Program-made: the position numbers and the translations under genes
Assembly (NCBI RefSeq): GCF_030345095.1
Contig: NZ_CP128360.1
Coordinates: 744,001 to 808,000 of the forward strand
Direction: 5' to 3'
Source of the DNA: Solwaraspora sp. WMMA2056
GTDB lineage: Bacteria > Actinomycetota > Actinomycetes > Mycobacteriales > Micromonosporaceae
DNA length: 64,000 nt
Part shown: piece by piece, positions 1 through 64,000 of the stretch
How positions within the stretch are numbered: the stretch's first letter is position 1
How the letters are laid out: every line of letters begins with the position of its first letter
The notes under the pieces: generated by a model
Databases searched by the model: none
The model's input: the letters and a program-made list of their open reading frames with translations, nothing else
What the model was told of the DNA's origin: nothing

Positions 1-1049
1 GTGCCGTCGCCGAGCTGCCCAAGTCTGTTGTATCCCCAGGTGGCGACGCTGCCATCACCCAGCAGCGCCATACTCTGCGTGAAGTGACCTGCCACGGCCC
101 GTACCGCGTGCAGGAACCGGTCGCACGGCGCGACCTGCCCCACCGCGCACACCTGCACCGGGGTGTGCCGATCGACGGTGGTGCCATCACCCAGTTGCCC
201 GTACTGGTTGGAGCCCCACGTGACGGCCAGCGCGTTGTCCACCACCGCCATGCTGTGCCGTCCGGCAACCGCGAGGGACCTGACTCCGGTCAGGAACCGG
301 TCGCAGGGGGCTACCTGCCCTACCGCGCACACCTGCACGGGGGTGCGCCGATCGACGGTGGTGCCGTCGCCAAGCTGACCGTACAGGTTGCTCCCCCAGG
401 CGACCGCAGTCCCGTCGGTCAGCTGGGCAAGGGTGGTATCGCCGTTTGCTGACAGGGCCCTGACCCCTCTCAAGGGCTCGTCACAGGGTGCGACCTGACC
501 GACCGCGCAGACCTGCACCGGGGTGAGGCGGTAGGGGTGGGTGCCGTCACCGACCTGTCCGCGAATGTTCCAGCCCCAGGCGACGACTGTACGGTCCCGT
601 AGCAGAGCGACACTGTGAAAGGTGCCCACCGCGATTGCGATCACGCCGGTCAGGAACCGTCGGCAGGGCGCGGTCTCGCCGACGGCGCAAACCTGCACCG
701 GCGTCAGGTAATTTTCCCCGTGACCAATACCAAGCCGACCGTAGGTGTTCCAGCCCCAAGCAACGACGGTGCCGTCCGAACGCAGAGCAAGGTTGTGCCC
801 GACGCCGGCGGCGATGGCGGTGACCGCGCCGAGTCCGGCCGGGACCTGTCGGATCACGGGCTCCGCTGCCACCGCCGACTCTGCTGCGCGCTCAGCCGGG
901 ACCTCGCTGGCGTACCCGGTGGAGCCGGCACCGGTCACCAGGACCATGGCCAGCAGTGCGGCTACCAGGCCGGCAGCCGACCATCGACGGCGGGCCACCG
1001 CCATGACGAATGTCGGTTCCGGATTTCCTGCCGATTGGCGACTGTCCAT
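1..1049 (-). CDS. Secreted RCC1-repeat protein (3' end beyond window)
   Basis: The reading frame is open from an ATG at 1049 to the left edge, so the C-terminus is missing; 349 codons are visible. A GGAGG ribosome site lies about 6 bases before the ATG. Residues 1-50 hold a basic start and a hydrophobic stretch (AGLVAALLAMVLVTGAG), which I read as a signal peptide. From about residue 75 on there are at least four copies of an RCC1-type blade, recognised by WGxNxxGQLGDGT and TPVQVCAVG. Each copy carries an extra segment with two cysteines of the form CAVGQVAPC. RCC1 repeats build beta-propellers. Paired cysteines in every repeat fit disulphides in an exported protein, which is inference. Substrate and partner are unknown. 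The gene is separated by 322 bases from the next one. Confidence 0.85.
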   Translation of the reverse strand, partial: MDSRQSAGNPEPTFVMAVARRRWSAAGLVAALLAMVLVTGAGSTGYASEVPAERAAESAVAAEPVIRQVPAGLGAVTAIAAGVGHNLALRSDGTVVAWGWNTYGRLGIGHGENYLTPVQVCAVGETAPCRRFLTGVIAIAVGTFHSVALLRDRTVVAWGWNIRGQVGDGTHPYRLTPVQVCAVGQVAPCDEPLRGVRALSANGDTTLAQLTDGTAVAWGSNLYGQLGDGTTVDRRTPVQVCAVGQVAPCDRFLTGVRSLAVAGRHSMAVVDNALAVTWGSNQYGQLGDGTTVDRHTPVQVCAVGQVAPCDRFLHAVRAVAGHFTQSMALLGDGSVATWGYNRLGQLGDG

Positions 1050-1371
1050 CGATTCCTCCACAGGACGAGTCAGAAGCGGCGACGGTGGGAGCCGATGGAA
1101 TGCGACTGACTTTCGCTTTGTCGCCTTACTCAAAAGGCGACGGGCGAGCCACAATCAATATAGAACAATGCCGCATGATCGAAAAAGAGGCCGATCGAAC
1201 GAGTGTGAATCTCGCAAAATCGTTGGCCCGCCGCCGCGCGAAAAAAGACAAACGTACGGCCCACCCCTGTGCCAACCGTGGACCGGTCGGCACAGGAGGG
1301 GGCGGTGGCCAGCCCGTACGCCGAGGCGCTGACCGCGTACCGCCGTCGATCTTGACCGCAGGCGGGCCCGC
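1050..1371. other. Intergenic region, no gene seen
   Basis: This 322-base stretch lies upstream of the RCC1-repeat gene and downstream of the azoreductase gene, both on the minus strand. It contains an 8-bp stem (1120-1127 with 1134-1141, sequence GTCGCCTT) and a relatively A-rich part around 1150-1250. It should hold the promoter of the RCC1 gene and the end of the azoreductase transcript. Overlapping long frames here have poor third-position bias and I do not call any of them genes. Confidence 0.5.
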
Positions 1372-2019
1372 TCAGGCCGGGACGGGCAACGCGCCGAGGG
1401 CGCGGCCGGCTTCCCGGGCGGCCTGCAGCGCGCCGGAGTGCAGCTGCGCGGCCACGTCGGTGAAGGAGTCCAGCGCGGGGTTGACCCCGACGAGGGTGAA
1501 CTCGCGTTCGACGACGGTGAGGTCGGCACCCCAGCAGTCGGCGATGATCCGCCGCAGGTACGGGGTGGAGTGGTCCCAACCTTCCCGTGGGGTTCCGGTG
1601 CCGTACGCGCCGCCACGGACGGTGGCGAGCACGACCGGCTTTCCGGCGAGGAACGGGACTCCGGTCGCCCGTGGATCGGCCAGGACGACATCGAGGTACG
1701 TCTTGAAGTGCTGGGAGACGCCGTAGTTGTAGAGCGGTACGGCGAGCAGGATCGCGTCGGCGGCGACCAGTTCGTCCACGAGTGTCGCGGCGAGGGCGAC
1801 GGCGTCGCGTTGCTCGGCGGTCCGCTCCTCGGCCGGGGTCATGCCGGCGGTCACCGCCGCTGCCCAGACGGTCGACGGCAGGGTGTCGACGCCGACGTGG
1901 CGGGTCACCACCGGGTCGCCAGGGTGGGCGGTACGCCACTCCTGCTCGACGATGTCGGCGATCTCGCGGCTCGCGGAGCCGTGCGTACGGATGCTGGCGT
2001 CCAGTCGGAACAGGGTCAC
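1372..2019 (-). CDS. FMN-dependent NADH azoreductase / quinone reductase-like flavoprotein
   Basis: About 215 residues with the flavodoxin-like fold of the AzoR group: an N-terminal LFRLDASIR segment for the flavin phosphate, the central PLYNYGVSQHFKTYLD motif, and a later GGAYG segment. Such enzymes reduce quinones or azo compounds by two electrons using NAD(P)H. An ATG exists at 2046, but I prefer the GTG at 2019, because GGAG lies 5 bases before it and the protein then starts at the usual place for the family. It is divergent from a MarR-type regulator, and the shared intergenic region carries matching palindromes. Induction by an electrophile or quinone is the likely regulation, by analogy with other MarR/azoreductase pairs. 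Confidence 0.85.
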   Translation of the reverse strand: MTLFRLDASIRTHGSASREIADIVEQEWRTAHPGDPVVTRHVGVDTLPSTVWAAAVTAGMTPAEERTAEQRDAVALAATLVDELVAADAILLAVPLYNYGVSQHFKTYLDVVLADPRATGVPFLAGKPVVLATVRGGAYGTGTPREGWDHSTPYLRRIIADCWGADLTVVEREFTLVGVNPALDSFTDVAAQLHSGALQAAREAGRALGALPVPA

Positions 2020-2039
2020 CGTTACTCCAGATGGTCGTA

Positions 2040-2120
2040 GGTTCAAGCTTGAAGCCCAACGGTAGACGCTGTTGGTTCAAGCTTGAACCCCTTGAGACAT
2101 CGGTCACTTCAACGGTGAAG
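2040..2120. promoter_or_regulatory. Operator palindromes between azoreductase and MarR genes
   Basis: Two copies of the 12-bp palindrome TTCAAGCTTGAA lie at 2042-2053 and 2076-2087. The second extends to a perfect 16-bp palindrome, GGTTCAAGCTTGAACC (2074-2089). A weaker third site, CTTCA-n4-TGAAG, is at 2107-2120. Centres of the first two are 34 bp apart, about three helical turns. The position between a flavoenzyme gene and a divergent MarR gene makes these the expected binding sites of the MarR protein. The binding itself is inferred. Confidence 0.75.
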
Positions 2121-2142
2121 CGGCAGACGTACGCTTGGCCTC

Positions 2143-2634
2143 GTGCCGGACGAACCCCGATGGCTGACCGACCGCGAACACGAAGCGTGGATGGCGCTGG
2201 CCAAGCTCATGTTCAACCTGCCCAGCGCGCTCGACGCCCAGCTGCTGCGGGACAACAACCTCACGCTGTTCGACTACTTCGTGCTCGGCGTCCTGTCCAT
2301 GACACCCGGCCGCACCCGGCGCCTGAGCGACCTCGCCGAACAGGTCAGCAGCTCGCTGTCCCGGCTGTCGAACGTCGTCACCCGACTCGAGCGACGCGGC
2401 CTGCTGCGCCGCCAGCCCGACGCCGACAACCCCCGCTACACCACCGCCGTCCTCACCGAGGCCGGCTGGGACCTGGTCGTCGCCGCCGCCCCCGGACACG
2501 TCGGCGCCGTCCGCCGGTACGTCATCGACGGCCTCACCGACCACCAGATCGACGTACTCCGCGAGATCGCCTGCCACGTCACCCGCAACCTCGCCAGCGG
2601 AGACCCACCGATTGCTACACCAGATACCCCATGA
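2143..2634 (+). CDS. MarR-family transcriptional regulator
   Basis: A 163-residue protein with the MarR winged-helix layout: an N-terminal dimerisation helix (residues 10-45), a recognition segment around LSDLAEQVSSSLSRLSNVVTRL (about 66-87), and a wing with RRQPDADNPRY (about 92-104). MarR proteins usually repress their neighbour and release DNA when a phenolic or oxidising ligand binds. The start is the GTG at 2143. The stop lies inside a strong hairpin that ends the transcript. The divergent azoreductase gene and the palindromes between them point to local control of a redox-stress enzyme. The ligand is unknown. Confidence 0.88.
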   Translation: MPDEPRWLTDREHEAWMALAKLMFNLPSALDAQLLRDNNLTLFDYFVLGVLSMTPGRTRRLSDLAEQVSSSLSRLSNVVTRLERRGLLRRQPDADNPRYTTAVLTEAGWDLVVAAAPGHVGAVRRYVIDGLTDHQIDVLREIACHVTRNLASGDPPIATPDTP

Positions 2635-2663
2635 GCACCGGATGAGGTATCTGGTGTAGCAAT
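2611..2663. terminator. Bidirectional terminator hairpin between converging genes
   Basis: Inverted repeat of 18 perfect base pairs, 2611-2628 with 2646-2663 (arm starts ATTGCTACACC), extended by three more pairs after one mismatch, leaving a 9-base loop. It overlaps the stop codon of the MarR gene and sits 11 bases from the stop of the converging methyltransferase-like gene, so it can serve both strands. No U-tract is present, which is usual in actinobacteria. Confidence 0.8.
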
Positions 2664-2674
2664 CGACGCGAAGG

Positions 2675-3208
2675 CTAGCCGAGAAAACGGAACAGCGTCT
2701 CGTCGAGGCGCAGACGCAACGCCGCAGGCAACCCGGCGAAGCGGTGCACGCCGACCCCGTACCCCTCGGACCTGTCGGAAAGCCAGACCTGGACGAAGCC
2801 GGCGGCGGCGAACCACTCCAGGATGCGCGGCACCAGGTCCGGCTCCCGACGGTGCCGGGTCCAGATCACCGTGCCGCCGGCAGCGGTCAGCTGTGGCGCG
2901 GCCGCGACCAACCGGGCGACATCCGCATCGCCGATGTTGCCGAACACCCCGCAGAGCAGGACCAGATCGGCGGGTACGGCATCCGCGTAGTGGGCGGATC
3001 GGGCCGCGTCCCCGATGACCACCTCAAGGTCGACGCCGAGCACGTCCCGGCCCTCGCTGGCGCACATGCTCACCACCCGGACCGGGCCCGGCGGGGCCGC
3101 GTCCAACGTCTCCCGGATCCGGGCCTGTACCACCGCCAACCGCCGGGACAGCGCGGAGTCTGGATCCGCGTACGCCTCGTGCCAGGCACTCCAGTCCCGC
3201 CGACTCAT
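2675..3208 (-). CDS. Methyltransferase-like protein, SAM-binding region apparently deleted
   Basis: The 177-residue translation resembles a class I SAM-dependent methyltransferase family of actinobacteria: VVSMCASEGRDVLG (motif I, about residues 45-58), then DLVLLCGVFGNI (about 81-92), GGTVIWTRHRREPDL, and a C-terminal GVGVHRFAG. In relatives as I remember them, roughly 35 residues separate the motif I glycine from LEVVIGDAA, including the acidic motif II that holds the SAM ribose. Here the two parts join directly (GRDVLGVDLEVVIGD). The reading frame is kept, so the protein is probably made but may not bind SAM. It converges with the MarR gene. Substrate unknown. Confidence 0.7.
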   Translation of the reverse strand: MSRRDWSAWHEAYADPDSALSRRLAVVQARIRETLDAAPPGPVRVVSMCASEGRDVLGVDLEVVIGDAARSAHYADAVPADLVLLCGVFGNIGDADVARLVAAAPQLTAAGGTVIWTRHRREPDLVPRILEWFAAAGFVQVWLSDRSEGYGVGVHRFAGLPAALRLRLDETLFRFLG

Positions 3209-3383
3209 ATCTGCCGACTGTAGCCAGGTCGGTACCAGCGGCCGCCCCAGTTGCCGAATCGGCTGACCGACGGGTCAATCCCCCACTCTGGAGCACCGCG
3301 AAGCCCATCTGACGCCGACACGTCGCCGACACGACCAGCGAGACCCGGCGGCACGAAGTGAGACCGGTTCAGCATTCGTGAAC

Positions 3384-3421
3384 ACGCCCCCTGACTGGCG
3401 TTCGCGCTGGTCAGGGGGCGT
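3384..3421 (-). terminator. Terminator of tRNA-Ser
   Basis: A 12-bp perfect stem, 3384-3395 with 3410-3421 (ACGCCCCCTGAC and its complement), with a 14-base loop. It lies 19 bases past the 3' end of the minus-strand tRNA gene and is followed by TGTTC in that direction. Confidence 0.75.
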
Positions 3422-3439
3422 TCTTGCTGGCTAGGTGAG

Positions 3440-3526
3440 CGGAGGGCGTGGGATTCGAACCCACGAAGACATTGCTGCCTTACCGGTTTTCAAGACCAGC
3501 GCCATCGGCCACTAGGCGAGCCCTCC
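3440..3526 (-). tRNA. tRNA-Ser (anticodon UGA)
   Basis: On the minus strand the acceptor arm starts GGAGGGC (3526-3520) and pairs with GCCCTCC (3447-3441), with discriminator G at 3440. The anticodon loop reads CTTGAAA, giving anticodon TGA for serine UCA codons. The T-arm has the expected GGGTTCGAATCCC pattern. A long variable arm is present, as in serine tRNAs. CCA is not encoded. Total length is 87 nt. Confidence 0.93.
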
Positions 3527-3666
3527 CGGTGCGAGGCGAGCCGGAGACGGTCGGCTGCCGCGCCGCTGTGCCCTAGTGTGCCACGGGCCCGGAACCGGTG
3601 CCCGGCCCCGTGGTTAACGCGGCAGTAGCCGCCCGGCAACCGGCTCGACCGGGTAAGACTGATGCC

Positions 3667-4656
3667 ATGCATGCGATCACCGTGCCGCAGCCCGGCGGGC
3701 CAGAGGCCCTGACGTGGGCCGAGGTGCCCGACCCGACCCCCTGCCCGAACGAGGTGATCGTCGACGTGGCGGCGACCGCGGTCAACCGGGCCGACCTGCT
3801 GCAACGACAGGGACACTATCCGCCGCCGCCGGGCGCGTCGCCGTACCTCGGGTTGGAATGCTCGGGGGTGATCAGCGCGGTCGGCGCGGAGGTCTCCCAC
3901 CACCGGGTCGGCGACCAGGTCTGCGCGCTGCTGGCCGGCGGGGGGTACGCCGAACGGGTCGCCGTGCCGGCCGGTCAGCTGCTGCCGGTGCCGGCCGGGT
4001 TGAACCTGGTCGACGCGGCCGCGCTGCCCGAGGTGGCCTGCACGGTGTGGTCGAACGTGGTCAAGCTCGCCGGTCTGCGGGCCGGTGAGTCGCTGCTGGT
4101 GCACGGCGGCGGCAGCGGCATCGGCACGTTCGCGATCCAGCTGGGCGCGGCGCTCGGCGCGACAGTGCTGACCACGGCGCGGGCCGGCAAGCACGAGCAA
4201 CTGCGGGCACTGGGCGCCCACCACACGATCGACTACACGACGGAGGATTTCGTCGCCCGCGCCCGGGAGTTGACCGGCGACGGCGACGGCGGGGTGGACG
4301 TGATCCTCGACATCATCGGCGCCGCCTACCTGGAACGCAACATCGACACCTTGGCGGTCGGCGGCCGATTGGCGATCATCGGTCTGCAGGGTGGCCGCAC
4401 GGCCGAGGTGAACCTCGGGGCGATGCTGGCCAAACGCGCGACGATCTTCGCGACTGCGCTGCGGTCCCGGCCGCTGGCCGAGAAGGCGGAGATCGTCCGT
4501 CGGGTGCACGACCAGGTGTGGCCGCTGGTGGCCTCCGGGGCGATCCGGCCGGTGATCGACCGGCGGCTGCCGCTGGCTCAGGCCGCGCAGGCGCACCGCG
4601 TCGTCGAGGGCAGCGACCACCTGGGCAAGGTCCTGCTGGTCACCGGCGAGGATTAG
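3667..4656 (+). CDS. NAD(P)H:quinone oxidoreductase, medium-chain dehydrogenase family (PIG3-like)
   Basis: A 329-residue zinc-independent member of the medium-chain dehydrogenase/reductase family. The N-terminal GroES-like domain has NRADLLQRQG (about 40-49) and GLECSGVI (62-69), typical of the PIG3/QOR branch. The Rossmann part carries HGGGSGIGTFAIQL (about 146-159), and the C-terminus has the family ending HLGKVLL. The start is the ATG at 3667; the upstream extension in the same frame does not look like protein of this family. The 3' end overlaps the converging soxR gene by 4 bases. Being next to soxR suggests a role with redox-cycling quinones, but the gene is not placed to share the soxR promoter, so co-regulation is only inferred. 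Confidence 0.88.
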   Translation: MHAITVPQPGGPEALTWAEVPDPTPCPNEVIVDVAATAVNRADLLQRQGHYPPPPGASPYLGLECSGVISAVGAEVSHHRVGDQVCALLAGGGYAERVAVPAGQLLPVPAGLNLVDAAALPEVACTVWSNVVKLAGLRAGESLLVHGGGSGIGTFAIQLGAALGATVLTTARAGKHEQLRALGAHHTIDYTTEDFVARARELTGDGDGGVDVILDIIGAAYLERNIDTLAVGGRLAIIGLQGGRTAEVNLGAMLAKRATIFATALRSRPLAEKAEIVRRVHDQVWPLVASGAIRPVIDRRLPLAQAAQAHRVVEGSDHLGKVLLVTGED

Positions 4657-5099
4657 CTCCCGCCGTCGAGCAGCAGCCGTGGGCCGGGACCGGCTGCGGC
4701 GAGCCGGTCGCCGGAATTGTTCAGCGTGCAGGACTGCAGCGACAGGCAGCCACAGCCGATGCAGCTGGTCAGGTCGTCGCGCAGCCGGGTCAGCAACGCG
4801 ATGCGGTCGTCCAGCCGGGCCCGCCAGCGGCGGGACAGCCGTGCCCAGTCGGCCTTGGTCGGGGTACGCGACGCCGGCAGGTCGTCGAGTGCGGCCCGGA
4901 TCTCCTCCAGCGGTACGCCGATCTGCTGGGCGGTCCGGATGAACGCGACCCGGCGCAGTTCGCTGCGCTCGTACCGGCGTTGGTTGCCGCCGGTCCGGTC
5001 GGCCCGGATCAGCCCGAACTGCTCGTAGTAGCGCAGCGCCGAGGGTGCCACCCCGGAGCGGGCAGCCAGCTCACCGATCGTCAATTCCTTCTGCATCAC
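4653..5099 (-). CDS. soxR: Redox-sensitive transcriptional regulator SoxR
   Basis: A 148-residue MerR-family protein: an N-terminal winged helix (LTIGELAARSGVAPSALRYYE, about residues 6-26), a coiled dimer helix, and the SoxR-specific [2Fe-2S] cluster loop with cysteines at about 113, 116, 118 and 124 (CIGCGCLSLQSC). SoxR senses redox-active compounds through this cluster and activates promoters with long spacers. GTG (5099) and ATG (5096) are adjacent start choices; a weak AAGG lies just upstream. A SoxR-type palindrome at 5112-5127 lies between soxR and the divergent transketolase genes. In streptomycetes SoxR controls a small set of oxidoreductase and transporter genes; a transketolase target would be unusual. 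Confidence 0.96.
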   Translation of the reverse strand: MMQKELTIGELAARSGVAPSALRYYEQFGLIRADRTGGNQRRYERSELRRVAFIRTAQQIGVPLEEIRAALDDLPASRTPTKADWARLSRRWRARLDDRIALLTRLRDDLTSCIGCGCLSLQSCTLNNSGDRLAAAGPGPRLLLDGGS

Positions 5100-5106
5100 A
5101 CAGCCC

Positions 5107-5144
5107 TTGAGTTCAAGTTGGCTTGAAGTTGCAGAGTAGTTGCA
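5107..5144 (+). promoter_or_regulatory. SoxR box and long-spacer promoter of the transketolase operon
   Basis: The palindrome TTCAAG-TTGG-CTTGAA (5112-5127) matches the core of the known SoxR site (TCAAG-n4-CTTGA). It sits between a possible -35 TTGAGT (5107-5112) and a possible -10 CAGAGT (5132-5137), a spacer of 19 bp, the length typical of MerR-family-activated promoters. Transcription would then begin at about 5144, which is the A of the transketolase ATG. This predicts a leaderless mRNA. The box is also 15 bases upstream of the soxR ATG, so autoregulation is possible. Confidence 0.75.
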
Positions 5145-6040
5145 TGACCACGTTCGTAGCCAGCCCGGCCCCTGTCACGGACCCACCAGCAGAACCTGGG
5201 TACGCGGCGCTCGCACCGCTGCTGCATCGGATCACCGGCGACGAGAAGCACGAGCCGAGCGCCCACTCGACACTGGACGTTCTCTGGATCCTCTACGACC
5301 GGATCCTGCGGGTCGACCCACAGACGGTCGACGCCGTCGACCGGGACCGGTTCCTGCTGTCCAAAGGGCACGGGCCGGCCGCCTACTACGCCGTACTCGC
5401 CGCGAAGGGCTTCCTTCCGCACGCCTGGCTCGACGACCTGGCCGGGCCGGACAGCCCGCTCGGGCACCACCCGGACCGGCTGCTGATCCCCGGCGTGGAG
5501 ATCGGCTCCGGGTCGCTCGGGCACGGGCTCGGGCTCGGCGTCGGCATCCTGCTCGGCCTGCGCGCCCAGGGTCTGACCCGCAGCTGCGTCCAAGGCCCGG
5601 CCGCCGGCTCCGCCCAGGACCGGGCGGCCGGCTCCGGGCAGGTCGGCGGTGCCCGGGTGTACGTCCTGGTCGGCGACGCCGAACTCGACGAAGGGTCCAA
5701 CCACGAGGCGATCGCGTACGCCGGCAGCCGGCAGCTCGCCGACCTGACCGTGGTCGTCGTCGACAACGACTCGGCCACCCACGGCTGGCCCGGCGGCCTG
5801 GCCAGCCGGTTCACCGTCAACGGCTGGTCGGCGTCGGTCGTCGACGGGCATGACCACGAGGCGCTGACCGCCGCACTGACCGGCCACGACGGCGTACGGC
5901 CGCACCTGGTCGTCGCCCGCGTGCCGGCCAAGTACGCCACCCCTGCCCCGACGTCGTCCGGCGGCGCCCCAGGATCGTCCGGCAGCGCCGCAGGATCGTC
6001 CGGCAGCGGCTCACCGGAGAAGGAGAACGGACATGCGTGA
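5144..6040 (+). CDS. Transketolase, N-terminal (thiamine diphosphate-binding) subunit
   Basis: A 298-residue N-terminal half of a split transketolase. SKGHGPAAYYA (about 73-83) is the conserved entry motif, GSLGHGLGLGVG (123-134) follows, and the thiamine diphosphate/Mg motif is GDAELDEGSNHEA through VVDND (about 177-209). It would form a heterodimer or tetramer with the next gene product and move two-carbon units between sugar phosphates. I choose ATG 5144, which coincides with the predicted transcription start from the SoxR-type promoter. Two low-complexity segments stand out: a Gly/Ala/Ser insertion at about 147-170 just before the cofactor motif, and a Gly/Ser-rich tail after about 266. 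The gene overlaps the next one by 8 bases. Confidence 0.9.
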   Translation: MTTFVASPAPVTDPPAEPGYAALAPLLHRITGDEKHEPSAHSTLDVLWILYDRILRVDPQTVDAVDRDRFLLSKGHGPAAYYAVLAAKGFLPHAWLDDLAGPDSPLGHHPDRLLIPGVEIGSGSLGHGLGLGVGILLGLRAQGLTRSCVQGPAAGSAQDRAAGSGQVGGARVYVLVGDAELDEGSNHEAIAYAGSRQLADLTVVVVDNDSATHGWPGGLASRFTVNGWSASVVDGHDHEALTAALTGHDGVRPHLVVARVPAKYATPAPTSSGGAPGSSGSAAGSSGSGSPEKENGHA

Positions 6041-6929
6041 CGCGTTCACCCGGGCCGCCACCGGACTGCTCGACGACGACCCGCGTACCGCCGTGGTGTT
6101 GGCCGACATCTCGGCCGACGCCTTCGCACCGGCCGCCCGCCGGCACCCGGACCGGGTGCTCAACGTCGGCATCCGGGAGCAGCTGATGATCGGGGTGGCC
6201 GGTGGGCTGGCCCTGACCGGGCTGCGGCCGATCGCCCACTCCTACGCCCCGTTCCTGGTCGACCGGGCGTACGAGCAGGTCAAGCTCGACCTCGACCATC
6301 AGGGCGTCGGCGCGGTGCTGGTCAGCATCGGCGGCTCGTACGACGCGTCGGCGGAGGGGCGGACCCACATGTCCCCCGGTGACGTCGCCCTGCTCGACAC
6401 GGCAGGACAGTGGACGGTGCACGTGCCGGGGCACGCCGACGAGGTCGGGCCGCTGCTGCGCGCCGCCGCCGCCCACGACCACCCGGTCTACCTGCGGCTC
6501 GGTGCGCGGGCCAATCGTGGCCTGCCCGGCGACGCGGTGTCGGGCCGACTGGTGACGGTGCGTCGGGGCAGCGGGGGAGCCCCGGTCGTCGTCGCCGTCG
6601 GCCCGATGCTGGACCCGGTGCTGGCCGCGGTCGACGGGCAGGACGTGACGGTGGCGTACACGAACACCCCGCGACCGTTCGACGTCACCGGCCTGCGGAT
6701 GCTGGTCGATCAGGCGGCACCGGTGGTGGTGCTGGTCGAACCGTACCTGGCCGGCACCTCCAGCCATCTGGTCGGCGAGGCGCTGGCGGACCGGCCGTAC
6801 CGGCTGCTGGCGTTGGGGGTCGGCCGCCGGGAGTTGCACCGGTACGGCAGCCCAGCAGACCATGACCGCTGGCACGGGCTGGACCCGGCCGGCCTACGCC
6901 GCTCGATCAGCCGCTTCATCGCCCCATGA
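6033..6929 (+). CDS. Transketolase, C-terminal subunit
   Basis: A 298-residue partner of the preceding gene, made of the pyrimidine-binding domain and the C-terminal domain. The segment RVLNVGIREQLMIGVAGGLAL (about 41-61) carries the catalytic glutamate (E49) that activates thiamine diphosphate. GSYDASAEGRTHMSPGD marks the second conserved loop. A clear ribosome site (AAGGAGAACGGAC) precedes the ATG at 6033. Both halves are needed for activity. The pair lies under the apparent control of SoxR, which suggests sugar-phosphate rearrangement, and hence NADPH supply, during redox stress. It could instead belong to a dedicated sugar pathway, as split transketolases often do in secondary metabolism. 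Confidence 0.88.
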   Translation: MRDAFTRAATGLLDDDPRTAVVLADISADAFAPAARRHPDRVLNVGIREQLMIGVAGGLALTGLRPIAHSYAPFLVDRAYEQVKLDLDHQGVGAVLVSIGGSYDASAEGRTHMSPGDVALLDTAGQWTVHVPGHADEVGPLLRAAAAHDHPVYLRLGARANRGLPGDAVSGRLVTVRRGSGGAPVVVAVGPMLDPVLAAVDGQDVTVAYTNTPRPFDVTGLRMLVDQAAPVVVLVEPYLAGTSSHLVGEALADRPYRLLALGVGRRELHRYGSPADHDRWHGLDPAGLRRSISRFIAP

Positions 6930-6949
6930 TCACGACCGCCCCATGATCA

Positions 6950-7013
6950 CGACGATCTTGCACTTATTGATGAACAATCCGGACAAATCTTCGCGATAAC
7001 TGCAAGATCGTCG
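6950..7013. terminator. Inverted repeat after the transketolase operon
   Basis: Two 13-bp arms, CGACGATCTTGCA at 6950-6962 and its complement at 7001-7013, flank an AT-richer 38-base loop. The site lies between the converging transketolase and GT2 genes, so it can end both transcripts. The preceding bases contain a short duplication (CCCCATGATCACGAC at about 6923 and 6940). Confidence 0.55.
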
Positions 7014-7035
7014 GGATCAGGCGGTGGAGTCGGGA

Positions 7036-7746
7036 TCAGGCGGGGGTGGGGCGTCCTCCTTGGCGACGGGCGCGCTCCCGGCCCAGAATCCACAGGGCCT
7101 CCACCCCGTCCTTCCAGGTGATCTTCTTGCCTTCCTCGCGACCACGCGCCCGGTAGGAGATCGGCACCTCGTACGGGCGGATCCGCTGGCGCAGCAGTTT
7201 GCCGGTCACCTCGGCCTCCATGCCGAACCCGCGCGACTTGACGTCCAGCGAACGGTACAGCGACAGCGGCAGCAGCTTGAAGCAGGTCTCCAGGTCACCG
7301 ATGTAGGAGTTGAACAGCACGTTCGCCGCCGTGGTGACCGCCTTGTTGCCCATCACGTACCAGAAGCTGTAGGCGCTGTGGCTGCCAAACGTGCGATTGC
7401 CGTAGACCACGGTGGCCCGCCCATCGAGCACCGGCTCCAGCAGCTTCGGAATGTCCTGCGGGTCGTACTCCAGATCCGCGTCGAGGATCACCATGTAGTC
7501 GCCCTCGGCCGCCTCGACCGCCGTACGGATCGCCGCGCCCTTGCCGGCGTTGCGCGGGTGGGTGATCACCCGCAACCGGGCGTCGTCGACCCGCCCCAGG
7601 ATCTCGCCCGTGCCGTCCCGGCTGCCGTCGTCGACGACGACAAGCTCGATCTCACACGGGTAGTCCACGGCGAGCGCCTGCTTGAGGGCGTTCCCGACGC
7701 GTTCTTCCTCGTTGTAGACCGGCATGAGGATCGAGAGCTTCACCAT
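7036..7746 (-). CDS. Family 2 glycosyltransferase, polyprenyl-phosphate hexose synthase type
   Basis: A 236-residue GT2 enzyme resembling dolichyl/polyprenyl-phosphate mannose or glucose synthases. MPVYNEEERV (about 8-17), VVVDDGSRDGT (about 36-46) and the metal-binding DAD of ILDADLEYDP (about 87-96) are present, and there is no C-terminal membrane anchor. The enzyme would transfer a sugar from a nucleotide donor to a lipid phosphate on the cytoplasmic face. The ATG at 7746 has GGAG 4-5 bases upstream; an upstream TTG in frame is less likely. The divergent gene encodes a multi-span glycosyltransferase that would use such a lipid-linked sugar, so the two probably act in sequence. Confidence 0.87.
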   Translation of the reverse strand: MVKLSILMPVYNEEERVGNALKQALAVDYPCEIELVVVDDGSRDGTGEILGRVDDARLRVITHPRNAGKGAAIRTAVEAAEGDYMVILDADLEYDPQDIPKLLEPVLDGRATVVYGNRTFGSHSAYSFWYVMGNKAVTTAANVLFNSYIGDLETCFKLLPLSLYRSLDVKSRGFGMEAEVTGKLLRQRIRPYEVPISYRARGREEGKKITWKDGVEALWILGRERARRQGGRPTPA

Positions 7747-7933
7747 GGTCTCCGAACGCAAATGATGGCAGTCGCCCTAGACTAACCTGGCCAGCACTGG
7801 ATCACCCGCCCCACCGACACCTGGTGTGTCCACCTCCCCGAACCGGGCGCACTCAAGGTCAGATTCGCCGTACGATCCATGGCCGACGCGGGTGCGGACG
7901 GTTTCCGTACGCCCGATGGTGTTTACTTCCGCC

Positions 7934-8315
7934 ATGCCAGCCGGGTGGATGACCGCTTTGCTCGCGCCGCCACTGCTGTTCCTCCTCGCGACCTACCTCA
8001 TGCGCCCCGGTCCGGAGTCCGCGAGCCGGCTTCCGGCGGCCGGGCGGCGGACGATCGTGCTGGCCGCGCTGCTCACCGGTACGTTCGCGGAGCTCACGGT
8101 CGAGCTGTGGGGTGTCGTCGGCGGGCTCACCGCACCGGTGATCGGGCTGACCTGGCTGGCCGCGCTGGTGGTGCTCGGCGTCGCCGCCGCGCTGCGGTGG
8201 CGACGGGACGGCCGCCCGGCACTCCGTACGCCCGCTGCCCGTCCGTGGGTCCGGCTGCGACAGATCTGGGGTACGCGACCCGCGCCGAGCGGCTGTTGGC
8301 CGTCGCTGTCGGCGG
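7934..8315 (+). pseudogene. N-terminal fragment of a multi-span glycosyltransferase, separated by frameshifts
   Basis: From the ATG at 7934 the frame encodes three hydrophobic segments (WMTALLAPPLLFLLATYL, then TIVLAALLTGTFAELTV, then VIGLTWLAALVVLGVAAAL) followed by a basic linker ending near RLRQIWG (about 8270). The natural continuation, RAERLLAVAVGG, is in a second frame (about 8286-8321), and the rest is in a third frame from 8316. Two small indels, near the GGGG run at 8269-8272 and near 8314, explain this. Either the gene is broken in this strain or the assembly has errors. Confidence 0.55.
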
Positions 8316-9974
8316 ATGCTCGGTGTCGAGCTGGTCGTCGCGCTGCTCGCCGAACCGAACAATGTGGACTCGCAGACCTACCACCTGCCGAAGGTGGAGC
8401 ACTGGGTGGCCCAGGGTGACCTGCAGCTCTGGGCGACGGCGATCCACCGCCAGGTGACGATCCCGCCGGGTGCCGAGTATCTGCTGCTGCACCTGCGGCT
8501 GCTGACCGGTGGTGACGCGCTGTACAACCTGGTGCAGTGGTTGGCCGGGGTCGGCTGTCTGCTGATCGTGACCCGGATCGTCGCCCAGTTCGGCGGCGGC
8601 CGGCGGGCGCAGCTGATCGCCGCCTTCGTCGCCGGCACCACCCCGATGGTGGTACTGCAGGCCACCAGCACCCAGACCGACCTGGTGGCGGCGGCCTGGA
8701 CGGGCTGCGTCGCGACGCTCGCGCTGGACGGCCTGCGCCGACAGGCGAGCATCGGTACGGTCCTGGCGCTCGGTGCCGCGACCGGGTTGACGGCGTTGAC
8801 GAAGACCAGCGGCCTGCTCGGTGCCGGCCCGCTGCTCGTGCTCTGGGGCCTGGCTCAGCTGCGGCTGGCCGGCTGGCTGCGCCGGCCCGGCGCGGTGCTG
8901 CGGACCGGGGCGGCGTCGCTGGCGATCCTGGCGGTCGCCGGGGTCGTCGTCGGTCCGTTCCTCGCCCGGATCACCGACGAGTTCGGTCACCCGCTCGGTC
9001 CGCCCCGGCTGCGCGAGTCGATCCCGATGCAGCGGCACGACCCGGCGGCGGTGTTCGTCAACCGGCTGCGGGTAGGGCACACCGCGTTGGACACGCCGTT
9101 GGCGCCGCTGCGGGCCGGTACGGCGGCGGCGATCGTGGCGGTCGCCGAGGCGATCGGGGTGGACCCGCAGGATCCGGAGATCACCTTCCACCGGACCGAG
9201 TTCCCGGTGCCCGCCTGGTACCCGGACGAGGACCGGGTCGCGTTCCCGCTCGCCGGTGGCCTGGCGCTGGTCGCCGGGGTGCTCGCGCTGGCCCGGCCCC
9301 GGCTGGTGGCCCCGGCCGCGCCGGGCGCGGTCCGGGCGTACGCCGCCGCCGTCGGGGCGGCGCTGCTGCTCTACTTCGCGATGATCAAGTGGCAGCCGTG
9401 GGGGAACCGGCTGTTGCTGTTCTGTGTGATCCTGGCTGTCCCGCTGGTCGGGCTCTGGCTGGATGCCCTGTTCCGGCGCCGGGCCGACGGCGGGCCGGAC
9501 GGAAGCCGGCCCGGTGACTCGGGTGGGCGACGGTCGGTGGCGACGGTCGCCGCCGTGGCCGTGCTGGCCACGGCCGCGCTGTCCGGTGTGCTGGCGGTGT
9601 CGTACGGCTTTCCGCGTCGGCTCGTCGGGGCCGGCTCGGTGTTCACCACCGATCCGTGGGACACCCGGTTCCTGCGTCGGCCGCACTGGGCGGCGGACTT
9701 CCGGTGGGCGGCCGAGGAGGTACGTCGTGCCGACGCCCACCGGATCGGCCTGGTGCAGCAGAACGTCACCTGGGAGTACCCGCTGTGGCTGGTGCTGCCC
9801 GAGCACGACATCGTGTCGCTGCAGTCGGTGCTGCCGAACCGGCCGCCGGCCGATCCGGCGTCGGTCGACGCCATCGTCTGCCTCGGTGAGCGCGACGACT
9901 GTACGGAGTTGGTGCCGGACGGTTGGGCGGTGCGCTACCAGGGCTATGTCGGCGTCGCCACTCCCCCTTCCTGA
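8316..9974 (+). CDS. GT39-like polytopic membrane glycosyltransferase, main open frame
   Basis: A 552-residue membrane protein with about nine hydrophobic spans. The region before the second span reads NNVDSQTYHLPKVEHW (about 15-30), like the first periplasmic loop of protein mannosyltransferase/ArnT-type (GT-C) enzymes, whose acidic residue is catalytic. NLVQWLAGVG and a C-terminal soluble region with WEYPLW follow. The open frame begins inside what should be a membrane helix, and the missing N-terminal part is found just upstream in other frames, so this ORF alone is probably not the whole protein. It would take a sugar from a polyprenyl phosphate, supplied perhaps by the divergent GT2 enzyme, to a cell-surface acceptor. 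Confidence 0.7.
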   Translation: MLGVELVVALLAEPNNVDSQTYHLPKVEHWVAQGDLQLWATAIHRQVTIPPGAEYLLLHLRLLTGGDALYNLVQWLAGVGCLLIVTRIVAQFGGGRRAQLIAAFVAGTTPMVVLQATSTQTDLVAAAWTGCVATLALDGLRRQASIGTVLALGAATGLTALTKTSGLLGAGPLLVLWGLAQLRLAGWLRRPGAVLRTGAASLAILAVAGVVVGPFLARITDEFGHPLGPPRLRESIPMQRHDPAAVFVNRLRVGHTALDTPLAPLRAGTAAAIVAVAEAIGVDPQDPEITFHRTEFPVPAWYPDEDRVAFPLAGGLALVAGVLALARPRLVAPAAPGAVRAYAAAVGAALLLYFAMIKWQPWGNRLLLFCVILAVPLVGLWLDALFRRRADGGPDGSRPGDSGGRRSVATVAAVAVLATAALSGVLAVSYGFPRRLVGAGSVFTTDPWDTRFLRRPHWAADFRWAAEEVRRADAHRIGLVQQNVTWEYPLWLVLPEHDIVSLQSVLPNRPPADPASVDAIVCLGERDDCTELVPDGWAVRYQGYVGVATPPS

Positions 9975-10119
9975 TCGACGGCGCGACAGCCGAACCTGTA
10001 CGGCTCGGTACCGGAGCCGGCGCGCCGGGCGGCGGCACGGCGGCACGGCGGCTCGGCACCGCCGGGCACGACGGCGGACGACGTGCACCGGCGGTGACGA
10101 CGGACGGTAGGGTCGCTCC

Positions 10120-10296
10120 ATGGGCGACAAGGATGATCTGCCGGCACCGAGGCGGCGTCGGCCACCGATCTGCCCGAAATGCCTCGGAGCAGGGAAGGCT
10201 TTCACCTTTGCCCTGATCGGCGGCCGTACCCGGGAGGTCTGGCTGAAGTGCTCGACCTGCTCCGGTTCGATCCAGTCGCCGGTCGCCGGGCCGTGA
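10120..10296 (+). CDS. Small zinc-ribbon-like protein (58 residues)
   Basis: A short gene from ATG 10120 to TGA 10294-10296. The protein has two CxxC pairs, CPKCLGAGK (about 18-26) and CSTCSGS (44-50), the arrangement of a small DnaJ-like zinc ribbon. A basic stretch (PRRRRPP) precedes the first pair. Codon use fits neighbouring genes: third positions are mostly G or C. I do not know a function; a nucleic-acid or protein-binding zinc domain is the most that can be said. Confidence 0.7.
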   Translation: MGDKDDLPAPRRRRPPICPKCLGAGKAFTFALIGGRTREVWLKCSTCSGSIQSPVAGP

Positions 10297-10374
10297 ACCG
10301 CGTCGGACGCGCGTCGGGCGGTGGCAGGCAGCGCGGCGACAGTCGTCGGGCTGACGGCGGCAGCCGGGCGCGGG

Positions 10375-10827
10375 TCAGGCGGCGGCGGTACTGCGGGCGT
10401 CCAGCGGACGGGCCAGGAACGCGTAGCTGAACAGCGCTTCGATGTGGCTGGCCCGACCCGGGTCGGGGACCTTGATCAGGAATCGTTCCCGGATGCCGTC
10501 GATGGCGGTGACCGCGAGTTCGACGATCCCGGCACGCGGGTCGGTGGTCCAGGTGACGTGGTCCAGGTGACGTAACTCGCTGTTGAGGTGCAGCCGCAGG
10601 CGGCGCCACAGGATCGTCTCCTGGGTGACCACCAGCCGTCGGCGGGTCAGTAGGAGCAGGTAGTCACCCTGCATCGGCTGGTCGGGGCGTTGGCACCGGG
10701 CGACGAGAACGGTGCGTTCGTTGGGGGAGACACAGCGCCGGAGCACCGGCATGTGTCGGCTGGTCGTGGATATCGGTACGGCGGTCTCCGCCGCCGCGGG
10801 CAGGAACGTACGGGAGAAGACGTCCAT
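10375..10827 (-). CDS. Conserved hypothetical protein, possible PH-like domain
   Basis: A 150-residue protein with no signal peptide or membrane span. The middle reads as alternating beta strands (TVLVARC, DYLLLLTRRRLVVTQE, RHLDHVTWTTDP, IVELAVTAIDGIRERFLI), compatible with a bacterial PH-like barrel. The C-terminal helix contains ASHIEALFSYAFLA. Codon bias supports a real gene. The ATG at 10827 sits inside a 20-bp palindrome (10825-10844), so the protein or another factor may control its expression at the start site. I do not recognise a function. Confidence 0.6.
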   Translation of the reverse strand: MDVFSRTFLPAAAETAVPISTTSRHMPVLRRCVSPNERTVLVARCQRPDQPMQGDYLLLLTRRRLVVTQETILWRRLRLHLNSELRHLDHVTWTTDPRAGIVELAVTAIDGIRERFLIKVPDPGRASHIEALFSYAFLARPLDARSTAAA

Positions 10828-10844
10828 GTCGTGTTAACGACATG
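10825..10844. promoter_or_regulatory. Palindrome covering the start codon of the 10375-10827 gene
   Basis: CATGTCGT-GTTA-ACGACATG: 8-bp arms around a 4-base centre. The first three bases are the start codon of the minus-strand gene. It may be an operator or a stem that hides the start; neither is shown. Confidence 0.45.
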
Positions 10845-10882
10845 TCAACCTGTGATGACTCGGGGTAATGGCGAAATTTCAG

Positions 10883-12100
10883 CTACAGAATTTCCACGAT
10901 GGTGGCGTTGGCCATCCCGCCGCCCTCGCACATCGTCTGCAGGCCGTACTGCACACCGGTCGACCGCATGTGGTGCAGCATCGTCGTCATGATCCGGGCC
11001 CCGCTGGCGCCGAGCGGATGACCGAGGGCGATCGCGCCACCGCGTGGGTTGAGCCGCGCCGGGTCCGCCCCGGTCTCGGCCAGCCAGGCCAACGGCACCG
11101 GCGCGAACGCCTCGTTCACCTCGTACACCCCGACCTCGGCCAGGCTCAGGCCGCTGCGACGCAGCGCCCGTTCGGTGGCCGGGATCGGCGCGGTCAGCAT
11201 CATCACCGGGTCGTCGCCGACCACCACCGCCGTGTGCACCCGGGCCAACGGCCGTACGCCGTGCTCCCGCGCCCACTGCGAGGTGGTCACCGCGAGCGCC
11301 GCCGCGCCGTCGGAGATCTGCGACGCCGACCCGGCGGTCACCACCCCGTCGGCCCGGAACGGGGTCGCCAGTTCGCCGAGCTTGGCGAGCGAGGTGTCCC
11401 GCCGGATGCCCTCGTCGGCGCCGACCTTGTCGGCGCCGGTCAGGTCGGCACCGGCCTTGTCGGAGCCGGCCGCGCCAGAGCTGGCGACCGGCACCGGCGC
11501 GATCTCCGCGTCGAACTCACCGGCGTCCTGCGCCGCCGCCGCCCGCTGATGGCTGGCCAGGGCGAACTCGTCCAGCGCGGTACGGGACAGCCCCCACCGG
11601 GCCGCGATCAGCTCGGCGCTGACGCCCTGGTTGAACGGCACCGGCTCGTCGGGGGTGACGCCGTCGACGCCACGGTAGCGGTCCCGTACCTGGTCACCGA
11701 AGGGCCGTCCGGTGCCGGTGCTGGCACCCATCGGGACCCGGGTCATCGACTCGACCCCGCCGGCCACGACCAGATCGGCCTGGCCGGAGATCACCGCTCC
11801 CGCCGCGAAGTGCAGGGCCTGCTGACTCGACCCGCACTGCCGGTCGACCGTGGTGGCGGGCACCGACTCCGGCCAGCCTGCGGCGAGTACGGCGCTGCGG
11901 GCGATGTTCCAGCTCTGGTCGCCGACCTGGAAGACGCAGCCCCAGACGACGTCGTCGACGTCGCCCGGGTCGATGCCGGTCCGCTCGACGAGCGCGCGCA
12001 GCACGTGGCTGGACAACTCCACCGGATGCACCGACGCCAGCGCACCCTTGCGCCGCCCGACCGGTGTCCGGACCGCCCCGACGATGACCGCGTCCCTCAT
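10883..12100 (-). CDS. Acetyl-CoA C-acyltransferase (thiolase)
   Basis: A 405-residue thiolase. The nucleophile is C89 in VDRQCGSSQQA, the GHPLGASGAR loop holds H361, and the second cysteine is C391 in CEGGG near the end, so all catalytic residues are present. It cleaves or forms 3-ketoacyl-CoA. The start is ATG 12100 with GGGGAG 7 bases upstream. A low-complexity stretch (GAAGSDKAGADLTGADKVGAD, about 210-230) sits before the conserved DEGIRRDTSLAKL segment; in most thiolases this region is short. No other beta-oxidation genes are adjacent. Confidence 0.92.
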   Translation of the reverse strand: MRDAVIVGAVRTPVGRRKGALASVHPVELSSHVLRALVERTGIDPGDVDDVVWGCVFQVGDQSWNIARSAVLAAGWPESVPATTVDRQCGSSQQALHFAAGAVISGQADLVVAGGVESMTRVPMGASTGTGRPFGDQVRDRYRGVDGVTPDEPVPFNQGVSAELIAARWGLSRTALDEFALASHQRAAAAQDAGEFDAEIAPVPVASSGAAGSDKAGADLTGADKVGADEGIRRDTSLAKLGELATPFRADGVVTAGSASQISDGAAALAVTTSQWAREHGVRPLARVHTAVVVGDDPVMMLTAPIPATERALRRSGLSLAEVGVYEVNEAFAPVPLAWLAETGADPARLNPRGGAIALGHPLGASGARIMTTMLHHMRSTGVQYGLQTMCEGGGMANATIVEIL

Positions 12101-12168
12101 GCCTACTCCCCGGTAACTTGGTTGCGGCAATGGTACGCCGTGCTCCGTACCGCTGGCATCCTTGACCG

Positions 12169-12723
12169 GTGCGCGACGACGACACCGACGACCACGCCGA
12201 CCACGACGGGCCGGTGGATCGTCCCGACCACGACGGGCCGGTGGATCGTCCCGACCCCGACGGGCCGGTGGGCGGTCCGGACCCGGCGCTGCCGCCGGCG
12301 ACGAGCTGGCGGGTCCCGGCGAAGGTGCCGGTAGCGAAGGTCGTGGCGGCCGCGCTGGTCGCCGCGGTCGGGTTGCTGTTCGCCGACGGCGACCCGATCC
12401 GGTCGGCCCTCGGCCTGGTGGCCGCCGCCGGGCTCACCGGCTGGGCGGTGCGCGACCTGCTGGTGCCGGTACGGCTGACCGCCGGCCCGCAGGGCGTCGA
12501 GGTGGTCACCGGACTCGCCGGTCGACGCGCCATCGACTGGCAGCGGGTCGAGTCGATCACCGTGGACCGGCGCGGGCACCGGGGTGTCCGTACCGCACTG
12601 CTGGAGATCGACGCCGGCGATTCGCTGCATCTGCTCGGTGGCACCGACCTCGGCGCGGACCCGGCCGATGTGGCGGCCGCCCTGACGACGTGGTGGCATG
12701 CCCACGGCGGCCGCCAGCCGTGA
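12169..12723 (+). CDS. Membrane protein with PH-like domain and repeat N-terminus
   Basis: A 184-residue protein. Residues 1-45 are acidic and contain a tandem 9-residue repeat (DHDGPVDRP, three copies), encoded by a 27-bp DNA repeat at about 12199-12279. Two hydrophobic segments follow (VAKVVAAALVAAVGLLF and SALGLVAAAGLTGWAV, about 58-90), then a domain with RLTAGPQGVEVVTGL and RRAIDWQRVESITVD that looks like the small actinobacterial membrane-linked PH domain. The start is GTG 12169, 68 bases from the divergent thiolase. Function unknown. The 27-bp repeat is a likely site of length variation between strains. Confidence 0.7.
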   Translation: MRDDDTDDHADHDGPVDRPDHDGPVDRPDPDGPVGGPDPALPPATSWRVPAKVPVAKVVAAALVAAVGLLFADGDPIRSALGLVAAAGLTGWAVRDLLVPVRLTAGPQGVEVVTGLAGRRAIDWQRVESITVDRRGHRGVRTALLEIDAGDSLHLLGGTDLGADPADVAAALTTWWHAHGGRQP

Positions 12724-13662
12724 TCAGCCCGCGTGGGCGAGCGCTATCCGGGCCACCGTGAGCAGGATCAGGAAGAGCAGCACCGCGCCGCAGCCGACCG
12801 CCTGCACCACGGTCCGGTTGGTCCGTGGGGCGTAGGCCAGGATCGTGCCGATCAGCGCCCCGGTGATCAGCCCGCCGATGTGCCCGGCGATCGACAGGCT
12901 GGACACGGTGAAGGTGAGGATCAGGTTGATCACCAGGATGCCGACGACCGCGGAGGTGTCCCGCTTCAGCCGGCGCAGCACGATGAAGAAGGCGGCGAAC
13001 AGGCCGAAGACGGCGGTCGACGCGCCGGCCGACAGCGAGTTGGGCGAGATCAGGTACGCCGCCACGTTGCCGCCGAGCCCGGCGATCAGGTAGAGCGCCA
13101 CGAAGCGGGCCGGCCCGAGCACGGCCTCAAGGTTGCGGCCGAGCACCCACAGCGCCCACATGTTGAACAGCAGGTGCAGCAGGCCGTAGTGGATGAACAT
13201 CGCGGTGATCAGCCGGTACACGCCGCCGTTGTCGATGCCGACGAAGACGTCGCCGTACATCGGCAGGGCCCCGCCCAGGACGGTGCCGTTGGCCCGGACC
13301 GTCACGTCCGGGCCGATCACGCCACCGAAGCCGTGCAGCCACCCGGCGGCGGAGAACAGCCCGGCACCCAGCAGCGAGCCGCCACCGGAGACCACCAGGC
13401 CGATCACCGCCGCGAGTGCGTTGAGGCCGATCAGGACCTTGGTGACGGTGCCCTGCTGGCCGGCGACGCTGCCACCGAAGGCGGTACGCGCGGACCGCTG
13501 CGTCCGCCGCCCTTCGGCGACGCACTCCGGGCACTGGTGCCCGACCGCGGCTTCCTGCATGCAGTCCGGGCAGATCGGCCGCTCGCACCGGGAGCACCGG
13601 ACCCAGGTCTCCCGGGAGGTGTGCCGGTAGCAGACCGGCACGGTCTGGGCCGGATCACTCAT
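12724..13662 (-). CDS. Rhomboid-family intramembrane serine protease with N-terminal zinc finger
   Basis: A 312-residue protein. Residues 10-50 hold a B-box-like zinc-binding part with paired Cys/His (CSRC, CPDC, CPEC). The membrane part has the rhomboid hallmarks: HxxxN in HLLFN (H163, N167), GASTA with catalytic S215, and AGHIGG with catalytic H261. Six or more spans are visible. Rhomboids cut substrates inside the membrane. Actinobacterial versions with this zinc-finger front are common near cyclophilin genes, as here. The start ATG at 13662 is clear. The end is one base from the converging PH-protein gene. Confidence 0.93.
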   Translation of the reverse strand: MSDPAQTVPVCYRHTSRETWVRCSRCERPICPDCMQEAAVGHQCPECVAEGRRTQRSARTAFGGSVAGQQGTVTKVLIGLNALAAVIGLVVSGGGSLLGAGLFSAAGWLHGFGGVIGPDVTVRANGTVLGGALPMYGDVFVGIDNGGVYRLITAMFIHYGLLHLLFNMWALWVLGRNLEAVLGPARFVALYLIAGLGGNVAAYLISPNSLSAGASTAVFGLFAAFFIVLRRLKRDTSAVVGILVINLILTFTVSSLSIAGHIGGLITGALIGTILAYAPRTNRTVVQAVGCGAVLLFLILLTVARIALAHAG

Positions 13663-13835
13663 CTCGCCACCTCGCTGCGCCGACGTCGGCCGTCGGAGTC
13701 CCGGTGCGTCTCCATGAGCGCCAAGGTTACCTGCCGGGCCACCGACCCGCCGCCGCCATGATCAACTGGACGGTCGGGCGGCGACGGGCGGTCGGCCCGG
13801 AGCAGATGCGCCGAACTAATGATCAGCGCCGACCG

Positions 13836-13873
13836 GTCAGCCCGGTCTCGACAGGTCGGCCCGGTCTCGACAG
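13836..13873. repeat. Two tandem 19-bp repeats downstream of the cyclophilin gene
   Basis: The unit GGTCAGCCCGGTCTCGACA occurs at 13836-13854 and again with one change at 13855-13873, running into the stop region of the cyclophilin gene. No function is apparent. Confidence 0.55.
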
Positions 13874-13874
13874 G

Positions 13875-14402
13875 TCAGCCGACCCGTTCGATCTCCACCC
13901 GGTTGATCACGACGTCGCTGAGCGGACGGTCCGCCGGGTTCGTCGCGGTGGTGGCGATCGAGTCGACGACCTTCACCGAGTCCTGGTCCGCGACCTGACC
14001 GAAGATGGTGTGCCGGTTGTTCAGGTGCGGCGTCGGGCTGACGGTGATGAAGAACTGCGAACCGTTGGTGCCCGGCCCGGCGTTCGCCATCGCCAACAGG
14101 TACGGCCGGTCGAACCGCAGCTCCGGGTGGAACTCGTCGGCGAAGGTGTAGCCCGGTCCGCCCCGGCCGGTGCCGGTCGGGTCGCCCATCTGGACCATGA
14201 ACCCGCTGATCACGCGGTGCGAGATGGTGCCGTCGTAGTACGGACCGCTACCCGGCTGACCGGTACGCGGGTCCGTGTACTCACGGGTGCCCTCGGCGAG
14301 TTCGACGAAGTTACGGACCGTCTTCGGTGCGTGGTTGGCGAACAGCTCCAACCGGATCGGTCCGTGATTGGTGTGCAAGGTGGCGTAGACAGCCTCAGCC
14401 AC
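13875..14402 (-). CDS. Peptidyl-prolyl cis-trans isomerase, cyclophilin type
   Basis: A 175-residue cytoplasmic cyclophilin (no signal peptide). The domain runs almost the full length: GPIRLELFANHAPKTVRNF (about 14-32), the active-site FMVQMGDP (about 68-75) after the arginine-bearing SHRVI, then GTNGSQFFIT (about 110-119) and HTIFGQV. It catalyses proline isomerisation during folding. In actinomycetes this gene lies beside a rhomboid protease and a DUF5324 gene, as here. A single conserved housekeeping gene with nothing unusual in it. Confidence 0.95.
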   Translation of the reverse strand: MAEAVYATLHTNHGPIRLELFANHAPKTVRNFVELAEGTREYTDPRTGQPGSGPYYDGTISHRVISGFMVQMGDPTGTGRGGPGYTFADEFHPELRFDRPYLLAMANAGPGTNGSQFFITVSPTPHLNNRHTIFGQVADQDSVKVVDSIATTATNPADRPLSDVVINRVEIERVG

Positions 14403-14522
14403 GGGTACTCCTCAGTTGTTGGTCAGTTCCATGCGAATCCTCCCATGTGCCCGATCCGGCTACACGGAGGCACCCGAAGGTGGAGGATGACGGCGTAACG
14501 ACAGCACAGGAGGTAGGCAGCG

Positions 14523-15146
14523 GTGTTGAGGATCTCCAGGCGTGCCAGGCGGCGGGACCTCGTCCGAGCAGAGCTCGGCGAGAGCCTCGATCATTTCATG
14601 CAGGCGGCGACGCATGCGGCCGGGGGCGTCGGTGCCACCGTCGGCCCACGGATCCACGCCGCCCGGACAGCGGTCGGGCCGACCGCCGACCGGATGCGCG
14701 ACTCGGCATCGCAGGGCATGACCCGGACCATGGCCACGCTGGCGCCACTGGCGGTGGCCGCCGCAGACGGTGCCCGGCAGGCCGGCCGGGCGACCAGGAA
14801 GGCGAAGGCGACGAACATGTTGGCAGCGAGAAAATCCGGGATGCGGGCGATGGCGGCCGCCAAGTCCACCGGACGCACCAAGGCCGTGAAGGCCAAGGCG
14901 ATGAAGACCCGCGCGAAGAACTCGCGGTTCACTCCCGGTGGCGGCAAGGACGCCGGCCGCCGTCGGTGGCCGATGATCGTCGGCCTGCTGGCGGCCGCCG
15001 GCGCGCTCGGCACGATGGCGGTACGCCGTCGACGCGCCGCCCAGTGGGAGGAGTACGACCCAGGTCAGGCGCTGGACTCGATGCGTGCCGCTTCGAACGC
15101 CACCAACGCCTCGGCCGTCCCCGGCCCGGTGCCCGGCACCAACTGA
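14523..15146 (+). CDS. DUF5324-like membrane-anchored protein
   Basis: A 207-residue protein of the type found next to cyclophilin and cell-division genes in actinomycetes. The N-terminus is basic (ISRRARRRDLV). Residues 20-140 are helical and rich in Ala, Lys and Arg (a run of KAKATNM, KAVKAKAMKTRAK), which could bind DNA or acidic lipid. One membrane span lies at about 160-176 (MIVGLLAAAGALGTMAV), and the end is polar. No enzyme motif is seen. The family assignment rests on this layout and on the neighbourhood. Confidence 0.7.
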   Translation: MLRISRRARRRDLVRAELGESLDHFMQAATHAAGGVGATVGPRIHAARTAVGPTADRMRDSASQGMTRTMATLAPLAVAAADGARQAGRATRKAKATNMLAARKSGMRAMAAAKSTGRTKAVKAKAMKTRAKNSRFTPGGGKDAGRRRWPMIVGLLAAAGALGTMAVRRRRAAQWEEYDPGQALDSMRAASNATNASAVPGPVPGTN

Positions 15147-15155
15147 GCTCGGCAC

Positions 15156-15205
15156 CGACCGCGGGCCGGCAGCGGACCAGCTGGTCCGCTGCCGGCCCGC
15201 GGTCG
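15156..15205. terminator. Perfect 25-bp inverted repeat, bidirectional terminator
   Basis: The 50 bases form one uninterrupted palindrome centred at 15180/15181 (arm starts CGACCGCGGGCC). It lies between the converging DUF5324 and corA genes and would end both transcripts. Its lack of any loop is notable: as RNA the innermost pairs must open. Confidence 0.8.
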
Positions 15206-15244
15206 TGTCACGGCCCGCGCCGAGCCGGGGCGCGCCGGCCGCCG

Positions 15245-16396
15245 TCAGAGCCAGCCGTTACGCCGGAACGACCGGTACAGCACCAGGGAGATGCTCAGCA
15301 TCAACGCGAGCACGACCGGGTAGCCGAATTCCCAGTCCGTCTCCGGCATGAACTCGAAGTTCATGCCGTAGATCCCGGCCAGCGCGGTCCACACCGCCGC
15401 GATACCGGCCCAGGCCGCGATCTTGCGCATGTCGTTGTTCTGCGCCACGGTCACCTGCGCCAACCGGGCCTGCAGGATCGAGTTCAGCAGGTCGTCGTAC
15501 GCGTTGACCTGCTCGACGACCCGGCTGAGATGGTCCTGCACGTCGCGGAAGTAGCGGCGGACCTCCGCCGGCACCTCCTCGTTGATCTCGGCCGTCAACG
15601 TCATCATCGGCCGCTGCAACGGGGCCACCGTGCGCTTGAACTCGACCAGCTCGCGCTTCAACTGGTAGATCTCGTGCACCTTGTCGCTGGCCTCCGGCGA
15701 GAACACGTCGGCCTCGACGGTCTCCAGGTCGGTCTCGATCCGGTCGACGACCTCCAGGTAGAGGTCCACCACCCGGTCGGTGACCGCGTACGCCACCGCC
15801 CACGGCCCCTGCGTCATCAGTTCCCGGTTGCGCTCCAGATCGGCCCGCACCGGCGACAGACGGCAGGCGTCGCCGTGCCGCACGCTGATCACGAACCCCC
15901 GCCCGATGAAGAGCATCACCTGGCCGGTCTCGACCACTTCCGAGTCGCCGGTCAGTTTCTCGTGGTCGACGTACCGGGCGGTCCGCAGCACCAGGAAGTT
16001 GACCTCGCCGAACTGCTCCAGTTTCGGCCGCTGCTCGGCCTTGACCGCGTCCTCCACCGCCAGCTCGTGCAGCCCGTACGTGTCGGCGATGCCGGCCATC
16101 TCCGCCAGGCTCGGCTCGTGCAGCCCCAGCCAGACGAAGGCGTTCGTCTCCTGCCGGGCGGTCGCCAACGCCTCGGGATGCTGCCACGACCCGGGCTGGC
16201 GGACCCCGTCGATGTAGAGCGCACAGTCGACGATTCCGCTGCGTTCCGGTAGCGGCGCCGGCTCCGGGTCCGGCCCGGTCTCGGTGGAGTGCAGCATCCG
16301 GCTGACCGCCCGTACCGGGGCCGTCCAGGCCCGCGACAGGGCCCGGCTGCTGCCGCCGTCCGGCCATTTCGGCTGCCCGCCAGCGGAGTCCGCCAT
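15245..16396 (-). CDS. corA: Magnesium/cobalt transporter CorA
   Basis: A 383-residue CorA-family channel. A long cytoplasmic part, including the charged helix around DLETVEADVFSPE, leads to two C-terminal spans. The signature YGMNF (GMN at about 344-346) follows the first span and is followed by the acidic loop EFMPETDWEFGYP, which attracts Mg2+. The start is ATG 16396, with GGGAGGGAGGCGG upstream; the longer reading frame to 16456 would begin in non-coding sequence. It forms a pentamer for Mg2+ uptake. Confidence 0.93.
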   Translation of the reverse strand: MADSAGGQPKWPDGGSSRALSRAWTAPVRAVSRMLHSTETGPDPEPAPLPERSGIVDCALYIDGVRQPGSWQHPEALATARQETNAFVWLGLHEPSLAEMAGIADTYGLHELAVEDAVKAEQRPKLEQFGEVNFLVLRTARYVDHEKLTGDSEVVETGQVMLFIGRGFVISVRHGDACRLSPVRADLERNRELMTQGPWAVAYAVTDRVVDLYLEVVDRIETDLETVEADVFSPEASDKVHEIYQLKRELVEFKRTVAPLQRPMMTLTAEINEEVPAEVRRYFRDVQDHLSRVVEQVNAYDDLLNSILQARLAQVTVAQNNDMRKIAAWAGIAAVWTALAGIYGMNFEFMPETDWEFGYPVVLALMLSISLVLYRSFRRNGWL

Positions 16397-16460
16397 CAGC
16401 CCGCCTCCCTCCCGGTGCCCGCACGGCAGCCGTCCTGAGAAACAGGAAACCACCACACGA

Positions 16461-16497
16461 CACGCCCCCGGTGCCCTTCGCGGGCACCGGGGGCGTG
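16461..16497 (-). terminator. Terminator of the aminotransferase gene
   Basis: A 16-bp perfect stem, 16461-16476 with 16482-16497 (CACGCCCCCGGTGCCC and complement), with a 5-base loop, 19 bases beyond the aminotransferase stop. It is followed by TCGTGTGG, not by a U-run. Confidence 0.8.
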
Positions 16498-16515
16498 ATC
16501 CGAAAACTCGTGAAG

Positions 16516-17613
16516 TTACGCCCCGCGTACCTCGTCGACCGCTTCGGCCAGCCGGCGGACGCCCTCGTCGATCTGGTCGACCGTCACCGCCGAGTAGGCC
16601 AGTCGCAGCGCGTGGTCACCGCCGGACAGCAGGAAGTCGCTGCCCTTGACCACGGCCACGCCGCGCTGCGCCGCCGCCGGCACCAACGCGTCGACCGCCA
16701 CGTCGTCGGGCAACTCGACCCAGAGGAAGTAGCCGCCGTCCGGCTCGGTGAACCGTACCCCTGGGATGTGCTTGCGCAGCGACTCGCCCAGCACCCGGGC
16801 CCGCTCGGACAGCGCGGTACGCACGGTGGCGATCGACCGGTCCAGGTCGCCGGAGACGCAGAACTGGTGCACGATCGCCTGCGCCACCATGCCCGGCGAG
16901 ATGTAGAGGTTGGTGGCCCGCCCGGCGATCGTCTTGATCAGCCCGGCGTCGCCGACCAGGTAGCCGACCCGGACCCCCGGGCAGACGGTCTTGGTGAAAC
17001 TGGAGGCGTGCACCACCACACCGTCGGTGTCCAGGGCGAGCATCGACGGCAGCGCCTCGCCCCGGAACCGGATGTCGGCGTACGGGTCGTCCTCGAAGAT
17101 GGTGAAGCCGAACTCCACCGCGAGCTCCAGCAGCGCCCGCCGCTTCGCCGCCGACAGGGTCACCCCGGCCGGGTTCTGGTAGTTCGGGATGATGTGCGCC
17201 AGCTTCGGCCGGACCCCGGACTCCAGCAGTTTGCGCAGCTCGTCGGTGTCCAGCCCGTCCGACTCGATCGTCACCGGGTGCACCTGCGCACCGAGCTGAC
17301 GAAGGTTGAGCAGTGTCCGGTCGTACGTCGGCCGTTCGACCACCACCGCGTCACCCGGCTGCACCAGGTGGTCGAAGAGGAACGCGTCGGCCTGCAGGGA
17401 ACCGTTGGTGACCAGCACCTGCTCCGGCTCGACCCCGTGTTTGTCGGCGATCCAGCGGCGCAGCGGAAGGTAACCGACGGAGGTGCCGTACGCGGTCACC
17501 CCGGCCGGATCGGCGTCGAAGGCCCGCCCGGCGGCGGCCTTCAGCCCGTCGATGTCGACGATGTCCAGCGAGGGCGCCCCACGGGCGAAGGAGATCAGCT
17601 GCTCGGCGCTCAT
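16516..17613 (-). CDS. PLP-dependent aminotransferase, class I/II (2-aminoadipate/MocR-like)
   Basis: A 365-residue fold-type I aminotransferase. TNGSLQADAFLF (about 69-80) binds the cofactor phosphate, IIPNYQNPAG (141-150) contains the conserved NP, EDDPYADI (174-181) the pyridine-binding aspartate, and K208 in SSFTKT forms the Schiff base. It resembles the stand-alone aminotransferase domain of LysN/MocR proteins, without a DNA-binding domain. The amino-acid substrate cannot be read from the sequence. The start is ATG 17613. Confidence 0.88.
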   Translation of the reverse strand: MSAEQLISFARGAPSLDIVDIDGLKAAAGRAFDADPAGVTAYGTSVGYLPLRRWIADKHGVEPEQVLVTNGSLQADAFLFDHLVQPGDAVVVERPTYDRTLLNLRQLGAQVHPVTIESDGLDTDELRKLLESGVRPKLAHIIPNYQNPAGVTLSAAKRRALLELAVEFGFTIFEDDPYADIRFRGEALPSMLALDTDGVVVHASSFTKTVCPGVRVGYLVGDAGLIKTIAGRATNLYISPGMVAQAIVHQFCVSGDLDRSIATVRTALSERARVLGESLRKHIPGVRFTEPDGGYFLWVELPDDVAVDALVPAAAQRGVAVVKGSDFLLSGGDHALRLAYSAVTVDQIDEGVRRLAEAVDEVRGA

Positions 17614-17634
17614 GGCTGCCAGCGTACGACGCGA

Positions 17635-18108
17635 TCAGCCGATCGCCTCCGGCTGGTGTGGCAGGACACTCACCGGCGCCACCGGGGCAGCGGCCGGACC
17701 GGCGGTCCGATCGGCGGCCGGACCCGCGACCGGACCTGCGGTCCAGACCTTGAGCAGGTCCCGGACCGACACCACGCCGACGACCTCGCCGCCGGCCAGC
17801 ACCACCAGGTGCCGGAAACCGCCCCGGACCATCGCCTGCGCCGCCTCGGTCAGCGTCGTGTCCGGCCCGGCGTAGACCACGTCCCAGGTCAGGTGGGCCC
17901 GGGTGCGTTCGACGTCGGGATCGAGCCCGGCACCGATGGCGTACAGCACGTCGCGCTCGGTCAGGATGCCGATTCCCTGCGAGTCGGGATCGGCGACCAC
18001 CACCGATCCGATCCGCCGGGCGGCCATCATCTGCGCGGCCTGCCGCAAGGTGTGATCGGGACCAACCATCAAGATCCGGCGGGACATGACATCTTCGACA
18101 CGCATCAC
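17635..18108 (-). CDS. Two-CBS-domain protein
   Basis: A 157-residue protein with two CBS domains. The first (about 4-62) has VEDVMSRR, QMMAARRIGSVVV and TERDVL. The second (about 73-125) has TLTEAAQAMVRGGFRHLVVL and VSVRDLL. Pairs of CBS domains bind adenine nucleotides and act as energy sensors. A Pro/Ala-rich tail of about 35 residues follows. Start: GTG 18108 and ATG 18105 are adjacent, after GGGAGGTGA. It lies 21 bases upstream of the aminotransferase, so the two are probably cotranscribed. Partner unknown. Confidence 0.87.
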   Translation of the reverse strand: MMRVEDVMSRRILMVGPDHTLRQAAQMMAARRIGSVVVADPDSQGIGILTERDVLYAIGAGLDPDVERTRAHLTWDVVYAGPDTTLTEAAQAMVRGGFRHLVVLAGGEVVGVVSVRDLLKVWTAGPVAGPAADRTAGPAAAPVAPVSVLPHQPEAIG

Positions 18109-18248
18109 GCATCACCTCCCGGAAAGGCACGGTACGGACATCGTGGCCTGCTCCTGGGCGGTCCACAAGAGCCTGAACGAACCGATGCGCCAGGTGGTAC
18201 GCGGCTCGTCCTGGTTCTTCCCGGGGGCGGATCGCTACTGTCACAGAC

Positions 18249-18725
18249 GTGTCCGCCCCACCCCCTGAGCGGGACGCACCCGGCCAGCCGCTGCGGTGCG
18301 CCGCAGCGCTGATCGTCGACGACGACGGCCGGATCTTCTTCCAGCGCCGGTCGCCGTACCGGCGGCTCTTCCCCGACACCTGGGACATAGTCGGCGGGCA
18401 CGTCGAACCGGGCGAAACCCTACTCGAAACCCTGTACCGTGAGGTACAGGAAGAAACCGGGTGGCAGGTCGCCCGGGTCCTGGCCGAGGTCGGCGAGTAC
18501 CGCTACGTCGGCGACGACGGCATCGCCCGGGTCGAGGTCGACTACCTGGTACGGGTCGACGGCGACCTGGCCCACCCCGTCCTCGAGCCCGGCAAGCACA
18601 CCGAGTTCCGCTGGCTGCGCGCCGACGAACTCGACGTCCTCGACGAGTCGGCCGACGTCAACGACGGTCTGATCCGCCGGATAGCCGACAACGGCTTCAC
18701 CGTCCTGCGCGCCCTGGGCCTGTGA
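18249..18725 (+). CDS. Nudix hydrolase
   Basis: A 158-residue protein with a complete Nudix box, GHVEPGETLLETLYREVQEE (about 50-69), matching GX5EX7REUXEEXGU. These enzymes cleave nucleoside diphosphates linked to another group. The preceding FQRRSPYRRLFPDTWDIVGG is typical of the general, MutT-like branch. The start GTG (18249) fits the family length. Its stop overlaps the next gene start (GTGA), so the two are translationally coupled. Substrate not predictable. Confidence 0.92.
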   Translation: MSAPPPERDAPGQPLRCAAALIVDDDGRIFFQRRSPYRRLFPDTWDIVGGHVEPGETLLETLYREVQEETGWQVARVLAEVGEYRYVGDDGIARVEVDYLVRVDGDLAHPVLEPGKHTEFRWLRADELDVLDESADVNDGLIRRIADNGFTVLRALGL

Positions 18726-19528
18726 GCAGCGCCGACCAACTGTGGCTGCCCGGTCACCGGTGCGCCGCGCTCACCGCGCCCGCTGTGGACCGGGTCTACC
18801 GCGCGGCGATGACCGCCGCCGCCAGCGCCGGCACCGAACTGCAGCAACGGTACGGCGGACCGGCCGCCGTCGGGTTCCTCGTCGATCTGCGTACCCGGCT
18901 CGCCGCCCCCGGCGGACTGGTCGCCGCCACCGGCTTCACCGCCGTCACCCGCTACCACGACCCGGCGAGCTGCCAGCGGGTCCTCGACAAGCAGGTCGCC
19001 TACGGCATGGTGGTACGCCACCCGGACGGCGCGCTGCGGGCCACCGAACGCGGCGGAGCCTTCCTGACCGACCTGTACGCGCTGCACGCCGAGGTCACCG
19101 CGACGATCTGGGGCAGCGAACACGCTGGCCGGCTGGTGCGGCTCGTCGACCTCACCGGCCGGCTGCTGGCCGCCGCGCTTTCCGGCACCGACCCCGCCCC
19201 GGGCCCGGACCAGCCGGACCAGCCGTCGGCGGCCGACGGCCAGGACGCCTTCGGTGCCGTCGCCCCACCGTACGAGCCGGAAGGCACCCCGGCCGGGGTG
19301 CTGCTGCTGAACCGGCTCTGCGCGCTGCGCTACCACCGGGCCGACGCGCACGCCGCCGCGTGGACCGCCGCCGGGCACACCGCCCGCAGCATCATCGACC
19401 TGCCGCCCGGACCGGCCCGGCTCGCCATCGAGCAGGAGACCGACCGGCGCGCGGCCGGGCCGTACCAGGCGCTGGACCCGGACCAGCGGGTGACCCTGCT
19501 CGCCGACCTCGCCGCGCTCCCCGGCTGA
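18722..19528 (+). CDS. Conserved hypothetical protein with winged-helix-like segment
   Basis: A 268-residue protein that starts at GTG 18722, overlapping the Nudix stop by 4 bases. The part around residues 75-120 (CQRVLDKQVAYGMVV, then GALRATERGGAFLTDL) reads like the recognition helix and wing of a MarR-like DNA-binding domain. The middle has a Pro/Asp-rich linker (about 155-185), and the second half is helical (LLLNRLCALRYHRADAHAAAW). I recognise no enzyme motif. It may be a regulator for the following polyol/phospholipid genes, but that is inference from position. Confidence 0.6.
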   Translation: MSSADQLWLPGHRCAALTAPAVDRVYRAAMTAAASAGTELQQRYGGPAAVGFLVDLRTRLAAPGGLVAATGFTAVTRYHDPASCQRVLDKQVAYGMVVRHPDGALRATERGGAFLTDLYALHAEVTATIWGSEHAGRLVRLVDLTGRLLAAALSGTDPAPGPDQPDQPSAADGQDAFGAVAPPYEPEGTPAGVLLLNRLCALRYHRADAHAAAWTAAGHTARSIIDLPPGPARLAIEQETDRRAAGPYQALDPDQRVTLLADLAALPG

Positions 19529-19584
19529 GCCGCTATCCTCCACCGATACCTCGTACCCATACCCCTCACCAGGAGGACCGCCTG

Positions 19585-20316
19585 ATGATCGGTCTCGTGC
19601 TCGCCGCCGGAGCGGGCCGGCGACTACGCCCGTACACCGACACCCTGCCGAAGGCACTGGTGCCGGTCGACGGGGAGACCACGATCCTGGACATCGGGCT
19701 GCGTAACCTCGCCGCCGCCGGGCTCACCGACGTGGTCGTGGTGGTCGGCTACGCCGCCGAGGCCGTCCGTGCCCGGCAGGCCGACCTGCAGGCCCGCCAC
19801 GGCGTGGCGCTGACCCTGGTGCACAACGACCGGGCCGAGGAGTGGAACAACGCGTACTCGCTGTGGCTGGCCCGCGAGCACTTCGCCGCCGGCGCCCTGC
19901 TGGTCAACGGCGACACCGTGCACCCGGCCAGCGTCGAGCAGACCCTGCTGACCGGGCGGGGGCCGAGCATCCTGCTCGCCGTCGACGACGTGAAGAAGCT
20001 CGCCGACGAGGAAATGAAGGTCGTCTTCGACGACGCCGGGCAGCTGACCCGGATCACCAAGCTGATGGACCCGGCGCAGGCCCACGGCGAGTACATCGGC
20101 GCCACCCTGATCGAGTCCTCGGCCGCCGCCGGGCTCGCCGAGGCGTTGGAGGCGACCTGGCGGCGGGATCCGAACCTCTACTACGAGGACGGCTACCAGG
20201 AGTACGCCGACCGTGGCGGCGAGGTGCGCGGCGCGCCGATCGGCGACGTCGCCTGGGTCGAGGTGGACAACCACGACGACCTGACCAGGGCCCGGGACAT
20301 CGCATGCCACTACTAG
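19585..20316 (+). CDS. Sugar/polyol-phosphate nucleotidyltransferase (LicC/IPCT-like)
   Basis: A 243-residue nucleotidyltransferase. GLVLAAGAGRRLRPYTDTLPKAL (split: LAAGAGRRLRP, about 5-15, and K23) binds the NTP. NNAYSLWLAREHF, the metal-site NGDTVHP, and the late GDVAWVEVDNHDDL are typical of the choline-phosphate or inositol-phosphate cytidylyltransferase branch, not glucose-1-phosphate thymidylyltransferases. The ATG at 19585 has AGGAGG 8 bases upstream. It overlaps the next gene by 13 bases. With the dehydrogenase and CDP-alcohol transferase downstream it likely makes a CDP-activated polyol; the exact substrate is inferred, not shown. Confidence 0.82.
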   Translation: MIGLVLAAGAGRRLRPYTDTLPKALVPVDGETTILDIGLRNLAAAGLTDVVVVVGYAAEAVRARQADLQARHGVALTLVHNDRAEEWNNAYSLWLAREHFAAGALLVNGDTVHPASVEQTLLTGRGPSILLAVDDVKKLADEEMKVVFDDAGQLTRITKLMDPAQAHGEYIGATLIESSAAAGLAEALEATWRRDPNLYYEDGYQEYADRGGEVRGAPIGDVAWVEVDNHDDLTRARDIACHY

Positions 20317-21371
20317 CCCGTACCGTCCACACCCCGCTGGCCATCGACGTCCGCCGGGGCGCGGTCGCCGGCCTGGGCGCGCTGCTGGCCGACCGGCGGA
20401 TCTCCGGCGGCGGCGAGGTCGCCGTGGTCGTCGGCCCCGGCCAGGGGGAACGGATCGCCGAACTGATCGCCCCCGGGCTCGGCCGCGCCGACGTGTTCAC
20501 CGTCACCGGCGGCACCCTGCAGGCCGCCCACGAGCTCGGCGAGAAACTGCGGCAACGCTCCTACGACGCGGTCGTCGGCATCGGCGGCGGCAAGACCATC
20601 GACACCGCCAAGTACGCCGCCTCCCGGTACGCCATCCCGATGGTGAGCGTGGCGACCAGCCTGGCCAACGACGGGATCGCCTCCCCGGTGGCGTCGCTGG
20701 ACCACGACGGCGGGCGGGGCTCGTACGGCGTACACATTCCGCTGGCGATCGTCGTCGACCTGGACTTCGTCGAGAACGGCCCGGACCGGCAGACCCTGGC
20801 CGGTATCGGCGACGCGTTGAGCAACATCAGTGCGGTCGCCGACTGGGAGCTGGCGCACGCCGCCCGCGACGAACCGATCGACGGTCTCGCCGTCACGCTG
20901 GCCCGCACCGGTGCCGAGGCGCTGCTCAACCACCCGGGCGGCCTCGGCGACGACGCGTTCCTGACCACCCTCGCCGAGGCGCTGATCCTGGGCGGCATCG
21001 CGATGGCGGTGTGCGGGTCGAGCCGGCCGGCCAGCGGCGGCTGCCACGAGATCTCGCACGCCATCGACCTGCTGTACCCGGGCACCGGCTCGCACGGCGA
21101 GCAGGTCGGGCTCGGCGCGCTGTTCTGCACGTTCCTGCGCGGCGATCGGCTGCGGTTCGCCCAGTTGGCGGCGGCGCTGGACCGGCACGGCCTGCCGTTG
21201 CGCCCGGCCGATCTGGGACTGTCCGACGCCGACTTCGTCGCCGCCGTCGGGCACGCACCGCACACCCGACCGGACCGGTACACCATCCTGGAGCACCTGC
21301 ACCTCGATGCGACCGCCGTCGAGGAGCGGCTGGCAGAATACCTCGGTGCCCTCAGCAGCTTCGCAAGGTGA
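20304..21371 (+). CDS. sn-glycerol-1-phosphate dehydrogenase-like (AraM/EgsA family) enzyme
   Basis: A 355-residue member of the iron-containing alcohol dehydrogenase superfamily close to bacterial AraM and archaeal G1P dehydrogenase. NAD-binding VVGIGGGKTIDTAKYAA (about 90-106), then SLANDGIASP (119-128). Likely metal ligands are D170 (GIGDALSN), H248/H252 in GGCHEISHAIDLL, and H264 in GSHGEQVGLG. The expected reaction is dihydroxyacetone phosphate to sn-glycerol-1-phosphate, the archaeal-type backbone stereoisomer. The start is ATG 20304. It is sandwiched between a nucleotidyltransferase and a CDP-alcohol phosphatidyltransferase, all overlapping, so the product is probably activated and transferred within this operon. 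Confidence 0.82.
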   Translation: MPLLARTVHTPLAIDVRRGAVAGLGALLADRRISGGGEVAVVVGPGQGERIAELIAPGLGRADVFTVTGGTLQAAHELGEKLRQRSYDAVVGIGGGKTIDTAKYAASRYAIPMVSVATSLANDGIASPVASLDHDGGRGSYGVHIPLAIVVDLDFVENGPDRQTLAGIGDALSNISAVADWELAHAARDEPIDGLAVTLARTGAEALLNHPGGLGDDAFLTTLAEALILGGIAMAVCGSSRPASGGCHEISHAIDLLYPGTGSHGEQVGLGALFCTFLRGDRLRFAQLAAALDRHGLPLRPADLGLSDADFVAAVGHAPHTRPDRYTILEHLHLDATAVEERLAEYLGALSSFAR

Positions 21372-22077
21372 ACAGCTCGTAACTCCCCCGCTCCTGACAG
21401 ATTTCTACCAGGCCAACAGGGGGGGTGGGCTGTTCAGCGAGGCGGTCAGTCAGCGGCTGGGCGCGGTGTTCGCGTACGCCGGCGCCCGGCTGCGGCTGGC
21501 CCCGACGGTGCTGACCGTGGCGAACCTGCTCCTCGGGCTGGCCGCGTCGGTCGCGGTGATCGCCTCCGCCGACGCGGTGGCCGCCGGGTCCGTGCCGGCC
21601 TGGCTGATCGGGCTGGTCGCGCTGGTCGGCTGGCAGATCGCGTACGCGTTGGACTGTGCCGACGGTCAGCTGGCCCGGGTGACCGGGCAGACCAGCCCGG
21701 CCGGCGCCCGGGTCGACGTACTCTGCGACGTGGCCGCCCAGATCGCGCTGGTCACCGCGTTGTCGACGGTCGCGGTGGCACAGGTCCCGGCGACCCCGGT
21801 GTGGCTGGTCGCGGCGTTCGCCGGCACCTGGATGGTGAACCTGGTGACCTCGGTGATGCAGGCCGGCCCGAACGCGGCCAGTATGGTCACCTCGACCTCG
21901 CTACCCGTACGCCTGGTGAAGCTGATCCGCGACTACGGCGCGGTGATTCTCGTCGCCGGGGTGGTGCTGACCGTCGCGCCGGCGCTGGCGGTCTGGGTGA
22001 TCGCCGCGTTCACCGTGGTCAACGGCGGTTTCCTGCTGGCCAGCATCACCTTCTCCGCCCGCTCCGCCCTCCGCTGA
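21346..22077 (+). CDS. CDP-alcohol phosphatidyltransferase family protein
   Basis: A membrane enzyme with the complete family motif DCADGQLAR-n8-GARVDVLCD (DxxDGxxAR...GxxxDxxxD), about residues 105-130, preceded and followed by about six hydrophobic spans. It would transfer a phospho-alcohol from CDP to an acceptor with release of CMP. The start is uncertain: GTG 21346 overlaps the dehydrogenase gene by 26 bases, and ATG 21307 is also in frame; no ATG or GTG exists between the end of that gene and the conserved LLTDFYQANRGGGLFSEAVS segment. It is the third gene of the set and probably the committed transfer step. Confidence 0.85.
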   Translation: MPSAASQGEQLVTPPLLTDFYQANRGGGLFSEAVSQRLGAVFAYAGARLRLAPTVLTVANLLLGLAASVAVIASADAVAAGSVPAWLIGLVALVGWQIAYALDCADGQLARVTGQTSPAGARVDVLCDVAAQIALVTALSTVAVAQVPATPVWLVAAFAGTWMVNLVTSVMQAGPNAASMVTSTSLPVRLVKLIRDYGAVILVAGVVLTVAPALAVWVIAAFTVVNGGFLLASITFSARSALR

Positions 22078-22079
22078 CG

Positions 22080-22109
22080 TCACCTGGCGAGTTCGACGAG
22101 GAAGCTCAT
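22080..22109 (-). pseudogene. Nine-codon stub of a toxin gene after the DUF433 antitoxin
   Basis: An ATG overlaps the antitoxin stop as ATGA (22109-22106), as in intact DUF433/DUF5615 pairs. The frame reads MSFLVELAR and then stops at 22080-22082, 3 bases from the converging CDP-alcohol transferase stop. DUF5615 (PIN-like) toxins start with a similar MxFLxD strand. I read this as the remnant of a toxin gene removed by deletion. Confidence 0.4.
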
Positions 22110-22348
22110 GCCGCGCTCGGTGTGATCGGAAGCTCACGCTCCTGCACCGCCAACGCGGCGTACTCCAGTGCCGCCAGCACGTCAGCTGGCTCCAGGTACG
22201 GGTAGTCGTCGAGGACTTCCTCGACCGACCGGCCGGCGGCCAACTGTCCGAGCACGGCGGTGACGGTCAGCCGGGTGTCTCTGATGCACGGCAGTCCGCC
22301 CATCCGGGCGGGGTCGATCGTGATGCGTTTGGTGGCCCACTGGTACAT
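22106..22348 (-). CDS. DUF433 (VapB45-like antitoxin) protein
   Basis: An 80-residue protein with the DUF433 pattern: RITIDPARMGGLPCIRDTRLTV (split: ITIDPARMGG, LPCIRDTRLTV), VLGQLAAGRSVEEVLDDYPYL and VLAALEYAA. DUF433 proteins have a helix-turn-helix and usually act as antitoxins with a PIN-like toxin gene directly downstream. Here the downstream frame, with the expected ATGA overlap, ends after nine codons, so the antitoxin seems to be an orphan. Start at ATG 22348. Confidence 0.85.
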   Translation of the reverse strand: MYQWATKRITIDPARMGGLPCIRDTRLTVTAVLGQLAAGRSVEEVLDDYPYLEPADVLAALEYAALAVQERELPITPSAA

Positions 22349-22393
22349 CTTATGCCGGGACGTGCCGGTATGGCCCGAGCACGGCGGTGACGG
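22248..22393. repeat. 19-bp direct repeat in and upstream of the DUF433 gene
   Basis: CCGAGCACGGCGGTGACGG occurs at 22248-22266 inside the DUF433 gene and again at 22375-22393 just upstream. In the minus-strand frame the copies encode VTAVLG within RLTVTAVLG and ITLEAVTAVLG, so the upstream copy may be left from a second DUF433-like gene. Confidence 0.45.
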
Positions 22394-22454
22394 CTTCCAG
22401 CGTGATCAGTTGATGAGGATGCGGGAGTACGTCGGCGTGTCGGCCGGCTTTCGG

Positions 22455-23642
22455 TCAACTGATCCTGGCGCTGACCGCGTCGTAGATGGCGAGGTGCTGC
22501 TTCATGACCACATCGGGGTGGAAGGTGGTCTCGTAGCGGGCGCGGGCGACGCCGGCCAGGGCGGCGGCGCCGTCGCGGGCGACCGGCAGGGCCGCGGCCA
22601 ACGCGGCCGCCTCCGGCGGCACCACCCAGCCGGCGGCGGTGGCAGCCGTACCGGAGCCGTCCGCGCCGACCAGGTACGGGATGCCGCCCAGGGCGGTGCC
22701 GAGCACCGGCCGGCCGCTGGCCAACGCCTCGATCACCACGGTCGGCAGCACGTCGTGCCAGGTGGAGACGGCCAGCACCACGGCAGTGGCGCGCAGCGCG
22801 TCGCGTACCGCTGATCTGTCCAGCGGGCCGAGGAAGTCGATGTCGGCGCGGCCGCCGGCGGCGGTCTCGACCAGCGGGCGCAGTTCGCCGTCGCCGCCGA
22901 TCCGCAGCGTGCCGAGCGACCCTTCTGGATGCCGCTGCCAGGCGTCGAGGAGCAGGCCGATGCCCTTCTCCGGGGTGAGCCGGCCGAGGAAGAGGAAGCC
23001 GTCGCCGAGCGGGGCGGGCGGGCCGGGGTCTTCGATGGCGTTCGGCTTGACCACGATCCGCTCGTCGGGGACGCCGTAGTCGCGCAGGTGCCCGGCGACC
23101 GCCGAGGTCAGCGCGATGAACCGGTCGACCGAGCGCCAGGTGGGCCGATGCAGGGCCAGGGTCGCGGCCATCACCGCGCTCTGCGCCCGCGAGCCCCGGT
23201 AGCAGCGGTGCACCACACCGGGCAGGCCGATCGCCCGGCCCCGGCAGTCGGTGCAGATGCGGCCGTCGCGGAAGTACAGCCCGGCCGAGCAGACCTGCCG
23301 GTAGTTGTGCACGGTGTGCACCACCGGCACCCGGTGCCGGTGCGCGGTACGGATCGCCCAGGGCGAGATCAACGGGTACGGGTTGTGCAGGTGCAGTACG
23401 TCCGGCCGGTGCTCGGCGAGCAGCCGGTCCAGGTCCCGTTGGGCGGCCGGGGCGTAGCTGGGCGAGATCGGCAGCAGTGCCTTGCCGGTCGCCGGCAGCG
23501 CCGGGATGTCGTCGGAGCTGCGCAGGAACGGGATCACCTCGACACCGGCGGCGGCGAGCTGGTCGATCTCGCTGTCGACGATGACGTTCTCCCCGGAGGG
23601 CTGGGCCTGCCGGTATCGGTTGTGCGCCACGACGACTCTCAC
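22455..23642 (-). CDS. Family 4 glycosyltransferase
   Basis: A 395-residue GT-B enzyme. The N-terminal domain opens MRVVVAHNRYR and contains HLHNPYPLISPW (about 99-110) and VHTVHNYRQVC. A cysteine group, CTDC plus a nearby C, suggests a small metal-binding loop, typical of a subset of GT4 enzymes. The C-terminal domain has FLFLGRLTPEKGIGLLLDAW (about 217-236), the GT4 donor site, and E-x7-E in PTVVIEALASGRPVLG. It would add a sugar from a nucleotide donor to a cell-surface glycan or lipid. It is divergent from the Fpg-like gene, with about 47 bases between them. Confidence 0.9.
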   Translation of the reverse strand: MRVVVAHNRYRQAQPSGENVIVDSEIDQLAAAGVEVIPFLRSSDDIPALPATGKALLPISPSYAPAAQRDLDRLLAEHRPDVLHLHNPYPLISPWAIRTAHRHRVPVVHTVHNYRQVCSAGLYFRDGRICTDCRGRAIGLPGVVHRCYRGSRAQSAVMAATLALHRPTWRSVDRFIALTSAVAGHLRDYGVPDERIVVKPNAIEDPGPPAPLGDGFLFLGRLTPEKGIGLLLDAWQRHPEGSLGTLRIGGDGELRPLVETAAGGRADIDFLGPLDRSAVRDALRATAVVLAVSTWHDVLPTVVIEALASGRPVLGTALGGIPYLVGADGSGTAATAAGWVVPPEAAALAAALPVARDGAAALAGVARARYETTFHPDVVMKQHLAIYDAVSARIS

Positions 23643-23689
23643 CGGGTCAACCCTCCTGCTCGACGTCGTCAGACGCTACCGTCTGAGGG

Positions 23690-24550
23690 GTGCCCGAGTT
23701 GCCGGAGGTGCAGGCGCTCGCGGCCTACCTGCGCCAGCGCGCGGTCGGCCGCCGGGTAGCGCGTGTCGACGTGTCGGCGATCAGCGCGCTGAAGACCTAC
23801 GATCCGCCGCTGTCGGCGCTGGCCGGGTTGGAGATCACCGACACCGGCCGGCACGGCAAGTTCCTGGACGTGGAGTGTGGCGGTGAGCTGCACCTGGTGG
23901 TGCATCTGGCGCGGGCCGGCTGGCTGCACTACCGGGAGAGTTTCCCGTCGGCGACGCCACTGAAGCCGGGCAAGGGGCCGATCGCGGTCCGGGTCCGGCT
24001 CGACGACGGTTCCGGGTTCGACCTGACCGAGGCCGGTACGCAGAAGAAGCTGGCGACGTACCTGGTCGCCGACCCGGCGCAGGTGCCGGGGGTGGCCAGG
24101 CTGGGTCCGGACGTGCTCGCCGTCGACGCCGACACCTTCGGGCAGCGGCTGCGGGCCCGACGTGGGCAGGTCAAAGGGGTGTTGACCACGCAGGAGGTGG
24201 TGGCCGGCGTCGGCAACGCGTACTCCGACGAGATCCTGCACGCGGCCCGGTTGTCGCCGTTCGCGTTGACCCACCGGCTCACCGACGATCAGATGTCGGC
24301 GTTGTACGCCGCGACCCGGCGGGTGCTGACCGACGCGGTGGACCGTTCGGTGGGCCAACGGGCGGCGACGTTGAAGGGCGAGAAGCGATCCGGAATGACA
24401 GTGCATGGTCGCACCGGGTTACCGTGCCCGGTATGTGCGGATAAGATCAGAGAAGTCTCTTTTGCAGATTCGAGCCTGCAGTACTGCCCCACCTGCCAGA
24501 CCGGCGGCACCCCACTCGCTGACCGACGGTTGTCCCGCCTTGTGCGTTAG
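23690..24550 (+). CDS. Fpg/Nei-family DNA glycosylase
   Basis: A 286-residue base-excision repair enzyme. The N-terminus PELPEV gives the catalytic Pro2 and Glu3 after removal of the start residue (GTG 23690). The H2TH domain is around VVAGVGNAYSDEILHAARLSP (split: VVAGVGNAYSDEIL, HAARLSP, about 168-190). K-bearing KRSGMTVHGR lies before a four-cysteine zinc finger, CPVC and CPTC. All active-site elements are present. It removes oxidised bases and nicks the strand. The actinobacterial set has several Fpg/Nei paralogues; which lesion this one prefers cannot be read. Confidence 0.92.
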   Translation: MPELPEVQALAAYLRQRAVGRRVARVDVSAISALKTYDPPLSALAGLEITDTGRHGKFLDVECGGELHLVVHLARAGWLHYRESFPSATPLKPGKGPIAVRVRLDDGSGFDLTEAGTQKKLATYLVADPAQVPGVARLGPDVLAVDADTFGQRLRARRGQVKGVLTTQEVVAGVGNAYSDEILHAARLSPFALTHRLTDDQMSALYAATRRVLTDAVDRSVGQRAATLKGEKRSGMTVHGRTGLPCPVCADKIREVSFADSSLQYCPTCQTGGTPLADRRLSRLVR

Positions 24551-24759
24551 GTGACGAAATCGGGGTCCGAACGATGATCGTCCCTCGCTACGGCGATGCG
24601 CACCACAACGGTGACTTCCGTGGTGACGATCCATCGGTATAGTGGCCCGGTCCCAAAGCTTCAGCACCATCACCGACCACCGGCACCCACCCTTCGGACG
24701 AGGGGCGTAAAGTCTTTCGGGTCACCGTCCGTGTACGGGCGCCGTGGGAGACTGAGCTG

Positions 24760-26385
24760 GTGGGCGAGCCAGGCCTTCACGGAGAGTGGGCGGCACGTGT
24801 CACGCGGGAGGACGTGGGTGAGGTGACGACAAGCCTCGAACGCCCGGTAACCAACACCAGCCGGAGCAGCAGGTTGCGCCACGTCGACAGCTTCGAGATC
24901 CAGCCGCCCGCGCCGCCGCCGACCAACGGCGTACCCCGGTCGGCGTGGGCCCGGGCACGTCGACGCGCGTCGCGGTGGCACCGGCCGTACACCGCGATCC
25001 TGCTCCTGCTCGACTTCGTCGCGGCGGTGCTCGCCAGCTACATCTCGATCTCCCTGTTCGAGAAGGCCACCTCCGGCTTCTCCGACGCCGACAAGGACGC
25101 CACCTGGTTCCACACCGTCACCTACCTGCTCCTGCCGCTCGGCTGGGTGGTGGTGCTCTGGGCGACCGGCGCGTACGACCGGCGTTACCTCGGCCTGGGC
25201 ACCGACGAGTTCAAGCGGGTGCTGCGCGCCGGCGTGACGGTCGCCGCGAGCGTGTCCTTCCTCGCCTTCGCCACCAAGACGGACCTGTCCCGGCTGTCGG
25301 TCGCCACGGCCCTCATCGGCGCGCTCGCCCTGATCCTGCTGTTCCGGTTCCTCGCCCGGTACGCCCTGCACGTGCTGCGCCGCCGCGTCGGCCACGCCGC
25401 GCACCGCATGGTGCTGGTCGGCACGCTGCCGGAGGCCCTGGAGGTCTTCACCGCGGTCACCCGCAGCCCGGCCGCCGGGCTGATCCCGGTCGCCATCCAC
25501 CTCACCGACGGGTACGCCGCCGCCCGGGGCATCGACACCCCGGTCCCGGTGTACGCCGGACGCAACGTGCTCGCCCTGGTCCGCGAGGTCGGTGCCGACA
25601 CCATCGCGGTCTGCGGCTCGGCCAGCTCCGAGCCGGGTGAGCTGCGCCGGCTGGCCTGGCAGCTGGAGGGCAGCGGCATCGACCTGATCGTCGCCCCGCA
25701 GCTGACCGACATCGCCGGACCCCGGGTGCACATCCGCCCGATCGAGGGCCTGCCGCTGCTGCACGTCGAGGAGCCGACCCTCTCCGGGCTGGGCTGGCTG
25801 GCCAAGAACCTGCTCGACCGGGTCGCCGCCGGGCTCGGGCTGATCGCGTTGGCGCCGCTGTTCGTCGCGGTGGCGATCGCCGTCCGGTTCTCCGACCGGG
25901 GGCCGGTGTTCTTCCGGCAGCCGCGCGTCGGCCACGAGGGCAAGGTGTTCCAGGTCTGGAAGTTCCGGACCATGTACGTCGACGCCGAGGAGCGGCTCGC
26001 CTCCCTGGTCGACCAGAACGAGACCGACGGGATGCTCTTCAAGATCCGCAACGATCCACGGGTCTTCCCGATCGGCCGTTTCCTGCGCGCCAGCTCGATC
26101 GACGAGCTGCCGCAGCTGATCAACGTACTCCGGGGTGAGATGTCGCTGGTCGGGCCGCGCCCGTTGCCCGCCGACGACGGTGACTTCCTCGGCGACGTCC
26201 GCCGCCGGCTGCTGGTCCGCCCCGGGATGACCGGTCTGTGGCAGGTCTCCGGGCGCTCCGACCTGTCCTGGGACGAGGCGGTCCGACTCGACCTCTACTA
26301 CGTCGACAACTGGTCGCTCACCTACGACCTGAGCATCCTGTGGCGCACCATCGGCGTCGTGCTGGCCCGCAAGGGCGCGTACTGA
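24760..26385 (+). CDS. Polyprenyl-phosphate sugar-1-phosphate transferase (WbaP/WcaJ-like)
   Basis: A 541-residue membrane enzyme. Four N-terminal spans (from about residue 85) precede a cytoplasmic Rossmann-like domain (HRMVLVGTLPEALEVF) and a C-terminal catalytic domain after another span. The catalytic part has VWKFRTMYVDAEERL (about 403-417), LRASSIDELPQLINVLRGEM (split: RASSIDELPQL, INVLRGEMSLVGPRP) and TGLWQVSGRS. It moves a sugar-1-phosphate from a nucleotide to undecaprenyl phosphate, starting a surface polysaccharide. Start: GTG 24760 with GGGAG 9 bases before it; GTG 24814 or 24823 are alternatives. Confidence 0.9.
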   Translation: MGEPGLHGEWAARVTREDVGEVTTSLERPVTNTSRSSRLRHVDSFEIQPPAPPPTNGVPRSAWARARRRASRWHRPYTAILLLLDFVAAVLASYISISLFEKATSGFSDADKDATWFHTVTYLLLPLGWVVVLWATGAYDRRYLGLGTDEFKRVLRAGVTVAASVSFLAFATKTDLSRLSVATALIGALALILLFRFLARYALHVLRRRVGHAAHRMVLVGTLPEALEVFTAVTRSPAAGLIPVAIHLTDGYAAARGIDTPVPVYAGRNVLALVREVGADTIAVCGSASSEPGELRRLAWQLEGSGIDLIVAPQLTDIAGPRVHIRPIEGLPLLHVEEPTLSGLGWLAKNLLDRVAAGLGLIALAPLFVAVAIAVRFSDRGPVFFRQPRVGHEGKVFQVWKFRTMYVDAEERLASLVDQNETDGMLFKIRNDPRVFPIGRFLRASSIDELPQLINVLRGEMSLVGPRPLPADDGDFLGDVRRRLLVRPGMTGLWQVSGRSDLSWDEAVRLDLYYVDNWSLTYDLSILWRTIGVVLARKGAY

Positions 26386-26492
26386 CCCGTCCGGCGGCGG
26401 CACGGTCCGCCGGCAGCCGGTAGCCGACCGTTGACCGAATGACCACCACGCCGAACTTGGCAGCACCGCCGGTACCGGACAGGATCTGACCC

Positions 26493-27749
26493 GTGGGCGC
26501 AAACCTATCCGCACCACTGGCGGTACTGGCCCTGGTGACCGCCCTGACCGTCGCGGTGTACGCGGTCGTCCGGCTCCGTGGCCGGCGGGGCATCGCCACC
26601 GCCACCCAACGGGCCACCTACGAGGTGCTGCACACCGCCGGCCTGGCCGCCGAGCCGCTGCGCAACGGTCTGGACGCCGCCGGCGCCGCCAAGGCCGTAC
26701 GGCATCTGCGCGCCCTGGTCGGGGCTCCCGGTGCCGCGCTCACCGGCCGCGACGAGGTACTCGCCTTCGACGGGCGCGGCGGCCACCACGGCGACCAGCT
26801 CGTCGCCGCGACCGGCCGGGCCCTGGACACCGGCCGGTCGGTCGTCCTGACCGCCCGGGACCTGCCCTGCGACCGCCCCGACTGCCTGATCCGCGGCGCC
26901 GTCGTCGCGCCGCTGACCGGGCCGGACCGGGCCGCTGCCGTGGCCCTGGTCGCCGTCGTCGACGACGATCCGGCACCCGGCCTGGTCCAGGCCACCCTGG
27001 AGACCGCGTACTGGGCCGGCAGCCAGCTGGCCCTGGCCGAGCTGGACTCGTCGCGGGAACGGCTCGCCCGCGCCGAGGTACGCGCGTTGCGGGCGCAGAT
27101 CAGCCCGCACTTCATCTACAACGCGCTGACCGCGATCGCCTCGTTCGTACGGACCGACCCGGAGCGGGCCCGGGACCTGATCCTGGAGTTCGCCGAGTTC
27201 ACCCGCTACTCGTTCCGGGCCCACGGCGAGTTCACCACGCTCGCCGAGGAGCTACGGTCCATCGACCGCTACCTGACCATCGAGCGGGCCCGGTTCGGTG
27301 AACGGCTCCAGGTGCGGCTGCAGATCGCCCCCGAGGTACTCCCCGTCCATCTGCCCTTCCTCTGTCTGCAGCCGTTGGTGGAGAATGCGGTCCGGCACGG
27401 GTTGTCCCGCAAACCGGGCCTCGGCACGGTCAGCATCGAGGCGCGCGACGCCGGCACCGAATGCCACATCACCGTGGAGGACGACGGAGTGGGGATGGAC
27501 CCGGCGGTGTTCACCGGCACCGGCACCGGCGCCGATCAGGTCCGTCGGGGCGGCGACCCGGCCGACGACGCCGGCCAGCACGTCGGCCTGTCGAACGTCG
27601 ACGAGCGGCTGCGGTCGGTTTTCGGCGACCAGTTCGGCCTGGTGGTGGAGACGGCGGTGGGAGCGGGTACGAAGGTCAGCATGCGGGTGCCGAAGTTCCA
27701 CCCCGACGCCCGGCCGGGCGCGGCCGGACGCTGGGAGGTGGTGTCGTGA
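26493..27749 (+). CDS. LytS-type sensor histidine kinase
   Basis: A 418-residue kinase with one N-terminal membrane span (about 6-28), a GAF-like middle (about 45-180) containing the pair DLPCDRPDC, then the His_kinase domain with the phosphorylated H206 in QISPHFIYNALTAI, and an ATPase domain with QPLVENAVRHGL and DDGVGMD. It autophosphorylates and passes phosphate to the next gene product; start and stop overlap by 4 bases (GTGA). The two conserved cysteines could sense redox state or bind a metal; this is inference. Start GTG 26493. Confidence 0.9.
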   Translation: MGANLSAPLAVLALVTALTVAVYAVVRLRGRRGIATATQRATYEVLHTAGLAAEPLRNGLDAAGAAKAVRHLRALVGAPGAALTGRDEVLAFDGRGGHHGDQLVAATGRALDTGRSVVLTARDLPCDRPDCLIRGAVVAPLTGPDRAAAVALVAVVDDDPAPGLVQATLETAYWAGSQLALAELDSSRERLARAEVRALRAQISPHFIYNALTAIASFVRTDPERARDLILEFAEFTRYSFRAHGEFTTLAEELRSIDRYLTIERARFGERLQVRLQIAPEVLPVHLPFLCLQPLVENAVRHGLSRKPGLGTVSIEARDAGTECHITVEDDGVGMDPAVFTGTGTGADQVRRGGDPADDAGQHVGLSNVDERLRSVFGDQFGLVVETAVGAGTKVSMRVPKFHPDARPGAAGRWEVVS

Positions 27750-28501
27750 CCCCGTTCCTGCGGGTGCTCGCCGTCGACGACGAGCCACCGGCCCTCGACG
27801 AGCTGGCGTACCTGCTGCGGGCCGACCCCCGGGTGGCCCGGCTGCACACGGCGTCCGACGCCACCGAGGCGCTGCGGGTACTGCGCGACACCGACGTGGA
27901 CGCGGTCTTCCTCGACATCCGGATGCCCGGCCTGGACGGTATGGAGCTGGCCCGGGTGCTGCGCCGGTTCGCCCGGCCGCCGGCGATCGTCTTCGTCACC
28001 GCCTACGACGACGCTGCGGTGGACGCGTTCGACCTGGGCGTCACCGACTACGTCCGCAAGCCGGTGCGGGCCGAGCGGCTGGCGGAGTCGGTCCGGCGGG
28101 TGCTGACCGCCCGGGTGGTGCCGTCGCATCCGGCGGCGATGGCCCGCAACGAGGAGGACCCGGCGATCCCGGTGGAGCTGGCCGGCACCACCCGGATGCT
28201 GCCCCGCTCGGCGGTCCGCTGGGTCGAGGCGCAGGGCGACTACGCGCGGTTGCACACTGCGGAAGGGTCGCATCTGGTCCGGGTCCCGCTGGCCACGCTG
28301 GGCGAGCGCTGGGCCGATGCCGGGTTCGTCCGGATCCACCGGTCGTTCCTGGTCCAGTTGCGGCTGATCACCGAACTGCGGCTGGCGAACTCCGGCTACG
28401 TCGTGGTGATCGACGGCACCGAGCTGCCGGTCTCCCGCCGGCACACCCGGGAGCTGAAGGACAAACTGGTCCGCGCCGCCAAGCACGACTGGGGCAAGTG
28501 A
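27746..28501 (+). CDS. LytTR-family response regulator
   Basis: A 251-residue regulator. The receiver domain has the acidic pocket DDE (11-13), phosphoacceptor D57 in VFLDIRMPGLDG, and the conserved lysine in DYVRKPV. The LytTR DNA-binding domain spans about 155-245 (RSAVRWVEAQGDYARLHT, FVRIHRSFLVQL, LPVSRRHTREL). LytTR proteins bind paired direct repeats. The GTG at 27746 follows GGGAGGTG and overlaps the kinase stop. Target genes are not adjacent. In actinomycetes this kinase/regulator type is often near carbon-uptake genes, which are absent here. Confidence 0.92.
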   Translation: MTPFLRVLAVDDEPPALDELAYLLRADPRVARLHTASDATEALRVLRDTDVDAVFLDIRMPGLDGMELARVLRRFARPPAIVFVTAYDDAAVDAFDLGVTDYVRKPVRAERLAESVRRVLTARVVPSHPAAMARNEEDPAIPVELAGTTRMLPRSAVRWVEAQGDYARLHTAEGSHLVRVPLATLGERWADAGFVRIHRSFLVQLRLITELRLANSGYVVVIDGTELPVSRRHTRELKDKLVRAAKHDWGK

Positions 28502-28541
28502 CGCGGGCCCAGCCGGGCCGTGCCGGGCCGTGCCGGGCCGC

Positions 28542-28943
28542 TCAGGCGGCGCGGCGGCGGCGCAGGGTGGCCACCGCGGAGCCGGCCAGAGTGAGCAGGC
28601 ACTCCGGCAGTTGCCCGTCGGCGAGAGCCGCGCCGAACAGCGCCTCCCCGGTCGAGCTGTCCGAGTTCGCGTAGGCGCTGATGAACCGCGCCACCCAGCG
28701 GGCGTCGTAGCGCGCCTCGTCGATGCCGGGAAAGTCGAGGGTCCAGCCACCGACCGGGACGTCGTCGCCGACCATCGTCGCGGCCAGGCACCACGCCACG
28801 TCGTAGGCACCGGCCACGCCGCTGCGGTCCACCACGGCGTCGAAGGCTCCGGCCACGCCGTCGCTGTCGCCGGCCAGGGCGGAGCGCAGGATCTCGGTGG
28901 CGTCGGTGAACGCCTCGTCGGCCCCGTCGCGTCGGTCGGTCAT
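28542..28943 (-). CDS. Hypothetical protein
   Basis: A 133-residue protein starting at ATG 28943, rich in Ala, Asp and Gly, without signal peptide or membrane span. It reads as a helical bundle with a few conserved-looking stretches (VAWCLAATMVGDDVP, GWTLDFPGIDEARYDARWVARFISAYAN). Codon third positions support a gene. I recognise no family. It converges with the response regulator; the short gap holds three GCCGGGCCGT repeats (about 28514-28540). Confidence 0.55.
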   Translation of the reverse strand: MTDRRDGADEAFTDATEILRSALAGDSDGVAGAFDAVVDRSGVAGAYDVAWCLAATMVGDDVPVGGWTLDFPGIDEARYDARWVARFISAYANSDSSTGEALFGAALADGQLPECLLTLAGSAVATLRRRRAA

Positions 28944-29111
28944 GAGCGGAAGGGTATGTCGCGTGGTCAAGGCGTGACCACCGAACCGCCCACGCGGTCG
29001 CAATGCCGCCCAACTGGCCGCCCGGCGGTCCGCGTACCATGCCTGACATCGCGTTTGAGCCGGTAAGACGCTAAGGTGCCCTGCGGACCTTCGGCCGATG
29101 GAGGACGTCCC

Positions 29112-30458
29112 ATGCCCGTGTCACGCGGCTCCCGCACCGCCGCCCTGGCCGTCTGCGCGACCCTGTTGGTCACCGCCTCCGGTTGCGGCGACACGTCGAC
29201 CACCGACGACGTCGCTGTCGAGCCCGTGCGGCTGTACGGCACCGACGGCAACATGATCAACTCCTTCGCGGCCGAGTTCGAGGATCAGGCGGGCCTGCTG
29301 TCCGGGATGAAGGGCACCAGCCCGCTGACGCCGCTGTCGGACGACTTCGTCGAACGGTTGCGCACCGTCGACGGCCAGCTCAACGACTTCCTGTACGCCG
29401 GTGAGGCCTACGACGCCGTGGTGATCAGTGCCCTCGCCACGCAGTTGGCCGGCACCACCGACCCGGCGGCCATCGCCGCCCAGATCAACGGTGTGACCAC
29501 CGGTGGCGAGCAGTGCGACACCGTGGCACTGTGCCTGGAGCTCGTCGAGGACGGCGTCGACATCGAGTACCGGGGCATCTCGCTGAAACGGGGCGGCTTC
29601 ACCGACGCCGGGGAGCCGTCGACGGCCAGCTACGCCACGTTGCACTTCGACGAGAACGGCCAGATCAACGACGGCAAGACCGAGTTCGTCGGTGCCGGTG
29701 ACGAGTCGACCACCACCACCGTGGCACCGCCGGCGGTGCCGCCGGCGAGCAACGGCAGTCGCACCGGCGCCCCGCTCAAGCTGGGCGGACTGCTGCCGCT
29801 GACCGGCGATCTGGCCCTGGCGTTCCCGCCGATGGACGCCGGCACCCAGCTCGCCCTGCGGGAGATCAACGCGGCGGGTGGGGTGCTCGGCGAGCCGGTC
29901 GAGTGGTTCGAGGGCGACGACGGCACCAACCCCGACGTGGCGCGGCAGACCGTGGCGCGGCACATCGAGGAAGGCGTTCACGTGATCATCGGTGCCGGCG
30001 CCTCCGGCATCTCCCGGGCGGTCCTGCCGGACGTCACCGGGGCCGGGATCATCCTCTTCTCGCCGTGCAACACCGACGCCGGGCTGAGCACCATCGACGA
30101 CAGTGGACTGTACTTCCGTACCGCGCCGTCGGACCTGCTGCAGGGTCGGGCGCTGGCGGACGTCATCATGCGCGACGGCCCGCAGCGGGTCGCGGTGGTC
30201 GCCCGCAAGGACTCGTACGGCGAGGGCCTGCAGGAGAACGTCCGGGCCGAACTGGACCGGGCGGGCATCGGCGCGGACCGGCTCAAGCTGCTCACCTACG
30301 ACCCCCCGGAGGGGGCGGACTCGCCGCCGGTCGACTTCACGGACGGTGCGCAGGAGATCAAGGCGTTCGGTGCCGACGCGATCCTGATCATCGGCTTCAG
30401 CGAGTCCGCTGAAGTGATCAAGGCACTGTCGGCGGCGGGACTGCCGGTCGCCGTCTGA
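29112..30458 (+). CDS. Substrate-binding lipoprotein with circularly permuted lobes (Leu/Ile/Val-binding type)
   Basis: A 448-residue lipoprotein; the lipobox LVTASGC puts the acylated cysteine at 25. Residues 38-197 match the C-terminal lobe of type I periplasmic binding proteins: LYGTDGNM, GMKGTSP, LYAGEAYDAVVISALA (about 95-110), AAQINGVTTGG, FTDAGEPSTASY. A Thr/Pro/Ser linker (about 198-220) follows. Residues 222-448 match the N-terminal lobe: LKLGGLLPLTGDLA, ALREINAAGGVLGEPVE, VIIGAGASG, YFRTAPSDLLQGRAL, VARKDSYG, ILIIGFSESAEVIKALSAAGLPV, and then the protein ends. Normal relatives have the two lobes in the opposite order. No permease genes are adjacent. Start ATG 29112 after GAGGAC. Confidence 0.85.
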   Translation: MPVSRGSRTAALAVCATLLVTASGCGDTSTTDDVAVEPVRLYGTDGNMINSFAAEFEDQAGLLSGMKGTSPLTPLSDDFVERLRTVDGQLNDFLYAGEAYDAVVISALATQLAGTTDPAAIAAQINGVTTGGEQCDTVALCLELVEDGVDIEYRGISLKRGGFTDAGEPSTASYATLHFDENGQINDGKTEFVGAGDESTTTTVAPPAVPPASNGSRTGAPLKLGGLLPLTGDLALAFPPMDAGTQLALREINAAGGVLGEPVEWFEGDDGTNPDVARQTVARHIEEGVHVIIGAGASGISRAVLPDVTGAGIILFSPCNTDAGLSTIDDSGLYFRTAPSDLLQGRALADVIMRDGPQRVAVVARKDSYGEGLQENVRAELDRAGIGADRLKLLTYDPPEGADSPPVDFTDGAQEIKAFGADAILIIGFSESAEVIKALSAAGLPVAV

Positions 30459-30567
30459 GGCTCCTCGGTCCCGCGCGGGTGGCACTTTCTCGGGATCACA
30501 CGAGCATCGCCGCTGCGTACGGTGGGTCCTGTCACCAGCCAGGATGATCTGCGAAAGAGGCGGCAGG

Positions 30568-31158
30568 ATGAGCGAGTACGTCGACCCGGACCTCAGTGCG
30601 TCGGCCGAGGCCGAACAGGGACTGGGCAGCAGCGACGACCCGGGCCACGACGCGGTCGGCTACGAGACGTACGGTGACGGCGCGTACACCGTCGTCCAGC
30701 ACCACATGGACGGCTCCACGGACGTGCTGATCGACCGCGACGGTGACGGCATGGCCGACGTCGTGATGCACGACGCCGACGGCGACGGCATCGCCGAGGT
30801 CACGATGCTGGACAACTCCGGCGACGGTCGGCTGGACACGATGCTGCGGGACTTCGACGACGACGGCATCGCCGACGAGATCAGCATGGACACCAACGGC
30901 GACGGCCGGATCGACGTGGTCTCCTCCGACAGCGACGGTGACGGGCTGATCGACCGGGTGGCCGCCGACACCGATCACGACGGCCGGGTCGACACCTGGA
31001 GCAGGGACACCGACTTCGACGGCCGGACCGACGAGGTGCGGGTCGACCTGACCGGCGACGGGGTGGCCGACCAGGTGCTGCGCGACACCGATCACGACGG
31101 GGTGGCGGACACCGTGAGTTACCTGAACCCGGCGGTCAACCCGTACGCGGCGAGATGA
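30568..31158 (+). CDS. DxDxDG-repeat (EF-hand-like) acidic protein
   Basis: A 196-residue acidic protein without signal peptide. From about residue 55 to 185 it is built of roughly eleven 12-residue units of the form DxDGDGxADxVxx (for example DRDGDGMADVVM, DADGDGIAEVTM, DTDHDGVADTVS), each like an EF-hand calcium loop without flanking helices. Such repeats bind Ca2+ in extracellular proteins; here export is not evident. The start is ATG 30568, after AGGCGGCAGG. A shorter paralogue follows, so a duplication is likely. Function unknown. Confidence 0.75.
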   Translation: MSEYVDPDLSASAEAEQGLGSSDDPGHDAVGYETYGDGAYTVVQHHMDGSTDVLIDRDGDGMADVVMHDADGDGIAEVTMLDNSGDGRLDTMLRDFDDDGIADEISMDTNGDGRIDVVSSDSDGDGLIDRVAADTDHDGRVDTWSRDTDFDGRTDEVRVDLTGDGVADQVLRDTDHDGVADTVSYLNPAVNPYAAR

Positions 31159-31241
31159 GCCCGGCTCGGGTCGCGGCGGGCCGGATGGCACCCTACTGTC
31201 ACATCCGCCAGCACTTGTGACGCAGCGATGGAGGACCTGGG

Positions 31242-31490
31242 ATGACCGAGGCACCGGAGACCGTGGAGACCCGCGGCGACGATCGGGTCGACCTGCTCAA
31301 GGCCGACACCAACAATGACGGGCAGACCGACGTGTGGGTGGTCGACACCGACGGCGACGGCAAGGCCGACATGTACCAGTTCGACACCGACGGCGACGGC
31401 AAGGTGGACATCACCATGGTCGACCTGGACGAGGACGGTACGCCGGACGAGGTCGTCGACGGTGACGGCGGGCACCCGCCGACGAGCTGA
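31242..31490 (+). CDS. Short DxDxDG-repeat protein, paralogue of the preceding gene
   Basis: An 82-residue acidic protein with five repeat units of the same type (DTNNDGQTDVWV, DTDGDGKADMYQ, DTDGDGKVDITM, DLDEDGTPDEVV). It has no signal peptide. Its own ATG (31242) follows GGACCTGGG. A strong hairpin ends the transcript at 31511-31548. Calcium binding is plausible; the role is unknown. Confidence 0.72.
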   Translation: MTEAPETVETRGDDRVDLLKADTNNDGQTDVWVVDTDGDGKADMYQFDTDGDGKVDITMVDLDEDGTPDEVVDGDGGHPPTS

Positions 31491-31510
31491 ACTGTCCGGA
31501 ACCGGACGAC

Positions 31511-31548
31511 GACCACGGCCCGGCGGTCTGCTCCGCCGGGCCGTGGTC
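31511..31548 (+). terminator. Terminator of the DxDxDG-repeat genes
   Basis: A 16-bp stem, 31511-31526 with 31533-31548 (GACCACGGCCCGGCGG), with a 6-base loop. It is followed by a 13-bp unit (GTGGTCTGCTGCC) repeated about three times to 31580. Confidence 0.78.
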
Positions 31549-31622
31549 TGCTGCCGTGGTCTGCTGCCGTGGTCTGCTCGGCCGGGCCGACCGGTCACCG
31601 GCCGGTCCCCGGGAACGACGAA

Positions 31623-31658
31623 GGGGCGGGCTCCCGAGGTTCCGGGAAACACCGCCCC
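31623..31658 (-). terminator. Terminator downstream of bldC
   Basis: GGGGCGG (31623-31629) pairs with CCGCCCC (31652-31658), with partial pairing inside (CCCG with CGGG). It lies 38 bases past the bldC stop in the minus direction. Confidence 0.6.
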
Positions 31659-31695
31659 CGACTAGCCGATGTCAGCCAATCTGGAGAGAGGCCGG

Positions 31696-31905
31696 TCAGT
31701 CGCCCTGACGTTGCTGGGGAATCTGGCCCTGCAACAGGGCACGTACCTCCGACTCCCGGTAGCGGCGGTGGCCGCCCAGCGTCCGGATGGCGCTGAGCTT
31801 GCCGGCCTTGGCCCACCTGGTGACGGTTTTCGGGTCGACTCGGAACATCGACGCCACCTCGGCCGGCGTGAGCAGCGGCTCTGGTTCGTGCGTACGCGAT
31901 GCCAT
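31696..31905 (-). CDS. bldC: Developmental transcriptional regulator BldC
   Basis: A 69-residue small MerR-like winged-helix protein: LLTPAEVASMFRVDPKTVTRW (split: LLTPAEVASMF, RVDPKTVTRWAK, about 11-34), then the wing with RTLGGHRRYRESEV. BldC binds head-to-tail on direct repeats and controls the timing of development and secondary metabolism in filamentous actinobacteria. The ATG at 31905 has GGAGGAG 8 bases upstream. An unusually AT-rich upstream region of nearly 290 bases fits complex control. Confidence 0.96.
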   Translation of the reverse strand: MASRTHEPEPLLTPAEVASMFRVDPKTVTRWAKAGKLSAIRTLGGHRRYRESEVRALLQGQIPQQRQGD

Positions 31906-32192
31906 CAGTCACTCCTCCACAGTGCTATAGACATCGGCCGGGGTCCCGCCGGCCGACGCGTCTCCCATGGTCCGGCTAGTCCCCGATGTCCGACATGGGC
32001 CGAACGGCCGAACGTCCTTGGATGGACGGATGAGCAATGACCGATTTTTATACATTTTTTACGCCAGAACATACCTTAAACGGACTCTTGATCACCGGTC
32101 GTGAACGCCTGATTACGAATACCCCTCAGGACTGGGCGGCAATGAGCGTGGTAGTACGCGAAGAATGCCCGCATTTGCTGGGGCATTAATCA
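31906..32192. promoter_or_regulatory. AT-rich upstream region of bldC
   Basis: This 287-base stretch lies upstream of bldC and downstream of the 32193-33041 gene. Bases 32035-32115 are far richer in A and T than the rest of the window (a run of TTTTTATACATTTTTTA at about 32044), as expected for a regulated promoter or a nucleoid-protein site. No gene is seen. Confidence 0.5.
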
Positions 32193-33041
32193 CTAATTGC
32201 ACCGCTCCAGTAACTGAACGGCGCGCCACCTGGCGACGAGTTTCTCGTAGGCCTCGCCCGCCGATTCGGCGTCACCTCTTGACAACGCGGTCAGCCCGGC
32301 AGCGACGAGACCGGGCGAATCGTCGGCCTCCAGCGTCTCGTCCGGCAGCAGCCGGACGAGGCCGCCGTAGTCCAGCTCGACCACCGATCGGGGATGGAAC
32401 TCCTCCAACCACCGGGCACTCTCCTCGACCGCCTCGGTGATCGGCGCGTCCCCGACCGACTTTCGCAACACCGACAGCCCGCGCGACGCGCGACGCCGGG
32501 CCTTGGAGATCTCCGTGCGGTAGCGCAGTGCCCGCCGCGGCGGCGCGGCCACCAGATCACGCTCGGCGAGATCCACGAAGACGAACCACCGCAGCGGCAC
32601 GCCCCACGTCGCCACCTGCTCGTGCACCCGGGGCACCCCGTGCTCCAGCACCCGCGCGCCGCTGCGCCAGTCGTCGACCACCGCGCGCGCCTGCCCGGCC
32701 AGCACCGGCGGCACGAAGGCGTCGGCCAGCACCGACGGTACGCCGTCCCGGGCGCTCAGCGCCGCCTCCGCCACCCGTACCCGCAGATTCCACGGGCAGA
32801 CCAGCAGCGTCTCGTCCGACTCCAGGACGTACGCCTCGTCCGGCAGGTCCGGCAGCCGCGTCCAGCCCGCGCCGAGTGCCTCGATCACCGCCGTCCGTTG
32901 CCGGCCGGGGCCCTCGTGCGGGCCCACCGCCCGCCCGTCCCGGACGTACCGACGCCAGTAGGCCTGCCGGTCACGGTCGAAGGCGGCCAGCGGCTCGTAC
33001 ACCCGGAGGTAGGAAGCGTAGGAAGCGAAGAGGGACGGCAC
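32193..33041 (-). CDS. Conserved actinobacterial protein next to bldC
   Basis: A 282-residue cytoplasmic protein found beside bldC in related genomes. The start is GTG 33041 (GGGAGGATC 7 bases upstream); the longer frame to 33278 overlaps the divergent promoter. It begins VPSLFASYASYLRVYEPL, with a duplicated 'FASYASY' caused by a repeated 9-10 bases of DNA. Later motifs are VPLRWFVFVDLAERDLV (about 155-171) and RTEISKARRRASRGLSVL. I know no biochemical function for it. Confidence 0.72.
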   Translation of the reverse strand: MPSLFASYASYLRVYEPLAAFDRDRQAYWRRYVRDGRAVGPHEGPGRQRTAVIEALGAGWTRLPDLPDEAYVLESDETLLVCPWNLRVRVAEAALSARDGVPSVLADAFVPPVLAGQARAVVDDWRSGARVLEHGVPRVHEQVATWGVPLRWFVFVDLAERDLVAAPPRRALRYRTEISKARRRASRGLSVLRKSVGDAPITEAVEESARWLEEFHPRSVVELDYGGLVRLLPDETLEADDSPGLVAAGLTALSRGDAESAGEAYEKLVARWRAVQLLERCN

Positions 33042-33243
33042 GGCGCGATCCTCCCACGAAACCGCGCGGCACCGCCCCTGCCGGGAGCAAACGCACCCGA
33101 CACCCGGCTCGGGACCAGTAGCGGTGTGACCAGGATGCGCCGCGGTGCCGCCAATCGATACTAGTCTCGTTTCCAGCGGGTCCACCGGCCCGCCTCCCCG
33201 GACAGCACCCCACGACGGTGCTCCACCCGCCTCAGGAGTCACG

Positions 33244-34356
33244 ATGGGCGTCTTCGCCACCACCGCCGAGCCCGGCACCGGGCACGAACAGGTCGTCTTC
33301 TGTCAGGACCAGCCGACCGGGCTACGAGCCATCATCGCCATCTACTCGACCGCGCTCGGGCCCGCCCTCGGCGGTACCCGGTTCTACCCGTACGCCTCGG
33401 AAGCCGACGCCCTGCACGACGTGCTGGAGCTGTCCCGGGGGATGGCCTACAAGAACGCCATGGCCGGGCTCGACCTCGGCGGCGGCAAGGCGGTCATCTG
33501 GGGAGATCCGGACCAGCTCAAGACCGAGGCGTTGCTGCGCGCGTACGGCCGGTTCGTCGAGTCGCTCGGCGGCCGGTACTACACCGCCTGCGACGTCGGC
33601 ACCTACGTCCCGGACATGGACGTGGTGGCCAGGGAGACGCGGTTCGCCACCGGGCGCAGCCGGGAGTCCGGCGGGGCCGGCGACTCGTCGATCCTCACCG
33701 CGTGGGGGGTCTTCCAGGCCATGCGGGCCGCGGCCGAACACCGTTGGGGCTCACCCAGCCTCGCCGGCCGCCGCGTCGGCATCGCCGGCCTGGGCAAGGT
33801 CGGCCGGTACCTGACCGGCCACCTGCTCGACGAGGGCGCCTCGGTGGTCGCCACCGACGTCGACGAACGGGCCACGGACTGGGCCCACACGACGTACCCG
33901 CAGGTGGATCTGGTCGCCGACACCGACACGCTGATCCGCAGCGACATCGACGTGTACGCGCCCTGCGCGCTGGGTGGGGCACTCGACGACGACACCGTGG
34001 CGGCGCTGCGCGCCCCGGTGGTGGTCGGCGCGGCCAACAACCAGTTGGCCCACCCCGGTGTCGAGAAGCAGCTCGCCGAGCGGGGCATCCTCTACGCGCC
34101 CGACTACGTGGTCAACGCCGGCGGCGTCATCCAGGTCGCCGACGAGGTCACCGGGGCCTCGGCGCTCTCCGCCAGCGGCCGGTACGGCTTCGATTTCGAC
34201 CGGGCCAAGGCCCGGGCCACCCGGATCTACCAGACGACGCTGCGGATCCTCCGTACGGCCGACGCCGACGGCGTACCGCCCGCGGTCGCGGCGGACCGGC
34301 TCGCCGAACGGCGGATGGCTGAGGTCGGTCGGCTGCGTGGCATCCACCTCCGCTGA
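33244..34356 (+). CDS. vdh: Leu/Val/Phe dehydrogenase (valine dehydrogenase type)
   Basis: A 370-residue member of the Glu/Leu/Phe/Val dehydrogenase family. The substrate side has GPALGGTRF (about 39-47), [17 protein letters not shown] with K70 and K82, and the NAD domain has [22 protein letters not shown] and [11 protein letters not shown] follow. It removes the amino group of branched-chain amino acids to 2-oxo acids, using NAD+. In Streptomyces vdh lies close to bldC as here, and it supplies acyl-CoA precursors. Start ATG 33244 with AGGAG. Confidence 0.93.
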
Positions 34357-34635
34357 CCCACCTCCACTGACCCACCACCGCTCGACCCGCCGGCGCCAGC
34401 GGACACACACCGTGCCGGAGATCACCCGATCGGGTCACGGGCGACGGCCGATCGGGCTCCTTACGCCGCTGTCGCCCGTACCTGACCCCGCCTCGGTGAC
34501 GCGCGGGGGCGACCCGATGCAACCCGAGGTGCCGAACCTGGGTCTGCCCATGTACCGTAAGAGCCACGAGAGATGCCTGACGTCATCGGGGCCCGCCTTC
34601 GGGCTGCCCCGAATTCTGTGCGAGGGGGTCGAGCC

Positions 34636-34857
34636 ATGGGGCGCGGCCGTGCTAAGGCCAAGCAGACAAAGGTGGCCCGGGAGTTGAAATACCACTCCCC
34701 GAACACCGACCTCGCCGCCTTGCAGCGAGAGCTCGCCGGCAGCGGCAAGTCGGACCGTGAATTCGACGACGAGTACGACCCGTACCTCGACGACGATGAC
34801 GAGGACGACTCAGCCGACGGCGGCCGGGGAAGCTGGACACCCTCCTCGTCCCGTTGA
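34636..34857 (+). CDS. DUF3073 family protein
   Basis: A 73-residue protein. The start MGRGRAKAKQTKVARELKY is the family signature, and the end is acidic (a run of D and E at about 45-60). Function unknown; it is conserved between vdh and purM in actinomycetes. The ATG at 34636 follows GAGGGGGTCGAGCC. In this window it marks the left edge of the RiPP insertion. Confidence 0.93.
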   Translation: MGRGRAKAKQTKVARELKYHSPNTDLAALQRELAGSGKSDREFDDEYDPYLDDDDEDDSADGGRGSWTPSSSR

Positions 34858-35251
34858 GGGTCCGGCTGGAGCAGAGCACGCGGTCAGCCCGCGTGCCGAT
34901 TCATGTCGGCGACAGCTCCTGTCCGGCCGTCCGACGCGTCGGAACACCGCGATCCGGTGGTGCGTGATCCCCTCACCGGGGGGCCGCACCACCGGACGTC
35001 GTAGCGGTCCTAGCTGCCGGCATGCTGTCGGTCGGCGTGCCGTCCGTCTGCGCTGCCGTCCGCCCATCCTGGCAGACCGGTACTGCGGTAGAGCAGTATT
35101 CCTGTGAGGAATATTTATACCTCTGAGGAATATCATCCGGACAGTTGTGCCGCTGGGGCGCCGTCACAGGCAGTGAACCGGTGACCCGGTGACCCGGTGA
35201 CCCGGGTGACCCGGCCTCGTCCGGCCCGGGCCGCTCGTTCCGAGCAGCTGG
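34858..35251. other. Intergenic region with palindromic element and tandem repeat
   Basis: This 394-base gap between DUF3073 and the RiPP precursor (converging) holds no gene I can support. It contains the 60-bp palindromic repeat described separately (35076-35135) and, at about 35174-35216, four copies of a 9-10 bp unit GGTGACCCG. Confidence 0.6.
35076..35135. repeat. Palindromic intergenic element, copy 1
   Basis: A 60-bp element beginning GACCGGTACTGC and ending GGAATATC. Its core has two palindromes in tandem, TATTCCT-GTG-AGGAATA (35098-35114) and TACCTCTGAGGAATA (35119-35133). It aligns without gaps to copy 2 at 52725-52784 (about 52 of 60 identical by eye). Both copies lie between converging genes. 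Confidence 0.75.
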
Positions 35252-35494
35252 TCAGCGTGGGCGGTTGTTCCAGTTGTAGAAGGTCGGGATGTTCTCGAAG
35301 TGGTTCCAGGCGCAGACCGCGCCGTCAGCGCCGGCTGCCTCCGCCCGGCCGGCGCGGGCCCGACGGGCCTCCTCGAGCAGGACGGCCAGTCCGTCGCGGA
35401 CCGCGTGGACCCGGTCAGTCACCTGACCTGCCCCGTCGGTCCTACCCGTGGTGACGGCCGGCTCAGGGCGTGGACGATTGCTGGTCTCGGGCAT
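35252..35494 (-). CDS. amcA: RiPP precursor peptide for radical SAM cyclophane formation (AmcA-like)
   Basis: An 80-residue peptide from ATG 35494, with GGAGGGAG upstream. The leader (about 1-60) contains a helical part (DRVHAVRDGLAVLLEEARRAR). The C-terminal core is CAWNHFENIPTFYNWNNRPR (61-80), with aromatic-X-Asn/His units W63-N-H, F66-E-N, F72-Y-N and W75-N-N. Radical SAM enzymes of the triceptide group link the aromatic ring to the third residue, giving cyclophanes. The gene overlaps the maturase gene by 32 bases and is translated after it. The name amcA is from memory of the 'multiple cyclophane' family; core processing and export are unknown, and no protease or transporter gene is next to it. 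Confidence 0.82.
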   Translation of the reverse strand: MPETSNRPRPEPAVTTGRTDGAGQVTDRVHAVRDGLAVLLEEARRARAGRAEAAGADGAVCAWNHFENIPTFYNWNNRPR

Positions 35495-36626
35495 GGGCCA
35501 ACACTCCCTCCAGTAGATGGATCTTGCTGTTACGGCAGTGGTTGGTCTCCGTACCATCAAAACGCCCGTGTTCGAAGTAACGGTTGGCAGCGTGGCCACC
35601 TCCACAGAACCGGAAGTACGGGCACACCTGGCGGCAGGCCTCGACACCGGCGACGAACTCGGTGATCCAACCCGGCTGCTCCGCTGCGGCCAGGATCTGC
35701 GCCAACCCGGTGGTCAGCACGTTTCCGCTGGTGAAGTCGCCGTACCGGGAATCGGTGAAGCCGGCCAGCTCCGGGGAGAGCAGCACCACCGACCCGTCGT
35801 AGGCGATCGTCGGGATCGGGTCCAGCCGCCGGGGCAGGACCTCGTCGGCGGTGCCGTCGAGTTCGGCGGCGACGTAGCGCAGGGTCCATTCCACTTCCCG
35901 CAGGTGGATCCGGGGTGCCCGCCGCCAGGCACCGACCAGCTCCGCCCAGAAGCCGGCGACCGCGTCGGCGGCCCACCCGTTGGACCGCACGTTGACGCCC
36001 TCGGTCTCCTCGATGTTGATGCCGAGCACGTCGCAGCCGAGCGTCAGGAAGAACTCGTACAGCTCGGCGGCCAGGCCGGGCTGGGGGTCGCTGACCACGC
36101 AGAGCGCCGAGAAGGCGATGTCGTGCCGGCGGAGGGCGTCGACACCCCGCACGATCTGGTCGTACGCCGGACGGCCGCCACGGGCGCGACGCTCGTCGTT
36201 ACGCGCCCGGGGGCCGTCGACGCTGACGCTCACCCGCATCCGGTGCGCGGCGAAGAACTCGCACCACGCGTCGTCGATCATCGTCGCGTTGGTCTGCACG
36301 TGCTGCTCCACCGCCGCGTCGAACGGGCCGAGCAGGGTCGCGAACTTGTCGCGGCCCAGCGCCAACGGCTCGCCGCCGTGCCAGACCACCGAGAAGCGGC
36401 GCTGCGCCGCCCACCCGTTGACCGTCTCGGCGACGGCGGCGGCCACCGTACGGGGCATCTGCCGGTTCGCCGATCGCAGCGGCAGATAGCAGTAGCTGCA
36501 GTCGAGGTTGCACAGCGTGGTGGGCTGCATGACGACGTAGTCGGGGACGGTGGCGACGCCACGCATGCCGGCGGGAACCGACCTGTCCGGCCGGGCCCCG
36601 TCCTGTCCGTTCTGTTGCCGACCCAT
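35463..36626 (-). CDS. amcB: Radical SAM/SPASM peptide maturase (AmcB-like cyclophane synthase)
   Basis: A 387-residue enzyme. The [4Fe-4S] radical SAM motif is CNLDCSYC (C39, C43, C46), followed by WHGGEPLALG (SAM-contacting GGE). The C-terminal SPASM-type region has C-x4-C and CGGGHAANRY, with the last cysteine in HCRNSK. This layout matches maturases that crosslink aromatic residues in short peptides. The start is ATG 36626, directly after AGGAGGAGGGGG. Its substrate is the overlapping downstream peptide. The pair sits between DUF3073 and purM, which are adjacent in relatives I know, so it looks inserted. Confidence 0.88.
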   Translation of the reverse strand: MGRQQNGQDGARPDRSVPAGMRGVATVPDYVVMQPTTLCNLDCSYCYLPLRSANRQMPRTVAAAVAETVNGWAAQRRFSVVWHGGEPLALGRDKFATLLGPFDAAVEQHVQTNATMIDDAWCEFFAAHRMRVSVSVDGPRARNDERRARGGRPAYDQIVRGVDALRRHDIAFSALCVVSDPQPGLAAELYEFFLTLGCDVLGINIEETEGVNVRSNGWAADAVAGFWAELVGAWRRAPRIHLREVEWTLRYVAAELDGTADEVLPRRLDPIPTIAYDGSVVLLSPELAGFTDSRYGDFTSGNVLTTGLAQILAAAEQPGWITEFVAGVEACRQVCPYFRFCGGGHAANRYFEHGRFDGTETNHCRNSKIHLLEGVLAHARDQQSSTP

Positions 36627-36778
36627 CCCCCTCCTCCTGCCTGTCACGGATGTCGTTTCAGGCTAGGTGTCCGGGAGGAGCAGGTGAAGCCTCGGCCGGC
36701 ACGGCGGCGTAGCCAGGCGGCGTCGACGGCGGTCGACCGGAACCGGTCGACCGCCGTGGCGCGTAGCACGTGTCCGGG

Positions 36779-37948
36779 TCAGCCCCGGGTGTGGTGGCCG
36801 ACCATCCGGACCTCGCCGGTGCCTTCGATGATGTCGCCGACCTGCCACGCCTCGATGCCGCGACCGGTCAGGCAGGCCAGGGCCCGGTCGGCGTCCTGCG
36901 CCGACACGATCGCGAACATGCCGACACCCATGTTGAAGGTCGACTCCATCTCGCCGTCCTCGATCCGCCCCTTGGCCTGCACCAGGTCGAAGATCGGCTG
37001 CGGCTTCCAGGTCGCCCGGTTGACCAGGGCGTCGACGTTGTCGGGCAGGATCCGTACCAGGTTGCCGGGGATACCGCCGCCGGTGACGTGGGCCAGGGCC
37101 CGGACCTCGCACTCCTCGATGAGCTTGAGGCAGTCCTGGGCGTAGATCTTGGTCGGGGTCAGCAGCTCCTCGCCGAGGGTGCGCTGCCCGCCGAAGTCGT
37201 CCACCACGGTGTCCAGCCGCATCCGACCGGCGCCGAGCAGCACGTGCCGGACCAGCGAGTAACCGTTGGAGTGCAGGCCCGAGGAACGCATCGCGATCAC
37301 CACGTCGCCCACCTCGACCCGGTCCCGGCCGAGGATCTCGCTCTCCTCGACCACGCCGACGCCGGTCGCCGAGACGTCGTACTCGTCCGGGCGCAGCACT
37401 CCGGGGTGCTCGGCGGTCTCGCCACCGAGCAGGGCGCAGCCGGCGTAGCGGCACCCGTCGGAGATGCCGGCACCGATCTCGGCGACCTTGTCCGGCACTA
37501 CCTCGCCGCAGGCGATGTAGTCGAGCAGGAACAGCGGCTCCGCCCCGCAGGCGACCAGGTCGTCGACGACCATCGCCACCAGGTCGATCCCGACGGTGTC
37601 GTGGATGTCCATCTGCTGGGCGATGACGAGCTTGGTGCCCACCCCGTCGGTCGACGAGGCCAGGATCGGGTTGCGGTACTTCTGGACGTCGAGCCGGAAC
37701 AGCCCGGCGAAGCCCCCGATGTCACCCATGACCTCGGGGCGGGTGGTTTTGCGCACCTTCGACTTGAGCAGCTCGACCGCACGCTCACCAGCGTGGATCG
37801 ACACACCGGCGTCGGCGTACGTCACGGTACGTTTGCGGCTGCCCCGGCCGGAGCTGGCCGACCACGGCTGCCGGCTGGCTGTCCGGGCGCCGGAGTCGTC
37901 AGCCGTCGGGCCGGCATCCGCGCTGCCGCGCTCAGTCACGTGCGTCAC
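36779..37948 (-). CDS. purM: Phosphoribosylformylglycinamidine cyclo-ligase (AIR synthetase)
   Basis: A 389-residue PurM. Conserved parts are TYADAGVSIHAGE, SSTDGVGTKLVIA, VDDLVACGAEPLFLLDY, LLGGETAEHPG and AHVTGGGIPGNL. It catalyses the ATP-dependent ring closure to 5-aminoimidazole ribotide in purine synthesis. An N-terminal extension of about 40 residues is Ser/Arg-rich and unlike the core; the start could lie further downstream. purF is 105 bases upstream on the same strand, so they are probably one operon. Confidence 0.95.
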   Translation of the reverse strand: MTHVTERGSADAGPTADDSGARTASRQPWSASSGRGSRKRTVTYADAGVSIHAGERAVELLKSKVRKTTRPEVMGDIGGFAGLFRLDVQKYRNPILASSTDGVGTKLVIAQQMDIHDTVGIDLVAMVVDDLVACGAEPLFLLDYIACGEVVPDKVAEIGAGISDGCRYAGCALLGGETAEHPGVLRPDEYDVSATGVGVVEESEILGRDRVEVGDVVIAMRSSGLHSNGYSLVRHVLLGAGRMRLDTVVDDFGGQRTLGEELLTPTKIYAQDCLKLIEECEVRALAHVTGGGIPGNLVRILPDNVDALVNRATWKPQPIFDLVQAKGRIEDGEMESTFNMGVGMFAIVSAQDADRALACLTGRGIEAWQVGDIIEGTGEVRMVGHHTRG

Positions 37949-38053
37949 GGTTCTCCCCTTTGGGCTTCTCGCGGCGAAAGCCGCGTCGGGTAGCGGTCGA
38001 GGATCGCTCGACTCGGGCTGCCGGGCGGAACGACCTGGTCGCTCCGCCCGGTG

Positions 38054-39640
<1,587 letters not shown>

Positions 39641-39819
39641 CTGCCGCTCCCTCGTCCTGGTGTAGCACTGGACGCCTGATCTGCACGTCCGCGCGCGGGT
39701 GTCACCGACTCCGTCGCGGATCAGTGTACGCGAGGTTCCAGTTGGCCCAGAGTGCTCCGATTGGCCCGACCCGGCAGCTCGTCGCTCACCGCAAAGTCGG
39801 ACGTCTGGCGCGGTCAACC

Positions 39820-40173
39820 TCACAGGGGAAGGTATGCCGAAATATCGGATCTGGGGCCGCTTGCGGTGACTCGCCCGCTTGCCACTGCCACCTCCCAGTC
39901 GAGATCGCCCGTCGCCAGCAGGATCCAGGTCACCGGATCGATCTCCACGACGTTCGCTGGCGTGCCACGGGTGTGTCGCGGACCGGCTACACACTGAATT
40001 GCACCGTAAGGTGGGACACGCACCTCCACCGATCGGCCCGGTGCCCGCTCGGCCAGACCCCCGAGCAGCAGGCGGACAGCGTCACGCAACGAGGTTCGCG
40101 CAGGCGTGGCACCGGCCGCCAGCGACTCACGCACGGTGACCACTGCCTCGGACTTACTGTACGGAGAGGACAC
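39820..40173 (-). CDS. Sterol-carrier-like protein upstream of purF
   Basis: A 117-residue protein containing a short sterol-carrier-type beta/alpha core ([44 protein letters not shown]). It is conserved next to purF in actinomycetes. The start is GTG 40173, 153 bases before the divergent surface-protein gene start. Its ligand is unknown, and the link with purine synthesis is only positional. Confidence 0.75.
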
Positions 40174-40331
40174 ATCGGGACGATACGACTAGGTCCGGTT
40201 CTACTTCTCCCCGCCCCTGGGTCGCGCCGATCCGTCCCGGCAAGGCATAGTTGCCGACGGTGTACTCGTCACGGGGTGACCCCTGCCCGAAGCCCGGTGC
40301 GGGGGATGGATCGAACCGGAAGGCGGTGGAC

Positions 40332-42665
40332 GTGACAACACACCGACGAGCCTGGCTATCGCGGGCCGGTGTTGTCGCAGCGCTGGCTGCCGTCACACTA
40401 TTCGGCCTCCCCGTCCCGGCCGCCCTCGCGGCGGCCCCACAGGTGACCATCACCAGCCTGTCCAGCGGCACCCTCAACTCCGGCGACCAGGCCACCCTCG
40501 GATTCAGGGTGACCAACGCCAACTCCGGTGACGACGCCCAGACGTCCTTCAACATCCGGGTCACCACCAACATCGGTGAGCTGCGCTGCGAAGGCCAGTG
40601 CGACTTCACCGACACCATCGACGCGGGCAGCTCCAAGGACTACAGCGTTCAGTTGATCGCCGGCACTCTCGGCACCAACCAGAACCGCAACGGTCGGGTG
40701 GAGATCCGCGCCGAGGTCGGTAGCGAGAACGGCACCGCCCAGCGGGACGTCTCGGTACGTGGACCGCAGGAGGCGCCACGGGTCAAGGAGGTGGCCGGCA
40801 AGGTCACCGACGTCTCCACCGGGGACCCCATCGAGGGTGCCGTGGTCGCGATGAGCGACTCACAGGGCAACAACTTCGAAACGACCACCAACTCCAACGG
40901 CAACTACCGGTTCACGTCGACCAACGACCGGCCGATCGCCCCCGGTGACCTGCGCATCGGCGCCGTCGCCGACGGCTACGACATCAGCGACGCCAAGCGC
41001 GTGTCGGCCTCCGCCGGTCAGTCGATCACCGTCGACCGGATCACGTTGAAGTCCAACGTCGAACCCACCCCGTCGGAGTCACCGACGCCCACCCCGGAGG
41101 CCACGGCCGAGCCGACAGCGAGCGCGACCCCCGGCGACGCGGCGAGTGCGCCCCCGGTCGACACGCAGAACCTGGCCAACGAGAGCTCCGGCGGCGGAAT
41201 GGGCTCCTGGCTGCTCATCCTGATGGGTGGCCTGTTGGTGGCCCTCGGCGTCGGCGCGATCGTGCTGCTGCTGGTCCGCCGCAAGGACAACGACGCCGAC
41301 GACCCCGACCCGGCCGATGACGGCCCGGCCGCCGGCGGTGCCGCGGTGCCCGGCAGCAGGGGCGTCTACCACGACTCCGACGACGCCACCCGGGTGGCCA
41401 TGCCGCCCATGCCGGACGGGCCGCTCACCGACGCCACCATGGTGACCCGCCCGCCGTCGCTGTCGGACGCGCCGACGATGCTGCACAACATGGCTCCGAT
41501 CAAGGACGAGTTCCCCGACCCGTACGGCGCACCGCCGCCTCCGGGGCCGAACGCGCCCGCCGGGCCGGATCCCCGCTACGGCGGCGAGCAGCGGCCAGGT
41601 TGGGGCGGACCACCGGCCCAACCGACGTACGGGGCGGCCGGCGCCGCTGGCGCCACCAGCGTGTACGGGGCGGTTCCCGGGTCGGATGGACCAGGTGCCG
41701 GCGGATACGGCGGCAGCGCCGCTGGGTCGGCGCGCCCGGGTGCCTACGGCGGCAGCGCCGCACCCGGCAGCTACGGTGCCGCACCGTCGTCCGGCGCACC
41801 CGGCGGCTACGGTGCCGCACCGTCGTCCGGCGCACCCGGCGGCTACGGTGCCGCACCCTCGTCCGGGCCACCCGGCGGGTACAGCTACGGCAACACCACG
41901 GTGCCCGGCCAGTACGGTGCGCCGAGCGGCCGGCCACCGGCCGACGACCCGGGCGACTACCGCGGTGGCCACGGCTACGGGCCCGACGCCGGCACGTCCG
42001 GCTACCCGGCCGGCGGGTACGGATCGGCCGAACCGGCAGGCAGCGGGTACGGCAGCGACCGCTACGACGAACCGACCGGGCGGTACGAGCCGGACAACTA
42101 CGGTCGGTCCGGTTCGCCGTACGACTCGGCTGGCTACGGCAGCCCGGAACCGACCCGCAGCGACGCCCCGCCGCCGCGTGGCCCGCAGCCACCGCAGCCC
42201 GGCTACCGGGATGCCGATCCGCCGTACGGCGCGGCACCCGGCGGTTACGGCGGCAGTGCCGGCTACGGCGGCGGTGGATATCCGGACAGCGGTCAGCAGC
42301 CCAGCGGCGGCGGTTACCCCGGTAGCGGATACGGCAGCGACCGGGGCGGAGAGTACGGTTCCGCTCCCGATCAGGGGTACGGCGCGGCCTACGGCGGCCC
42401 GGGTGGCTACAGCCCGCCGGCCGGTACTGGTTACGACCAGGGCGGTTACGACCAGGGCGGCGGCTACCGGTCACCGGGCGGTGCCGGCCATGACGAGCAG
42501 CGGCTTCCGGAGCAGCGCGGCGGCTACGACCAGCAGTACGGGCAGCAGCCGTTCGACCAGCAGCCGTACGGTGGTCAACAGCCGCCGGTCGACCCGCCCG
42601 CCCGGCGCGACTCGCCTCCTGGGCGGGGCGGGGAGCGCCGATCGTTGGACTGGTTGGATGACTGA
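40332..42665 (+). CDS. Surface protein with one membrane span and long Gly/Tyr/Pro-rich cytoplasmic tail
   Basis: A 777-residue protein. A signal peptide (RAGVVAALAAVTLFGLPVPAALA) is followed by an extracellular beta domain (VTITSLSSGTLNSGDQATLGF) and a carboxypeptidase-regulatory-like domain (VAGKVTDVSTGDPIEGAVV, about 155-230), a Thr/Pro linker, and one span at about 290-315. The following 460 residues are cytoplasmic and disordered, rich in Gly, Tyr, Pro and Gln, including three 12-residue repeats (GYGAAPSSGAPG) encoded by a 36-bp DNA repeat at about 41770-41880. Threonine sites such as DATRVA, DATMVTRPP may be kinase targets. GTG 40332 is 8 bases after GGAAGG. Function unknown; a signalling or wall-anchoring role is inferred. 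Confidence 0.82.
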   Translation: MTTHRRAWLSRAGVVAALAAVTLFGLPVPAALAAAPQVTITSLSSGTLNSGDQATLGFRVTNANSGDDAQTSFNIRVTTNIGELRCEGQCDFTDTIDAGSSKDYSVQLIAGTLGTNQNRNGRVEIRAEVGSENGTAQRDVSVRGPQEAPRVKEVAGKVTDVSTGDPIEGAVVAMSDSQGNNFETTTNSNGNYRFTSTNDRPIAPGDLRIGAVADGYDISDAKRVSASAGQSITVDRITLKSNVEPTPSESPTPTPEATAEPTASATPGDAASAPPVDTQNLANESSGGGMGSWLLILMGGLLVALGVGAIVLLLVRRKDNDADDPDPADDGPAAGGAAVPGSRGVYHDSDDATRVAMPPMPDGPLTDATMVTRPPSLSDAPTMLHNMAPIKDEFPDPYGAPPPPGPNAPAGPDPRYGGEQRPGWGGPPAQPTYGAAGAAGATSVYGAVPGSDGPGAGGYGGSAAGSARPGAYGGSAAPGSYGAAPSSGAPGGYGAAPSSGAPGGYGAAPSSGPPGGYSYGNTTVPGQYGAPSGRPPADDPGDYRGGHGYGPDAGTSGYPAGGYGSAEPAGSGYGSDRYDEPTGRYEPDNYGRSGSPYDSAGYGSPEPTRSDAPPPRGPQPPQPGYRDADPPYGAAPGGYGGSAGYGGGGYPDSGQQPSGGGYPGSGYGSDRGGEYGSAPDQGYGAAYGGPGGYSPPAGTGYDQGGYDQGGGYRSPGGAGHDEQRLPEQRGGYDQQYGQQPFDQQPYGGQQPPVDPPARRDSPPGRGGERRSLDWLDD

Positions 42666-42697
42666 ACCTGTGCCGCCCGGCTGCGGGCGGCACAGGT
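42666..42697 (+). terminator. Terminator of the surface-protein gene
   Basis: A 13-bp perfect stem, 42666-42678 with 42685-42697 (ACCTGTGCCGCCC), with a 6-base loop, directly after the stop codon. Confidence 0.78.
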
Positions 42698-42713
42698 CCG
42701 CGCTACGCGGGTG

Positions 42714-42765
42714 ACGACATGCGAGCGGGCCGGGACCATCAGGTCCCGGCCCGCTCGCATGTCGT
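42714..42765. terminator. 24-bp hairpin between surface-protein gene and purL
   Basis: A perfect 24-bp stem, 42714-42737 with 42742-42765 (arm starts ACGACATGCGAGC), with a 4-base loop ATCA. It is 50 bases past the purL stop on the minus strand and can also act on the plus strand. Confidence 0.82.
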
Positions 42766-42814
42766 CCCGCAGAACTGCGGCCGACCAGCCAGGGGCAGGA
42801 CGGCCGCAGCGGGC

Positions 42815-45598
42815 TCAGCTCTTGTCAGTCGACTTGCCGTCGGCCGCCGGCTCGTCGGCAACAGGCTCGTCGGCGGACGGCTCCACCGGCTCGTCCACGG
42901 CGACGCTGGTCGGCTCAGGATCGGCCGACTCAGCAACAGGCTCGCTGGCGGCGTCAGCCGCGGCATCCGTCGTCGCCGCCGATTCGGTGACCGCGTCGTC
43001 CGCCGGCTCGTCGTCCGCCGGCTCGTCGTCCACCGGCACCGTATCGTCCGCCACTGCCGCGTCCGCCGGTGCGACCTCGGCCGGCTCCGGGTCGACATCG
43101 GTGGTCGCCGCAGCGGCGCCGGTCGTCTCGACCGGACTGTCCACCGCGACCGCCGTACCGTCCAGCGGGTTCGACGCGTCCGGATCCTGCGGGTCGGCGG
43201 GCAGGTTGTTGCCGGGGCCGACCCCACTGAACAGGGCCGGCAGTGTGCCGGTGTAGGCGGCACGCAGCTCGTCCAGGCCGACGGTGAACTGGTCGCGTAC
43301 CTCCAGCAGCCGGGCACCCGGATCGGTGACCCCGATCATCGTCCACGGCAGACCGTGCTCGACGCAGAGCGCGGCGAAGGCCTTTTCGTGGCCGCGCGGC
43401 ACCGCCACCATGGCCCGTCCCGCCGACTCGCTGAACAGGAAGACGAACGGCATCGACCCGTCGGCGAACTCGGGCGGCAACGCGACCCGGGCACCGATGC
43501 CCCGCCGCAGGCAGGCCTCGACCAGTGCCTGGGCCAGCCCACCGTCGGAAAGGTCGTGCGCCGAGGTGATGTGGCCGACCCGGGCGGCCTCGGCGAGCAC
43601 CGTACCGAGGGCCTGCTCACGGGCCAGGTCGACCTTCGGCGGCGTACCGCCGAGGTGCTGGTGGGTCACCCAGGCCCATTCCGAGCCGGACAGCTCCAGG
43701 TTGGTCTCACCGAGCAGCATGATCAGGTCGCCGTCGGCGTGCGACGGCGGCACGAAGCCCATCGGCACCCGCTGTGCCACGTCGTCGAGCACACCGAGCA
43801 CACCGACCACCGGGGTCGGGTGGATCGCGGCCGCGCCGGTCTGGTTGTAGAAACTGACGTTGCCGCCGGTGACCGGGATGCCCAGCTCGGCGCAGCCGTC
43901 GGCGAGCCCGCGCACCGCCTCGGCGAACTGCCACATGACGGTCGGGTCCTCCGGCGAACCGAAGTTGAGGCAGTTGGTCACCGCCACCGGCCGGGCACCG
44001 GTCACGGCCACGTTGCGGTACGACTCGGCCAGCGCCAGTTTCGCCCCGTGGTACGGATCGAGCCGGGCGTACCGGCCGTTGCCGTCGACCGACAGGGCCA
44101 CGCCGAGGCCGGTGGCGTCGTCGATCCGGACGACCCCGGCGTCCTCGGGCTGGGCGAGCACGGTGTTGCCCAGGACGTACCGGTCGTACTGTTCGGTCAC
44201 CCAGGTGCGGTCGCACAGGTTCGGCGACGAGATCATCCGTAGCAGGGTCTCCCGCAGTTCGTCCGGCGTGCCGGGGCGCGGCAGGGTCTCCGCCCGGTCG
44301 GCCTGCAACAGGATCAGGTCCGCCGGCTCACGCATCGGTCGGGCGTAGACCGGCCCGTCGTCGGCGAGCGAGCCCGGCGGTACGTCGACCACGACGTGGT
44401 CGCGCCAGGTGATCGTCAGCCGGCCCGGTTGGCCGTCCGGCTCGGGCGGGGTGACCTCACCGATGGCCGTGGCGATGACGCCCCACTTGTCGGCGATCGC
44501 GAGCACCGCGTCGAGCTTGGCCGGCTCGACGATCAGCAGCATCCGCTCCTGCGACTCGCTGGCCAGGATCTCGTGCGGCTCCATCGACGGCTCGCGCAGC
44601 GGCACCCGCTCCAGCCAGACCCGCATGCCGGTGCCGGCGGCCGCTGCGGTCTCGGTGAGCGCACAGGTCAGGCCGGCACCCCCGAGGTCCTGGATGCCGA
44701 CGACCAGACCGGCGTCGTACAGCTCCAGGCACGACTCGATCAGCAGCTTCTCCATGAACGGGTCGCCGACCTGCACCGACGGGCGACGCTGCTGGCTGGC
44801 GTCGTCGAAGGTGGCGCTGGCCAGCACCGACACGCCGCCGATGCCGTCCCGGCCGGTCTTGGCGCCCATCAGCACCACGACGTTGCCCGCGCCGGCGGCG
44901 GCCTTGTTCTGCAGCCGGTCCACCGGCAGTACGCCGAGACAGAGCGCGTTGACCAGCGGGTTGCCCTGGTAGCAGGGGTCGAAGACGACCTCGCCGCCGA
45001 TGTTGGGCAGGCCGAGGCAGTTGCCGTAGCCGCCGACCCCGGCGACGACACCGGGCAGCACCCGGGCGGTGTCGGGGTGGTCGGCGGCGCCGAACCGCAG
45101 CGGGTCCATCACGGCGACCGGGCGGGCACCCATGGCCAGGATGTCCCGGACGATGCCGCCGACGCCGGTCGCCGCGCCCTGGTACGGCTCGACGAAGCTG
45201 GGGTGGTTGTGCGACTCCACCTTGAAGGTGACCGCGAGGCTGTCGGAGACCCGGATCACGCCGGCGTTCTCGCCGATGCCGGCGAGCATCAGCTCACTCG
45301 GCGGTGCCTTCTCGCTGAACTGCCGCAGGTGCACCTTGCTCGACTTGTAGGAGCAGTGCTCGCTCCACATGATCGAGTACATGGCGAGCTCGGACTGGGT
45401 GGGCCGACGGCCGAGGATCTGGCGGATCCGCTCGTACTCGTCGTCGCGGAGCCCGAGTTCGGTGTACGGCTGCAGCTCACCGGGGGTGTCGGTGGCGCGG
45501 GCCACGGTGTCCGGCCCACCCGCGTACGGGTCCACCGCGACGGCGACGTCGGACTGCGCCGGCCCGGCGGCGGCCGCCGCCTCCGACTGCGTGGTCAT
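42815..45598 (-). CDS. purL: Phosphoribosylformylglycinamidine synthase, large subunit
   Basis: A 927-residue PurL of the small actinobacterial/Bacillus type. Motifs are [10 protein letters not shown] (about 79-88), [34 protein letters not shown] and [12 protein letters not shown]. It needs PurQ (glutaminase) and PurS. The typical enzyme ends close to TLPALF (about residue 785). Here about 140 extra residues follow, rich in Ala, Asp, Glu, Pro, Thr and Val with repeats such as [11 protein letters not shown]; this tail is strongly acidic and disordered. The start overlaps the purQ stop by 4 bases, so purS-purQ-purL form one operon. Confidence 0.95.
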
Positions 45599-46278
45599 GC
45601 CGGCACTCCCACGAGGTGCTTGAGGATGGAGGTGAAGAAGCCGAGTCCGTCCCGGGACGGGCCGGTCAGGTCCTCGACGGCGTGTTCGGGGTGTGGCATC
45701 AGGCCGACGACGTTGCCGGCGGCGTTGGTGACGCCGGCGATGTCGCGCAACGAGCCGTTGGGGTTCCCACCGACGTAGCGGGCCACGATCCGGCCGCTAC
45801 TCTCCAACTCGTCCAGGGTCCGTTCGTCGGCGACGTAGCAGCCTTCCCCGCTCTTGAGCGGGATCAGCACCTCCTGCTTGGGCGAGAAGGCGTTGGTGAA
45901 TGCGGTGCCGGCGGTTTCGATCCGCAGCAACTGGTCCCGGTTGCGGAAATGCAGGTGCTGGTTTCGGGTGAGCGCTCCGGGCAGCAGATGCGCCTCGCAC
46001 AGGATCTGGAAGCCGTTGCAGATGCCGAGCACCGGCAACCCGTCGGCGGCGGCCGCGACGATGGATTCCATTACCGGAGCGAACCGGGCGATCGCACCGC
46101 AGCGCAGGTAGTCGCCGTACGAGAAGCCACCGGGCAGCACGACCGCCGAGACTCCGTGCAGGTCGGCGTCGCCGTGCCAGAGCAGGACCGGTTCGCCACC
46201 GGCGATGCGCACCGCGCGGGCGGCGTCACCGTCGTCGAGTGAACCGGGGAAGGTGACCACCCCGATGCGGGCAGTCAT
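45595..46278 (-). CDS. purQ: Phosphoribosylformylglycinamidine synthase, glutaminase subunit
   Basis: A 227-residue class I glutamine amidotransferase. The nucleophile cysteine lies in [10 protein letters not shown], and the His-Glu pair in [27 protein letters not shown] is the other family motif. It hydrolyses glutamine and passes ammonia to PurL. The start ATG 46278 overlaps the purS stop by 4 bases, and its own stop overlaps the purL start likewise. Confidence 0.96.
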
Positions 46279-46538
46279 GACTGCTCACCAGATTCGTCGG
46301 CCGGCTCGGCCAGGCGGACGACGTAGTCCTCGATGACCGGGTTGGCGAGCAGTTTGTCCGCGATCTCGCGAGCCCGATCCACGTCGGGTTCGCCCGCGAA
46401 CTCGATCTCGATCCGCCGACCGATCCGCACCGACGAGACGTCGCTGACACCGAGCCTCGGCAGCGCGTTGGCGACCGCCTGGCCCTGAGGATCGAGAATT
46501 TCCGGCTTGAGCATGACGTCGACGACGACGCGAGCCAC
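46275..46538 (-). CDS. purS: Phosphoribosylformylglycinamidine synthase subunit PurS
   Basis: An 87-residue Pur[36 protein letters not shown] and [13 protein letters not shown] are characteristic. It bridges PurL and PurQ. The start is GTG 46538 with GGAG 6-7 bases upstream; it is the first gene of the operon. Confidence 0.95.
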
Positions 46539-47010
46539 GTGGCACTCCTGACCGTGTACGCGTTGGGGTGCCGGCCACGAACGGGCCGCGCACCGGTCAG
46601 CCTACCTGGTGATGCCAGGTGCGACGCACCGGCGGTCGGCACGTCGAATCGGTGATCGGGCCACAAATCAGCCACGAACCGATAACGGGGACAGTTTTCG
46701 CCGGTCCGGTCCCGGGCCGGTCCCCGACCTGATCCGGGGCGACGCCACGGGCGGGACACCGTCACGGGCGGGCGGTGGGCCGCGTACCGCTGATCGGTGC
46801 CGGACCGGCGCGGACATCACCGCATCGTATGACCTCGATTTGATTCTTGTAGATGACTCCGGCAGGACCTACCGTCAATCGTCAAACGCCCGACGACCCC
46901 CATCGGACGTCAGCTGTAACACCCCGCCGACCGGACACCCGTCCGGCGGCGGCGGCTCACCCGGCCCGCAACCCCCGCGGCCGGTCGCCCCTGGGAAGGA
47001 GCACACCCCC
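46539..47010. other. Intergenic region between purS and protease gene
   Basis: These 472 bases separate two divergent genes and should hold both promoters. Bases 46820-46870 are relatively AT-rich (around GATTTGATTCTTGTAGATG) and precede the protease gene. I see no clear operator, riboswitch or gene. Long frames through here have no coding-like bias. Confidence 0.5.
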
Positions 47011-47688
47011 ATGCGTATCCGCCTGGCCGTGGCAGCAGTCGCCACCACCCTGATCAGTCTGGTCGCCGCACCCCCCACCGCCGCCTCCGCCGCGCCGGAG
47101 GAGATCATTGGTGGCAGCACCGTGTCGTCGGCCCCCTGGGCCGCAGCGGTGTTCAGCAACGGTTCGTTCACCTGTTCCGGCACGATCATCGCGCCCAACT
47201 GGGTGCTCACCGCCGAGCACTGCGTCGGCGGGTCGATGTCGGTACGGGTCGGCAGCGTCTACCGCTCCTCCGGCGGGGTCACCCGTACGGTCAGCGCCAC
47301 CTACGGCCGCTACGACCTGGCCCTGCTCCGCCTCTCCAGCTCGGTCAGCACCACCTACGTGACGCTGTCCAGCAGCTACCCGCCGGTCGGCTCGACGAAC
47401 ACCATCTACGGCTGGGGCATGACCTGCTACAGCGGCTGCTCCGCCTCGACCCAGCTGAAGATGGCCTCGGTCCAGGTGACCAGCACCAACGTTACCGACG
47501 CGTACGGCGGTCGGGCGATCCGCAGCACGCGGATCAACGGCAACGCGTGGCGGGGCGACTCGGGCGGCCCGCAGTTCTACAACGGCCAGCAGGTCGGTGT
47601 CGCCTCCACCGCCAACGGCGTCAACATCCAGAACTACGGCAGCGTGGCGTACAACCGGGCCTGGATCCAGTCGGTCGCCGGCGTCTGA
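47011..47688 (+). CDS. Secreted trypsin-like serine protease
   Basis: A 225-residue S1-family protease with a signal peptide (residues 1-28, ending AASA). EEIIGGSTV suggests a mature N-terminus at IIGG, possibly without a long propeptide. The catalytic triad is H70 (TAEHC), D102 (RYDLALL) and S184 (GDSGGP). Cysteines near both H70 and 139/143 fit disulphides. Start ATG 47011, with GGAAGGA 9 bases upstream. A hairpin follows. The neighbours are unrelated. Confidence 0.93.
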   Translation: MRIRLAVAAVATTLISLVAAPPTAASAAPEEIIGGSTVSSAPWAAAVFSNGSFTCSGTIIAPNWVLTAEHCVGGSMSVRVGSVYRSSGGVTRTVSATYGRYDLALLRLSSSVSTTYVTLSSSYPPVGSTNTIYGWGMTCYSGCSASTQLKMASVQVTSTNVTDAYGGRAIRSTRINGNAWRGDSGGPQFYNGQQVGVASTANGVNIQNYGSVAYNRAWIQSVAGV

Positions 47689-47720
47689 CGCGCGTACTTT
47701 TCCGCAGTCCGGGCAGTAAC

Positions 47721-47758
47721 CGGCGCGGACTCCGGGTTGGGACCCGGAGTCCGCGCCG
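47721..47758. terminator. Terminator after the serine protease gene
   Basis: A 17-bp perfect stem, 47721-47737 with 47742-47758 (CGGCGCGGACTCCGGGT), with a 4-base loop TGGG, 33 bases after the protease stop. Confidence 0.8.
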
Positions 47759-47831
47759 CGCCGTTTCGCGTCATCCGCGAGCCGGAGCAAAGCCCAGGTG
47801 GGCCGAGACCGGGGCCCATAGCATCGTCGTC

Positions 47832-48245
47832 GTGCTGGTCGTGACGACGAATGACCTTCCCGGCTACGAGATCAGGTGTGTCCTGGGTGAGGTGGTCACC
47901 TCGGTGGTCCGCTCCATCAACCCGTTCAAAGAAGGTGTCAAGGCGCTGCGCGGCGGCAAGTCCGACCCCGAGGGCCCGGCGAACCTCACCAAGTGGCGTA
48001 CCGAGATGATCGGCAAACTGGGCGAGGCGGCCAGGAAGAAGGGTGCCAACGCGGTCATCGGGATGCGGTTCGACACCCGGCAGATCGGCAGCACCCACAT
48101 GGAGCTGTGCGCCTACGGCACTGCCGCGGTGGTGCTGCAGTTGCGCCCCGACGCCGGGGACGACTCGAAACAGGCCAAGATCGTGGCCAGCCATGGCGAC
48201 AGCAGCGCCGGCAACGAGACCGGCGGCTCGGCCGGCAACAAGTAG
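47832..48245 (+). CDS. YbjQ/UPF0145-family protein
   Basis: A 137-residue protein. VVTTNDLPGYEIRCVLGEVV at the start, KKGANAVIGMRFDT in the middle and ELCAYGTAAVV near the end are typical of the YbjQ (heavy-metal-binding domain) family, which forms pentamers. The tail (about 115-137) is Ser/Gly-rich. GTG 47832 is likely; GTG 47841 is an alternative. Biological role unclear. Confidence 0.82.
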   Translation: MLVVTTNDLPGYEIRCVLGEVVTSVVRSINPFKEGVKALRGGKSDPEGPANLTKWRTEMIGKLGEAARKKGANAVIGMRFDTRQIGSTHMELCAYGTAAVVLQLRPDAGDDSKQAKIVASHGDSSAGNETGGSAGNK

Positions 48246-48255
48246 CGCCCCCCGG

Positions 48256-49689
48256 TCAGAGGATCGGGGCGGGCTGGTAGTCGGCGGCGTGCGGGTGCGC
48301 GGCGACCACCTCGGCCACCCGGTCGGCCACCGCCTGCACCTGAGCCGCCGCCGCGCCGACGAAACCCGCCCGGTCGGCGACCACGGCGGCGATCTCGTCC
48401 CGGCTCAGGCCGAGCCGCTCGTCGGCGGCCAGCCGGTCGAACAGGTCGTTGTCGGCCGCGCCCTTCTCCCGCATGGCCAACGCCACCCCGACCGCGTGCT
48501 CCTTGATCACCTCGTGGGCGACCTCCCGGCCGACGCCGGCCCGGACCGCCGCGACCAGGATCCGGGTGGTCGCCAGGAACGGCAGGTAGCGGTCGAGTTC
48601 GCGGGCGACGACCGCCGGGTAGGCGCCGAACTCGTCGAGCACGGTGAGGAACGTCTGGAACAGCCCGTCGGCGGCGAAGAAGGCATCGGGCAGGGCCACC
48701 CGGCGCACCACCGAGCAGGAGACGTCGCCTTCGTTCCACTGGTCGCCAGCCAGCTCACCGACCATCGACAGGTAGCCCCGGATGACGACGGCGAGCCCGT
48801 TGACCCGTTCGCTGGACCGGGTGTTCATCTTGTGCGGCATGGCGCTGGAACCGACCTGCCCGGGCCGGAAGCCCTCGGTGACCAGCTCCTGGCCGACCAT
48901 CAGCCGGATCGTGGTCGCCAGCGACGACGGCGCGGCGGCGACCTGGGCAAGCGAGGAGAGCACGTCGAGGTCCAGGGAGCGCGGGTAGACCTGCCCGACA
49001 CTGGCCAGCACCCGCCGGAAACCGAGATGCTCGGCGACCCGGCGCTCCAGTTCGGCCACCTTGGCGGCGTCGCCGTCGAACAGGTCCAGCTGGTCGGCGG
49101 CGGTGCCGACCGGGCCCTTGATGCCGCGCAGCGGGTAACGGTCGATCAGGTCGGTCAACCGCTCGTACGCGATCAGCAGCTCCTCAGCCGCCGAGGCGAA
49201 CCGCTTGCCCAAGGTGGTGGCCTGGGCGGCCACGTTGTGCGAACGCCCGGCGACGACCAGGTCGGTGTGCTCGACGGCGAGCCGGGCCAGCCGGGCCAGG
49301 GTGGCGACCACCCGGTCGCGGATCAGCTCCAGCGAGGCCCGGATCTGCAGCTGTTCGACGTTCTCGGTGAGGTCCCGGGAGGTCATCCCCTTGTGGATGT
49401 GCTCGTGGCCGGCGAGCGCGCTGAACTCCTCGATCCGGGCCTTGACGTCGTGCCGGGTGACCCGCTCACGCTCGGCGATCGCGGCCAGGTCGACCTGGTC
49501 GAGGACCCGCTCGTACGCCTCGACGACGCCATCGGGCACGGCGATGCCGAGATCACGCTGGGCCCGCAGGACGGCGAGCCAGAGTCGCCGCTCCAGCCGG
49601 ATCTTCTCCTCCGGTGACCAGAGGACGGCCAGGTCAGCGGAGGCGTACCGGGTGGCGAGCACGTTGGGGATCTGCGGGCGCGAGGTCAC
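48256..49689 (-). CDS. purB: Adenylosuccinate lyase
   Basis: A 477-residue member of the fumarase/aspartase superfamily. GSSAMPHKMNTRSSE (about 295-309) is the signature loop, HEHIHKGMTSRDL holds a catalytic histidine region, and AGRSHNVAAQATT the substrate-binding one. It removes fumarate from SAICAR and from adenylosuccinate. The start is GTG 49689 after GGGAGACTGCGG; an in-frame ATG-like start at 49758 is less likely. It stands alone, 10 bases from the converging YbjQ gene. Confidence 0.94.
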   Translation of the reverse strand: MTSRPQIPNVLATRYASADLAVLWSPEEKIRLERRLWLAVLRAQRDLGIAVPDGVVEAYERVLDQVDLAAIAERERVTRHDVKARIEEFSALAGHEHIHKGMTSRDLTENVEQLQIRASLELIRDRVVATLARLARLAVEHTDLVVAGRSHNVAAQATTLGKRFASAAEELLIAYERLTDLIDRYPLRGIKGPVGTAADQLDLFDGDAAKVAELERRVAEHLGFRRVLASVGQVYPRSLDLDVLSSLAQVAAAPSSLATTIRLMVGQELVTEGFRPGQVGSSAMPHKMNTRSSERVNGLAVVIRGYLSMVGELAGDQWNEGDVSCSVVRRVALPDAFFAADGLFQTFLTVLDEFGAYPAVVARELDRYLPFLATTRILVAAVRAGVGREVAHEVIKEHAVGVALAMREKGAADNDLFDRLAADERLGLSRDEIAAVVADRAGFVGAAAAQVQAVADRVAEVVAAHPHAADYQPAPIL

Positions 49690-49834
49690 GTACCGCAGTC
49701 TCCCACGGCCGCCAGGCTGGTCCGGACAGGCGGGTGGGTGGGTGAGTTTCGCCAGCAATTCCGTAACTGTCCGTATTTATCCTCGTTCTGCTTGACGGGC
49801 CGAACCCTTCCGCCCCGCTTCGAGACGAGGAACC

Positions 49835-50440
49835 GTGTTTACCCCGAGATATCGCAGGAAAGCCCTGCTGACCATCGCTGCCACCAGCGGCCTGCTGTCC
49901 ACTGTAGTAATTGCTGGACCGGTCGACGCCGTGCCCGGCGACGCCCACGCCGCCGACGTCCTCGGCGCACCGGAGCCGGCCGGCGCTCCCCGGATCGACT
50001 CGGTGAACCCGGGCGAGGGCTCTGCCGTCGGCGGTACGACGGCGACGGTCAGCGGCGCGAACTTCGTCCCCGGGCAGACCCGGGTGACGATCTGTGGGCG
50101 GACGATCGGCCCGGAGTCGGTGACGGTCGGCGGCGCGTTCAACGTACTGGCGCTCCCGACTCCGGCCTGCGACGCCGGAACGACGACGATCACCGTCAGC
50201 ACCCCGGCCGGCGCCTCCACGGCAATGGTGTTCCGGTACGTGGGCGAAGGCCCACTGGGCGACGGTCCACCGGACGACGGGCCGGCGGGCGCAGACCCAC
50301 CGCCAGCGGGTGACGGTGCCGGCGACGAGCTGCCGGTGACCGGCCGGGCGCCCGGCCCGCTGGTGGCGGCCGGCCTGCTGGCCGTCCTGGTCGGTGCCGC
50401 GTTGCGGCTGGCGGCGGGGTGGCGCGGCCAGCGGCAGTGA
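49835..50440 (+). CDS. LPxTG-anchored surface protein with one IPT/TIG domain
   Basis: A 201-residue exported protein. It has a signal peptide (KALLTIAATSGLLSTVVIAGPVDA), one IPT/TIG immunoglobulin-like domain (about 51-136, with SVNPGEGSAVGGTTATVSG), a Pro/Gly/Asp-rich spacer, and a sorting signal: LPVTG (166-170), hydrophobic span (PLVAAGLLAVLVGAALRLAAG) and basic end (RGQRQ). Sortase would link it to peptidoglycan. The binding partner is unknown. Start GTG 49835 with an upstream GAGACGAGGA region. Confidence 0.85.
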   Translation: MFTPRYRRKALLTIAATSGLLSTVVIAGPVDAVPGDAHAADVLGAPEPAGAPRIDSVNPGEGSAVGGTTATVSGANFVPGQTRVTICGRTIGPESVTVGGAFNVLALPTPACDAGTTTITVSTPAGASTAMVFRYVGEGPLGDGPPDDGPAGADPPPAGDGAGDELPVTGRAPGPLVAAGLLAVLVGAALRLAAGWRGQRQ

Positions 50441-50528
50441 CCGTACGGGCCGGGTCGGCCTCGATGAAGCTACTGGCGCGTAACCCTAGACTAGGCTAGG
50501 TCCGACGTCCCGTACTGGAGGGCACACG

Positions 50529-50981
50529 ATGTCTGATTTCGACCCGGCCACCTTCGCGTCCATCGATGCCAAGGAGTTCGCCAAGCTGGTGAAGACCACC
50601 CCGGACTCCAAGATCGCCGAGGTGATGCAGAGCGACCTGCGCGGCAAGGTCCTCGACGAGGTGTTCAACCGGATGCCCACGCTGTTCCGCCCGGAGAAGG
50701 CCGGCTCCACCAACGCCGTCATCCACTGGAACATCACCGGCCGACCGGATGGTGGCACCGACACGTACGAGATCGTCATCGCCGACGGCACCTGCGTGCT
50801 GTCGCCGACCCCGGCGCACGAGCCCCGGCTGAGCCTGACCCTCGGCGCGGTCGACCTTCTGAAGATCATCTCCGGCAGCGCCAACCCGATGATGATGTTC
50901 ATGACGGGCAAGTTGAAGGCAAAGGGTGACCTCGGGCTGGCCGCTCAGATCGCCAACCTTTTCGACATCCCCAAGGGCTGA
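50529..50981 (+). CDS. SCP2 sterol-binding domain protein
   Basis: A 150-residue protein made of one SCP2 domain (about 35-148). Conserved parts are AVIHWNITGRPDGG, DTYEIVIADGTC, LTLGAVDLLKIISGSANPMMMFMTGKLKAKGDL. It would bind a lipid or acyl-CoA. The start ATG 50529 follows TGGAGGGCAC. The next gene is an acyl-CoA/AMP ligase on the same strand, which fits lipid metabolism. Confidence 0.9.
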   Translation: MSDFDPATFASIDAKEFAKLVKTTPDSKIAEVMQSDLRGKVLDEVFNRMPTLFRPEKAGSTNAVIHWNITGRPDGGTDTYEIVIADGTCVLSPTPAHEPRLSLTLGAVDLLKIISGSANPMMMFMTGKLKAKGDLGLAAQIANLFDIPKG

Positions 50982-51131
50982 CCAGGTCGAATTCCCCAGA
51001 GCCGACCCACCCGGCTCAGCTGCGGACCGATCCGCAACCGGCTCCGGTACGTGTTCCCTGTCAGGCGGGGCTTCGCCCACCGGCGCGGCCGCCCACCCGC
51101 CGGACCGGTCTCGCCGCAGCTGGGGGTGCCA

Positions 51132-52709
51132 GTGGACCTGCCGTTCGTTCTCACCACGCTGACCCGGCGGGGCCTGCTCACGCCCGGGTCGCCGGGCCGG
51201 ACCATCGCACAGCTCGCCGCGCTTCGCCGGTGGGGGTTCACCCTCGCCGGCGAGGCGCGTCAGGCCGCCGCCCGCGACCCGGACCGGGTCGCGCTGATCG
51301 ACGACGCCGACCGGCAGTTGACCTACCGGGAACTGCTGGCCCGTGCCGAACGGCTCGCCACCGCGTTACGGGCCACCCTCGGCGTGACCGCAGGCGACCG
51401 GATCGGACTGCTCTGCCGCAACCACCCCGACCTGGTGGTCGCGATGGTCGCCGCCGGGCTGCTCGGCGCGGACACCGTACTGCTGCACACCGGGCTGGCC
51501 GGGCCGCAGCTCGCCGCGGTCGCCGACGAACAGCGGCTGCGGGTGCTGCTGCACGACCGTGAGTTCGGTGAGCAGGCCCTCGCGGTCGGCCCCGACGTGG
51601 CCAGGGTCGACGAGTCGCGCCTCGCCGCACTCCTGAGCACCGCACCCGACGACGCCCGCATCGGGCCGCCCGACCGCGACGGGCGCACCATCGTGCTCAC
51701 CTCCGGCACCACCGGCACCCCGAAGGGTGCCCGGCGACGTACGCCGGCCAGCTTCGGGCCGCTCGCCGCCATCATCGACCGGATTCCGCTGCGGGCCCGC
51801 GACCGGATCATGATCGCCGCCCCGGTCTTCCACACCTGGGGGTACGCCGCTCTGCAGATCGCCGTCGCGTTGCGGGCGACCATCGTGCTGCACCGGCGCT
51901 TCGACCCGGCCGCCACGCTTGCCGCCGTCGACCGGCACGGCTGCACGGCACTGTTCGCCGTACCGGTGATGTTGCAGCGGCTGCTGCACGACGTACCGGC
52001 TCCGGACCGGCCGACCGGGCTGCAGGTGGTCGCGGTCAGCGGTTCCGCGCTCAGCGGCGGAATCGCCACCCGGTTCATGGACCGCTACGGCGACGTCCTC
52101 TACAACCTGTACGGGTCCACCGAGGTCTCGTGGGCCGCCATCGCCAACCCGGCCGACCTGCGGCGGGCGCCCAACACGGCCGGCCGGCCGCCACGCGGCA
52201 CCCGGCTGGCCGTGCTCGGTGCGTCGGGCGAACCCGTGCCCGCCGGCCAGGTCGGGCAGATCTACGTCGGCAACGAGCTGATGTTCGAGGGGTACACCGG
52301 CGAGGGCACCGCCGCCGACCACCGGCACGGCCTGCTCGGCACCGGTGACCTCGGCCACGTCGACACCGACGGGCTGCTCTTCGTCGGTGGTCGGGCCGAC
52401 GACATGATCGTCTCCGGCGGGGAGAACGTCTTCCCGTCCGACGTCGCGGACCTGCTGGCCCAGCTGCCGCAGGTCCGGGAGGCGGCGGTGACCGGGCTGC
52501 CCGACCCGCAGTACGGCCACCTGCTCGCCGCCTACCTGGTGCTGCACCCGGGTGAGACCCTCGACCCGGAGGCCGTCCAGGAGTACGTCCGGCGCTACCG
52601 GGCCCGGTACGCCGTCCCCCGGTACGTGATGTTCCTGCCTGCGCTGCCGCGCAACGCCAGCGGCAAGGTGGTGACCCGCGATCTGCCCCGCCCCCGCACC
52701 CCCGACTGA
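51132..52709 (+). CDS. AMP-dependent acyl-CoA synthetase/ligase
   Basis: A 525-residue adenylate-forming enzyme. IVLTSGTTGTPKGARR (about 185-200) is the P-loop-like A3 motif, NLYGSTEVSW is A5, LGTGDLGHVD is A7 and NASGKVVTRDL, with the catalytic lysine, is A10. It activates a carboxylic acid to acyl-AMP and then normally to acyl-CoA. The start is GTG 51132 or 51126; a longer frame to 51051 looks non-coding. The substrate cannot be read. Downstream is a copy of the palindromic intergenic element. Confidence 0.9.
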   Translation: MDLPFVLTTLTRRGLLTPGSPGRTIAQLAALRRWGFTLAGEARQAAARDPDRVALIDDADRQLTYRELLARAERLATALRATLGVTAGDRIGLLCRNHPDLVVAMVAAGLLGADTVLLHTGLAGPQLAAVADEQRLRVLLHDREFGEQALAVGPDVARVDESRLAALLSTAPDDARIGPPDRDGRTIVLTSGTTGTPKGARRRTPASFGPLAAIIDRIPLRARDRIMIAAPVFHTWGYAALQIAVALRATIVLHRRFDPAATLAAVDRHGCTALFAVPVMLQRLLHDVPAPDRPTGLQVVAVSGSALSGGIATRFMDRYGDVLYNLYGSTEVSWAAIANPADLRRAPNTAGRPPRGTRLAVLGASGEPVPAGQVGQIYVGNELMFEGYTGEGTAADHRHGLLGTGDLGHVDTDGLLFVGGRADDMIVSGGENVFPSDVADLLAQLPQVREAAVTGLPDPQYGHLLAAYLVLHPGETLDPEAVQEYVRRYRARYAVPRYVMFLPALPRNASGKVVTRDLPRPRTPD

Positions 52710-52724
52710 CCGGCGCTGCCGGCG

Positions 52725-52784
52725 GACCGGTACTGCCGCAGAGCGGTATTCCTGTGAGGAATAATTATTCCACACAGGAATATC
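52725..52784. repeat. Palindromic intergenic element, copy 2
   Basis: Same 60-bp element as at 35076-35135. Here the core is a near-perfect 36-bp palindrome (about 52748-52783), TATTCCTGTGAGGAATAA followed by TTATTCCACACAGGAATA, with 17 of 18 pairs matching. It lies between the converging acyl-CoA ligase and DUF2795 genes, 15 bases past the ligase stop. Confidence 0.78.
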
Positions 52785-52878
52785 GGTGGGACCGACATGT
52801 CCTCTGCGGGACCCATCACTGACGGTGGCATCGCCGCCCGGTCGAGAAAGCCGACCCGGCCGCTGGGCCCGCCGGGCC

Positions 52879-53154
52879 TCAGGGCTGGCGCAGGTGCTGG
52901 GCCACCCGCTGGTGGTCGCGGAACCGGGCCCGGGCCGCCCGCTGCGCCGGATCCTGCTCCGGGGCGGCGTCGATATGTGCCGACCGGGCGACCTCGGCCC
53001 GGTTGGCGTACTCGACCGGCGGCAGGCCGCGCAGTGCGCGTACCACACCGGGGCTGGCACCGACCCGCCGCGCCTCGGCCAGGATCCGGTCCTTGTCGGC
53101 AGGAAAGTCCAGCTCGTTGAGGCTGTCCAGCACGTCCTGGTAGCTCGTCGGCAT
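52879..53154 (-). CDS. DUF2795 domain protein
   Basis: A 91-residue protein with the DUF2795 fold: LDSLNELDFPADKDRILAEA (about 9-28) and VVRALRGLPPVEYANRAEVARS. These small helical domains are common in actinobacteria; function is unknown. Start ATG 53154. It lies 36 bases downstream of the purD start of the next transcription unit end (purD stop at 53191) on the same strand, so readthrough from purD is possible. Confidence 0.85.
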   Translation of the reverse strand: MPTSYQDVLDSLNELDFPADKDRILAEARRVGASPGVVRALRGLPPVEYANRAEVARSAHIDAAPEQDPAQRAARARFRDHQRVAQHLRQP

Positions 53155-53190
53155 GGCGCAGACGTACCCGTCGCGCCCACCGGTACGCCG

Positions 53191-54435
53191 CTAAGGCAGG
53201 GTGATCCGCCCCTCGGCGGCGGCCAGCCCGATGTCGCGGCGGAAGTGCCCGCCGGCCAGGCCGATCCCGCCCAGCAGGCGGTACGCCGCCGCCCGCGCCT
53301 CGGCCAGGTCTGCCCCGGTGGCGGTGGCGGCGAGCACCCGGCCGCCAGCGGAGACCAGCTCGCCGGTGTCGGTGCGGGCCGTACCGGCGTGGCTCACGCC
53401 CGGCTGCTCCGCGCCGGTGAGCACGTCGCCGCTGCGGGCGCTCGCCGGGTAGCCGGCCGAGGCGAGGACCACCGTCACCGCCGCCCCGTCCCGCCAGCGC
53501 AGCGGCGGGTGGTCGGCGAGCGTACCGGTGGCTGCTGCGGACAACAGCCCGGCGAGCGGGGACTCCAGCAGGGCCAGCACCACCTGGGTCTCCGGGTCGC
53601 CGAACCGGGCGTTGAACTCGATCACCCGGGGTCCGGCGGCGGTGACCGCCAGCCCGACGTACAGCAGCCCGGCGAACGGGGTGCCGCGCCGGCGCATCTC
53701 GGCCAGGGTCGGCTGCACCACCTCGGCCATCACCTGGTCGACCAGGCCGGGTGGCGCCCACGGCAGGGGCGCGTACGCCCCCATGCCGCCGGTGTTCGGC
53801 CCGGTGTCGCCGTCGCCGACCCGTTTGAAGTCCTGGGCCGGCAGCAGCGGGACCGCAGCCGTGCCGTCGGTCACCACGAACAGTGACACCTCGGGACCGG
53901 CCAGGTACTCCTCGACGACCACCTGCCCGCAGGCGGCGGCGTGGGCGAGCGCGGCGGCCCGGTCGTCGGTCACCACGACACCCTTGCCGGCGGCCAGTCC
54001 GTCGTTCTTCACCACGTACGGGGTGCCGAACTCGTCGAGGGCGGCGGCCACCTCGTCCGCCGTACGGCAGGTGGCGGCCCGGGCGGTCGGCACGCCGGCG
54101 GCCGCCATCACGTCCTTGGCGAAGGTCTTCGAACCTTCGAGTACGGCGGCGGCCGCCGACGGCCCGAAGCAGGCGATGCCCTTGGCGCGTACCGCGTCGG
54201 CGACGCCGGCGACCAGCGGTGCCTCCGGGCCGACGACCACCAGGTCGGCGGCGACCTCGACGGCCAGGGCGGCGACCGCCTGCGGGTCGGTGGCGGCGAC
54301 CGACCGCAGCTCGGCGACGGCGGCGATGCCGGGGTTGCCGGGGGCGGCGATCAGCTGGTCGACGGCGGGGTCGGCGGCGAGGCTCGCCGCGAGGGCGTGC
54401 TCACGTCCGCCACTGCCGATGAGAAGTACGCGCAC
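53191..54435 (-). CDS. purD: Phosphoribosylamine-glycine ligase
   Basis: A 414-residue ATP-grasp enzyme (GAR synthetase). VLLIGSGGREHAL at the start, GKGVVVTDD, TGGMGAYAP, and EFNARFGDPETQ near the end are the classical motifs. It makes glycinamide ribonucleotide. The start is GTG 54435; there is no clear ribosome site, and narK ends 11 bases upstream on the same strand, so cotranscription or translational coupling with narK is possible, which is an odd pairing. Confidence 0.95.
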   Translation of the reverse strand: MRVLLIGSGGREHALAASLAADPAVDQLIAAPGNPGIAAVAELRSVAATDPQAVAALAVEVAADLVVVGPEAPLVAGVADAVRAKGIACFGPSAAAAVLEGSKTFAKDVMAAAGVPTARAATCRTADEVAAALDEFGTPYVVKNDGLAAGKGVVVTDDRAAALAHAAACGQVVVEEYLAGPEVSLFVVTDGTAAVPLLPAQDFKRVGDGDTGPNTGGMGAYAPLPWAPPGLVDQVMAEVVQPTLAEMRRRGTPFAGLLYVGLAVTAAGPRVIEFNARFGDPETQVVLALLESPLAGLLSAAATGTLADHPPLRWRDGAAVTVVLASAGYPASARSGDVLTGAEQPGVSHAGTARTDTGELVSAGGRVLAATATGADLAEARAAAYRLLGGIGLAGGHFRRDIGLAAAEGRITLP

Positions 54436-54446
54436 GAAGGGAGATC

Positions 54447-55811
54447 CTAGACGCCGGCCTGCGCCATCCGTGAGCCGCGCCGCAGGTAGGCGAACCAGGT
54501 GACGGCCAGCATCACCAGGAACAGGACCACGTAGAACCGCAGTGCCGGTTCGATGTCGCCGTAGGTCGACCGGGCCCACGCGTAGCAGATCGGCACCAGG
54601 AAGCCGCCGAAGGCGCCGACCGAGGAGATGATGCCGAGCGCGCCGGCAGCTTCGCGGCGCATCCGCAGCATGGTCTCCGGGGAGCCGCCCCGGTCCTCAC
54701 CCTTCACCCGGAAGATCTTTGAGATCATCCGGTACGTGGACCCGTTGCCGACTCCGGTGGCGACGAACAGCACCATGAAGCTGACGAAGAAGACGCCCAG
54801 GTTCTGCCGCTGTACGGCCCAGAGCGCGGCGTAGGCACCGGCCGCGAGGACGATGAAGCTACCCGCGGTCACCCGGGCACCGCCGATCCGGTCGGAGAGC
54901 CGGCCGCCGAGCGGGCGGCTGATCGAGCCGATCCCGGCCCCGAGGAAGGCCCAGCCGAGCGCGATGTCCGGTCGGTTGAACACCGCGTTCAGCAGGGTGG
55001 GGAACGCCGCCGAGTAGCCGATGAACGAGCCGAACGTGCCAATGTAGAGCAGCGACATGATCCAGGTGTCGCTGTGCCGCAGCGACGACCACACCGGCTC
55101 CACGTCCGCTTTCGCCTCGGCCAGGTTGTCCATGTAGAGGTAGGCGCAGACAGCCGCGATGACCGCCAGCGGGATGTAGATCAGGCCGGCCCAGGACAGG
55201 GCCAGCCCACCGCCGAGGACGAGCACCTTGGGCACCACGAACTGCACCACCGCGACGCCGATGTTGCCGCCGGCCGCGTTCAGCCCGAGCGCCCAGCCCT
55301 TTTCCCGTTCGGGATAGAAGAACGAGATGTTCGCCATGCTGGAGGCGAAGTTTCCGCCGCCGAATCCAGCTGTCGCGGCGATCAGCAACAGGGTGCCGTA
55401 CCCGGTCTGTGGGTTCTCGACCGCCCAGGCGAGACCGGCACACGGAATCAGCAGCAGCAGCGCGGAGACGACGGTCCAGTTGCGGCCGCCGAAGATCGGC
55501 ACCGCGAAGGTGTACGGCAGGCGCAGGAACGCCCCGACGCCGCTGGGCACGGCGGTCAGCCAGAGCGACTGGCTGACGCTGAGGTCCCATCCCGCGCTGC
55601 CCAGGCGTACCACGACGATGCTCCAGAGCAGCCACACCGAGAAGCCGATGTGTTCGGCGAAGATGGAGAAGATGAGGTTGCGTCGGGCCACCGGCCGTCC
55701 GACGGTCTGCCAGAAGTCGGGGTCCTCCGGCTCCCAGTGAGCGATCCAGCGTTTCCGATTCTCGCGAGAGTGGTCCGCGACCTTTTCGGTATCGAGTGAC
55801 CTGTTGACCAT
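54447..55811 (-). CDS. narK: Nitrate/nitrite transporter, MFS NarK family
   Basis: A 454-residue transporter with twelve spans. AATAGFGGGNFASSMANISFF (split: GFGGGNFASSM, ANISFFYP) and GLNAAGGNIGVAVVQF (about 190) are the nitrate signature regions, and the second half has GVGNGSTYRMI. It imports nitrate or exchanges nitrate and nitrite. A cytoplasmic N-terminus of about 40 residues carries WIAHWEPEDPDFW, common in actinobacterial members. It lies between nirD and purD. The upstream region is 196 bases long. Confidence 0.93.
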   Translation of the reverse strand: MVNRSLDTEKVADHSRENRKRWIAHWEPEDPDFWQTVGRPVARRNLIFSIFAEHIGFSVWLLWSIVVVRLGSAGWDLSVSQSLWLTAVPSGVGAFLRLPYTFAVPIFGGRNWTVVSALLLLIPCAGLAWAVENPQTGYGTLLLIAATAGFGGGNFASSMANISFFYPEREKGWALGLNAAGGNIGVAVVQFVVPKVLVLGGGLALSWAGLIYIPLAVIAAVCAYLYMDNLAEAKADVEPVWSSLRHSDTWIMSLLYIGTFGSFIGYSAAFPTLLNAVFNRPDIALGWAFLGAGIGSISRPLGGRLSDRIGGARVTAGSFIVLAAGAYAALWAVQRQNLGVFFVSFMVLFVATGVGNGSTYRMISKIFRVKGEDRGGSPETMLRMRREAAGALGIISSVGAFGGFLVPICYAWARSTYGDIEPALRFYVVLFLVMLAVTWFAYLRRGSRMAQAGV

Positions 55812-56007
55812 TGGATGGCTCCTTGCGATCGGTGACGGAGGGTGACGATCGACTACCTCCGGGCGGATTTCCGGAAGCGACCAGGGAGCGGGGTTTTCCG
55901 GGTGGATTGAGTGCTCACCCTACGAAGCGAGTGTTTACTACGATGGGAAACAGTGATGTCGGTACGTGGTCATCATCCGCACCGGCCGACCATCGGCATT
56001 GTGAGGT

Positions 56008-56385
56008 CTATCCGTCGGTGTCGGCCCGAGCCGACACCCACACGGTGCCGTCCGCATCCTGGCGCACCGGATAGACCCGTAGCGACCGCTGCCCGCTGCG
56101 GGAGCAGCCGGTGGCCAACTCGAAGACGTGCTGATGCAGTGGGCAGATCACCACCTCGGCGTCGACGAGGCGGTCGGCGATCGGGCCGCCGGCGTGCGGG
56201 CAGACCGCCGAGACCGCCCGCAGCGCTCCCGTGCTCAGTCGGAACACCGCCACCATCTCGCCGTCGACCGGATAGGCCCGCCCTTCGCCCGGCGGAATCT
56301 CCGCCACCGGACCGATCCGGTGCTCGACCAGCCGCCCGTCGACCATGCCGCTGTCGACCAGCCGCCCGTCGTTCACGGCGGTCAC
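56008..56385 (-). CDS. nirD: Nitrite reductase small subunit, Rieske type
   Basis: A 125-residue Rieske-like protein. The [2Fe-2S] ligands are visible as CPH (VCPHAGGP) and CPLHQH. It is the electron-transfer partner of NirB. The start is GTG 56385, which overlaps the nirB stop (GTGA). Other bacteria have NirD versions lacking the cluster residues; here they are kept. Confidence 0.9.
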   Translation of the reverse strand: MTAVNDGRLVDSGMVDGRLVEHRIGPVAEIPPGEGRAYPVDGEMVAVFRLSTGALRAVSAVCPHAGGPIADRLVDAEVVICPLHQHVFELATGCSRSGQRSLRVYPVRQDADGTVWVSARADTDG

Positions 56386-58868
56386 GGCCGGTCCCCGGCG
56401 CGCACCGGCACCGCCGGTAGCGGCAGCAACGGCAACGCGGTCCGGAACTGGCCCGGGGTCGCCGGCGCGTCCCGCTCCCGCCACGGATCCCGGTACGCGG
56501 CCACCGACGCCGCCATCCGTTCGTCCAGCCCGGCCCCGAGCCCGTCGCTGTCCTCGACGATCAACTCCCGCAGCCGTTCGATGCCGACCCGGGGCACGAA
56601 CGCGTAGGTGCGTTCCAGCCAGTTGGCGTTCTCCCGGTAGTACTGCAGGAACCGGCCGGTCAACGCCATCACCTCGTCCGGGGTGTCCACCGTGGCCAGA
56701 AGGTCGCCCTTACGGACGTGGGCACCGGCCGCACCGCCGACGTAGATCTCCCACCGGCCGCCCTCGATCGCGACCACACCCAGATCCTTGACGTACGCCT
56801 CGGCGCAGTTGCGCGGGCAGCCGGTGACCGCCAGCTTCAGTTTGCCCGGTGCCTCCAGCCCCTGGAAGCGTTCCTCGATCGCGATGCCGAGCGCCGTCGA
56901 GTCACCGAGCCCGAACCGGCAGAACTCGCTGCCGACGCAGGTCTTCACGGTCCGGAAGCTCTTGCCGTACGCGTACCCCGACGGCATGTCCAGGTCGGCC
57001 CAGACCTTCGGCAGATCCTCCTTGCGGATGCCGAGCAGGTCGATACGCTGCCCGCCGGTCAACTTCACCAACGGCACCTGGTGCTTCTCGGCCACGTCGG
57101 CGATCCGGCGCAGCTGGGCCGGGGTGGTGCAGCCGCCCTTCATCTGCGGCACGACCGAGAAGGTGCCGTCCCGTTGGATGTTGGCGTGCACCCGGTCGTT
57201 GATGAACCGGGCACCGCGCTCGTCGACGTACTCGTCGCCCCACATCATCCGCAGCAGCGACACCAGGCCCATCTTGCTCTTGGCGTCCTCGCGGCCGTCG
57301 GCGAGCGCGTCGAACACCGCCGACACGCTGCGCAGCCCGCGGGCGCGGATCTCGGCCATCAGGGTCGGTTTGTCCATCGGCACCCCGGGCACGTACCAGT
57401 TGGCGGCCGGATCCTCCGCGACGTCGCCGCCGGCGGCCCACTCGACGATCTGCGCGACCAGGCTCTTGCAGGAGCCGCACCCCTTGCCGGCGCGGGTGGC
57501 GTCCATCACCCCGGTCAGCGTCCGTACCCCGCCGGTGACGGTGGCGACCAGCGCGCCCTTGCTGACGCCGTTGCAGTTGCAGACCTGGGCGTCGTCGGCG
57601 AGTTCGGCGGCGGAGACCTCGGCCGACGGCCCGCCGAGGTCGAACAGCAGCCGGACCCGTTCCTCCGGCAGCGGCAGACCCCGGTCGAACGCCTGCATCA
57701 GGAAGCCGACCTTGCTGACGTCACCGACCAGGGTGGCGCCGATCAGCCGGTCGTCGCGGACCACCACGCTCTTGTAGACGCCGCGCCGGGGCTCGGCGAA
57801 GACCACGAACTCGTCGTCGTCGCGTTCCGGGGCGGTGACGCCCATCGCGGCCACGTCGACCCCGGCGACCTTCAACTTGGTCGCGGTCCGCGAACCGTGG
57901 TACGCCGCCGACGGGTCGGTGCCGGTCAGGTGGCCGGCTAGCACCTTCGCCTGTTCCCACAGCGGGGCGACCAGGCCGTACGTCTGGCCCCGGTGCTGCA
58001 CGCACTCGCCGACCGCGTAGATGTCCGGTTCGTCGAGCACCCGCAGCTGGTCGTCGACGACGATGCCCCGCTCCACCGGCAGCCCGCTGGCCTGGGCGAG
58101 CGCGGTGTTCGGTCGGATCCCGGCGGCGATCACCACCATGTCGGCGGCGAAGGTGCGACCGTCGGCGAGCCGGACCCCGTCGACGGCGTCCCTACCGAGG
58201 ATCCGTTCGGTACGGGCCTGCGTGACGACCTCGATGCCGAGCCGTTCGACGCTGCGTCGCAGGATGTCCCCGCCGGTGGCGTCGAGCTGGGCGTTCATCA
58301 GGTGGCCGGCGGCGTGCAGCAGGGTCACCGACACGCCGTACTGCTGCAGCCCACGGGCGGCTTCCAGGCCGAGCAGGCCGCCGCCGATCACCACCGCCCG
58401 CTGGTGATCGCGGGCGTAGCGGATCATCGCCCGGGTGTCGTCGAGCGTGCGGAAGGTGAAAACGCCCTGGTGGAAGCCGCGCCGGGGATGGTGGGCGCCG
58501 TCGATCGGCGGCACGTACGGCACGCTGCCGGTGGCGACGACCAACTTGTCGTACGGGGTGACGCTGCCGTCGACGGCGTGCACCACCTTGGCGAACCCGT
58601 CGATCCGGGTGACTTCCAGCCCGGCCCGCAGGGTGATGCCGTTCTCCTGGTACCAGGGCAGGCTGTTGAGGAAGATGCCGTCCTCGGCTTCCACTCCGGA
58701 CAGCACGTTGGACAGCAGGATCCGGTTGTAGTTGCCGTACGGTTCGGCGCCGAACATGGTGATCGCGTACCGGTCCGGGCCGACCCGGTCGATGATCTCC
58801 TCGACGGTACGGGCACCGGCCATGCCGTTGCCGACCACCACCAGCCTCGGTCGTCGCTGCTGAGTCAT
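56382..58868 (-). CDS. nirB: Nitrite reductase [NAD(P)H], large subunit
   Basis: An 828-residue enzyme. Domains in order: FAD/NAD(P)H oxidoreductase (LVVVGNGMAG, VVIGGGLLGLEAARGL), a Bfd-like [2Fe-2S] domain (CNCNGV, GKGCGSC, about 440-490), and the ferredoxin-like/siroheme domains with TCVGSEFCRFG and VTGCPRNCAEA, whose four cysteines hold the [4Fe-4S]-siroheme. It reduces nitrite to ammonia with six electrons. The start is ATG 58868, one base after the upstream gene stop. The C-terminus is an extra Pro/Leu-rich stretch. Confidence 0.95.
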   Translation of the reverse strand: MTQQRRPRLVVVGNGMAGARTVEEIIDRVGPDRYAITMFGAEPYGNYNRILLSNVLSGVEAEDGIFLNSLPWYQENGITLRAGLEVTRIDGFAKVVHAVDGSVTPYDKLVVATGSVPYVPPIDGAHHPRRGFHQGVFTFRTLDDTRAMIRYARDHQRAVVIGGGLLGLEAARGLQQYGVSVTLLHAAGHLMNAQLDATGGDILRRSVERLGIEVVTQARTERILGRDAVDGVRLADGRTFAADMVVIAAGIRPNTALAQASGLPVERGIVVDDQLRVLDEPDIYAVGECVQHRGQTYGLVAPLWEQAKVLAGHLTGTDPSAAYHGSRTATKLKVAGVDVAAMGVTAPERDDDEFVVFAEPRRGVYKSVVVRDDRLIGATLVGDVSKVGFLMQAFDRGLPLPEERVRLLFDLGGPSAEVSAAELADDAQVCNCNGVSKGALVATVTGGVRTLTGVMDATRAGKGCGSCKSLVAQIVEWAAGGDVAEDPAANWYVPGVPMDKPTLMAEIRARGLRSVSAVFDALADGREDAKSKMGLVSLLRMMWGDEYVDERGARFINDRVHANIQRDGTFSVVPQMKGGCTTPAQLRRIADVAEKHQVPLVKLTGGQRIDLLGIRKEDLPKVWADLDMPSGYAYGKSFRTVKTCVGSEFCRFGLGDSTALGIAIEERFQGLEAPGKLKLAVTGCPRNCAEAYVKDLGVVAIEGGRWEIYVGGAAGAHVRKGDLLATVDTPDEVMALTGRFLQYYRENANWLERTYAFVPRVGIERLRELIVEDSDGLGAGLDERMAASVAAYRDPWRERDAPATPGQFRTALPLLPLPAVPVRAGDRP

Positions 58869-58869
58869 C

Positions 58870-59217
58870 TCACACCTCGACCAGGCCGAGGTCGAGCACG
58901 ACGGTGCCGGTGGCCCCGGCCGGGGCGGCCACCTGCAGTTCCAGCACGGTGCCACTGTCGAGGTCCTCGACGACCCGCAGCGGTACGTGCACCGCGTCGC
59001 GGGCGCCGATCGGGAAGTAGCGCATCGGGGCACCGTCGCGCAGCAGCAGGACGTAGATCAGCTCGCCGGAGCTGTTGCCGCCCCGGAAGTAGACGGTCTG
59101 CCCGACCAGCCCGTCCGGGACGGTGTAGCGCAGGGCGTCGTCCAGCGGCAGCGGAGTCTCCAACCCTTTGCCGTCGAACGTGAACACTCCTTGCAGGAAG
59201 CGTGGGGTCGACTGCAT
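58870..59217 (-). CDS. Small conserved protein of the nitrate assimilation operon
   Basis: A 115-residue beta-rich protein (FLQGVFTFDGKGL, YTVPDGLVGQTVYFRGGN, LIYVLLLRDGAPMRYFPIG, VLELQVAAPAGATG) without signal peptide. It sits between nasA (15 bases away) and nirB (1 base away). It is likely an assembly or electron-transfer helper for one of them, but I recognise no cofactor motif. Confidence 0.75.
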   Translation of the reverse strand: MQSTPRFLQGVFTFDGKGLETPLPLDDALRYTVPDGLVGQTVYFRGGNSSGELIYVLLLRDGAPMRYFPIGARDAVHVPLRVVEDLDSGTVLELQVAAPAGATGTVVLDLGLVEV

Positions 59218-59232
59218 CGTGGGTCCCTTTCG

Positions 59233-61392
59233 TCAGGTGGCGGGATCGTCCGGGGCGGCGCTGCTCCGGCCGGCTCCGTCCGGGCCGGCGAGGCGGCGTA
59301 GCGCAGCCGCGCAGACCTTGAAGGCGGGCATCCGGGAGTGGCGGTCCAGGGTCGGGTCGGTCAACGCGTTGGCGCTGGCCAGGCCGCCCCAGTGGAACGG
59401 CACGAAGACGGTGTCCGGGCGGATGTGCTCGGTCAGGTAGGCCCGGAACACCGCCCGGCCCCGCCGGGTGGTCAACTCGACCAGGTCGGCGGTGCCGATG
59501 CCGAGCCGGCGGGCCAGGTCGGGGTGGATCTCGGCCTTCGGATCGCTGGCGGTGCTGGCCAGCGACGGCGAGCGACGGGTCTGGTTGCCGCTCTGGTACT
59601 GGCCCATGAGCCGGCCGGTGGTGAGCAGGTACGGGTAGCGGTGGTCGGGCAGTTCGGCCGGGTCGCGGTGTTCCACCCGGATGAACCGGGCCCGCCCGTC
59701 ACCGGTGGCGAACCGCTCGGTGAACAGTCGCGGCGTACCGGGGTGGTCGTCGGTCGGGCACGGCCAGAACACGCCGTCCTCGGCCTCGATCCGCTGGTAG
59801 CTGATGCCGGCGTAGTCGGCGATTCCGCCGGCGCTGGCCCGGCGCAGCTCGTCGTAGACGGTCTGCGGGTCGGCGGAGAAGTGGCTGCCCCGGCCGAGCC
59901 GGTCGGCGAGCGCGGCCAGCACGCTCAGGTCGTCGCGGACCCCGTCGGGTGGCGGCAGCACCCGGCGGCGGCGCAGCACCCGACCCTCCAGGTTGGTCAT
60001 GGTGCCTTCTTCCTCGGCCCATTGGGCGGTCGGCAGCACCACGTCGGCGACGGCGGCGGTCTCGGAGCGGAACATGTCCGAGACGGCGAGGAAGTCCAGC
60101 GCGGCCAGCCGGGCGGCGACCCGGTCCCGGTCGGGCGCGGAGACCAGGATGTTGGAGGCGAAGACCAGCATCGTGCGCACCCCGCCGGGGGTGCCGATCC
60201 GGTCGATCATCTCGGTGGCGGAGACCCCGGGGCCGGGCAGTTCGGCCGGGTCGACGCCCCAGACGGCGGCGACGTGGGCGCGGGCGGCCGGGTCGTCGAG
60301 ACGCCGGTAGCCGGGCAGCTGGTCGGCTTTCTGGCCGTGTTCGCGACCACCCTGGCCGTTGCCCTGACCGGTGACGGTGCCGAAGCCGCTGCCGGGGCGG
60401 CCGGGCAGCCCGAGAGCGAGGGCCAGATTGATGTACGCCTGGGTGGTGTCCGTACCGCTGCTGTGTTGCTCGGCACCGCGGGCGGTGAGGATCATCGCGG
60501 TCGGCGCGGTCGCGAGGGCGTGCACCGTACGCTGCAGCAGCTCCTCGGAGACGCCGGTGATCCGTTCCACCCGGTCCGGCCAGTAGCCGGCGACGGCGGT
60601 GCGGACGTCGGCGAAGCCGGTGGTGCGGTCGCGGATGTACGACTCGTCGACGTAGCCGGCCCGGATGGCGATGTGCAGCAGCCCGTTGGCCAGGGCCAGG
60701 TCGGTGCCGGGGGCTACCGGTAGGTGGATGCCGGCGCCCCGGGCGGTCGCCGTACGCCGGGGGTCGGCCACGATGTGGGTGGCGCCGGCGGCCCGGCCGG
60801 CGTCGAAGTACTGCATGGCGGGTGGCATCGTGTCGGCGGGGTTGCCGCCGACGACGAGTACGGCGCGGGCGTCGGCGATGTCGGCGAGCGGGAACGGCAG
60901 ACCCCGGTCGATACCGAAGGCCCGGTTGCCGGCAGTGGCCGACGACGACATGCAGAACCGGCCGTTGTAGTCGATGTGCGGGGTACGCAGTCCGACCCGG
61001 GCGAACTTGCCGAGCTGGTACGCCTTCTCGTTGGTCAGCCCGCCGCCGCCGAACAGGCCGACGCTGGCCGGTCCGTACCGGTGCTGGCTGGTCTGTATGG
61101 CGGCGGTGATCCGGTCGAGGGCCTCGTCCCAGCTGGCCGGGCGCAGCGGGCTGCGCCGGTCGGCCGGGTCGGTCCGTACCAGTGGGGTGAGCAGTCGGTC
61201 CGGGTGGTCGAGCAGTTCGGGAGCGCTCCAGCCCTTGGCGCACAGCCCGCCCCGGTTGGTGGGGAAGTCGGCTGGCTCGATGACGGGTGGCCGGGGCGGC
61301 GCCGGCCACATCCGTACCCCGCACTGCAGGGAGCAGTACGGGCAGTGGGTCGGCACACCCCCGCCGAGGTCGAAGCTGCCGGGGTCGACCAT
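59233..61392 (-). CDS. nasA: Assimilatory nitrate reductase, molybdopterin catalytic subunit
   Basis: A 719-residue enzyme of the molybdopterin bis-MGD family. The N-terminal [4Fe-4S] ligands are CPYCSLQCGV and CAKG. NGRFCMSS (about 143-150) carries the likely Mo-ligand cysteine, and GGNPADTMPP, GQGNGQGGREHGQKADQLPG (Nas-specific) and FVPFHWGG follow. The C-terminal [2Fe-2S] extension found in some NasA proteins is absent. It reduces nitrate to nitrite for NirBD. It is the first gene of the operon; the promoter lies in 61393-61488. Confidence 0.93.
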   Translation of the reverse strand: MVDPGSFDLGGGVPTHCPYCSLQCGVRMWPAPPRPPVIEPADFPTNRGGLCAKGWSAPELLDHPDRLLTPLVRTDPADRRSPLRPASWDEALDRITAAIQTSQHRYGPASVGLFGGGGLTNEKAYQLGKFARVGLRTPHIDYNGRFCMSSSATAGNRAFGIDRGLPFPLADIADARAVLVVGGNPADTMPPAMQYFDAGRAAGATHIVADPRRTATARGAGIHLPVAPGTDLALANGLLHIAIRAGYVDESYIRDRTTGFADVRTAVAGYWPDRVERITGVSEELLQRTVHALATAPTAMILTARGAEQHSSGTDTTQAYINLALALGLPGRPGSGFGTVTGQGNGQGGREHGQKADQLPGYRRLDDPAARAHVAAVWGVDPAELPGPGVSATEMIDRIGTPGGVRTMLVFASNILVSAPDRDRVAARLAALDFLAVSDMFRSETAAVADVVLPTAQWAEEEGTMTNLEGRVLRRRRVLPPPDGVRDDLSVLAALADRLGRGSHFSADPQTVYDELRRASAGGIADYAGISYQRIEAEDGVFWPCPTDDHPGTPRLFTERFATGDGRARFIRVEHRDPAELPDHRYPYLLTTGRLMGQYQSGNQTRRSPSLASTASDPKAEIHPDLARRLGIGTADLVELTTRRGRAVFRAYLTEHIRPDTVFVPFHWGGLASANALTDPTLDRHSRMPAFKVCAAALRRLAGPDGAGRSSAAPDDPAT

Positions 61393-61488
61393 TGCCCGAT
61401 CCTCATCAATCGACGTTGCGCTATCGTGTTGCCCGCGTCACGTCGGTGTTGCCAGGAGTTATTGGTTTTACCGGCATGAATTTGAGCG

Positions 61489-62433
61489 TCAGCGTGTCGG
61501 CGAGCCGCTGACCGGCGTCCCGCCGAGCAGGGCGACGGCCTCCCGCAGCGCCGCGTCGATCGGCTGGTGGTGCAGGCCGAAGGTGGCGGTGGCGGCGGTG
61601 GAGTCCATCACGAACGGTCGCGCGAACTGGTACGCGGTGGTCTGAAGTTCGCCGAGCAGCGGGGAGAAGCGCCCGGCGGCCCGCACGAGCGGCGCGGGCA
61701 GGGCAGTGAGTTTCGGCGCAGGTGCCCCGGCGGCGGTGGCGAACCGGGTGGCGAGTTGCCGGATGGTCAGCGGCGGTGCGCTGGGGGTGTGCCAGGCGCG
61801 GTTCCAGGCCCGCTGGTCGGTCGCGGCGGTGATCAGCATGGCCGCCATGTCGTTGGTCGAGGTCCAGGTGTGCGGCACGTCGAGCGGAGCGGGTACGTAC
61901 GCCCGACGCCCGGCGAGCAGCGGGGCGCCGAGCACGTTGGTGAAGATCGACTGCGCCTGCAGGTAGTCGCTGCCGCGTACCTCGGTGACCGCACGGATCC
62001 GGCCGGTCTGCTGGGCGGCGAGGGCGTCGCGCCAGATGTCGGCCCGCATCTTCAGCTTGGGGTGGCGGGCGGCGAGTGGGGTCTGCTCGGTCATCGGGCC
62101 GGTGACCTCGCCGTAGCCGTACAGGCAGCCGGCGATGACCAGCGGGGCGCCGCTGCGTTCGGCGGCGGTGAGCAGGGCGGCGGCCATCGGGGGCCAGTCG
62201 GTGAGCCAGCGGTGGTAGGCCGGGTTGAGGCAGTTGTAGATGGCGGTGGCACCGGCGGCGAGGGTGGCGAGCCGGTCGGCGTCGGCGGCGTCGGCGGCGA
62301 TCCGCTCCACCAGGGGGTGGGCCGGGCCGCGACCGGAGCGGCTGACGATGCGGACCTGTTCGCCCTGGTCGGCCAGGTGGCGGGCGGCGGTCGTGCCGAC
62401 CAGGCCGGCGCCGAGGATCAGGTGTACGGGCAT
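61489..62433 (-). CDS. NAD(P)-binding SDR-type epimerase/dehydratase-like protein
   Basis: A 314-residue Rossmann protein. GAGLVGTTAARHLADQG (about 8-24) binds NAD(P), NCLNPAYHRW and the active-site YGYG region (CLYGYGEV, lacking a clear YxxxK) follow, and HTWTSTNDMAAML is typical of the extended SDR group. The missing YxxxK suggests an atypical reaction or a regulatory NAD(P)-sensor. It is divergent from the TetR gene and probably repressed by it. Start ATG 62433. Confidence 0.8.
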   Translation of the reverse strand: MPVHLILGAGLVGTTAARHLADQGEQVRIVSRSGRGPAHPLVERIAADAADADRLATLAAGATAIYNCLNPAYHRWLTDWPPMAAALLTAAERSGAPLVIAGCLYGYGEVTGPMTEQTPLAARHPKLKMRADIWRDALAAQQTGRIRAVTEVRGSDYLQAQSIFTNVLGAPLLAGRRAYVPAPLDVPHTWTSTNDMAAMLITAATDQRAWNRAWHTPSAPPLTIRQLATRFATAAGAPAPKLTALPAPLVRAAGRFSPLLGELQTTAYQFARPFVMDSTAATATFGLHHQPIDAALREAVALLGGTPVSGSPTR

Positions 62434-62452
62434 TGACGTCTCCCCTCAGAAC

Positions 62453-62521
62453 GAGAGCAGCGCTCTCTGTCGAGATTAATGCTCGCGCACGAGAGCTCAC
62501 GCCGTCAAGAGCACTGCTCTC
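62453..62521. promoter_or_regulatory. Paired TetR-type operators
   Basis: Two related 15-bp palindromes lie between the SDR gene and the TetR gene: GAGAGCAGCGCTCTC (62453-62467) and AAGAGCACTGCTCTC (62507-62521), 12 of 15 bases identical and 54 bp apart. An extra GAGAGCTC is at 62491-62498. The position, just upstream of both starts, fits repression of both genes by the TetR protein. Confidence 0.75.
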
Positions 62522-62544
62522 GATTGTGTGCGACACTCTCTGAC

Positions 62545-63237
62545 ATGCCGGCTGCCAGCATCCGGGCCCGCGCCCGGGCCGAGATGATCAACGAGATCAA
62601 GGCGATCGCCCGCCGCCAGCTCGCCACCGACGGCGCGAACCTGTCGCTGCGGGCCGTCGCCCGCGACATGGGGATGGTCTCCTCAGCGATCTACCGCTAC
62701 TTCCCAAGCCGCGACGACCTGCTCACCGCGCTCATCGTGGACGGCTACCGCGCCCTCGCCGACGCCGCCGAGGCCGGTGACACCGAGGTCACCGACCGGG
62801 CCGACCTGCGCGGCCGGTGGCTGGCCGTCTGCCACGCGATCCGCCGCTGGGCGCTGGCCCACCCCGCCGAGTACGCCCTGCTGTTCGGCAGCCCGGTGCC
62901 CGGTTACGCCGCACCGCAGGAGACCACCGCCGCCGCCGTACGGATTCCGACCGTCCTGATCCGGATCCTCGTCGACGGGGTGACCGCCGGTCAGCTGGCC
63001 GACCCCGGCGGCGACAGCCTGCCCGGCCCGGTCCACGCCGACCTCGCCGCCGTGCGCGACGCGCTCTTCCCGGACCTGCCCGAAGCGCTGCTCGCCAACG
63101 CCGCCCTCGGCTGGACCCAGTGCTTCGGCACCGTCAGCTTCGAACTCTTCGGCCAGCTCGACGGCACCATCCACGCCCGCGAGGAGTTCTTCGACCACCA
63201 GATGCGGCAACTGGCGACCCTGATCGGCCTGCCCTAG
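62545..63237 (+). CDS. TetR-family transcriptional regulator
   Basis: A 230-residue regulator. The N-terminal helix-turn-helix is LSLRAVARDMGMVSSAIYRYF (split: LSLRAVARDMG, MVSSAIYRYF, about 33-53), then a ligand domain with the WHG-type pattern (HPAEYALLFGSPVPGY). ATG 62545 gives the normal family length; the longer frame to 62479 runs into the operators. The target is most likely the divergent SDR gene. The ligand is unknown. The 3' end overlaps the converging gene by 4 bases. Confidence 0.9.
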   Translation: MPAASIRARARAEMINEIKAIARRQLATDGANLSLRAVARDMGMVSSAIYRYFPSRDDLLTALIVDGYRALADAAEAGDTEVTDRADLRGRWLAVCHAIRRWALAHPAEYALLFGSPVPGYAAPQETTAAAVRIPTVLIRILVDGVTAGQLADPGGDSLPGPVHADLAAVRDALFPDLPEALLANAALGWTQCFGTVSFELFGQLDGTIHAREEFFDHQMRQLATLIGLP

Positions 63238-63749
63238 TCGCCGGCCACGATGGACGCGGCGGTCACCGTACCGTCCGACGCCGTCTCCCCTTCCACCGTG
63301 ACTGCCGTACCGACGGTCAACCCGGTCAGATCGCCCGGCACCCGGACCGCCGTACCGTCGTCGGTCCGGACGATCACCACCGCGCCGGTCCCGGTCTCGA
63401 CGTACACCGTCGCACCGTCCACCAGCTTCACGGTGCCGGTGGCCGCCGCGGTCGCCGTGGCAGGCTGACCCGCAGCCGCTGTCGGCGTCGCCTGCGCCCC
63501 GGCCGCGTCAGCCCGACCGGACTGCCCGGCGGCGTCCGCCCGGCCGGGCAGTCCGCCGGCACCGAACTGGCGCTGGCCGGCGCCGGTGACCGTACCGCCG
63601 GTGTCGCGCGGCACCGCCACCCCGGCGGCGAACCCGGCGGCGAGCAGCGCCGCCGCCGCCAGCCACGGAGTGACCCGGTTCGTCCAGCGCCGTGGCGCGG
63701 CAGCGGCCAGCCACTCGTCGTCCCGCACGTCATCGCCTACCTTCGTCAT
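63234..63749 (-). CDS. Single-span membrane protein with DUF5666-like C-terminal domain
   Basis: A 171-residue protein. A short cytoplasmic start, one span at about 28-48 (WLAAAALLAAGFAAGVAV), a low-complexity Ala/Gly/Thr linker (about 58-105), then a beta domain (GTVKLVDGATVYVETGTG, TAVRVPGDLTGLTVGTAVTVEG) like DUF5666 repeats. It follows an FtsX-type permease gene on the same strand, 10 bases away. It may be an accessory part of that transporter; unproven. Start ATG 63749. Confidence 0.75.
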   Translation of the reverse strand: MTKVGDDVRDDEWLAAAAPRRWTNRVTPWLAAAALLAAGFAAGVAVPRDTGGTVTGAGQRQFGAGGLPGRADAAGQSGRADAAGAQATPTAAAGQPATATAAATGTVKLVDGATVYVETGTGAVVIVRTDDGTAVRVPGDLTGLTVGTAVTVEGETASDGTVTAASIVAGD

Positions 63750-63759
63750 GATCGGTCGC

Positions 63760-64000
63760 CTACTCGTACCGCAGGGCGTCGATGGGGCGCAGGTTCGCCG
63801 CCCGCCGCGCCGGGACACTGCCGAAGAACAATCCGATCGCCACCGACACCCCCAGCGCGAGCAGCACCGACGCCGGCACGATCACCGGCTCGACCCCGAC
63901 GATCGTGAACCGGCTGCCCAGCACCGCCACCGCGACCCCGATCGCGCCACCGATCACACTGAGCAGGATCGCCTCGACCAGGAACTGCGTCATGATCGTG
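63760..64000 (-). CDS. FtsX-like ABC transporter permease, C-terminal end (5' part beyond window)
   Basis: The frame is open to the right edge (TIM before TQFLVEAILLS), so only about the last 80 residues are seen. They show the typical MacB/FtsX C-terminus: two spans (ILLSVIGGAIGVAVAVL, VLLALGVSVAIGLFFG) and the family ending PARRAANLRPIDALRYE. Such permeases work with an ATPase that drives export or cell-wall hydrolase activation. The ATPase gene should lie beyond the edge. Confidence 0.88.
   Translation of the reverse strand, partial: TIMTQFLVEAILLSVIGGAIGVAVAVLGSRFTIVGVEPVIVPASVLLALGVSVAIGLFFGSVPARRAANLRPIDALRYE

Follow-up and report, generated by a model that had tools for sequence, protein, structure and literature searches.

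Binding proteins with rearranged chains have been met before. Among the type II glycine-betaine binding proteins, OpuAC and ProX are reported to differ in the order of their parts, a change called "domain dislocation"; they form another structural class than the protein described here, which is encoded within the window (the whole stretch of 64,000 nucleotides that was analysed). The canonical Leu/Ile/Val (LIV)-type binding proteins (PF13458; LivJ/LivK, Atu2422, 4n0q, 4gnr) have in common with the window protein the sequence of both parts, the pocket residues Ser, Thr, Tyr and Asp, and the lipoprotein form. They differ from it in the order of the parts, which is swapped in the window protein, and in the linker that it carries between the old chain ends. 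The liv neighbours of canonical genes are shared by the other permuted groups described below, whereas the window's group is without them.

One type I binding protein tethered to the membrane is already described as naturally permuted: TpMglB-2 (Tp0684) of Treponema pallidum, for which, together with its homologues, the designation "Type Ic / Cluster Bc" was proposed (PMC4990184). According to that paper, the protein is able to bind its ligand despite the permutation, changing shape as it does so. It belongs to a sugar family found in spirochaetes and Gram-positives; the three strands that open its N-lobe have moved to the end of the chain, creating a fourth crossover, and the moved part has a poor sequence match (PMC4990184). 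As so described, TpMglB-2 is cut in the N-lobe, with its fourth crossover, and is a member of the MglB-type sugar family, whereas the window protein is cut before the strand bearing the ligand Asp, at about position 221 of the model introduced below, and its sequence relatives are LIV-type. Other natural permutations are the saposin/swaposin pair and the DNA methyltransferases, which a review treats together with a permutation-by-duplication model, noting permutation intermediates for the methyltransferases (PMC3320104). These cases concern other folds; here, a single genus has both orders beside the same operon. A literature search covering open-licence papers found no report of permuted LIV-type binding proteins. 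With TpMglB-2, type I binding proteins already have a known case of permutation; what surprises in the present case is the repeated origin.

With considerable confidence, we read the window gene as encoding a lipid-anchored LIV-type amino-acid binding protein whose second part precedes its first, the outcome of one of about five permutations and an orphan in its lineage.

Chain order of the window protein

The open reading frame at 29112-30458 on the + strand is intact, running from ATG to TGA over 448 codons for amino acids. Its layout, with the pocket residues discussed later, is as follows.

29112..30458, + strand: circularly permuted Leu/Ile/Val-type substrate-binding protein, probably a lipoprotein, 448 aa (open reading frame, Pfam, PDB, canonical-relative model)
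29112..29186, + strand: signal peptide with lipobox-like end (TASGC); Cys25 is the presumed lipid anchor (alignment A1)
29187..29225, + strand: short tether, residues 26-38 (alignment)
29226..29699, + strand: canonical second part, now first, residues ~39-196, model positions ~223-371 (canonical-relative model)
29244..29246, + strand: Asp45, equivalent to Asp226 of Atu2422, ligand pocket (canonical alignments, conservation)
29700..29771, + strand: Thr/Pro/Ser-rich linker from the old C-terminus to the old N-terminus, residues ~197-220 (alignment)
29772..30455, + strand: canonical first part, now second, residues ~221-448, model positions ~3-218 (Pfam, canonical-relative model)
30003..30005, + strand: Ser298, equivalent to Ser79 of LIV-type proteins (alignment, conservation)
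30072..30074, + strand: Thr321, equivalent to Thr102 of LIV-type proteins (alignment, conservation)
30216..30218, + strand: Tyr369, equivalent to Tyr150 of LIV-type proteins (alignment, conservation)

The signal peptide ending in TASGC makes the protein probably a lipoprotein. Cys25 is present in all 14 rows of alignment A1 that cover the region, two of the 16 rows stopping short of it.

The swapped order is seen with three kinds of reference. The Pfam profile Peripla_BP_6 (PF13458) matches residues 221-445 with its positions 1-216 of 343 (E 1.4e-39), that is, the second half of the chain, and standard profiles may annotate only half of such a protein. The remainder matches LIV-type relatives out of order, both in PDB chain 4mlc and in a canonical-relative model. 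Residues 243-375 align with 28-160 of 4mlc and residues 70-125 with 259-315, so that the order is reversed, the second piece being weak by itself at 12.4 bits. The model, of 376 positions and built from 49 canonical relatives, finds two domains in swapped order (148 and 234 bits, 383 in total). Canonical relatives align across both parts in the usual order, and in one of them, L064, Peripla_BP_6 positions 1-312 are matched in one stretch. When the halves of the window protein are re-ordered computationally, a single match extends over model positions 3-371 with 396 bits. The gain over 383 bits is small because both halves are detected anyway, and the decisive fact is their order. The circular permutation that had been proposed from the sequence is confirmed by these alignments, the half-swap alignment included; a standard-order alignment was looked for with Pfam, the PDB and the canonical model, and none covers the whole protein. 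The window protein thus fails the canonical chain order, and a type I circular permutation is present at the sequence level. The Thr/Pro/Ser linker, also foreseen, sits where the old chain ends join.

Structure prediction had been suggested as a check. The AlphaFold model, made with 16 sequences, is of moderate quality (mean pLDDT 74.3, pTM 0.73), the first half being the lower. In a Foldseek search with it, solved Leu/Ile/Val-binding proteins rank first (TMt 0.56), but over only about 229 columns. The second half is roughly this long, as expected when a sequential aligner meets a permuted chain, and the match does not establish the complete fold.

Permuted groups, cut sites and ligand pocket

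Searches over the class, order, family and phylum found many canonical relatives, and permuted ones in several lineages other than that of the window. The permuted proteins fall into the following groups.

Group A: Micromonosporaceae, including the window protein
Group B: f67 and f108, 4 of 119 genomes of the class
Group C: f54, 2 of 66 genomes of the class, the group consisting of these two genomes only
Group D: f26, 4 of 4 genomes, and one genus of f36, with four full-length matches and one partial match among 128 genomes of the order
Group E: one genus of f28, present in 9 of 147 genomes, one match being partial
Group F: family f131, of the same order as the window, 45 of 57 genomes

Across loci, open reading frames of at least 330 aa with E up to 1e-30 comprised 98 permuted and 70 canonical proteins, and among these 168 no other chain order occurred. 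All 30 permuted proteins tested against the 376-position model gave two domains in C-N order, and re-ordering turned these into one continuous match in 27. Three group B proteins still matched in two pieces, and re-ordering added only 0-3 bits to the six proteins of B and C, since the site of groups A, D and E was used to re-order all of them.

The chain has been opened at two places, at about position 221 or about 242 of 376, before or after the Y-x-x-D-G-N strand segment. The part that comes first in the canonical chain, and last here, reaches model position 214-223 in group A, 221 in F, 221-222 in D and 219-222 in E; in B and C it extends further, to 243 and 241 respectively. The Asp of the motif is model position 229 and aligns with Asp226 of Atu2422. 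The window protein is cut about 20 positions ahead of the B and C place, where the cut falls directly before a GMKGT segment that we take to be the point at which a LivJ-type chain crosses back to lobe 1. Two anatomical details of the original prediction have to be given up. The cut had been placed exactly at a hinge; it precedes the strand YGTDGN, about 6 to 11 model positions ahead of the ligand Asp, and this is not a crossover. Nor does the C-terminal lobe come first, since the halves are not lobes: by LivJ anatomy, the first half presumably contains pieces of both.

The pocket Ser, Thr, Tyr and Asp are identical in all 89 distinct permuted sequences (56 in A, 11 in F, 4 in B, 2 in C, 8 in D and 8 in E; distinct rows only were counted), and the 70 canonical proteins have the same four residues, except for one Glu in place of Asp. 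We assume that the equivalents of Ser79, Thr102 and Tyr150 play the ligand roles of LivJ/Atu2422-type pockets, and that the equivalent of Asp226 binds the amine. Such conservation speaks for an alpha-amino acid, or a compound close to one, as the ligand of the permuted proteins. With an unchanged pocket, the usual two-lobed clamp is to be expected: the chain would fold into this clamp and bind an alpha-amino acid, with the new chain ends in the loop before the ligand-Asp strand and a flexible linker bridging the old ends. With the new ends in that loop, the tether would enter a few residues from the Asp.

Neighbouring genes and probable role

The absence of an adjacent permease, remarked on in the original prediction, is upheld. 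Queries with LivM, LivH and LivG (tblastn) gave no match anywhere in the window, and liv genes accompany the permuted gene in none of 65 group A loci, some genomes being counted twice; 31 of these loci have 4 kb or more of flank on each side. Elsewhere, LivG (at least 55% identity) together with LivH lies near the permuted gene in 4/4 loci of group B, 1/2 of C, 8/8 of D, 8/8 of E and 9/11 of F; of the 70 canonical genes, 62 likewise have them nearby. Four of the canonical misses (L100, L101, L116, L136), and the miss in group C, have less than 4 kb of flank on at least one side; at the other four (L061, L104, L122, L152), liv genes were unmatched despite more than 4 kb on both sides. Both misses in group F, L163 and L164, are second permuted copies without liv neighbours.

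Two side observations concern these misses. The second copies L163 and L164 of f131 parallel the orphan state of the window's group. At the canonical loci L061 and L152 of f28, an ANTAR regulator is present and no liv genes were matched within about 5 kb.

In group E, the permuted gene stands at 8/8 loci between pyruvate kinase and ANTAR genes to one side and liv genes to the opposite side. Of 13 canonical loci in that genus, 9 are arranged in this way, the ANTAR gene lying beyond the liv genes in the other four. From the common arrangement it follows that in this genus the permuted gene occupies the place of the canonical gene.

Since group A lacks liv neighbours, the window protein counts as an orphan, its nearest permuted kin, group F, being mostly beside liv genes. 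In the other groups the gene lies mostly by liv genes, and its product presumably delivers ligand to the transporter. For the window's lineage, where the gene lies away from a liv locus, the protein most likely acts either as an amino-acid receptor without a transporter of its own or as the binding component of a permease encoded at a distance. The proposal of a receptor role is to this extent plausible for the window's group, but it does not carry over to the other permuted groups, which are mostly beside transporter genes. That the orphan is an additional binding protein for a liv-type permease whose genes lie at another locus is an appreciable possibility, though somewhat less likely than not. 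Among the matches listed, at least 15 of the 85 family genomes with a permuted gene also gave canonical matches, and L064, L086 and L087 are at a liv locus. The window genome itself has one distant canonical binding protein and two distant LivG matches (38% and 34% identity), one of them near a gene for a distant binding protein. Against such service stands the search of the window genome for a close liv locus of the LIV-binding family, in which none was found.

Four further items surround the gene. A small divergent gene is kept beside the permuted gene.

28542..29003, - strand: small divergent neighbour gene, present in 30 of 39 loci with mean identity of 71%

It has no Pfam or NCBIfam match, and a functional link to the permuted gene might be supposed; the 39 loci of this neighbour survey, like the 65 above, include some genomes twice. 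Further upstream, at 26493-28501 (+), lie a histidine kinase (Pfam His_kinase) and then a regulator that appears LytTR-like by eye. A link to these two-component genes was considered and rejected, as the adjacency occurs only in four same-genus loci, whose flanks are 1.5 kb long; other relatives lack it. Downstream, a Glu/Leu/Phe/Val dehydrogenase gene (33145-34356, +) begins about 2.7 kb away, and the two genes are close to each other in 6 of 39 loci; a connection with branched-chain amino acids is only a thought. Closer by, at 30544-31490 (+), are acidic Asp-Gly repeat proteins, the second of which is conserved in 28 of 39 loci and resembles FG-GAP, EF-hand and DUF6802 weakly, with matches that do not reach the cut-offs.

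Number of origins and maintenance of the gene

In trees made from re-ordered alignments, the permuted proteins form five separate groups amid the canonical ones, A and F standing together. Five changes of order are forced by well-supported branches both in a tree of 79 rows, from which near-copies of group A were omitted (the permuted rows of L003-L049, L081, L083 and L089), and in one of 93 rows, to which the new family was added and which took 37 of the 98 permuted and 56 of the 70 canonical proteins. Trees from each half alone also give five changes, four of them forced. The node joining A and F has support of only 93/51 in the 93-row tree. We considered whether the permuted f131 genes (group F) represent a sixth origin and set this aside, as they join the window's group at this node and have the same cut site.

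One-clade tests agree with separate origins, with p values that are somewhat optimistic, the grouping having been made with the first tree already in view. A single clade of all permuted proteins is rejected (p=7.5e-72), as are A+F+D+E, which share a cut site (p=3.1e-7), A+D+E (p=3.3e-5) and D+E (p=0.0072). For B+C, p=0.019 with the first alignment and p=3.0e-6 with the second; A+B (p=0.028) and A+F+B (p=0.037) are weakly rejected. About five independent permutations therefore seem to have taken place in one family of binding proteins for liv transporters in Actinomycetota, to judge from these sequences. From the tree alone, four origins would be the safer count, and for B against the window's group the cut sites are the better argument, since different cut sites set B apart from A and F independently of the tree.

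The "five changes" could also count returns to the canonical order, and one event with a later shift of the cut may be imagined. More fully stated, after one ancient permutation, the canonical order might have been regained several times, or genes might have been exchanged among lineages. The cuts of A, D, E and F within a few residues of each other would suit such a history, and so would the weak rejections of A+B, A+F+B and, with the first alignment, B+C, which are the weak spots in the case against a single event. We think it improbable, given the rejection both of a single permuted clade and of one clade for the groups with a common cut site, the equal number of changes from both halves, and the existence of two cut sites; moreover, each return would be a permutation in itself.

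As to how the permutation arose, tandem duplication with loss of the outer halves had been proposed. It is compatible with the data in that relatives have tandem pairs of separate canonical genes on one strand, about 0.2 to 1.1 kb apart (L059, L127, L154, L155), but none of the 168 proteins is a fused intermediate. A looser scan of open reading frames of at least 60 aa, made before the last loci were added, gave 87 permuted and 64 canonical proteins and one weak first-half fragment (L045, 30 bits). By eye, the residues before the first strand are alike in the permuted linker and the canonical tether of several groups (GDG in E; PL in A and in L057/L058). It is plausible that the permuted gene originated by tandem duplication, the second tether serving as the linker. 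Fission and fusion, which a review gives as the other standard route to permutation, may be the alternative (PMC3320104).

It is tempting to propose, though only tentatively, that permutation struck this family no fewer than five times, with cuts at two places close together and at least once within its own transporter locus, that a long disordered lipoprotein tether, providing a linker from the start, and tandem gene copies ease the change, and that a shift of the membrane anchor to the Asp-bearing part may be selected, in one lineage releasing the protein from its transporter to serve as a receptor. With near relatives of both orders side by side, unchanged pocket residues and a rearrangement that seemingly recurs, the family amounts to a natural experiment on how far a protein chain can be rearranged without loss of function. 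As both orders stand side by side with the same pocket, the cost of permutation, the effect of anchor position and the origin of the gene can be asked about directly; the question of anchor position concerns the clamp protein and its transporter alike.

The gene is widespread in the window's family. Of 121 sampled Micromonosporaceae genomes, 103 have a match, and among the matches listed, from which the weakest rows are absent, at least 85 have the full-length permuted gene, at least 12 of these in two copies. Relatives occur in Micromonospora, Phytohabitans, Pilimelia, Hamadaea and Dactylosporangium, and in nine out of nine pairwise comparisons of the window gene with relatives, dN/dS falls within 0.09-0.40.

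These values bear on two further explanations. It is very unlikely that the orphan of the window's lineage is a degenerate leftover that lost both transporter and function: the lack of liv genes nearby, the low identity of the LivG matches in the window genome and the long branch leading to the window's group (0.62) would fit such decay, whereas the wide occurrence of the full-length gene, the low dN/dS and the pocket identity in 56/56 distinct group A sequences contradict it. An assembly error, a frameshift or a chance fusion of two genes, for which nothing was found in favour, has a negligible probability, the same full-length architecture recurring across many independent assemblies with dN/dS in the range just given.
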